Assembly (NCBI GenBank): GCA_028681135.1
Contig: JAQUJC010000001.1
Location: 61,838 to 97,344 of the forward strand
Direction: 5' to 3'
Length of the DNA stretch: 35,507 nucleotides
Source of the DNA: Kiritimatiellia bacterium
Lineage (GTDB): Bacteria > Verrucomicrobiota > Kiritimatiellia > CAIQIC01 > Lenti-01
In this document: positions 1 to 35,507 of the stretch, piece by piece
Numbering within the stretch: position 1 is the stretch's first letter
Layout of the letters: every line of letters begins with the position of its first letter
Notes under the pieces: generated by a model
Seen by the model: only the letters and a program-made list of their open reading frames with translations
Database searches by the model: none
Told to the model about the DNA's origin: nothing
Position numbers and translations under genes: made by a program

Positions 1-130
1 GTTGATCCTGTCCTCCTCCTTTTCCTGCTTTCCTGACTTCCAGATTCGTTTCCCCTTTGCTCCTTGGCGTCTTAGCGCCTTTGCGTGAAACGGTTCCTCC
101 CATGCTGAACATCTTGTTGATCCTGTCAAC
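1..130. repeat. Degenerate intergenic repeat phrases
   Basis: This gene-free leader holds short degenerate phrases rather than coding sequence. GTTGATCCTGTC occurs at 1-12 and again at 116-127; the second copy is part of the imperfect palindrome GTTGA-TCCTG-TCAAC (116-130). Between them, 61-90 reads as a chain of TTGGCGTCTT / AGCGCC / TTTGCGTGAAA units. Closely related phrases recur at 8202-8278. I see no ORF or promoter I would defend here. Similar low-complexity phrases are familiar from intergenic DNA of many environmental bacteria, but their function is unknown to me. Confidence 0.55.
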
Positions 131-208
131 AATGGTCCTGTGCTCTGGCCGCGTTGACATTCTGTAAAACGCTTGCCAGCGGTTAGAAAGCCAAGGATAA
201 TGGCCGGG

Positions 209-1207
209 ATGAGCGAAGACAGTGTGCTACAGGTTGAGGCGTTGCGCGTGGGATTTGAGACCGCAGGGGGATTCCTGCGCGCAGTGGATGGGGTGTCGTT
301 TGAAATCCGGAAGGGCGAGGTGCTGGGGATGGTCGGGGAATCCGGATGTGGCAAAACCGTGACGGCCCTAAGCCTGCTGCGGCTGCTGCCCCATCCGCCA
401 GCGGTCGTGGAGGGCGGACGAGCTCTGTTCCACGGGCGGGACCTGCTCACCATGCCGCTGCAAGAGCTGCGGCAAATCCGGGGCGGAAAAATTGGCATGA
501 TTTTTCAGGAGCCGATGACCGCATTATCGCCGTTACATCGGATTGGCGACCAGTTGGTGGAGGCGGCCCGGCTACATCGATCAATGAGCCACGATGAGGC
601 CTGGGCCCTGGGGCTGGACTGGCTCAAACGGGTGGGGCTGCCCGATCCGGTGCAGCGGATGACGGATTGGCCGCATCAGCTTTCCGGCGGCATGCGCCAG
701 CGGGTCATGCTGGCGATGACGCTGCTGCCCGAACCGGAATTAGTCATTGCCGACGAGCCGACCACGGCCCTGGATGTGACCATCCAGGCGCAGATTTTCG
801 AGTTGCTGCTGAACGTCCGCGGGGGCGATACGGCCGTCTTGCTGATCACCCACGATATGGGCGTGGTGTGGGATGTGTGCGACCGCGTTCATGTCATGTA
901 TGCCGCGCGACTGGCAGAAAAGGGGTCCCGGGACACGGTCTTTAACCGCCCGGCGCATCCCTATACCCGCGGCCTGCTGGCCGCAATGCCCCGGTTGCAC
1001 CAAACGGCGGAGCGCTTGCCGGATATTCCCGGGCAATTACCGTCGCTAGCGCACCCGCCACCGGGATGCCGGTTTGCACCGCGTTGCCCTTTGGTGCAAG
1101 ATGTCTGTCGCGTGCAAGCCCCCGCTATGCGCGAGCTGGCCCCGGGTCATGACGTGGCGTGTTGGATGGCGGAGGGTGACGGAAAGAAGCTGGAAAATCA
1201 TGTCTGA
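209..1207 (+). CDS. Peptide/nickel-type ABC transporter ATP-binding protein (OppD/DppD family)
   Basis: Cytoplasmic ATPase subunit that would power an oligopeptide, dipeptide or nickel importer. The protein shows Walker A GESGCGKT, a Q-loop in IFQEPMTALSP, the signature LSGGMRQR, Walker B LVIADEPTTALD and the H-loop THDMG. The C-terminal oligopeptide-transporter extension has HPYTRGLL and a cysteine cluster (GCRFAPRC, DVC, ACW); in some OppD/DppD proteins these cysteines bind an Fe-S cluster. ATG 209 is preferred because AAGGA (193-197) lies 11 bases upstream; ATG 200 and TTG 173 are in frame but badly spaced or unusual. Length, about 332 residues, is normal for the family. No permease, binding protein or OppF partner is present in the window, so the substrate cannot be told. 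It overlaps rimO by 8 bases, which suggests co-translation. Confidence 0.93.
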   Translation: MSEDSVLQVEALRVGFETAGGFLRAVDGVSFEIRKGEVLGMVGESGCGKTVTALSLLRLLPHPPAVVEGGRALFHGRDLLTMPLQELRQIRGGKIGMIFQEPMTALSPLHRIGDQLVEAARLHRSMSHDEAWALGLDWLKRVGLPDPVQRMTDWPHQLSGGMRQRVMLAMTLLPEPELVIADEPTTALDVTIQAQIFELLLNVRGGDTAVLLITHDMGVVWDVCDRVHVMYAARLAEKGSRDTVFNRPAHPYTRGLLAAMPRLHQTAERLPDIPGQLPSLAHPPPGCRFAPRCPLVQDVCRVQAPAMRELAPGHDVACWMAEGDGKKLENHV

Positions 1208-2573
1208 TTCGGAATATCGTTTTTGCCTGGTCAACCTGGGCTGTCCAAAGAATACCGTGGATTCGGAGGGGCTCTTGGCCCGCCTGTCCCTGGCGGGATT
1301 CCAGTTTGTGCCCGATCCGGCGCTGGCGGATGTGTGCATCGTGAATACCTGCGGATTCCTGGAGTCGGCCCGTCAGGAATCGGCGGAGGTTTTGCAGGAA
1401 TTAGTGGAACATAAGAATCGTCATGGGCGCCCGCTGCTGGTGGCCACCGGTTGCCTGGTGGAACGGGCCGGGGGGGCGCCGGTGCTGGCGCCGTTTCTGG
1501 ACCAGGCGGACGCCAAGGTCGGATTTGCTGATTATATGCGCGTGCCGGATATCTGCCGGGCCCTTCTCCAAGGCCAAGCGGACCCGTCTCGGCAAACGCG
1601 TGGTTATGTGGGCCGGGCGCTGCCGCGGGGGTATTTTACCTTTTTAAATCAGCCGCGCATGCGGATTGGGTCCTCTGCCTCGGCCTATCTCAAGTTGGGA
1701 GAGGGGTGCTCCAACAATTGCGCCTACTGCTCAATCCCACTGATTCGCGGACAGCGCGCGAGCCGGTCCATTAAGGCCATCCTGAAAGAGGCCCGCCAAT
1801 TGGTGGCGTCGGGCGCGAAGGAACTGAATTTGATCGCCCAGGATACGACGGCCTACGGAATTGATCGGACGGGCCGCTCCCAACTGGTGCCCCTGCTCAA
1901 AGAACTCCGCCGTTTGCCGGGGAATATCTGGCTGAGGCTTCTGTATGCGCATCCGCGGCACTTGACGGAGGATATCCTGGACGCCATGGCGGAGGATGAG
2001 CGCATCTGCCGCTATCTTGATCTGCCGCTTCAGCATATCAGCGATAGCGTGCTGCGGACGATGAAGCGCGGCTATGGACGCTCGCGAGTGGAGGCGTTGC
2101 TGGAACATACGCGGCGGCTGTTGCCGGGCGCGGCCTTGAGAACTACCTTTATCGTGGGGCATCCCGGCGAGGGCGAACCGGAATTTAATGAGTTGCTGGC
2201 GTTTGTCAAAGCGGGCCATTTTGACCACCTGGGCGTTTTTGCCTGGTCGCCGGAGCCGGGGACCGTGTCGGCTAAAATGAGGGTGTCCATCGATCCCCGC
2301 GTGGTGGCGGCGCGTTGCGATCGGTTAATGCGCGCTCAGGCGCGGGTCTCCGCTCGGCGGTTGCGGGCCCGGCGCGGACAAACGACGACGATGGTGGTGG
2401 AACGAAAAGAAGCGGATGGCTGGCATGGGCGGACCCCATGGCAGGCACCCGACGTGGATGGTGAAACCGTCCTGACCCACGCCGCGCGTTCGGTGGACGT
2501 GGGCGATCTCATCCCGGTGGTGATTTCCGGAACAGATGCCTACGATTGTCAGGCCCAGTGCCTGGAGGAATGA
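1200..2573 (+). CDS. rimO: Ribosomal protein uS12 methylthiotransferase RimO
   Basis: Radical-SAM enzyme that adds a methylthio group to the conserved aspartate of ribosomal protein S12. The 457-residue protein has the three-domain plan of the family. The N-terminal methylthiotransferase domain carries Cys15 (NLGCPKN), Cys51 (NTCGF) and Cys85 (ATGC), which bind the auxiliary cluster. The radical-SAM core has Cys170, Cys174 and Cys177 in GCSNNCAYCSIPLIRG, where RimO-type SIP follows the third cysteine. A TRAM-like domain fills the last 65 or so residues. The start is the ATG giving MSDSEYRF; an upstream in-frame extension lies inside the ABC gene and shows no family similarity. RimO rather than MiaB is favoured by the compact C-terminus and the NLGCPKN motif. 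It overlaps the next gene by 4 bases (ATGA). Confidence 0.95.
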   Translation: MSDSEYRFCLVNLGCPKNTVDSEGLLARLSLAGFQFVPDPALADVCIVNTCGFLESARQESAEVLQELVEHKNRHGRPLLVATGCLVERAGGAPVLAPFLDQADAKVGFADYMRVPDICRALLQGQADPSRQTRGYVGRALPRGYFTFLNQPRMRIGSSASAYLKLGEGCSNNCAYCSIPLIRGQRASRSIKAILKEARQLVASGAKELNLIAQDTTAYGIDRTGRSQLVPLLKELRRLPGNIWLRLLYAHPRHLTEDILDAMAEDERICRYLDLPLQHISDSVLRTMKRGYGRSRVEALLEHTRRLLPGAALRTTFIVGHPGEGEPEFNELLAFVKAGHFDHLGVFAWSPEPGTVSAKMRVSIDPRVVAARCDRLMRAQARVSARRLRARRGQTTTMVVERKEADGWHGRTPWQAPDVDGETVLTHAARSVDVGDLIPVVISGTDAYDCQAQCLEE

Positions 2574-3778
2574 GCGCGAATACGGCCATGACCTGGTGGG
2601 GACGCTGGGTGGGACTGGGACTTCTGGTCGCCGCCGGGTGGGGCTGTGCCCGTTTTCGCTCGCCCCCCCCTCCGTCGCCGCCCGCCGTTGAACAGCCGGA
2701 CCGTGAAAACATGGAAACGACAGCCGAGTTGTCCGAACCCGCTGCCCCCGAACCGGGGGCGGACGGGGCGCCACCCGATAAGGACGCGGAGGACCCCGCC
2801 GCCCCCGAGCGCTTGGTGGTGGATGAGCAGCGCGTGGAAGGGTTGCAGAACCATGAACTTCAGCAACAGCATGAGGGGCTGGAGCAAAGCATCTTGCGCA
2901 AGAATAATAAGATGACCCGATGGCTCGACCATGCGCATGAAACCTGGTACCGCCGATTGGATAACAGTGTTCGGCGTGCGGATACACGCTGGTTGTCTTC
3001 CGACACCACCTATGAACCGGAATTATCGACGTTTCGATTGTGCCTTCTGGGACGGGCGGGCGGCACCAGCCGTCAGGATGATTATGATATGAAGGTGCGC
3101 TTCAGAGGCGATGTGGCGCTGCCGGGCTTGGAAAATAAACTTCATCTGGTCTTGGAAAATGTGGATGACGGGGCGCTGCCGGGTCTCGACCCCATGAGCC
3201 GGGACGAAAAGACCCAACTGGGGTTGCGGACGGTGTGGGACACCCTCCTGAACAATGAAATGGAGGCGGGGCTAGGATTGAAATGGCGCAATTCCAATCC
3301 TGTTGTTTACCTGGAGTTGCAGTGGAAGTGGGAACGTGAAATGGGGGGGGGGCGGCTGCGCCTTAACCCGCGAGGGGTCTATTACAGTGATGAGGGCTTT
3401 GGGCAGGTCACGTCCCTGTCGTGGACCAAACATCTGAATGATCGCATGCGCTTTCAAATCCGGACGGCTGAACGGTCCTCGGAAAGTCGCGAGGGCGTCA
3501 ATTTTGAGCAGACCTTTCGTTTTGCCTGGTTGCGCTCAGGAACCGGACGGGGGTGGGTGGCCCAGGCAAGTGTTTTCCCCAGCATCCTGAGTTCAGACTG
3601 GATATGGGAAGACACCCTCGTGAACGTGACCTGGCGGGATGCGTTCTATCGGCGCTGGATCTACTACACAATCACGCCCCAACTCCAGTTCCCTAAAGTG
3701 GACCAGTATGAACCATGCTTTTCTATCCAGGTGGGGATCGAGATTCTCTTCGGGGGTCGAATGCGCGATTGGATATAG
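2570..3778 (+). CDS. Exported beta-rich protein, possible lipoprotein or outer-membrane barrel
   Basis: Protein of 402 residues with no family I recognise. It starts with a hydrophobic export signal (about residues 9-25) ending in AAGWGC; Cys26 could be lipidated, although Trp at -2 is not a standard lipobox. Residues about 30-85 form a Pro/Glu/Asp-rich low-complexity linker, followed by a charged helical stretch. The second half alternates polar and aromatic residues in the manner of beta strands (for example VVYLELQWKWERE, RWIYYTITPQLQF), compatible with an outer-membrane barrel or beta-sandwich. The ATG overlaps the rimO stop as ATGA, and GGAGG at 2564-2568 sits very close to it, so translation is probably coupled. 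A run of ten G (3343-3352) lies in frame. The envelope role is inferred only from the signal and the strand pattern. Confidence 0.8.
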   Translation: MSANTAMTWWGRWVGLGLLVAAGWGCARFRSPPPPSPPAVEQPDRENMETTAELSEPAAPEPGADGAPPDKDAEDPAAPERLVVDEQRVEGLQNHELQQQHEGLEQSILRKNNKMTRWLDHAHETWYRRLDNSVRRADTRWLSSDTTYEPELSTFRLCLLGRAGGTSRQDDYDMKVRFRGDVALPGLENKLHLVLENVDDGALPGLDPMSRDEKTQLGLRTVWDTLLNNEMEAGLGLKWRNSNPVVYLELQWKWEREMGGGRLRLNPRGVYYSDEGFGQVTSLSWTKHLNDRMRFQIRTAERSSESREGVNFEQTFRFAWLRSGTGRGWVAQASVFPSILSSDWIWEDTLVNVTWRDAFYRRWIYYTITPQLQFPKVDQYEPCFSIQVGIEILFGGRMRDWI

Positions 3779-3809
3779 GCTTGTGCAGACCGTTGCCCAT
3801 GCTTCGGGT

Positions 3810-3839
3810 TTGACAGACGCCACGGAATTTCCTTACCCT
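3810..3839 (+). promoter_or_regulatory. Candidate sigma70-type promoter for hppA
   Basis: A perfect -35 hexamer TTGACA (3810-3815) is followed after 18 bases by TACCCT (3834-3839), a weak -10. The implied start near 3846 leaves a leader of about 30 bases that contains GGAGG (3862-3866). It lies in the 99-base gap after the preceding gene, so hppA can be transcribed separately. Confidence 0.4.
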
Positions 3840-3877
3840 CTTGCTGTTGGAAATTATAAGTGGAGGAATAACTTAGC

Positions 3878-6016
3878 ATGACAACACAAAAACTGCTGAT
3901 CGCGACGTTGGCGTCGGGGGCGGTCGCCCTGATATTTGCCTGGTGGAAGACCCAATGGATTAACCGTCAAGCCCCGGGGACGGACAAAATGCAGGAGATC
4001 GGCGCTGCCGTGCGTGAAGGCGCGATGGCCTTCCTGAAACGCGAGTACACGGCGATAGCTTGGGTCGTGCTGCTGGTGGCCATCGTATTGGCCGGGATGA
4101 ATACGGGAGCGGTTCGTCTGGTGGCGCTGGCCTTTGTGTTTGGGGCCTTTTGTTCCGCATTGGCTGGGTTTTTTGGTATGCGGGTCGCGACGGCCGCCAA
4201 TATGCGCACAACCAATGCAGCACGAAAAAGTCTGCCGTCTGCCCTGCAAGTAGCGTTTTCTGGCGGTACGGTCATGGGGATGAGTGTGGTGGGGCTGGGC
4301 CTGATGGGGCTCACCATCACCCTGATGGTGCTCATCAAGTCGTTCGGCGTGACGACGGATGGGGCCCTGGAATTGGACGCGGTAAAAAATACGATTCTGC
4401 CGATCCTGGCGGGCTTCTCGATGGGGGCCAGTTCGATTGCGCTGTTTGCGCGCGTGGGCGGTGGGATTTACACCAAAGCGGCCGATGTCGGCGCAGATTT
4501 GGTGGGCAAGGTCGAAGCGGGCATCCCCGAGGATGATCCGCGTAACCCAGCCGTTATCGCAGATAACGTGGGCGATAATGTCGGGGATGTAGCCGGCATG
4601 GGCGCCGACCTGTTTGAGTCCTATGTGGGCGCCATTGTGGCGGCCATGGTATTGGGCGCCACCATCAAGGTCGGGGGCAGTTGGGATATTAGCTTTGTCC
4701 TGTTGCCGCTGGTGATCGCCGGCGCCGGCATCCTGTTTTCGATTGCCGGCACCTTCTTCGTGAAGACGAAGGAAGGCGGCAATCCGCAGACCGCACTGAA
4801 TCAAGGGACATTCGGCGCCTGTATCATCATGGCCGTGGTCACCTACTTTATCTGTAAGCGGATGCTGCCCCCGGAATTCACCATTCCCTCGGCGCTGGTC
4901 GGGGAACTGAACCTGACCCAAAACGGCGTGTTTTTGGCCACCGTGGTGGGCTTGGCCGCAGGCGCGGTGATCGGCATATTGGCCGAATATTACACAGCAG
5001 AAAACAAAGGGCCTTCCAACAGCGTGGCGGACGCCTCCGAGACCGGGGCGGCTACCAACATCATTGCCGGCCTGGGCGTTGGAATGGTGTCAACGGCCAT
5101 GCCGGTCCTGGTCTTGTCGGTAGCCATCATTGCCTGCTACTACTCCGCGGGCCTTTATGGCATCGCCATGGGCGGACTGGGTATGTTGGCGACCACCGGA
5201 ATCCAACTGGCGGTGGATGCCTACGGCCCTATCGCAGACAATGCGGGCGGGCTGGCCGAAATGGCCGGGCTCGAGAAGGAAGTGCGTGAGCGCACCGACA
5301 AACTGGATGCCGTCGGTAACACCACCGCCGCCATTGGCAAGGGGTTTGCCATCGGCTCCGCGGCGCTAACCGCGTTGGCACTCTTTGCGGCATTCCGTGA
5401 AACTGTGGACCTGAGAGTCATTGACGTGACCGATCCAAAGGTCATGGCCGGCCTGCTGGTCGGCTCCATGATGCCCTTCCTGTTCTCCGCGTTCGCCATG
5501 AAAGCCGTCGGACAGGCCGCTTTCGCGATGGTCGAAGAGGTGCGCCGTCAATTCAAGGACATCCCCGGCCTCTTGGACGGCAGAGAGGGCGCGAAGGCTG
5601 ATTACGCGCGCTGCGTGGATATTTCCACGGCGGCGGCGATCAGAAAAATGACGGTTCCGGCCCTGTTGGGTATTCTGACCCCCGTGGGCATCGGATTCAT
5701 CTTCGGTAAGGAGATGCTCGGTGGTCTGCTGGCGGGTGTGACGGCGTCGGGCGTGCTAATGGCGCTCTTCATGAGCAACGCCGGCGGATGCTGGGACAAT
5801 GCCAAGAAGCATATTGAGGGCGGTTCGCACGGCGGCAAGGGCTCCAATGCCCACAAGGCGGCCGTGGTTGGCGACACTGTGGGCGATCCGTTCAAGGATA
5901 CCGCCGGGCCGTCGCTGAATATCCTGATGAAGCTGATGAGCGTCGTATCGCTGGTGATCGCCCCAGTCCTGCTGGGCTGGACACCGGTCATCGAGCGCTT
6001 CGTCGCCAACTGGTAA
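3878..6016 (+). CDS. hppA: Membrane-bound ion-pumping pyrophosphatase (K+-dependent type)
   Basis: Integral membrane pump that couples PPi hydrolysis to H+ or Na+ export. The 712-residue, highly hydrophobic protein has the signature loop [20 protein letters not shown] (195-213), the acidic pair of motifs [22 protein letters not shown] (219-240), and the C-terminal [17 protein letters not shown] segment; these Asp and Lys residues bind Mg-PPi. The stretch [10 protein letters not shown] (480-489) has Ala484 and Gly487 where K+-independent enzymes carry Lys and Thr, so K+ dependence is expected. Glu247 in FESY occupies the helix-6 position used by Na+-pumping and some H+-pumping members, so the ion cannot be decided by eye. 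GGAGG (3862-3866) precedes the ATG by 11 bases. The gene is monocistronic, with its own promoter candidate and a strong terminator. Confidence 0.96.
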
Positions 6017-6029
6017 AACAGGCCCGTCC

Positions 6030-6065
6030 AGCCCCCGCGCAAAATCGCGCGGGGGCTTTTTCTTT
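6030..6065 (+). terminator. Rho-independent terminator after hppA
   Basis: An 11-bp perfect GC-rich stem pairs 6030-6040 (AGCCCCCGCGC) with 6047-6057 (GCGCGGGGGCT) around the loop AAAATC and runs into TTTTTCTTT. It starts 13 bases after the hppA stop codon. Confidence 0.9.
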
Positions 6066-6294
6066 AGGGTAGGAGAAACCGTATGGCGGAAGCGGGATAG
6101 GGTCAGCCTGTGTCCTGCAACAAATGATTACCTCGGACTCCACGCGCATAAAGAAAATAGTCAATTTTCAACAATGCCCCCCTGCGGGCTCTCTGCTGCT
6201 GAAAATCCCGGAATAGTGGCCCCTCCCCGTAGCCCCATCCGGGCTTCCGCCCCATGAGCTACATACATACGCCCCCACCGGGCTTGTTCAACCC

Positions 6295-6327
6295 GGGATT
6301 AGCACGGCTTCTCACACGCCTAATCCC
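6295..6327. repeat. Inverted repeat GGGATTAG/CTAATCCC
   Basis: GGGATTAG (6295-6302) and CTAATCCC (6320-6327) are perfect 8-base inverted copies with a 17-base spacer. No T tract follows, so it is not an obvious terminator. It may be an RNA structure or a protein-binding dyad; function unknown. Confidence 0.45.
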
Positions 6328-6398
6328 TACTTTATTGGGCGCATTATGTTGGATATTTTTTTTAGGCCTATTACGTTCTCTCGAGTATCAGGCGCTAG

Positions 6399-6418
6399 CT
6401 GCTGCATGTGTGCAGCAG
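6399..6418. repeat. Perfect hairpin CTGCTGCA-TGTG-TGCAGCAG
   Basis: An 8-bp perfect stem with a 4-base loop (6399-6406 / 6411-6418), about 155 bases upstream of the beta-helix start. No T tract follows. A structured leader or an operator are both possible. Confidence 0.5.
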
Positions 6419-6574
6419 AAAGGAGTCCATGCTCTGAGGGTATTCCTGATTCATTTCCCCCCGGCATTGCATTCCGTGAAATGAATTCGTATTTCTAGTT
6501 GCAGAATCCATCCGCGCGGGTCATGATTTATCAAGCCGCTGGCAGCAAGGATATTGTATCCATAAAGGAACAAC

Positions 6575-8011
6575 ATGACTCAACCCAAAACAAGCCTATC
6601 CCTTTTTCTCCTCCTTCTCGCGCTGGCGGTTTCTGCCGCATCGGGCGCGACCTACTACGTCAGCCAGGACAGCACCCCGCAGCCGCCCTATGACGCCTGG
6701 ACCAACGCCGCGCACCTGATTCACGAAGCGGTCGCGCAGGCCACTTCCGGCGACACAGTCCTCGTCAGCAACGGCATCTATCAGGGCTACAGCATGGTGT
6801 TGGGCGGCGCCAGCAACGTCGTGGTCGTCACCAACGGCGTCCGCCTGATGAGCCTCAACGGCCCGGCGGAAACGCGCATCGACGGTGGATCCAGCAACCG
6901 GCCGGTCTATGTGGAAGGCAGCAACAGCCTCGTCGCCGGATTCTGGATCGAGAATGGAATGGCCGAAGACGGGGGCGGGGGCTACTGCGCCACTTATGCC
7001 GTCATCAGCAACTGCTTCGCCATCAGCAATTCCGCCGATTCGGGTGGTGGGTTTTTCCTGACCGGGGGCGGGGTGCTGGACCGCGTCCAAGTCTATACCA
7101 ACCGGGCCGATAGCGGCGGGGGGGGCATCTACTGTTCCAGGGGCGACAACCACCTCGGCGGCCTTATCCGCAACTCCTATGTCGTGCAAAACTCCGGCTG
7201 TCGGCTCTATGGTCCCGGCGGGGGCGGCATCTACGGGCGGAATGTGCAAATTGAAAACACCACCGTGAGCGAAAACCAGGCCTTTCAGCTCAGTGCCGAC
7301 GGCGGCGGCGTCTTCCTGTCCGACTCCAACTCCTGGATGCGCACCTGCCTAATCGAAGGCAACGATACCGGCCGCAACGGCGGCGGCATCTACGCCTACG
7401 CTAATCCGCTGGTCGAAAACTGCACGGTCATCCTGAACAACGCCGGAAGCAACGGGGGAGGGGTGACCTGCAACAGCGGCGGCCGCTTCCGCAACAGCAT
7501 CATCTACTACAACACCTGCGACCGGTTTAGCACCAGCAACCTCTACTCCTTCAACGCTCCGGCCCCCGTCTACGACCATTGCTGCATCCCCATGCCCACC
7601 AACGGCACCGGCCAGATCCACGCCGTCCCGCAGTACGAAGACGTCTATGACCACGGCTACAACCTGCTCGCTACATCCCCCTGCATGGATGCCGGCACCA
7701 ACCAGCCCTGGATGGCCAACGCCACCGACCTCAGCGGCTATCCCCGCATCTACAACCACATCGTCGATATCGGCGCCGACGAAAACGCCATCCTCGCCAC
7801 GCGCACCGAGACCTATTCCGGATTCGCCTGCAACTGGGCCGCCCCCCGCGATGGCGTCTTCCGCCTCCAATGGACCACCAACCCCGTGCAGGGCGACAGC
7901 TGGCAGGACTGGGGCACCAAAATCTCCATCGGCAAAACCATCACCTTCGCCGAAACCAACCTCACGCGCCGCGCCCAATTCTACCGCCTCATTTGGGACA
8001 AACAGCCCTGA
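6575..8011 (+). CDS. Secreted right-handed parallel beta-helix protein
   Basis: Exported protein of 478 residues. Residues 1-24 are a typical Sec signal (FLLLLALAVSAASG) with cleavage expected around ASGA. The mature start, YYVSQDSTPQPPYDAW followed by IHEAVAQATSGDTVLVSNGIY, is the usual opening of polymorphic beta-helix (pectate-lyase-like) proteins in Verrucomicrobiota and Kiritimatiellota. Residues about 80-330 are short Gly/Asn-rich coils with repeated GGGGIY or GGGVF turns and small hydrophobic strands. The last 75 residues (from about TRTETYSGF to QFYRLIW) form a separate C-terminal beta domain. No catalytic residues can be assigned; polysaccharide binding or lysis is only a family-level guess. 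AAAGGAA lies 4 bases upstream of the ATG. The coding strand is strikingly C-rich with Asn, Thr and Gly codons ending in C, unlike the G-rich neighbours. Confidence 0.9.
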   Translation: MTQPKTSLSLFLLLLALAVSAASGATYYVSQDSTPQPPYDAWTNAAHLIHEAVAQATSGDTVLVSNGIYQGYSMVLGGASNVVVVTNGVRLMSLNGPAETRIDGGSSNRPVYVEGSNSLVAGFWIENGMAEDGGGGYCATYAVISNCFAISNSADSGGGFFLTGGGVLDRVQVYTNRADSGGGGIYCSRGDNHLGGLIRNSYVVQNSGCRLYGPGGGGIYGRNVQIENTTVSENQAFQLSADGGGVFLSDSNSWMRTCLIEGNDTGRNGGGIYAYANPLVENCTVILNNAGSNGGGVTCNSGGRFRNSIIYYNTCDRFSTSNLYSFNAPAPVYDHCCIPMPTNGTGQIHAVPQYEDVYDHGYNLLATSPCMDAGTNQPWMANATDLSGYPRIYNHIVDIGADENAILATRTETYSGFACNWAAPRDGVFRLQWTTNPVQGDSWQDWGTKISIGKTITFAETNLTRRAQFYRLIWDKQP

Positions 8012-8101
8012 CCCTGGCCACAAGCCGCTCAGCTTCGGCATGACAGTAGACATGAGACAGGAGTCAGTAGACAGAATAGGGGCAATTTGTCCACCGACTT
8101 G

Positions 8102-8153
8102 TCCCCCATAGCTTCAGCGACGGGGGGAGCCTTGGCGAAGGCGGGCGTGCTTG
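8102..8153. repeat. Hairpin-forming repeat phrase with ATAGCTTCAGCGA core
   Basis: TCCCCC (8102-8107) pairs with GGGGGA (8123-8128) around ATAGCTTCAGCGAC; then GCCTTGGCGAAGGCGGG follows, and TTGGCGA recurs at 8151. A related stem, CTTCGT-CTAGGCT-ACGAAG, occurs at 11939-11957. The two look like members of one dispersed palindromic family. Confidence 0.45.
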
Positions 8154-8201
8154 GCGAGAAACGGCTGTTCCTCCCGCCGAACCTGAATCCCTTTTCGGCT
8201 T

Positions 8202-8278
8202 AAATCCAGTCAATCCTGTTCATCCTGTCAAAAAGATTTCTCCGAAACTCTGTGTCTCCGTGACTCCGTGAGAGAAAA
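8202..8278. repeat. Tandem degenerate ATCCTGTC and CTCCGTG phrases
   Basis: AATCCAGTC, AATCCTGTT and CATCCTGTC follow each other at 8203-8230 as three 9-base units. At 8248-8272 CTCTGTGT, CTCCGTGA and CTCCGTGAG form a second chain. The first family matches the copies at 1-12 and 116-127. Both regions also share a GAAACGG...TTCCTCCC block (86-100 and 8159-8175) ahead of an ATCCTGTC unit. Confidence 0.55.
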
Positions 8279-8403
8279 TCCTAATTTGTGGGTCGTTTTC
8301 CCTCCCAAACAGCCAAAAACACAGGTTTTATGCCCTCAAAGGCTCTAAATGGGTCATTTATCCTTAAAAAACACCGTTTTGAGGCCAAAAACATGAAAAA
8401 TTG

Positions 8404-8433
8404 TCCGCAGATTTTGCAGATTTACGCAAATTT
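8404..8433. repeat. Degenerate CGCAGATTT phrases
   Basis: TCCGCAGATTT, TGCAGATTT and ACGCAAATTT follow each other as three units of about ten bases. This is a further family of tandem degenerate phrase in the same gap. Confidence 0.4.
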
Positions 8434-8639
8434 CGGTTTGGACAGCTTCCCCATGCCCCGGGAAGCCGAATCCCATAATCAACCCTCTTTATATTACTAA
8501 ATTACGGGACTGACCCTCTTCAGCTGGTTTTAAGCGTTTATTTAACGAATTTCATGGAACCCTTCTTTCACACCTGCCGGATTCGGGTTGCCACATCTGA
8601 CGACACGCAAATTATCAGAGGGGTTCTACTTCGAAACGC

Positions 8640-8659
8640 ATGCCGACACAATACGGCAT
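8640..8659 (-). terminator. Weak hairpin downstream of the SHOCT-domain gene
   Basis: ATGCCG (8640-8645) and CGGCAT (8654-8659) form a 6-bp stem with loop ACACAATA, nine bases beyond the stop codon of the minus-strand gene. On the minus strand only a short GTTT follows, so termination is possible but weak. Confidence 0.25.
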
Positions 8660-8667
8660 ATGCAATA

Positions 8668-9288
8668 TCACTGGGGATTCAGTATCTTTTCTTTTTCACG
8701 AGCAAATTCATTTTCTGTCAAAACACCCCGGTCACGAAGTCCAGCCAATCGCTCCAACTGTTCAATGTGCCAATCCGACAGTCCCGGCTCAGGCTCTCCG
8801 GGGGTCAACAGGGCTGGATCGGCCGTCACCACGACATATCCCTTGCAGCGAACAACTTGGCTTGGGTCCAACCAAATGCTTTCAACCAACAACGTCACGT
8901 GGTATCCCCCCAAGGCATAATAAAACCTCCAACCGCTGGCCTGAAGGATTTGGGCAGCGGCCTGCAGATTGCGCGGAAGAGAGAATAGCAGCGTTCCCCT
9001 CCGATTCTGGTTCACATCTTCAGGAGTCAGCACCTGGGCATCCGTGCTAAACACAAACAGATTCTCGCTGATGGACAGGCAGAACGGTTGTTGCCCGAAC
9101 CAGGGCGTCGCAAAACCTTTTCCGCTCTGTGTCTGGAAGGAGCTGCTGAATACCACATGGGGCATCTGCTGCACTTCAGCGTAAAGTGCAGGCCACTGAT
9201 TATTGATCATCACATTGACCTGCTGGGCCCCAACGATTTGACACCCCCAAATCAAGGACATAACCGGTATCACGATCCAGCTTTTCAT
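8668..9288 (-). CDS. Exported protein with C-terminal SHOCT domain
   Basis: Protein of 206 residues. The ATG giving MKSWIVIPVMSLIWGC is chosen because GAGGG lies 8 bases upstream and the export signal begins there; a longer in-frame start would put charged residues before the signal. Cleavage could follow VGA (residue 21), or Cys16 could be lipidated. The central part (about 25-165) is beta-rich and unrecognised. The last 32 residues, beginning DWHIEQLERLAGLRDRG and continuing VLTENEFAREKEKIL, match the short C-terminal SHOCT helix pair, which is usually an oligomerisation or docking module. It is downstream of, and probably co-transcribed with, the lipoprotein gene at 9393-9959. Function unknown. 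Confidence 0.8.
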   Translation of the reverse strand: MKSWIVIPVMSLIWGCQIVGAQQVNVMINNQWPALYAEVQQMPHVVFSSSFQTQSGKGFATPWFGQQPFCLSISENLFVFSTDAQVLTPEDVNQNRRGTLLFSLPRNLQAAAQILQASGWRFYYALGGYHVTLLVESIWLDPSQVVRCKGYVVVTADPALLTPGEPEPGLSDWHIEQLERLAGLRDRGVLTENEFAREKEKILNPQ

Positions 9289-9392
9289 TTTCACAACCCT
9301 CGCACTCGTTTTCCTGTTATGAATGCAGTCGCCACTCAAATCCTGTCGGTTACATTGCCGTTTTTGTTATGCCTTCCACACCGGCATGATCC

Positions 9393-9959
9393 CTACTTCA
9401 TTCGCCAGAAACGACCGTGAAGGGGCATTTGGAACCCTTTTTTTATGCGCATCTGCTTGAGCCATTCCAAATGGATTTGCACATAGGGATAACCATCAGG
9501 CCCTTTCATATCTGCAACCAACCATTGCTGGCCAGGCGAGTCCCAGTGCAGCGACAACAGGGTGTGCTTGGGTTCGATGGAGGAACCGATTTCAAAGTCG
9601 TAATCCATCCTTACCACGGCCCGCCGCCCGTTGTTCCGGACCACCGTAAAAACTGGATCCTCCTTGAACCACCCATCCTGGCTATCCGTCCATGCGCAGG
9701 CATCGACGACATACCCCATCGGGATTCCTTCGTCACTCAGTCGATTCAGCAAGGCATAGAATTGCGGGGTCACGGCCCCCGCCAGCGGCCTGATGTCTTC
9801 CAGCGTGTAGAAATAGTGATGCTGCGTGAAGAACGTCTGCGCCGCGGGAACTGGATCTGTTTGGGTTCGTCCGGAACAGGACGCCAACAACACGGCAATC
9901 CATACCCCTGCTGCGCACAACGCCCAAGAGCTCGTCGTGAGCTTCCATTTTGGCTTCAT
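9393..9959 (-). CDS. Putative lipoprotein of unknown function
   Basis: Protein of 188 residues. The start at 9959 follows GGGAGGG by about 4 bases and gives a classical lipoprotein signal, basic MKPKWK then a hydrophobic core ending LLASC; Cys28 is the expected lipid attachment site. The mature part begins with a helix around AAQTFFTQHHYFYTLED and continues with alternating strands ending KKGFQMPLHGRFWRMK. This is weakly reminiscent of small DUF3828-like envelope proteins, but I cannot assign it. It is the first gene of an apparent two-gene minus-strand unit with the SHOCT-domain gene 104 bases downstream. Confidence 0.78.
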   Translation of the reverse strand: MKPKWKLTTSSWALCAAGVWIAVLLASCSGRTQTDPVPAAQTFFTQHHYFYTLEDIRPLAGAVTPQFYALLNRLSDEGIPMGYVVDACAWTDSQDGWFKEDPVFTVVRNNGRRAVVRMDYDFEIGSSIEPKHTLLSLHWDSPGQQWLVADMKGPDGYPYVQIHLEWLKQMRIKKGFQMPLHGRFWRMK

Positions 9960-10088
9960 TCGCCCTCCCTCATCCCTGTATGGCAGCACCGACATCGTCA
10001 TTTCCCATTTCACCCATTTCACATCTTGTATATTGACCTGTTGACGCCATGTTGTAGTATTCATGATGTATTACATAGGAGAAACTGA

Positions 10089-10406
10089 ACATTCGCAACC
10101 CATAATTCATTACCCACGGAAACGCCCCTCCCCAAGGATTTGGAGCTTGCCCGGAGAGCGGCCAAAGCCTGGAAGAAATTTCTCCAATACAACACAAACC
10201 GATGCCTGCGCCAGGCGAAACGGCTCTATGAAGCCGCGGAAGCGGAAGCCCGGTTGATCGGAGATCCCATCGCGGAAAAGCATTTCCGCAGCGAAGCCCA
10301 CCGGGTGTTTGAGTTCTGGCGTCTCAAGAACAATGCGTACATGCCCTTGTCTGACTACGAGTATTCACATCTTCGCCTACCTGCCTCATATAAAAAGGGG
10401 GGCTGA
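10089..10406 (+). pseudogene. Open frame without good start, possible gene remnant
   Basis: From the stop codon at 10086 a frame stays open to 10406 and encodes an Ala/Lys/Arg-rich, probably helical peptide (ELARRAAKAWKKFLQYN, then AKRLYEAAEAEARLIGDP). There is no ATG near the beginning; TTG 10140 is the only early alternative start and lacks a clear ribosome binding site. The composition looks coding-like but I recognise no family. It ends just before the metallophosphoesterase fragment, in a stretch of evident gene debris, so a 5'-truncated remnant is the best guess. Confidence 0.25.
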
Positions 10407-10428
10407 TACGAAACGCCCTTATGGAACG

Positions 10429-10569
10429 CTCATCGACCTCTGGATCCACGGCCACACCCACCACTGCGTGGACTATCAGATCGGCACCTGCCGCATTGTC
10501 AGCAACCAGCGCGGCTATGCCACCGAACTCGTTGCCGGCTTTCAACCGAACAAAACGATTACCATCTGA
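10429..10569 (+). pseudogene. C-terminal fragment of a calcineurin-like metallophosphoesterase
   Basis: The frame encodes LIDLWIHGHTHHCVDYQIG, then CRIVSNQRGYATE and a short tail to a stop codon. GHTH is the last metal-binding motif of the calcineurin-like phosphoesterase fold, and the following segment matches the end of those enzymes (usually a NPRGY-like motif; here NQRGY). The earlier motifs (DxH, GDxxD, GNHE) are absent upstream in any frame I examined. Only about 46 residues remain of a protein usually near 250, so this is a decayed gene. Confidence 0.75.
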
Positions 10570-10638
10570 ATCAACAGCATTTTAAAGGTGATGAATGATT
10601 CAGGCTAAGGCCATCGTCAAAACAGCCTTCGCAACCTT

Positions 10639-11001
10639 CTACCCTTCTCTGTGGAAATCTCTTAATCCTCGTACAGAGGCAACATCATTGGAAATAACAT
10701 CTTGCCACCCTGATTTGACCTCTGCTCTTGAATCAAATCTTTGTATGTATGGTTTGATATCAAGCAAAGGTGTACCATCCAATATATCAAGGTCTCTGAC
10801 ATGAAGAGTATTATTTTCAATTTTATCCAATCGGACGAGACTCATTCCAAAACTATTAGGACGATAGGGGGCACGCGTCGCAAAGATGCCATGTTTGTAT
10901 ATATCGGCATTAGGGGTTTGAAAACGGGTCAGTTTTTGCTGTGGTGCAAAATGATTGGCTGGGACTGAGTTTTCCACAGTATGGAAAATATTTTCACACA
11001 T
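10639..11001 (-). pseudogene. Truncated TrmO (tRNA t6A37 N6-methyltransferase) remnant
   Basis: The 120-residue frame contains the C-terminal half of the TrmO/TsaA family core: GIFATRAPYRPNSFGMSLVR, then LDILDGTPLLDIKPYI, both diagnostic. TrmO methylates N6-threonylcarbamoyladenosine at position 37 of tRNA-Thr. The N-terminal beta-barrel part, including the usual GxVxS...RQ entry and the ShIwvlyWfH motif, is missing. The first few codons of this frame (the ENS segment and before) are made from the palindromic repeats at 10970-11019, so the ATG is fortuitous. The gene appears cut at the repeats. Residual expression of a partial protein cannot be excluded. Confidence 0.75.
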
Positions 11002-11019
11002 TTTCCACGCTATGGAAAA
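10970..11019. repeat. Pair of palindromes TTTTCCA-N5-TGGAAAA
   Basis: Two near-identical 19-base palindromes: TTTTCCACAGTATGGAAAA at 10970-10988 and TTTTCCACGCTATGGAAAA at 11001-11019. Only the central bases differ, and the copies are 31 bases apart start to start. The truncated TrmO frame begins inside them. They could be termini or scars of a small mobile palindromic element, or a paired protein-binding site. Confidence 0.7.
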
Positions 11020-11082
11020 CGTGTGGTGAGCGAGCCCGGCCGTCGTGCATTTGGGCCAACCGTGTCGCGTGAATAACCCAGG

Positions 11083-11886
11083 CTAGAAAGGTACCAGGGT
11101 TTTTCGCCGCTGGCGGAATTCGGCGCGGTGGGTATAGCCTGCGGCGCGGGCCAGGGCGATGGCCTCCTCGAAATAGCGGCCGATCTGACTCGGGTCGTGG
11201 GCATCGGACCCGAAAGTGATGGGGATGTCGCGCTCCTTCATCATGCCCAGGATGAGCTGCGAGGGGTAGGCCTCGGCGGCGCCGTGGTCGGAACCACTGG
11301 TGTTGATTTCAATGGCCATGTCGGCTTCGGCGACGGCATCGAGGGCGGGCGGGACGATTTCCTTCAGCAGGGGCTCCGGGGCATGAATGCCGGCGCGTTT
11401 GACGACATCAAAATGCGCACAGACGTCATAGAGCCGGGTACGGGCCAGTTCCGTCATGCGGCGATAGTAGGTGCGGTTCATCTGTTCGATGAATGCCGGT
11501 GTGGCGGCGGGATCGTCCGGGGCGAGATTCCAGAAGGGGCCTGTATGCAGCGACCCGAGCACAATGTCGAAATCGGCTTGGGCCAGAACCGCTTGGATAT
11601 GGCCTTGGACCAGATCGAGTTGGTAGTCGGCTTCGATGCCCAGCAGAACCCGGCAGGGGGCGGCCTGCTGGGCTTCGCGGACCAATGCCAGATAGGTGGC
11701 AAAATCCGTGTCCGGCATGCGGATGGACGGCGTCGGATCGTTGGGAAAGGGGATATGCTCGGTACAGGCGATCTCGGCAATGCCGCGCGCCGCGGCGGCG
11801 TGGGCGTAGTCAAGCGGCGTTCCAGAGGCGTGGCGGCAGAGATACGTATGCGTATGGTAATCAGCAGGCAGAGGCAACGGTTTCAT
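11083..11886 (-). CDS. hisK: Histidinol-phosphatase, PHP family (HisK/HisJ type)
   Basis: Metal-dependent phosphatase expected to convert histidinol phosphate to histidinol in histidine synthesis. The 267-residue protein has the PHP metal motifs in order: DYHTHTYLCRHA (9-20), EHIPFP, GIEADY, GSLHTGPFW, DVCAHFDVVKR, EINTSG and FGSDAHDPSQIG. The ATG at 11886 puts the first motif 8 residues from the N-terminus, as is typical; an in-frame TTG 39 bases upstream would add a Pro/Gly-rich extension without support. The ribosome binding site is weak (GGTGGGG about 8 bases upstream). The gene stands alone, with no other his gene in the window. Other PHP phosphoesterases with the same fold cannot be fully excluded. 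Confidence 0.85.
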   Translation of the reverse strand: MKPLPLPADYHTHTYLCRHASGTPLDYAHAAAARGIAEIACTEHIPFPNDPTPSIRMPDTDFATYLALVREAQQAAPCRVLLGIEADYQLDLVQGHIQAVLAQADFDIVLGSLHTGPFWNLAPDDPAATPAFIEQMNRTYYRRMTELARTRLYDVCAHFDVVKRAGIHAPEPLLKEIVPPALDAVAEADMAIEINTSGSDHGAAEAYPSQLILGMMKERDIPITFGSDAHDPSQIGRYFEEAIALARAAGYTHRAEFRQRRKTLVPF

Positions 11887-11934
11887 AGGAGGCCCCACCG
11901 TACCCTCGAGCGGCGGGCCTGTCAACGAGGGCCG

Positions 11935-11959
11935 CCTTCTTCGTCTAGGCTACGAAGGA
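11935..11959. repeat. Hairpin CTTCGT-CTAGGCT-ACGAAG
   Basis: CTTCGT (11939-11944) pairs with ACGAAG (11952-11957). The phrase resembles the ATAGCTT...GCGA and CTTGGCGAAGG units at 8108-8141, and a G8 run (11964-11971) follows as a G run follows there. It is a probable second member of that dispersed family. No gene is nearby on the plus strand until 12157. Confidence 0.4.
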
Positions 11960-12088
11960 CAAAGGGGGGGGCGATGTCCGAGGTCCGGGAACAAGGAGTG
12001 ATGCGCCTGATTGGTCTGATTCAATGAATGCGGATTTTTCGACCAACGACCACCCATTTTCCAACACTCCCCCACCATCCCCCCCCGC

Positions 12089-12116
12089 TTTACAATGTGT
12101 GAAGTTGTGATAGTGT
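12089..12116 (+). promoter_or_regulatory. Candidate promoter of the feo operon
   Basis: TTTACA (12089-12094) and TAGTGT (12111-12116) are spaced by 16 bases and lie about 40 bases upstream of the regulator gene. The implied transcription start near 12123 falls in the dyad at 12122-12143. Confidence 0.4.
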
Positions 12117-12121
12117 TTGAG

Positions 12122-12143
12122 GTTCTAAACAATTTGTTAGGAC
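12122..12143 (+). promoter_or_regulatory. Candidate DtxR-family operator
   Basis: GTTCTAA (12122-12128) and TTAGGAC (12137-12143) form a dyad with one mismatch and an 8-base centre. The TTAGG half resembles the TTAGGTTAG half of known DtxR/IdeR boxes. It overlaps the predicted start of transcription, where an iron-loaded repressor would block the operon encoding itself and FeoB. Confidence 0.4.
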
Positions 12144-12156
12144 ACAAAAGGCGGCC

Positions 12157-12846
12157 ATGAAGATTGAACGATTGAGCGCGAAGGCAGAAGACTATCTCGA
12201 GACCATCCTGCGGTTGTCGGAAACACCGCGCGGCGCTCGGACGGGAGATATTGCTCATGCGCTGAACGTCCAGCCGTCGACCGTGTCAGCCGCACTGAAA
12301 TCCCTGGCCGAACAGGGCTTGGTCGATTACGAGCCCTATGGGACCGTGGGGCTGACCCCCAAAGGTCGCCAGGTGGCCGAAGATATCGCCGGACGCCACG
12401 TTTCCTTGCGACGATTCTTCATGGAAACCCTCGGGCTGACCCAGGTGGAAGCGGAGGAAGTGGCCTGTGGCATGGAGCATGACGCGACGCCGTTGGTAGT
12501 GGAGCGCATGGGGATGCTGGGGCGCTTTTTGCGTGAGCATCCGGGCATGTTGGCCAAATGGGAAATGGCGCGCGAGGCCGCCAAGGGCGAGAGCGCGCCG
12601 GGGGTTGAATCCGGTTTGGATGAATTGCCGCAGGGGGTCCGCGGCGTTGTGATGTCCGTCAATGTGGCCCCTTCGCTGCGCAAACGGTTAGTGGAAATGG
12701 GGGTGACCCCCGGGGTGTTGATTGCGGTGGAGCGTGTGGCGCCGCTGGGCGATCCCATCGCGGTGGAGGTGCGGGGCTACCGCCTGTCCATGCGTAAAGC
12801 GGAAGCGGCAAAAATTCGCGTCAAATGGCGCCCAGGCCTCATATGA
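12157..12846 (+). CDS. DtxR/MntR-family metal-dependent repressor with FeoA domain
   Basis: Transcription regulator of 229 residues. Residues 1-70 are the winged helix (SAKAEDYLETILRL, TGDIAHALNVQPSTVSAALK, the recognition helix, then GTVGLTPKG). Residues about 70-140 are the metal-binding dimerisation part with GRHVSLRRFF and AEEVACGMEHDAT, the Glu/Cys/His set expected for Fe2+ or Mn2+. Residues about 155-229 form an SH3-like FeoA domain (LPQGVRGVV, RKRLVEMGVTPG, APLGDPIAVEVRGYRLSMR). AAAAGG lies 5 bases before the ATG. It is followed after 13 bases by feoB, so the regulator probably senses iron and represses its own operon. No separate feoA gene is present; the fused domain may be only the regulator's third domain or may also serve FeoB. 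Confidence 0.92.
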   Translation: MKIERLSAKAEDYLETILRLSETPRGARTGDIAHALNVQPSTVSAALKSLAEQGLVDYEPYGTVGLTPKGRQVAEDIAGRHVSLRRFFMETLGLTQVEAEEVACGMEHDATPLVVERMGMLGRFLREHPGMLAKWEMAREAAKGESAPGVESGLDELPQGVRGVVMSVNVAPSLRKRLVEMGVTPGVLIAVERVAPLGDPIAVEVRGYRLSMRKAEAAKIRVKWRPGLI

Positions 12847-12859
12847 TCTGGAAGCGCAT

Positions 12860-14971
12860 ATGACGAAGAGCCGTACACCCCCCTCGGAGCGGAGCTGGAC
12901 GATCCTGCTGGCGGGAAATCCCAACAGCGGCAAGTCCAGTGTGTTCAACTGGATGGCCGGGGCCCACCAGCATGTGGGCAACTATCCCGGCGTGACCGTG
13001 GAAAAAAAGTCGGCCCATTTTGTCCACCATGGCAATCGCATTGAACTGGTGGATTTGCCGGGCGTCTACAGCTTGCTGGCGTCCTCACCTGAGGAAGTCA
13101 TTGCCCGTGATGAAATTTTGTCGGGGTCCGCGGATGTCGTGATTCAAATAGTGGATGCCACCAATCTGGAGCGTAATCTACATTTGACGGCGCAGTTGAC
13201 GGAGATGGGGGTCCCGGTGGTCTATGCGCTGAACATGAGCGATGAGGCGGCGGCCAAGGGATTGCAGTTTGATGTGGAGTTGCTGGCCAGTCTGCTTGGC
13301 GGTCCGGTGGTGCCCACCAACGGTAGCACGGGTGGCGGAGTGGCGGCGTTGCTGGTGGCCGCCCTCCAGGTGGCCGATGCGGGCGAAGCCTGTACCGGCC
13401 GGGTGAACTACGGACTGGAACTCGAGTCGGCCCTGATGGTTATCGGCGGACAATTCGAGGGCGACGATGCGGTCTCGGCCCGCCGCCGGTCCATTGCCTT
13501 GCTCGACGGGCTGGATGATCCGCACGCCCCGGCTGGGGCCGTGGAGGCGGCGCGGCAGGAAGCGGAACGCCTCGAAAAACGGGGGGGGCGTCCCGTGGAT
13601 GTGCAATTGGCCGAGGCCCGCTATGGGTTTGCGCTGGGGGTGGCGCGGGAGGCCAATCAGGGCAAGGCCCATCATGTACGGCGGGATCGCACGATGCGCA
13701 TCGACTCCCTCCTGCTGCACCGCATTTGGGGATTGCCGATTTTTGTAGTGCTGATGTGGGCGCTCTTCAACCTGGTATTTGCGTTGGGCGAGCCGCCCAT
13801 GCAGTGGATTGAACACGGACTGGGGTGGTTGGCGGGACACGTCGTGGACCTCTGGCCCGCGGGGGCGGCCCCGTTGTTGCAGTCGTTGGTGGTGGACGGC
13901 ATCATTGGGGGCGTGGGCGGCGTTATTTCGTTTTTGCCCAACATCCTGCTGTTGTTCCTGGGGATTGCTTTTCTCGAGGACACTGGCTACATGGCCCGGG
14001 TGGCCTTCCTGATGGATCGGGTGATGCACAAAATGGGGCTGCATGGGAAAAGTTTTATTCCCATGCTGATTGGGTTGGGCTGTACGGTGCCGGCCATCCT
14101 GGCCACGCGAATGCTGGAGAGTCGGCGGGACCGCTTTACGACCATCATGGTGGCGCCCTTTGTGCCCTGCGGCGCCCGCTTGACAATTTATGCGCTGTTA
14201 ATCCCGGCGTTCTTTGCTCCGGTATGGCGCGGGTGGGTTTTGTGGGGGCTGTACATGTCCGGTATTTTGGCAGCGATTGGGGTGGCGCGGATGCTGCGTC
14301 AGACGGTCCTGCGTGGCGACAGCGCGCCCTTTGTGATGGAGTTGCCGCCCTATCGAATTCCCACCGGTCGTTCCGTGGTCATCCACATGTGGGACCGCGC
14401 GTGGATGTACCTGCAAAAAGCGGGCACGGTGATTCTGGCCCTCTCGATTCTGCTGTGGGCGTTGGGAACGTTTCCACGGCGGGTGGACTTCTCGCGCGAC
14501 TATGCCGCGGCGCTGGAGCAGGCGGCAACGCCGGACGAAACGGCCACGCTCAAGGCAAGTTGGCAGGCGGAACGCCTGGAATACACCATCATTGGCCGGA
14601 TGGGGCGCGCGATGGAACCGGTTCTGTCGCCGCTGGGCTTTGATTGGCGGGTGAGCACGGCGCTGGTTGGTGCCTTCGCGGCCAAGGAAGTGTTTGTGGC
14701 CCAAATGGGGATTGTGCTGTCACTGGGTAGCGTGGATGACGAACCGGACAGCCTGCGCCGGTCGTTGCGCGAGCAGTATTCGCCTTTGCAGGGCATCGCC
14801 ATGATGTTGTTTTGCCTGTTGAGCGCCCCCTGTATAGCGACGATTGCGGTGACCCAGCGCGAAACCCATTCTTGGGGATGGGCCCTGGGGATGCTCGTGG
14901 GCATGACGGCTATCGCCTGGCTGGTCACCTTTGTCGTGTATCAAGTCGGTATGGCTGTGGGCTGGGGGTGA
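12860..14971 (+). CDS. feoB: Ferrous iron transport protein FeoB
   Basis: Inner-membrane Fe2+ importer with an N-terminal G domain, 703 residues. The GTPase part shows G1 GNPNSGKSS (19-27), G3 DLPGVY (65-70) and G4 NMSD (125-128). A helical spacer follows to about residue 290, then the membrane part beginning GLPIFVVLMWALF. The gate motifs are present: MLIGLGCTVPAILATR, with the conserved cysteine, and PFVPCGARLTIY. The second gate repeat has AAKEVFVAQMGIV and FCLLSAPCIATIAV. The chosen ATG follows GGAAG by 5 bases; an upstream in-frame extension overlaps the regulator gene and is not FeoB-like. A G8 run (13581-13588) is in frame. It is second in the operon, six bases before the small Cys-rich gene. 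Confidence 0.96.
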   Translation: MTKSRTPPSERSWTILLAGNPNSGKSSVFNWMAGAHQHVGNYPGVTVEKKSAHFVHHGNRIELVDLPGVYSLLASSPEEVIARDEILSGSADVVIQIVDATNLERNLHLTAQLTEMGVPVVYALNMSDEAAAKGLQFDVELLASLLGGPVVPTNGSTGGGVAALLVAALQVADAGEACTGRVNYGLELESALMVIGGQFEGDDAVSARRRSIALLDGLDDPHAPAGAVEAARQEAERLEKRGGRPVDVQLAEARYGFALGVAREANQGKAHHVRRDRTMRIDSLLLHRIWGLPIFVVLMWALFNLVFALGEPPMQWIEHGLGWLAGHVVDLWPAGAAPLLQSLVVDGIIGGVGGVISFLPNILLLFLGIAFLEDTGYMARVAFLMDRVMHKMGLHGKSFIPMLIGLGCTVPAILATRMLESRRDRFTTIMVAPFVPCGARLTIYALLIPAFFAPVWRGWVLWGLYMSGILAAIGVARMLRQTVLRGDSAPFVMELPPYRIPTGRSVVIHMWDRAWMYLQKAGTVILALSILLWALGTFPRRVDFSRDYAAALEQAATPDETATLKASWQAERLEYTIIGRMGRAMEPVLSPLGFDWRVSTALVGAFAAKEVFVAQMGIVLSLGSVDDEPDSLRRSLREQYSPLQGIAMMLFCLLSAPCIATIAVTQRETHSWGWALGMLVGMTAIAWLVTFVVYQVGMAVGWG

Positions 14972-14977
14972 TGTGAT

Positions 14978-15169
14978 ATGAACACACAATGGGCAGACTG
15001 GGTGGCCGTGGGACTGGCCGTGGCCCTTGCCTTGACCTGGCTGGGATTCCGCCTTCGCCGTCAGTGGCGGAAGCAGAAAGACCTGCCGCCGGGATCCATC
15101 GGGTGCGACGCGGGGTGCGAAAACTGCCCATTCAGCAAGAATTGCACGAGTCAGAATCCGCCGGACTAA
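14978..15169 (+). CDS. FeoB-associated Cys-rich membrane protein
   Basis: Small protein of 63 residues: one N-terminal membrane helix (about 7-25), a basic stretch (RLRRQWRKQKD), then four cysteines in GCDAGCENCPFSKNC. This matches the small FeoB-associated Cys-rich proteins often found in place of FeoC; the cysteines may hold iron or an Fe-S cluster. GGGGGTGA overlaps the feoB stop and serves as ribosome binding site 6 bases upstream. It ends tail to tail with the minus-strand neighbour, the two stop codons sharing the bases CTAA. Confidence 0.88.
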   Translation: MNTQWADWVAVGLAVALALTWLGFRLRRQWRKQKDLPPGSIGCDAGCENCPFSKNCTSQNPPD

Positions 15170-16914
15170 TCCCGATCCCGCGCGATCGGCCATTCCAGTG
15201 TGATCGACATGGTATGGCGGGTGGGGAAGGTGTAGACCTGTTCCGCAAAGGCGAGCGTGGCATTTTCGCCATCGGTACGGATGGTGAAGGCGACCTGGGG
15301 CTGACGAGCATGGAGAATGGCGGCCAGGGTGAGGGCCTTCTCAAAGCCGTCACCGCGGCGGGTATTCCATACTTCGTCGGGTTGGGCGGCGCGGGTCTCG
15401 TCATAAATGGAGTCGTTGGCCATCTCACGCAGGCGGCCGACGACCATGGAGATATCCATCGTGCGCGTGGCTTCAATACACACGGGTGAGCGCTCGATGG
15501 CGGCCTGGAAAAATGGCCGCAGATCGGTCCGCGCGAGGTCGCGGCCCACATAGAAGGCCAGGTCGGCCATCGGGTTGTCCTGGCGTTGGCGTTCGAGCGC
15601 CGCGATCAGTTGCTCGCGTGTCAGACCGGCGGGCAGATCGATGCGCGGGCCGGGACGAAACGTTTTGGCGCCCGCGGCATCCGGCCATCGCGGTTCCAAG
15701 TGGCAGAATGCGTGCAGTTCTTTAATCACCTCGCCGGTGTTGTCATGATAACAGGTGAATTCGCGGCCGAGCTTCTGGCGATCCTCTTCCTTGGCCAAGT
15801 CAATGTGGTTGTGGTGGAAGTAGTCGTCGAATTTATTGAGTGGGATGCGATCCGTCATGGGTTCAGGGAAGAACTCATCGCCATCCATTTCGGCCAAGAG
15901 TTTATCGCGCGTACGGTCAGAGACCTTGTAGGGGCAAGAATTCTCATAGGCATAGGCTTTTTCGGCGGGAAGCCAGCGGCGGCGGCCGAACCGCTCATGC
16001 TCGATCTGAAAACAGCGCTGGCGTTCCGGATTCTGGCGCAAAAAATTAAACAAGATTTCCGGCGAGACCTCGGCGTTTAGAAAATCACGGAGCCGCTTCT
16101 GGAAATGGTCATAGGCGGCCGGATCGATGCCGGCCTGTGGATACACCGCATGGACCCAGCCGCTGCAGTGCGCCACGATGGTGATTTGCTCATTTTCAAG
16201 GGCACGCCGGGCCTTGGTGCTCAATTCGGTGCCGTTAAACCACATGTTTTTGGTGACCAGCCGCCGGTTATTGGTCAGGATGCCCTCCTTGAGGTCTACG
16301 AAATTTTGCGAGTGGAGGGGGGTGGCGACGAGGTAAATATCCTCCAGCGGGATATCGCACAGGATGTAGAGTGCCGCGGCATAGAGGGTAGACAGCGAGA
16401 CACATTCGCCAGCGCCATTCTCGTGGCCGGGCAAGAACTGGAAGGCATCCATGGCCTCCACCGTTTCCGTTTTCCAGTAGGGAATGATATCGCTGGTATA
16501 TTTATCGAGGCCGAAATGGCGGCGGATATCGAGGTCAAAATAGAACCGGTCGCCCTCATAGCCGAAGAGCGCATTGCTGCGGGAAATGGTCTCGCGGTCC
16601 ATATAAGGCGCGAATCGCTCCAGCTCGCGCTCCTGCGTGGTCAGGCCCCACGTCTCGAGGTCGAGATTGAACGCGTAGTGGTCCATGATGTACTGCTTCA
16701 GCCGCTGGATGCGCCGGTAGGGCGTCAACTTCGAAAAGTTGGCAAACCAGGGGTCGGCCCGCCATTGCCAGATGCGCGGCGACATCAAGTTGGCCAGCAC
16801 CAGCGGATAAAACAGGTTAGGGAAAATAAAGATTTCCATATCGGACAGGGTGGACGCGGACGAGTATTCCTCGTAGCGATCGGCGGGGACTGGGGGAAAT
16901 GACGTTGTGCTCAT
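15166..16914 (-). CDS. Large cytoplasmic transglutaminase-like protein, function unknown
   Basis: Protein of 582 residues without signal peptide or membrane segment. Residues about 165-225 show a papain/transglutaminase-like arrangement: Cys171 in GAGECVSLSTLYAAAL at a helix start, His201 in TPLHSQNFVDL and Asp207 six residues later, followed by a strand ending in MWFNGT. Residues about 500-565 look like a second, decayed copy: a QPDEVWNTRRGDGFEKALTL segment (511-530) has Gly523 where an active member would have Cys. The rest is charged and unrecognised. The start has only GGGGG three bases upstream as ribosome binding site. It converges on the feo operon and diverges from the glycan operon. 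Protease, amidase, crosslinking or purely structural roles are all possible; I name none. Confidence 0.7.
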   Translation of the reverse strand: MSTTSFPPVPADRYEEYSSASTLSDMEIFIFPNLFYPLVLANLMSPRIWQWRADPWFANFSKLTPYRRIQRLKQYIMDHYAFNLDLETWGLTTQERELERFAPYMDRETISRSNALFGYEGDRFYFDLDIRRHFGLDKYTSDIIPYWKTETVEAMDAFQFLPGHENGAGECVSLSTLYAAALYILCDIPLEDIYLVATPLHSQNFVDLKEGILTNNRRLVTKNMWFNGTELSTKARRALENEQITIVAHCSGWVHAVYPQAGIDPAAYDHFQKRLRDFLNAEVSPEILFNFLRQNPERQRCFQIEHERFGRRRWLPAEKAYAYENSCPYKVSDRTRDKLLAEMDGDEFFPEPMTDRIPLNKFDDYFHHNHIDLAKEEDRQKLGREFTCYHDNTGEVIKELHAFCHLEPRWPDAAGAKTFRPGPRIDLPAGLTREQLIAALERQRQDNPMADLAFYVGRDLARTDLRPFFQAAIERSPVCIEATRTMDISMVVGRLREMANDSIYDETRAAQPDEVWNTRRGDGFEKALTLAAILHARQPQVAFTIRTDGENATLAFAEQVYTFPTRHTMSITLEWPIARDRD

Positions 16915-16922
16915 AGCCCCCG

Positions 16923-16951
16923 AATATGCGATGAGAAACGCGGGAGTGCAA
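16923..16951 (-). promoter_or_regulatory. Possible promoter of the transglutaminase-like gene
   Basis: On the minus strand TTGCAC (16951-16946) and CATATT (16928-16923) are spaced by 17 bases. The predicted start of transcription would be within a few bases of the ATG, giving a very short leader. Both hexamers are only partial matches. Confidence 0.25.
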
Positions 16952-17010
16952 CTTCTATCCCAATTTTGAGATTGCGGGAGGGGGGCGCTTCAGGGACACT
17001 GGCGGCCCAG

Positions 17011-18747
17011 ATGGAAGCATCCTTGCCAGTCGAAAAAGCAGACCGCCAGCCGTGGCGCTGGGGCCATTTGATCTTGGTCCTGGTGGTGGCCGCGACGTGG
17101 CTGGGACTCTCGGGCATGAATCTGTGGATGGGCGAATTGAATCAGGATGAGGGCTGGTACCTGTATGCCGCAGGGCAGATGCGCGACGGGCGCTTGCCTT
17201 ACCGCGATTTTGCCTTCACCCAGGCACCGCTTATGCCGGTGGTCTATGCCGTGGGGTATCATTGGGTCGAGCGCTTGGGTGTGGCGGGGGGGCGCGCCTT
17301 GACCTGGGTCTTCGGAACCCTGAGCCTCTTGGCCGCGGTTTGGCTGGCCATGCGCGCGGGTCCCCGCCGGGCCCAGCGCCTGACGGGCGGTATCTGCTTC
17401 ATTTTGGCGGCGATCAATATCTACCAGTCCTATTTCACCACGATCGTGAAAACCTATGCCCTGTCGGGCATGTTCCTGGCGGCCGGGTTGGCCCTGCTTT
17501 CGTTCGTGGGGCGGCGTCGGGCTTTTCGGGCGGCGTCGGCTTCCGGCTTCCTGCTGGCCTGCGCGGCGGCGACGCGGATTTCGCTGGGGGCGGCGCTGGC
17601 GCTGGGCGGACTCTATCTGCTGCTCTGCCGCAAACGGCTCAAGGCCTGGGCCTGGCTGGATTTCGCGTTGGGTGGCGGGGTGGGTCTGGCACTCACGTTG
17701 CTGCCGTTTATGGCGCTTGGCCAGGATGGGTTCCGGTTCGGTATCCTGGAGTATCACACGCTGCGTGAGGCCGGTCCCTGGGCCATTCAACTGGCCTATA
17801 AGGCCGGCGGTCTGGCGCGGCTGATCCAGGCCTATTTCCCCGCCGCGGTCATCGGTCTGTTTTTAGTGGTGGCCGCTCTGCGCGCGATGGCCTGTCAGCG
17901 GTCGTCCACCCCCCCCCCGGCGCCCTCCCCTCCGGCACCCCCCCCCGACGATATCGCGCCCTGTTTCAATTCGTTCCTGTGGGTGGTGGTGGTCGTCCTG
18001 GCGCTGGTGCATCTGGCCGCGCCGTTTCCCTATGACGATTATCAAGTCCCGGTGTATTTGATCTTTTGTGTCGCCCTGGCGGCCACGGCTGCCCGCTGGT
18101 GGGTGCGGATGGAAAGCCGTTGGCTGGCCAACTGCGTCGGCCGGGTGCGCAGCGTGCGCCGATTGGGTCTGCTGACGGGCTTATGGCTGGTATGCTCGCT
18201 CTATGCCGTTTCGTCGCCGCTGGCGCAGGGGTGGTTTGTCGCCGGTCGTGATCGCATCTGGTGGCGCTTGCGCGACCAAAGTCCGGTGGCCCAGTTGCAG
18301 GACATGGGCCGCTGGGTACGGGAGTTGACCCTGGCCGAGCAGGGGACCCACCTGTTGACCCAGGACACCTATTTGGCGGTCGAGGCGGGGCTGCCGGTGC
18401 CGCATGGCCTGGAAATGGGGCCGTTTAGCTATTATCCGGACTGGTCACGTGATCGGGCGGAGCAGCTCGGTGTGCTGAATCGCGAGATGCTGCGCGACGT
18501 GCTGATCACGGCCACCAATGCGCCCATCGCCGCCTTCAGCGGCTATAGCCTGAGCATCCGCTCCCCGGAGGTCGCGCACGTCGACCGCGAGGACCGCCTG
18601 GCTTTTGACGCCATCCTCGAGGACGAATTTGACCATGTCGAGAGCGTCCCCGGTTTCGGACAGGCCGGCACCACGCTGGACATATGGCGGCGTAAACCGG
18701 TCGAGGATGCGGATGCTGAGGACCCGGCTCCAACGGACGCGGAATGA
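17011..18747 (+). CDS. Membrane glycosyltransferase, GT39/ArnT-like
   Basis: Integral membrane protein of 578 residues that probably moves a sugar from a polyprenyl-phosphate donor to an envelope acceptor. Near the N-terminus, after the first helix, ELNQDEGWYLYAAGQMRDG and LPYRDFAFTQAPL form the acidic extracytoplasmic motif of the GT39/PMT_2 superfamily. About ten hydrophobic segments follow to residue 410, then a soluble C-terminal part. A Pro-rich cytoplasmic or periplasmic loop (RSSTPPPAPSPPAPPPDD) is encoded by C10 and C9 runs (17909-17918, 17938-17946). ATG 17011 is chosen; a TTG 45 bases upstream is in frame. It overlaps the next gene by 4 bases (ATGA), so donor synthesis, transfer and export genes form one operon. 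Confidence 0.85.
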   Translation: MEASLPVEKADRQPWRWGHLILVLVVAATWLGLSGMNLWMGELNQDEGWYLYAAGQMRDGRLPYRDFAFTQAPLMPVVYAVGYHWVERLGVAGGRALTWVFGTLSLLAAVWLAMRAGPRRAQRLTGGICFILAAINIYQSYFTTIVKTYALSGMFLAAGLALLSFVGRRRAFRAASASGFLLACAAATRISLGAALALGGLYLLLCRKRLKAWAWLDFALGGGVGLALTLLPFMALGQDGFRFGILEYHTLREAGPWAIQLAYKAGGLARLIQAYFPAAVIGLFLVVAALRAMACQRSSTPPPAPSPPAPPPDDIAPCFNSFLWVVVVVLALVHLAAPFPYDDYQVPVYLIFCVALAATAARWWVRMESRWLANCVGRVRSVRRLGLLTGLWLVCSLYAVSSPLAQGWFVAGRDRIWWRLRDQSPVAQLQDMGRWVRELTLAEQGTHLLTQDTYLAVEAGLPVPHGLEMGPFSYYPDWSRDRAEQLGVLNREMLRDVLITATNAPIAAFSGYSLSIRSPEVAHVDREDRLAFDAILEDEFDHVESVPGFGQAGTTLDIWRRKPVEDADAEDPAPTDAE

Positions 18748-19520
18748 AGCTCTCGATTATTGTGCCGGCGTACAACGAGGAAGACCGCATCGGCGGGATG
18801 CTTGAGGCCTATCTCGACCACTTCGTCCCGCGTTATCAGGACGACGTTGAGATCATTGTGTCGGTCAATGGGTCGCGCGACCGTACCGAGGCCGTGGTGC
18901 GGGAGTTTCAGACACGTTTTCCGCAGGTGCAGATGCAGGTCACGCCCGAGCCGATTGGCAAGGGCGGGGCCATCATGGTGGGGGGCGAGCAGGCGCGGGG
19001 CGACCTCATTGGCTTTGTGGATGCCGATGGCGCGACGCCGCCGGTGGCATTCGAAGATCTTGTGGACCAGATTGGCGATGCCGGTTTAATCATTGCCTCG
19101 CGCCGCCTGCCGGGGGCCGTGATTCATCCCCGCCAGCCCTGGTCGCGCCGCGCCGTGTCGCGCGTATTCAATTGTCTGGTACGGACGCTCTTCAAGTTGC
19201 ACATCACCGACACCCAATGCGGGGCCAAGCTGATGACAGCGAACGCCTGGCAAGCGATTGTCCCGCATATTGGTCTGACCAAATGGGCCTTTGATGTGGA
19301 CATGTTGTTCAAGACCCGCCGGGCGGGATATCGGATTGTTGAAATCCCGACGACCTGGCGCGATGTCGGCGGATCGAAGCTCCGGATCGGGCGGGTTTCC
19401 TTCCAGATGCTGCTGGCGATTGTCCGGCTGCGGCTCTTGTATTCACCGCTGAGCTGGGTGGTGACGCTCTATGACCGTCTGTTGGGGCGCGTCATTGAAT
19501 TACCGCCTGAGGCCCGATGA
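18744..19520 (+). CDS. GT2 glycosyltransferase, polyprenyl-phosphate sugar synthase type
   Basis: Enzyme of 258 residues with the GT-A fold: KLSIIVPAYNEEDRI at the N-terminus, GKGGAIMVGGEQARGD, the metal-binding FVDADGATPP (DxD), then ASRRLPGAVI, DTQCGAKLM and WAFDVDMLF. These are the marks of dolichyl/undecaprenyl-phosphate hexose synthases (Alg5/DPM-like). It lacks C-terminal membrane helices. The likely product is a lipid-linked sugar for the upstream GT39-like transferase. ATG overlaps the upstream stop (ATGA), and its own stop overlaps the next start the same way. Confidence 0.88.
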   Translation: MKLSIIVPAYNEEDRIGGMLEAYLDHFVPRYQDDVEIIVSVNGSRDRTEAVVREFQTRFPQVQMQVTPEPIGKGGAIMVGGEQARGDLIGFVDADGATPPVAFEDLVDQIGDAGLIIASRRLPGAVIHPRQPWSRRAVSRVFNCLVRTLFKLHITDTQCGAKLMTANAWQAIVPHIGLTKWAFDVDMLFKTRRAGYRIVEIPTTWRDVGGSKLRIGRVSFQMLLAIVRLRLLYSPLSWVVTLYDRLLGRVIELPPEAR

Positions 19521-20785
19521 TGCCCACGCGGGTCGTCCGGGATGAATCGGGACTGGTTCGCCACGGCACGCTGCTGGTGATCGGTTCGCTGGTCGGGGCG
19601 GTCTGCAATGCCGCCTTCCACATGGTGGTGGGTCGCGAGCGGGTGCTGCCCAATGCGGAATATGGCGCCCTGGTGGCCATGCTGGGCATCATCCTGGCCG
19701 TCAGCACGCCGATGCTGGCGGTACAGAACACGCTGGCGCATTTCATCTCGACGCGCGCACGCGCGGGGCGTCGCGATGAAATCCTGCCATTTTTCCTGCA
19801 TTGGGCCATGGTGTTTGCGACCGTGTCGGCGGTCATCGTGGTGGGGGCCTGGATGTTTAGGGTGCCCCTGGCGGCTTTCTGGAATGTACGTCCGGCGCTG
19901 ATGCTCACGACGCTGGTGGTGTTGGCCGGTAGCCTGTGGATGAATCTCTTTTATGGGCTATTGCAAGGGATGCAGGCTTTTGTCTGGCTGGCCTGGGTGC
20001 CGCAGGCCTGGGGCGTGACGCGCTTGGTGCTGGGCGCGGCCTTCGCCGTGTGTCTTTCCGCCACCGCGACAGCGGCCCTGGCGGCGCAGGGAATCGGCGT
20101 GGCGGTAGTGTTCCTCTTGGGGATGGCGGCGTTGCTGAGTCTGCGCCTGCCCGCGGGGCCGGCCGTGCGCCGTCCTCCGGGCAGCTACCGCTATCTCGGT
20201 TCGGCGCTGCTGTGCCTCGGCGGCTATGCCATGCTGATGAACCTCGATGCCGCCCTGGCCAAACGCTATTTCGACCCCGAAACGGCCGGCTTGTTTGCCA
20301 AGTCCGCCATTATTGCGCGCACCGCGGTTTTCCTGCCGGTCCCCATCGCGACGGCCCTCTTTCCCAAGGTGTCGTCTGCGGGCGAACTCAGCCACGACAG
20401 TTGGCGGCTACTGGGAAAAGCGATGGCCTATGCCGGCCTGCTGATTGGCGCGGCCGTCGGGGTCTGTCTGGTATTCCCCGCCTTACCCTGGACCATCCTG
20501 TATGGCGCTTGGTCGCCGGACATCGCGGATAGCGCCGCAACGATGACGCGCGCCATGGTGCTGGCCATGGCCCCGCTGGCGCTCGTCTATCTGCTGCTGA
20601 ATTTTGAGATGGCCCAGCGCCACTTCCGACGGAGTTTTGTGCTCGTGCCCGCCAGCCTGGCCTATATCGCGGGCGTTGCCCTATGGCATACTCATCCGTT
20701 GCAGATTCCTGCTGTGCTGGGCGTTCTCAACCTGGCCGTGTTGGTGTGGCTGGGGCGGGCTGTGCTCCGCCGCCGCGCGGGGTGA
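19517..20785 (+). CDS. Wzx/MATE-like polysaccharide flippase
   Basis: Polytopic membrane protein of 422 residues with about twelve hydrophobic segments spread over its whole length and few conserved polar motifs, as is normal for oligosaccharide flippases of the MOP superfamily. The N-terminal GTLLVIGSLVGAVCNAAFHM and the middle GGYAMLMNLDAALAKRYFDP followed by AGLFAKSAIIARTAVFLP are typical of Wzx proteins: a helix break, then Asp and an AGLYA-like motif. It is third in a coupled trio with two glycosyltransferases, which supports export of a lipid-linked glycan. Start at ATG 19517 overlaps the preceding stop; ATG 19520 is also possible. Confidence 0.8.
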   Translation: MMPTRVVRDESGLVRHGTLLVIGSLVGAVCNAAFHMVVGRERVLPNAEYGALVAMLGIILAVSTPMLAVQNTLAHFISTRARAGRRDEILPFFLHWAMVFATVSAVIVVGAWMFRVPLAAFWNVRPALMLTTLVVLAGSLWMNLFYGLLQGMQAFVWLAWVPQAWGVTRLVLGAAFAVCLSATATAALAAQGIGVAVVFLLGMAALLSLRLPAGPAVRRPPGSYRYLGSALLCLGGYAMLMNLDAALAKRYFDPETAGLFAKSAIIARTAVFLPVPIATALFPKVSSAGELSHDSWRLLGKAMAYAGLLIGAAVGVCLVFPALPWTILYGAWSPDIADSAATMTRAMVLAMAPLALVYLLLNFEMAQRHFRRSFVLVPASLAYIAGVALWHTHPLQIPAVLGVLNLAVLVWLGRAVLRRRAG

Positions 20786-20908
20786 GGGGGGGGCTATCGT
20801 TTCATAAAACGATCAACCGCCTGGAGGCACCAAAATTGGCGAGCCAGGAGTTTTTCGCGGGGTTTTCCAGATTTCACCGTGGTATACAACACATGAGAAG
20901 GCGCTGAA

Positions 20909-20954
20909 GAATCCAGGCCAAAAGGGCTCAAAAAAGTGTTTGGGGCCTGGATTC
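20909..20954. repeat. Inverted repeat GAATCCAGGCC/GGCCTGGATTC
   Basis: Perfect 11-base inverted copies at 20909-20919 and 20944-20954 with a 24-base spacer. No T tract follows on either side, so it is not a standard terminator. It lies upstream of the predicted secA promoter and could mark a small dispersed element or end the flippase transcript by another means. Confidence 0.6.
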
Positions 20955-20979
20955 CAGGCGTGATATTGGGGTTCAAAGC

Positions 20980-21009
20980 TTGTCAGCGGGGGGCAATAGG
21001 GGGTAGAGT
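20980..21009 (+). promoter_or_regulatory. Candidate secA promoter
   Basis: TTGTCA (20980-20985) and TAGAGT (21004-21009) are separated by 18 bases. The implied leader is about 48 bases. The ribosome binding site of secA itself is poor (CGAGACGAGACC upstream of the ATG). Confidence 0.4.
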
Positions 21010-21063
21010 CGGCGCGTTTATTTTAGCGAATCGAGCGCGTGACCAGAATCGAGACGAGACCTT

Positions 21064-24141
<3,078 letters not shown>

Positions 24142-24143
24142 TC

Positions 24144-25499
24144 ATGGATGCGTGCGTCATTCTGAAGGAGTCCCAACACGGGTTGCAGCGCAACATGATT
24201 GACCATGAGGCCTTGCGGGTGCTCACGCGCCTCGACGAAGCCGGCTATAAAGGATATCTGTGCGGGGGGGGGGTGCGCGACCTGCTGCTGAAGCGTACCC
24301 CCAAGGATTTTGATATCGTTACCGATGCGCGTCCCGAGGAGGTCAAGAAGATTTTTCGCAACAGCCGGATCATTGGACGGCGGTTTAAGCTGGCGCATGT
24401 GTTTTTCCGCAATGTAATCATCGAGACCGCCACCTTCCGCGCCCAGTTCGATGTGCCACCGCCGGAGGCGGAGGGCGTGCCGCTGCCCACGCGCCGCCGG
24501 ACCGATGTGCCGGACCCCACCTTTGCCACGCGCGGAGGGGTCATCGTGCGCGATAATGTCTATGGCACGCCCGAAGAGGATGCCCACCGGCGCGATTTTA
24601 CCATCAATGGCCTGTTCTACAACATCGCCGATGGCAGCATCATCGACTATGTCAATGGGCTGAGGGACCTGGAGGCGCGTATCCTGCGGGTGATCGGCGA
24701 TCCCGTAATGCGTTTTCACGAAGATCCAGTCCGGATGGTCCGCGCGGTGCGGATTGCTGCACAACTCGATTTTGAAATCGAGGAGAGCGCCCGTAAGGCC
24801 ATCATGCAGATGAGCAGCGAGATTCAACACTCGTCCCGTGAACGCCTCTACGAAGAAATGCTGAAAATCCTGAATTGCGGCAGCGCCAAATCTGCGTTCG
24901 ACCGCTCATGGAAAAAGGGGCTCTTCCAGAAGATATATCCAAGTTTTTCGACGTGGTTGCAGACGCCCGAAGGCCAGGCGGCCATGCCGTGGGTGAAGAA
25001 AGCCCTGCGTCAGTTCGATGTCTGGAAGCAGGCGAGGTTGAAACCGATGCCGGCGTTGCAGCATGCGTTGTTGTTCGGTCCCCAGATCGAGGTCATGACC
25101 GCCACCCTCGTGGCCGATGGCCTGGTGGAGTTTGAAGCGACGCTGCAGGCCGTCCATACCGTGCTGCGCGACAAGACCAACCTGACGCAGATTCCCAAGG
25201 CCATGGTCTTTGATGTGGAGCGTATTATGGGGCTCCAGGTGCAGATGCGTAAATCTTCTGGCCAGAGCCGCTACGCGATCCGCCTGCGTCAGCGCAAAGG
25301 ATTTGAAGAGGCTTTGATTTATCTCAAATTTGCCAGTGGGATGGATGCCGCGCGCAAGGAGGTGCTGGCCCGCTGGCTCGCGCCGGTCCAGTCGGAGACC
25401 CCGCCCCATAAGGGGGCGGCGCAGACTCCAACGGCGGCGCCCCGTACAACCAAGCGCAAACGCAGCCCCACCCGGAAGCCCGGCAAATCCGCGTCCTAA
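24144..25499 (+). CDS. pcnB: Poly(A) polymerase, PcnB type
   Basis: Class II nucleotidyltransferase of 451 residues expected to add 3' poly(A) tails to RNA and promote decay. The head domain has YLCGGGVRDLLLKRTPKDFD (38-57) with the catalytic Asp pair D55/D57 and the IIGRRFKLAHVFF segment (76-88) typical of poly(A) polymerases rather than CCA-adding enzymes. FTINGLFYNIADGSIIDYV and the RIL-type VIGDPVMRFHEDPVRMVRAVR follow. The C-terminus is strongly basic (TTKRKRSPTRKPGKSAS), as in E. coli PcnB, and would bind RNA. A G10 run (24264-24273) encodes the catalytic GGG. The chosen ATG is two bases after the secA stop; an earlier in-frame start would lie inside secA. A CCA-adding role cannot be excluded without a second homologue in view. 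Confidence 0.9.
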   Translation: MDACVILKESQHGLQRNMIDHEALRVLTRLDEAGYKGYLCGGGVRDLLLKRTPKDFDIVTDARPEEVKKIFRNSRIIGRRFKLAHVFFRNVIIETATFRAQFDVPPPEAEGVPLPTRRRTDVPDPTFATRGGVIVRDNVYGTPEEDAHRRDFTINGLFYNIADGSIIDYVNGLRDLEARILRVIGDPVMRFHEDPVRMVRAVRIAAQLDFEIEESARKAIMQMSSEIQHSSRERLYEEMLKILNCGSAKSAFDRSWKKGLFQKIYPSFSTWLQTPEGQAAMPWVKKALRQFDVWKQARLKPMPALQHALLFGPQIEVMTATLVADGLVEFEATLQAVHTVLRDKTNLTQIPKAMVFDVERIMGLQVQMRKSSGQSRYAIRLRQRKGFEEALIYLKFASGMDAARKEVLARWLAPVQSETPPHKGAAQTPTAAPRTTKRKRSPTRKPGKSAS

Positions 25500-25662
25500 C
25501 ATTCGGCCGCTTTGCTCCGGCCACGCCTGCGAAGCCGAAGGCATCCGTGGGCGACAGGGTCGCGGGGCTGATCGCACACCGTCGAGAATGCTGGTTATTG
25601 AAATACCGATACCCGTTGCGGGCGTTGCCTTTTGGGGGCTGTGCGGGGGGGGGGCTTGATGG
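25500..25662. other. Gap between pcnB and hypF
   Basis: No gene seen. It holds a short GGCCG...CGGCC stem (25505-25522) without T tract, a GCCTGCGAAGCCGAAGGC near-palindrome (25525-25542), and a G10 run (25645-25654) just before the hypF promoter candidate. Confidence 0.4.
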
Positions 25663-25691
25663 CTGAAATTGGTTGGGGGATGGCGTATAGT
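25663..25691 (+). promoter_or_regulatory. Candidate hypF promoter
   Basis: CTGAAA (25663-25668) and TATAGT (25686-25691) are spaced by 17 bases. The -10 ends only 8 bases before the hypF ATG, so the transcript would be leaderless or nearly so, which agrees with the lack of a good ribosome binding site there. Confidence 0.4.
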
Positions 25692-25699
25692 GGTGAGTT

Positions 25700-27991
25700 A
25701 TGACGAAGCAGTGTTCAATTGTATTACGCGTGCGCGGGCGGGTGCAGGGCGTAGGGTTTCGTCCGGTCGTCTTTCGACTGGCGCATGAATCGGGCTTGCG
25801 GGGGTGGGTATGCAATACGTCTGGCGGCGCGGATATCCTGCTGGCAGGGGGGGGGGAGGCCATCGACCGTTTTCGGCATGCACTGCCGGGGAGATTGCCG
25901 GCCGCGGCACATATCGAGAGCATCGAAGAACGGGCGGCGCCAGCCGATATCCCGTCGGGGTTTGAAATACGGCTGAGCGATGCGCCTGATGGCGCCCGTG
26001 TGGCGGGCATCCTGCCGGATTTGGCGACTTGTCCGGACTGTTTGCGGGAAATAGTGGACCCACACGACCGACGCTATCGCTATCCCTTTGCCAACTGTAC
26101 CCATTGCGGGCCGCGGTTCAGTATCCTGAACGCGTTGCCCTACGACCGGGCAACCACCACCATGCGGGGATTTCGAATGTGCGCGGCCTGCGAGGCGGAA
26201 TATCAGAATCCGCACCATCGCCGTTTTCATGCCCAGCCGAATGCTTGCGCGGTGTGCGGGCCGCACGTAACATGGACGGATGCCGTCGGCACGGTCCTGG
26301 CGGAGCGGGAGGCTGCCTTGCAGGCCCTGGCCGAGGCCTTGCGCCAGGGCCATTGTGTGGCCATGAAGGGTCTCGGTGGTTTTCACCTGCTGGTGGATGC
26401 GCGCGACGCCGTGGCAGTGCAGCGGTTGCGCGAGCGCAAACAGCGTGACCAGAAACCCTTCGCGGTGCTGTTCCCAACACCAGAGGCAATTGCCGAGACG
26501 TGCGAGGTGTCAGATGCTGAACAGGCCTGGCTGGCGTCGCAGGCGGCACCGATTGTCCTGCTGCGGAAGCGTGCGGGGGGGCGGGGCCTGGCCGACACGG
26601 TGGCGCCCGGACTGCCGTGGATCGGCGCCATGCTGCCCTATACCCCGCTGCATCACCTGCTGATGCGGGATTTGGGCTTCCCCGTAGTGGCGACCAGCGG
26701 GAACCTGACCGATGAACCGATTTGTATCGATAATGATGAGGCGCTGGCACGGCTGGGGACTATCGCCGATTTCTTTTTGCTCCATGATCGGCCGATTGCG
26801 CGGCCGATGGATGATTCGGTGCTGGCGGTTTGTGCGGGTGAGCCCATCATCATGCGGCGGGGGCGTGGGCTGGCACCGGGGTCGATCCCGTTGGCGGGGG
26901 TGCCGGACGGATGGTTGGCGGCGGGGGCGCAAATGAAGAGCAGTGTGGCGGTGACCGCCGGCGGCCATGTTGTCATGAGCCCGCATATTGGCGATTTGGA
27001 CCACGACGGGGCCGTGCGGCTGTGGCGGCGGTCCGTGGACGATTTGATGGGCGTGCATGGCCTGACCGTTGAACGGGTGGTGACGGATCAGCACCCGAAT
27101 TATGCCTCTACGCGGACAGCAATGGCGCTCTGTCCGCCTTCCGCGGATGACCACACGCATCTCGAAACCGTTCAGCATCACCATGCCCACATCGCGGCCT
27201 GCATGGCCGAGAATGGGTTGGAGGGGACGGTGTTGGGCGTGGCGTGGGATGGCACGGGGCTGGGCACGGATGGAACGATCTGGGGCGGGGAATTCCTGGT
27301 CGGGACGCGAGCGGAATTCCGTCGGGCCGCCTGGCTGCGGCCCTTTCCGCTGGCGGGCGCAGATGCTGCCGCTCGGGAACCCCGCCGGGCCGCGTTGGGC
27401 GTATTGCGCGAAATGGGCTCGGCCTACCCGCCGCCGGGATTTTCATCGGCGCAACTGGCGCTGCTCGATTCGATGCTCCATAGCGGCTTGAATGTGGTCC
27501 AAACTAGCAGCGTGGGGCGCTTGTTTGATGCCGTGGCCTCGCTGCTGGGCGTGTGCCAGATTCTCTCGCATGAAGGCCAGGCGGCCATGCGCCTGGAGGC
27601 CCTGGCCGGGGGGGGGGGCGCAGACCCTTATCCGTTTGGGTGGATCGGTCCGGCGCTGGATTGGGCGCCCATGATGGCGGCGCTGCTCGCTGGGGACGAA
27701 TCGCCCGAGCGCGCCGCGGCGCGCTTCCATGCCACGCTGATAGAGATGATCGTGGCCGTGGCCCAGCACGAACAGTGCCCGGATGTCTGTCTCTCGGGCG
27801 GGTGCTTCCAGAATCGCCTGCTGCTGGTGGGGGCCCTCCGGCGATTGACAGACGAGGGATTTCGCGTTTGGCGGCATCGGGACGTTCCGCCGAATGACGC
27901 GGGGATTGGCTTGGGCCAGGTGGCCGTGGCGGCGGCTCGGCGGTTGTCTAAACGGCCTGATGCGGAGAAATCCGCTGGAGGATGCGGGTGA
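25700..27991 (+). CDS. hypF: Hydrogenase maturation carbamoyltransferase HypF
   Basis: Cytoplasmic protein of 763 residues that makes the thiocarbamate on HypE used for the cyanide ligands of [NiFe]-hydrogenase. Domains in order: acylphosphatase (1-92, GRVQGVGFRPVVFRLA), two zinc fingers with CX2C-X18-CX2C spacing (Cys111/114/133/136 and Cys161/164/183/186), YrdC-like (about 205-390, MKGLGGFHLLVDA, KQRDQKPFAVLFP, TSGNLTDEPI) and Kae1-like (about 400-750, QHHHAHIAACMAENG, WDGTGLGTDGTIWGGEFL, CLSGGCFQNRLLL, DAGIGLGQ). No other hyp or hydrogenase gene lies in the window. G10 (25847-25856) and G11 (27608-27618) runs are in frame. The next real gene begins 71 bases after the stop. Confidence 0.96.
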   Translation: MTKQCSIVLRVRGRVQGVGFRPVVFRLAHESGLRGWVCNTSGGADILLAGGGEAIDRFRHALPGRLPAAAHIESIEERAAPADIPSGFEIRLSDAPDGARVAGILPDLATCPDCLREIVDPHDRRYRYPFANCTHCGPRFSILNALPYDRATTTMRGFRMCAACEAEYQNPHHRRFHAQPNACAVCGPHVTWTDAVGTVLAEREAALQALAEALRQGHCVAMKGLGGFHLLVDARDAVAVQRLRERKQRDQKPFAVLFPTPEAIAETCEVSDAEQAWLASQAAPIVLLRKRAGGRGLADTVAPGLPWIGAMLPYTPLHHLLMRDLGFPVVATSGNLTDEPICIDNDEALARLGTIADFFLLHDRPIARPMDDSVLAVCAGEPIIMRRGRGLAPGSIPLAGVPDGWLAAGAQMKSSVAVTAGGHVVMSPHIGDLDHDGAVRLWRRSVDDLMGVHGLTVERVVTDQHPNYASTRTAMALCPPSADDHTHLETVQHHHAHIAACMAENGLEGTVLGVAWDGTGLGTDGTIWGGEFLVGTRAEFRRAAWLRPFPLAGADAAAREPRRAALGVLREMGSAYPPPGFSSAQLALLDSMLHSGLNVVQTSSVGRLFDAVASLLGVCQILSHEGQAAMRLEALAGGGGADPYPFGWIGPALDWAPMMAALLAGDESPERAAARFHATLIEMIVAVAQHEQCPDVCLSGGCFQNRLLLVGALRRLTDEGFRVWRHRDVPPNDAGIGLGQVAVAAARRLSKRPDAEKSAGGCG

Positions 27992-28062
27992 GGCTTGCCA
28001 TCAGGGGGGCCGATATGGTTGAATGGCTAGGTGATTCGGTTGGACCCGAAGGAGAGCGGATT

Positions 28063-28734
28063 ATGAAAAAACTAGGTTGGATAGGCTTGGCATGGATGCT
28101 GGCCGTGGGGGGCCCTGCGGTCTCGACCGCGCGAGCCCAGGAGGATGCGGTGCTGTTGCTCGTGCCCTCGCGCTATTCGGTGATGCAAGTGGCCTTTGAT
28201 GTCGCGCGCCGGTATCCCACGGTGCTCGTGAGTTATCAGGGGACGCTGGAAGAACCAGTGCTGCATGTCTGGAATGGCTATGAGTGGATGCCGCTCTCTC
28301 TGACGGATTATCAAAGCGGTGCGTTTTTGCAATCGCATCCCGAACGGACACTCTTCCTCGGGGATGATGCGCTGCTGCCGGCGGAATTACGCTCGATCAA
28401 TGCCTGGTGTAGCAATGCCATCCAACTACCCGAGCTTGAACACCATACGCTGATCAATGGGATTGGCCGGGCCTTGCCGTTTACCCCGGCGGACTGGCGC
28501 TGGTTTGCAGGTCGTTACAACCTGACCTTGACCAACCTCAAAGCCGAGGAGGCGGAGGCCGCCCGCCGCGAGAGCTGGTATAATGAGGCGGCCCCCGTCA
28601 AGGATTCCCCGCCATCGTTCTTTAAGTATTTTACTCGCTCGCGGCGCAGCCGTGGCCCGTCCGCCGCCGCTGCGGCCCCGATGCAACCGGTCGAAGTGCG
28701 CGACAGCGATGTCGTGGAAATCCCCGCGCCTTAG
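28063..28734 (+). CDS. Exported protein of unknown function
   Basis: Protein of 223 residues. It starts with a clear Sec signal, MKK then a hydrophobic core ending STARA, with cleavage expected after Ala25. The start is set by GAAGGAGAG, whose GGAG lies 8 bases upstream; a longer in-frame version would overlap hypF. The mature part has alternating short strands and helices (VLLLVPSRYSVMQVAFDVA, then RYPTVLVSYQG, LHVWNGYEWMPL), reminiscent of a Rossmann-like alpha/beta domain, and ends in a basic, then Pro/Ala-rich tail. I recognise no family. It sits between hypF and a small lipoprotein gene 18 bases downstream. Confidence 0.75.
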   Translation: MKKLGWIGLAWMLAVGGPAVSTARAQEDAVLLLVPSRYSVMQVAFDVARRYPTVLVSYQGTLEEPVLHVWNGYEWMPLSLTDYQSGAFLQSHPERTLFLGDDALLPAELRSINAWCSNAIQLPELEHHTLINGIGRALPFTPADWRWFAGRYNLTLTNLKAEEAEAARRESWYNEAAPVKDSPPSFFKYFTRSRRSRGPSAAAAAPMQPVEVRDSDVVEIPAP

Positions 28735-28752
28735 GACGGGAGCCTGCTTCCC

Positions 28753-29103
28753 ATGCGCCGGAATTTATGGGTATTGCGTTTGCTGGCGCTGCTCGTGGCG
28801 CTGGGGGCCACATGGGGCTGCATGACCATTCGCGAGGAAGTGCAGCCGCTACGGGAAACGACGTTGACCGTCGCCCGGTCGGCAGGCAACGTGACCCTGT
28901 CGTGGATCGGCGTGAAGGGTATGTTTTATACTGTGATGTATGCCGACTCCATGGGGGGGGGCGCGCGCTGGAAAATTCTACCCGATGCCATCAACATCTC
29001 CAGCATGGCCTCCGGTGAACCCATTGTCGTGCATGATCGCGTGGCCCCCAATCAACCGCGCTATTATCGCCTGAAGCAGGACCGTCAGCCCCTGCGACCC
29101 TGA
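28753..29103 (+). CDS. Small putative lipoprotein with beta-sandwich-like domain
   Basis: Protein of 116 residues. The signal (RRNLWVLRLLALLVALGA) ends in TWGC, so Cys23 could be lipidated although Trp at -2 is unusual. The mature part, with NVTLSWIGVKGMFYTVMYAD and ending RYYRLKQD, resembles the compact C-terminal beta domains that finish in YYRL or FYRL in exported PVC proteins, including the beta-helix protein at 6575-8011 (QFYRLIW). GGGAG lies about 10 bases before the ATG. A G9 run (28953-28961) is in frame. It is last in the unit and followed by a terminator. Confidence 0.75.
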   Translation: MRRNLWVLRLLALLVALGATWGCMTIREEVQPLRETTLTVARSAGNVTLSWIGVKGMFYTVMYADSMGGGARWKILPDAINISSMASGEPIVVHDRVAPNQPRYYRLKQDRQPLRP

Positions 29104-29166
29104 TGAAGTGAATTTTTTCGTTGCACTTCCGGCCAGCAGGCCGTAGGTTGCGCACTCGTTTGATCG

Positions 29167-29210
29167 AGCACCCCCGGCGCCGATGATGGGCTCCGGGGGT
29201 GTTGGTTTTA
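29167..29210 (+). terminator. Rho-independent terminator between lipoprotein gene and fusA
   Basis: CACCCCCGG (29169-29177) pairs with CCGGGGGTG (29193-29201) around a 15-base loop, extendable by two weaker pairs, and is followed by TTGGTTTTA. It begins 65 bases after the lipoprotein stop and 60 bases before fusA. Confidence 0.75.
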
Positions 29211-29227
29211 TAGAAAAGGCATGGCAG

Positions 29228-31321
29228 ATGGCACGAGCAACCCCAATTTCAAAGATTCGCAACATTGGCATCATGGCCCATATCGACGCCGGCAAGACAA
29301 CGGTGTCCGAGCGTATTATGTTTTACGCGGGCAAAACCCACAAGCTGGGTGAAGTTCACGATGGGGCCGCCACCATGGATTTCATGGCCCAGGAGCAGGA
29401 ACGCGGCATCACTATCCAGAGCGCTGCCACTACGCTGACGTGGAAAGATCATATGGTGACGCTGATCGACACGCCGGGCCATGTGGATTTCACCGTGGAA
29501 GTGGAACGCTCGCTGCGGGTGCTCGATGGCGCCGTGGCGCTCTTCTGTGCCGTGGGCGGTGTGCAGCCGCAAACCGAAAAAGTGTGGATGCAATCGGAAA
29601 AATATGCCGTGCCCAAAATTGCCTTCATTAATAAAATGGACCGGATCGGGGCCGATTATTATGGGGTGGTGGCGGAAATTCAGAATGAGCTGGGCTGTAA
29701 CGCAGTGCCGGTGGTGATCCCGATCGGCCGCGCCGATGCCTTTCAGGGAATCATCAGCCTGATCTCAATGAAGGCGGTCTATTTTGATGATGCCGATCGC
29801 CGCACATTGAGGGTGGAAGACATTCCCCCGGAGCGCCTCGCAGGGGCCAAAAAATGGCGGGCCAACCTGGTGGAGAAATGTGCCGAGCAAGACGATGTCC
29901 TCATGGAGAAATTCTTTGATACGGGCGACTTGTCGGAAACGGAAATCTGGACGATTTTACGCCAGGCCACCATTGCCCGCAAGATTGTCCCGGTGTTTTG
30001 CGGCGCCGCCTTCAAAAATAAAGGCGTCCAGCATCTGCTCGATGGTATTGTCAATTTGCTGCCGGCACCCAATGAAATCCCCCCGATCATTGCCGCCGAG
30101 ACCGATGGGGATGAGGAACCCGGACGCAGGGAGCCGACCGATGAAGCCCCCTTCAGCGGAATGGCGTTCAAAATTGTGGCCGACAAACATGCGGGCAAAC
30201 TGACATATATCCGCATCTATTCGGGCACGCTGCTGACCGGTCAGAATGTGCTCAACAGCACCCTGAACAAAAGCCAGCGCATTGGACGCATTCTGCGGAT
30301 GCATGCCAGCCACTCCGAAAACCTGGAGATGGCGCAGACGGGCGATATCGTGGCGGTAGTGGGGCTGGCCCATACCCGCACGGGCGATACCATTTGTGAC
30401 GAAGATCATCCCATCCAACTCACCTCCATCGAATTTCCGGCGCCGGTGGTCTCCATTTCGATTGCCCCGAATTCAAAGATGGACAACGAAAAGCTGTCAG
30501 CGGCCCTATACAAATTGGCGGATGAAGACCCGACGTTTACGGTGTCGTTCGATCAGGAAACCAGCGAAACCATCATCTCGGGCATGGGCGAACTGCACCT
30601 GGAGGTGATCGTCGATCGGCTTAAACGCGAATTCGGGGTCTCGGCCAAAGTGGGGCGTCCGGAGGTGGCCTATCGTGAAACAGCGACGACGCTCGTCGAA
30701 GGGCAGTACAAGCATATCAAGCAAAGTGGTGGACGCGGGCAGTATGCCCATGTGTGCATGCGTCTGGAACGACTCAAACCTGGCGATGGCTTTGAATTCG
30801 TTAATGAGGTCGTGGGCGGGCGGATTCCAACCAATTTTATCCCCGCAGTGCGCAAAGGCGTCGTCAGAGCCATGACCAGCGGCCCCTATGCCGGCTATCC
30901 GGTGGTCGACATGCGCGTGGTGCTGACCGATGGCTCCTATCACGACGTGGATTCGTCCGACTTTGCCTTCCAAGAGGCCGGACGCGCTTGCTTCAAAGAG
31001 CTGTTTCTGAAGGCCAGTCCCATTCTTCTCGAACCGGTGATGTCCGTTGAAGTCATGACCCCAGAGGACTTTATGGGCGCTTCCACGGGCAGTATCTGCC
31101 AGCGGCGCGGACGGATCGAAACCATGGAAGACAAGGGCGCATATAAACTGATCGAAGGCATGGTGCCGCTGAGCGAAATGTTCGGCTATGCGACCTCGCT
31201 GCGGTCCATGAGCCAGGGGCGTGCCACCTTTACCATGCAATTTGAGCATTATGAAGCGGTCCCCTTCTTCCTGACCGAGCAAATCATCAAGGCCCGCCGC
31301 GACGCCAATAAGATTCGCTGA
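29228..31321 (+). CDS. fusA: Translation elongation factor G
   Basis: GTPase of 697 residues that drives ribosomal translocation. The G domain has HIDAGKTT (18-25), RGITI (59-63), DTPGH (81-85) and NKMD (135-138). Later domains show the usual landmarks [30 protein letters not shown], the domain IV segment and [20 protein letters not shown] near the C-terminus. AAAAGG lies 9 bases before the chosen ATG, giving the canonical [20 protein letters not shown] start; the in-frame extension upstream overlaps the terminator. It is not beside rpsL, rpsG or tuf, so it is detached from the classical str operon and may be a second EF-G copy; domain sequence alone does not settle this. Confidence 0.95.
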
Positions 31322-31343
31322 GGGCCCTGGCGTATCGGCAGGG

Positions 31344-31372
31344 TTGAAATTGACCGCGCGCTGGGGCATAGT
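31344..31372 (+). promoter_or_regulatory. Candidate tRNA-Thr promoter
   Basis: TTGAAA (31344-31349) and CATAGT (31367-31372) are spaced by exactly 17 bases and would start transcription about ten bases before the tRNA. This agrees with a short 5' leader. Confidence 0.5.
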
Positions 31373-31389
31373 GCAGCCTGATAAATCCC

Positions 31390-31465
31390 GCCGGCTTAGC
31401 TCAGTTGGCAGAGCAGCTGATTTGTAATCAGCAGGTCATCGGTTCGAGTCCGATCGCCGGCTCCA
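31390..31465 (+). tRNA. tRNA-Thr (anticodon UGU)
   Basis: The 76-base gene folds as a full cloverleaf with encoded CCA. The acceptor strand GCCGGCT pairs with CGCCGGC except at the last pair (T7 against C66). The anticodon stem GCTGA/TCAGC closes the loop TTTGTAA, giving anticodon TGT, read as threonine (ACA codons). The T arm is ATCGG-TTCGAGT-CCGAT. The following coiled-coil gene starts 24 bases downstream and may be cotranscribed. Confidence 0.96.
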
Positions 31466-31489
31466 TCGAGTCATGACAGGAGCGTGAGA

Positions 31490-31867
31490 ATGAAATACGG
31501 ATTGGATATCGTGTTGATTATCGGGATGCTGTGGATCGGCTGGTTATGGAATGGCGAGAAACAGAACGCGTTGCAGTTGGGTGACGAGATCGACAAGTAC
31601 AAGGCCAATATCGCCCGCCTGGAACTCGATCTGAATGCCGCCCAGGAAACGGGGGCCAAGGCGGCCGCCGATCTGGAAGCCGTTCGCGAAGAGCTGGGCC
31701 AGACCACGGAGGACTTGCAGGCTACGGCGAAGAACTTGGCCGACACAACGCAAGAATTCGAAACGCTCAAGGAAAAGGGAGCCAAGCTCAAGGCCCGCGT
31801 GGAGGAGCTGGAAGGCTATAAGGCCAAGGCGATTGTCGCCGAAATGCCCAAGCCGCCGGCCCAATAG
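31490..31867 (+). CDS. Small membrane-anchored coiled-coil protein
   Basis: Protein of 125 residues with one N-terminal membrane helix (about 5-20, LDIVLIIGMLWIGWLW) followed by a long charged heptad-rich coiled coil (about 25-110) and a Pro-rich end. ATG 31490 is chosen because AGGAG (31478-31482) lies 7 bases upstream; GTG 31484 is in frame but too close. No family can be named; such proteins often act as spacers or scaffolds. It precedes ruvX by 28 bases and probably heads a unit with ruvX and truA. Confidence 0.75.
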   Translation: MKYGLDIVLIIGMLWIGWLWNGEKQNALQLGDEIDKYKANIARLELDLNAAQETGAKAAADLEAVREELGQTTEDLQATAKNLADTTQEFETLKEKGAKLKARVEELEGYKAKAIVAEMPKPPAQ

Positions 31868-31895
31868 ACCACAGGGGGCGGGGTAGGCGCGGATC

Positions 31896-32345
31896 ATGAC
31901 AAAAGTCCTGGGCGTTGATTTTGGCGATCGCCGGACCGGCATTGCCATCAGCGATGCAGCGCGCGTTATTGCTTTTCCCCGCCAAACGCTGGACTGTCCA
32001 TTGGTCGAACAGGCGGCCGCGGCAGTGGCCCGCTTGGCTGAGGCCGAGGGGGTCGCCGAAATTGTCGTGGGATGGCCGCTTAATATGGACGGATCGCGTG
32101 GACCGCGGGTGGAACGAACCGAACGCTTTTGTGCCGAGTTGGCCAAGCGAACCGCCATTCCGTTGCAGCGCTGGGACGAACGGCTCAGTACGAAGATTGC
32201 GGAATCGGTTTTGATCGAGGCCGGGACGCGGCGGGACCGTCGCAAGGGCGTGGTGGACAAACTGGCGGCCCAAGTGATCCTGCAGGGCTATCTGGATGCC
32301 ACAGGGGGAGAGACAGACCTCGACTTTCAGGATCAAGCGCCATGA
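31896..32345 (+). CDS. ruvX: RuvX/YqgF family RNase H-fold nuclease
   Basis: Protein of 149 residues of the YqgF family, linked to 16S rRNA 5' maturation and described as a Holliday-junction resolvase-like nuclease. Motifs: VLGVDFGDRRTGIAISD at the N-terminus with the first catalytic Asp, EIVVGWPLNMDGSRGPR in the middle, QRWDERLSTKIAE, and VDKLAAQVILQGYLD near the C-terminus with the last Asp. Length is typical. Its stop overlaps the truA start (ATGA), so the two RNA-processing genes are coupled. Confidence 0.94.
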   Translation: MTKVLGVDFGDRRTGIAISDAARVIAFPRQTLDCPLVEQAAAAVARLAEAEGVAEIVVGWPLNMDGSRGPRVERTERFCAELAKRTAIPLQRWDERLSTKIAESVLIEAGTRRDRRKGVVDKLAAQVILQGYLDATGGETDLDFQDQAP

Positions 32346-33178
32346 GCGATCTGATTGCCGCCGCGGCTCCGCCCCGTACCCGTCCGCCCCCGGGGGGCTG
32401 CCGCTACCGGATGACCCTGGCTTACGACGGAACCGATTTCTCGGGCTGGCAAGTGCAACCGGACAAACGGACCGTGCAGGGCGAGGTGGAAACCGGGCTG
32501 CAGCACCTGGCCGGGGCCGTGGTGCACCTGCATTCGTGCGGCCGTACCGATGCCGGGGTGCATGCGCGGGCCCAGGTGGCCCATTTCGATTTGGCCGCAC
32601 CGTGGAAAACGCCCGGTAAAATCGGTCAGGCCCTGAATGCCAGACTGCCCGATTCGATCCGGGTGCTGACGGTGCGCCGAACGCGGCCCGGTTTTCATGC
32701 GCGCTACGATGCTCAAGGCAAACAATACCGCTATTCGATTTGGAATGCACCGGTGGCCTGCCCCTTGCATCGGCGCCAAACGCTCCATGTGTGGCGGCCG
32801 CTGGATGTGGCGGCAATGCGGCAGGCGGCGGCTCTCTTGGAAGGGCAACATGATTTCGCCTCCTTTTCCGCCAATCCAGGCCGCGAGATTTCCGGCACGG
32901 TGCGTACCCTCTGGCAGTTGGCGGTTCGCCAACAGGGCCCCTTGCTGACCCTGGCTGTCGTGGGCGATGGCTTTCTTTACAAAATGGTGCGGAGTCTGGC
33001 CGGGCATCTGATTCGCGTGGGCCTGGGCGCGGTTGCTGCCGATGAAACACACGCGATCTTGGCCGCCCGGGTCCGGACTGCGCGTGTGGAAACGGCCCCC
33101 CCCCACGGCTTGTGTCTCTGGACCATCTATTATGGGGCGCTGCCCGCCACCGTGCACAAGAGCCTTCCCAAGGCGTAA
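32342..33178 (+). CDS. truA: tRNA pseudouridine(38-40) synthase TruA
   Basis: Enzyme of 278 residues that isomerises uridines 38-40 in the anticodon arm. Motifs: YRMTLAYDGTDFSGWQVQP, then SCGRTDAGVHARAQVAHFD with catalytic Asp70, YDAQGKQYRYSIWN, and FLYKMVRSLAGHLIRVGLG near the C-terminus. The first 20 residues are an Ala/Pro-rich extension before the domain. The start overlaps the ruvX stop. A C9 run (33096-33104) is in frame close to the C-terminus. Confidence 0.95.
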   Translation: MSDLIAAAAPPRTRPPPGGCRYRMTLAYDGTDFSGWQVQPDKRTVQGEVETGLQHLAGAVVHLHSCGRTDAGVHARAQVAHFDLAAPWKTPGKIGQALNARLPDSIRVLTVRRTRPGFHARYDAQGKQYRYSIWNAPVACPLHRRQTLHVWRPLDVAAMRQAAALLEGQHDFASFSANPGREISGTVRTLWQLAVRQQGPLLTLAVVGDGFLYKMVRSLAGHLIRVGLGAVAADETHAILAARVRTARVETAPPHGLCLWTIYYGALPATVHKSLPKA

Positions 33179-33239
33179 CCAGCGTGCTAGGGTTTGGAGG
33201 AATTGGTAGTGATGTAGACTAAACCGCGAGGAATCAACC

Positions 33240-33563
33240 ATGGCTGATATCAACTTTAAGTGCCCTCATTGCGGACAGGATCTCAACGGGCCGGAGGAAA
33301 TGGCGGGTGAAAGCATCGAGTGCCCCGTCTGTAACAAAGAATTCCAAATTCCCGGCGGGATCATTGAGGTGCCCAAAAGTCAAATGACCCCGCCGCCCGC
33401 TCCGGCTGCACCGGGAAATGCGGCGACGAATGCTGAAACCACTGCCCTGCCTCAGCCCTCCGCTGAAGATGATAAGGGCAAAACAGTGCGGATCGAATTG
33501 CCGCCTGAATTTCTGGAAGAACCGGAAAAGCATATTTTCAAGATCAAGCGGATCCAACACTAG
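33240..33563 (+). CDS. Small zinc-ribbon protein
   Basis: Protein of 107 residues. Residues 6-35 hold CPHC and CPVC, 17 residues apart, a zinc ribbon that begins MADINFKCPHCGQ as in many small PVC-group proteins. The middle is Pro/Ala-rich and the end is acidic then basic (VRIELPPEFLEEPEKHIFKIK). A role in binding nucleic acid or protein is possible but not shown. GCGAGGA lies about 8 bases before the ATG. It ends one base before the lyase gene, suggesting co-transcription. Confidence 0.85.
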   Translation: MADINFKCPHCGQDLNGPEEMAGESIECPVCNKEFQIPGGIIEVPKSQMTPPPAPAAPGNAATNAETTALPQPSAEDDKGKTVRIELPPEFLEEPEKHIFKIKRIQH

Positions 33564-33564
33564 G

Positions 33565-34959
33565 ATGCGGCGGACAACAACGGTGGGGGAGATAGACGCG
33601 GATGTCCTGGCTTACACCGCCGGGCAGGACCGGGTTCTCGATTTAGCCTTGGTGGAGGCCGATTGCATGGGGACCGCCGCCCATGCCGCGATGCTGGCGC
33701 GGGTGCCAGTGACCCCCCCGCTGCTGACCGCGGACGATGCCCGGCGCATCGCGGCCGAATTGGCGGGGCTCGCCGACGAAGCCCGCCAGGGCCGGTTCAA
33801 AATTACCTTGGCCGATCAGGATGTGCATTTGGCGGTGGAGCGCCGCCTGACCGACAAACTGGGGGATATCGGCAAGCGCGTGCATGTCTGCCGCAGCCGC
33901 AATGATCAGGTGGCCGTGGATATGCGCCTGTTTGCCAAAGAGCGTCTGCTGGAGGCCGTGTCCGCGGCGTCGGTTCTGGCGCGCACATTGTTGACGTTGG
34001 CTCGTCGGCACAAGAAGGTGCCGATGGTTGGCCGTACGCATATGCAGCCGGCTATGCCCTCCAGCGTGGGGGTGTGGGCGTCGGCCTGGGCCGAAGGACT
34101 GTTGGACGATATCGAGCTGCTGAAGGCGGCCTACGACCTGAATAATCAATGCCCCCTGGGGTCTGCCGCCAGCTATGGCGTGCCGCTGCCTATCGACCGC
34201 CAACTCGTCAGCGATTTGCTCGGATTTGCCAAGCCGGTTCATAATGTCCTGCATGCCAATCAGGCGCGGGGAAAAGTGGAATCCGTGATTCTGTCGGCTT
34301 TGGGGCAAGTCATGCTCACGCTATCGCGCTTGGCCCAGGACGTGATATTGTTTTCCATGCCGGAATTCGGGTATTTCCGCCTGCCGCAAGAATTCACGAC
34401 GGGTAGCAGCATCATGCCGCAGAAGCGCAACCCCGATGTCCTGGAACTGGTGCGGGCCAAGGCCGCCAAGGTGTTGGCCCACGCCAGCCTGGTGGCCGAC
34501 ATTATTCGCGCGGCGCCTTCAGGATACAATCGCGACGTGCAGGAAACCAAGGCACCGTTCCTGGAGGGAGTGGATATCACGATTGCGTCCCTGCGGATTC
34601 TACCGCCGCTGATGGCCGGACTGCAGGTGGATCGTGCCGCGTTGCGTCGAGCTTTCAGCCCGGATGTTTTTGCCACGGACCGCGCGTTGGAGCTGGTGAC
34701 CGGCGGCATGCCTTTCCGCGATGCCTATCACCAGGTCAAAGCCACTCTCGGCGAAGGGGCGGCCCAGGACCCCGATCGGGCCCTCGCTGCCAAAACACAT
34801 CTGGGCGCTCCGGCCGGCCTCGATTTTGCCGCATTGGCGACCCGCGCCAAGCACGCCGACTCCTGGGCCACCCGGGAACGCCGCCGCCACGAAAAATGTC
34901 GGGACCGCTTACTGGCCCCATTGGCCCCTCGCTCGCATAAATCTGGCCTCAACAGTTGA
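33565..34959 (+). CDS. argH: Argininosuccinate lyase family enzyme
   Basis: Enzyme of 464 residues in the fumarase/aspartase superfamily, expected to split argininosuccinate to arginine and fumarate. It has the superfamily signature GSSIMPQKRNP (280-290), the RSRNDQ motif (110-115), a catalytic-type His in GRTHMQPAMPS (156-166) and an FTTG loop before the signature. Compared with common ArgH proteins it is divergent: HVCRSRNDQ replaces HTARSRNDQ, GRTHMQPAMPS replaces GYTHLQRAQP, and the N-terminal WGGRF element is absent. The ATG one base after the zinc-ribbon stop is preferred; a longer frame overlaps that gene. No other arginine gene is in the window, so a related lyase activity remains possible. 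Confidence 0.85.
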   Translation: MRRTTTVGEIDADVLAYTAGQDRVLDLALVEADCMGTAAHAAMLARVPVTPPLLTADDARRIAAELAGLADEARQGRFKITLADQDVHLAVERRLTDKLGDIGKRVHVCRSRNDQVAVDMRLFAKERLLEAVSAASVLARTLLTLARRHKKVPMVGRTHMQPAMPSSVGVWASAWAEGLLDDIELLKAAYDLNNQCPLGSAASYGVPLPIDRQLVSDLLGFAKPVHNVLHANQARGKVESVILSALGQVMLTLSRLAQDVILFSMPEFGYFRLPQEFTTGSSIMPQKRNPDVLELVRAKAAKVLAHASLVADIIRAAPSGYNRDVQETKAPFLEGVDITIASLRILPPLMAGLQVDRAALRRAFSPDVFATDRALELVTGGMPFRDAYHQVKATLGEGAAQDPDRALAAKTHLGAPAGLDFAALATRAKHADSWATRERRRHEKCRDRLLAPLAPRSHKSGLNS

Positions 34960-34983
34960 CAGATCGCCGTGGTGGGGTAAGTT
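34956..34983 (+). promoter_or_regulatory. Candidate promoter of the PilZ-like gene
   Basis: A perfect TTGACA (34956-34961) overlaps the lyase stop codon and is followed after 16 bases by TAAGTT (34978-34983). The implied start is about ten bases before ATG 35001. Confidence 0.4.
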
Positions 34984-35000
34984 CAGAGCGGTCGGTGGGA

Positions 35001-35384
35001 ATGAATTCTGGAAGAACGGCAGACATGACGACAACAACTTATTCCTTCGGCGATTACAGCGTCTTTTTTGCGCTGGATGCGGAAACCCCACTAGGGCCTC
35101 TCGAAGATCTTCACATTTGCCATTTGGGCATGAAGTTTATTTCACACCGCCCCATTCCGCTTTTTTCCGTCTATGAGTTTGATATGGCCATTCGCTCGGT
35201 GCCGGGCAACAATCCCGATGTCACCGTGAAGTGCTCTGGCGTGGTCGTCGGGTGTGAACCCGAAGGAGAGGGCTACCGCACCGTAATCCATTTTTCCAAT
35301 CTCACCCAATCGGACTGCACGTGCCTGAAAGATATTACAAAGGCCAATAAAATGCGCTGCGCGTATTGCGCCAATTTGGATTAG
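35001..35384 (+). CDS. PilZ-like domain protein
   Basis: Protein of 127 residues. The central part, LEDLHICHLGMKFISHRPIPLFSVYEFDM followed by VKCSGVVVGCEPEGEGYRTVIHFSNL, follows the strand order and the conserved D(L)S..G(M) and GxVv..C...Y..gv.F pattern of PilZ domains. The RxxxR c-di-GMP-binding arginines are not visible, so nucleotide binding is doubtful. Six cysteines, three of them in the C-terminal part (DCTCLKDITKANKMRCAYC), suggest a possible metal site. ATG 35001 is used; ATG 35025 has a better-spaced GGAAG (35010-35014) and would give MTTTTYSFGDYS, so the start is uncertain. It appears monocistronic. Confidence 0.7.
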   Translation: MNSGRTADMTTTTYSFGDYSVFFALDAETPLGPLEDLHICHLGMKFISHRPIPLFSVYEFDMAIRSVPGNNPDVTVKCSGVVVGCEPEGEGYRTVIHFSNLTQSDCTCLKDITKANKMRCAYCANLD

Positions 35385-35430
35385 AGCACATTATACTATA
35401 GTGTAGCCATTCCCAGACGCTGAACAGCCG

Positions 35431-35507
35431 CGGCTCACCCGGAGGGTTCGCCCTACCCAAGGCATGTGAATCCGGCTTTGGGTAGGGCGAGGCGTCCCTG
35501 CCGAGCC
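35431..35507. repeat. Long inverted repeat with CGCCCTACCC arms, cut by window end
   Basis: TCGCCCTACCCAA (35448-35460) and TTGGGTAGGGCGA (35478-35490) are perfect 13-base inverted copies, extendable by three further pairs inward (one G-T). CGGCTC (35431-35436) and GAGCC (35503-35507) may form an outer arm. The GGTAGGGCGAGGCGTCCCTG phrase continues to the window end. The structure looks like a dispersed palindromic element; it could also end the upstream transcript, but no T tract is seen. Confidence 0.6.

Follow-up and report, generated by a model that had tools for sequence, protein, structure and literature searches.

A truncated gene that ends beside a repeat poses a simple question: did the repeat break the gene? 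The question arises in a stretch of 35,507 nucleotides from a Kiritimatiellia bacterium (hereafter the window), in which a minus-strand TrmO-like frame loses its similarity next to two short palindromes. A sequence-only reading had described these as 19-base palindromes, 31 bases apart and differing only in the centre, and this description was confirmed by exact matches: TTTTCCACAGTATGGAAAA and TTTTCCACGCTATGGAAAA both fit the motif TTTTCCA-N(3-7)-TGGAAAA, lie 31 bases apart from start to start with 12 bases between them, and mismatch each other within the central five bases only (Table 1). When the window was scanned for the motif, this pair was the only match without mismatches, and five matches were found with up to three mismatches against 1.15 expected. 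As described below, the pair represents a two-unit array within a dispersed mosaic-repeat family of the class Kiritimatiellae.

Table 1. Features at the palindrome locus, in positions of the window
Feature	Position	Strand	Evidence or remark
TrmO_N remnant, N-terminally truncated; neighbour, outside the element	10639..11001	-	Pfam PF01980; alignment, GC 42%
Palindrome 1, TTTTCCA-CAGTA-TGGAAAA	10970..10988		exact match; one of 201 in genome
12-bp spacer, standard length (31-bp period)	10989..11000		gap counts, own-genome sample
Palindrome 2, TTTTCCA-CGCTA-TGGAAAA	11001..11019		exact match
hisJ/PHP-type gene, array on 3' side	11083..11925	-	63 bp from stop to array

The earlier reading had proposed looking for such palindromes elsewhere in the genome, and this search (3.05 Mb in 116 contigs) returned 201 matches to TTTTCCA-N(3-7)-TGGAAAA, against none for a reversed-pattern control; thus, the window pair is not private to its locus. 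The motif was present in 31 of the 38 genomes searched, the window's own genome included: in all 28 genomes of the order, at 3 to 721 copies each, and, outside the order but within the class, in 3 of 10 genomes, at 1–7 copies each. A stricter search for the 31-bp pair found it in all 12 sampled genomes of the order, in 10 of 85 from other parts of the class, and in none of 191 from the remainder of the phylum. At least 101 stretches with arrays were found among named genome contigs, nearly all of those listed from metagenome-assembled genomes (MAGs) of Kiritimatiellae, Lentisphaerae or Verrucomicrobia, with a few titled Opitutia, Spartobacteria, Bacteroidales or just bacterium. The MAGs titled Bacteroidales, Spartobacteria and Opitutia that carry the array (L112, L039, and SABN loci such as L055) are possibly misnamed or mixed. 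One genome (G012) holds only 14 palindromes, compared to 90–253 in the six other genomes of its genus, and its lineage may have lost whatever maintains them. Viral carriage of the arrays was rejected, as only one IMG/VR contig, of 18,851 bases, contains the 31-bp pair (L276:3427-3476), perhaps at the edge of a provirus. No account of these repeats in Kiritimatiellae turned up in a search of the open-licence PMC literature.

The truncation itself was claimed to fall exactly at the palindromes, and was suggested to have been caused by a mobile palindromic element or recombination site. The frame matches PF01980 with 89.5 bits over residues 22–90 (profile positions 47–116 of 116), so that 46 of the 116 profile positions are missing; Pfam places the start of similarity at residue 22 (base 10938), and BLASTP to a related locus, L014, places it at residue 17 (base 10953). 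The break is therefore nearby, but about 16–31 bp to the low-coordinate side of position 10970, the palindrome edge. A dispersed repeat family with gain and loss between close species does exist, as the mobile-element claim would have it, but its role as the cause of the truncation finds no support in relatives. In a genome of the same genus (G001), whose hisJ orthologue is 81% identical at the protein level (the window gene is presumably hisJ, to judge from its sequence), three palindromes begin 6 bases past the stop of that orthologue (L131:2350), and no TrmO_N match was found in this genome (82% complete), which indicates that the array at hisJ is independent of trmO. Palindromes were also missing from all seven TrmO_N loci examined in relatives. 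Insertion into trmO was rejected on the ground of the G001 array, and the truncation is best read as the decay of a foreign fragment beside the array, the GC content of the remnant (42%, against 60% for the window) being as expected of such a fragment. A different causal route, a deletion between the array and an intact trmO that once adjoined hisJ, strikes us as unlikely: the short distance between break and palindromes speaks for it, as does a search of the own genome (93.66% complete) for the intact trmO that the sequence-only reading had suggested looking for, in which no second TrmO_N was found, but the G001 array, the palindrome-free TrmO loci of relatives and its status as a single case speak against it. 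The trmO remnant is best taken as an unrelated, incidental decayed gene. The sole tRNA gene in the window is indeed one for tRNA-Thr (31390-31465), as had been noted, and its link with TrmO looks like a coincidence.

Of 15 hisJ loci examined, only those of the window's genome and G001 have palindromes; in two other genomes (G002 and G007), the hisJ gene is followed by a convergent frame, which we take to be membrane pyrophosphatase-like, and by no palindrome. Just beyond the hisJ array of G001 lie two small minus-strand frames (L131:2643-3282), which presumably resemble a toxin-antitoxin pair. In the window, positions 10140-10570 beside the low-GC trmO remnant form a degraded stretch of short frames resembling gene fragments, one of which we take to resemble the tail of a metallophosphoesterase.

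The repeat family follows a strict grammar. Arrays hold 2–8 palindromes, which alternate in ordered succession with a small set of linkers (3, 11 or 12 bp), giving centre distances of 22, 30 or 31 bp. In an own-genome sample of 230,692 bases (18 stretches and the window), all 48 gaps of up to 75 bp between neighbouring palindromes were of these lengths, as were 79 of 84 in G006, 50 of 54 in G009, and 284 of 307 in the 101 named loci listed. Two 3-bp spacers in a row (22-22 successions) were found once each in G006 and G009 and never in the own-genome or named samples. The spacings are close to two and three turns of the helix, an argument from three lengths only. Spacers keep their length and only a loose consensus in sequence, and the centres are lineage-specific: CGCTA and CACTG in the own genome (with CGCTA, the centre of palindrome 2, being commonest at 26 of 53 in the sample), ATCAT, ACCAT and ACGAT in G006 and G009, mostly ATCAT-like in G019, AACAT-like in G018, and AGGCT-like in G017 and G020. 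Few members have decayed, with 483, 95, 23 and 10 showing 0, 1, 2 and 3 arm mismatches, respectively, a count that leaves out the four-mismatch class because off-register matches contaminate it. In one array of seven or eight palindromes (L151:6454-6700), three spacers occur twice in the same order as a 93-bp tandem duplication, showing that arrays can grow in this manner. Conservation in the flanks beyond the arrays was limited to weak shared words and poly-C/G tracts. By an uncontrolled count, 5 of the 21 own-genome array clusters (L145, L148, L151, L159) have a run of ten C or G no more than 200 bp away.

Among the 166 clusters whose placement was examined, with gene contexts taken from a home-made gene caller whose start sites are rough, 29 lie inside called genes and 16 at sequence ends (unclassed). 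Intergenic clusters fall in co-directional, convergent and divergent gaps at 78/21/22, compared to 79.2/19.2/22.5 expected from the number of regions (p=0.91; p=0.28 when tested by gap length). This placement test revealed no bias towards 3' ends, no preference for downstream gaps and no avoidance of divergent ones. The intragenic clusters may include fused or spurious frames, since Pfam lends little support to coding sequence on each side of the array: of ten candidates searched, six had any family and four had none. Two cases, both carried in frame in the own genome, are secured by orthologues, namely a permease of the oppB type (L157) and a YfhO-like protein (L162). The oppB-type array occupies the same place in the own genome and in 13 of 15 aligned relatives from four families (15 of the 18 matching relatives, with G021, G022 and G023 left out for split matches), and its centres match each genome's own type. 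An exact palindrome is present in 11 of these relatives, G010 and G020 have one-mismatch copies only, and G003 and G004, which hold just 20 and 11 palindromes genome-wide, have none. For yfhO, compared in 13 relatives, exact palindromes were found in G001, G006, G008, G009 and G010, degenerate ones in G002, G004 and G005, and none at this place in G003, G007, G011, G018 and G019 (G018 being unaligned there), with G007 representing a clean short version without the array.

Comparison of close species separates the parts of the arrays. Between G006 and G009, which are about 96% identical, four shared arrays differ at 2 of 266 arm, 2 of 95 centre and 13 of 104 spacer positions, and their flanks at 225 of 6063 (Fisher test, arm against spacer p=2e-6, arm against flank p=0.006), in a comparison that conditions on G006 only and covers these four arrays. 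Across genus and family distances, the counts for the oppB and yfhO arrays are 15/294 for arms, 46/96 for spacers and 657/2511 for flanks, in a comparison where locating arrays by no more than three arm mismatches favours low arm divergence and the pairs are non-independent, coming from the same few loci; the faster divergence of spacers than flanks arises partly because much of the compared flank is coding. From these sequence comparisons, the arms are most likely kept by selection and the spacers kept only in length. The arrays also turn over. One in G009 (L214:1156-1311) has a clean empty site as its counterpart in G006 (L211 near 7127), another differs amid rearranged flanks, and three were kept in the automatic comparison, with that in yfhO being the fourth. 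In the one clean filled/empty pair, a single case tested for a MITE-like signature, the flank is C-rich and no target duplication was seen.

What, then, are these arrays? The usual explanations for dispersed palindromes in bacteria are REPs mobilised by RAYTs and RNA hairpins, and other relatives by architecture are known. The dRS3 elements of Neisseria combine a short palindrome of fixed arms and variable centre with very many copies, features shared by the Kiritimatiellae palindromes; their arms and architecture differ, we presume, and no phage link was seen for the Kiritimatiellae pair beyond the single IMG/VR contig. Noc sites and parS are palindromes found at many chromosomal positions, genes included, and mostly stand singly, in contrast to the phased arrays described here. 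A duplication of a ParB/Noc-type system was rejected, as the arrays and ParB_N copy number do not vary together. DnaA boxes were likewise rejected: the CACTG type contains TTTTCCACA, which we take to be close to the consensus of a DnaA box, and this sequence is missing from the ATGAT and AGGCT types. Rickettsia palindromic elements (RPEs) are also inserted in frame inside protein genes (PMC10969869), as in the oppB-type and YfhO-like genes of the own genome and its relatives; RPEs are about 150 bp long and carry a conserved peptide, whereas the present units are 19 bp long, stand in arrays and keep one place in oppB, and identity with RPEs was rejected by size and sequence. The closest likeness is to REP/BIME elements, which are described as short palindromes dispersed in hundreds of copies, joined into mosaic arrays by a limited set of standard linkers and placed largely between genes but occasionally within them, with REPs favoring the 3' ends of genes (PMC3733652 for both points; PMC6006769 for the first). 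The Kiritimatiellae family shares this organization, but its arms are short, AT-ended and constrained, it is order-wide whereas REPs are species-specific, and the GTAG/CGTC foot, the 3' preference and, in tested copies, a linked RAYT are all missing.

We favor, with about as much belief as doubt, the reading that the arrays are phased binding sites of a putative dimeric, sequence-specific DNA-binding protein. The sequence of the site is constrained and the spacer is constrained only in length; such conserved arms, together with length-only spacers near helical turns, the absence of transcript bias and of a REP tag, and lineage-specific centres, fit the sites of a dimeric protein. Identical arms and genome-specific centres could also result from gene conversion or re-insertion, and presence or absence between close species is equally expected of a mobile element. 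A wholly selfish element resembling a REP/BIME or a MITE, i.e., hairpins copied by a transposase, whose arms are alike through recency and homogenisation and not through binding in the host, is a serious contender, though we consider it the less probable one. Its dispersed, mosaic arrays with standard linkers, its clean gain or loss between G006 and G009, the copies in frame within genes, the tandem growth at L151 and the presence of Y1 transposase genes, found in 35 of the 38 genomes, would all suit it. By contrast, GTAG, GTGG and CGTC feet stand within 0–2 nt of only 2, 3 and 2 of 788 palindrome sides (187, 536 and 730 of 35700 random sides in the control), and identity with REPs was rejected on these tags and the missing 3' preference. 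A RAYT association was rejected as well: the own genome has 14 Y1_Tnp matches, of which five, on contigs with fully listed palindromes (C3, C15, C20 twice, C31), could be checked, and none of the five has a palindrome within 2 kb, and G005 carries 72 palindromes without any Y1_Tnp match. The lack of a target duplication in the one clean case and the fixed place of the oppB array across families also weigh against a selfish origin.

An RNA element, whose hairpins would act in transcripts on mRNA stability, termination or translation, appears improbable. Each palindrome could form a short RNA stem, and many arrays lie near stop codons, with a median distance of 46.5 bp in co-directional gaps, but the distance to starts is similar at 54 bp, and the distribution over gap types, which favours neither downstream nor convergent gaps and does not spare divergent ones, is not that of a transcript feature. 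Compensatory arm changes show no excess (1 of 23), the T and A tracts are placed opposite to what an intrinsic terminator requires, the centres look randomly oriented with respect to neighbouring genes in the few cases of the own-genome sample, and an Rfam search around the palindrome site returned no match.

Under the binding-site reading, each 19-bp palindrome would be the site of one dimer, and an array would line up several dimers along the same face of the helix; we infer the protein, its dimeric binding and the effect of bound arrays. The centres would shift between lineages with the cognate protein or by homogenisation. The arrays themselves, mostly intergenic but in some cases in frame within genes, grow by tandem duplication and are gained or lost. 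Such turnover and growth are consistent with repeat-like behaviour of the element as well, and are compatible with bound sites.

A broken gene beside a repeat invites a causal story, which comparison does not support at this locus. The family found instead lacks a RAYT-REP or RNA-hairpin signature, obeys a strict spacing grammar, extends across an order and is conserved site-specifically inside coding sequence, traits that make the choice between selfish and functional testable by identifying whatever binds the arrays. Tentatively, chromosome-wide, helically phased arrays in Kiritimatiellae, with a putative protein coevolving with the centres of hundreds of sites and with copies kept inside transporter genes, might represent a site network of a new type, acting in the nucleoid or in gene regulation.
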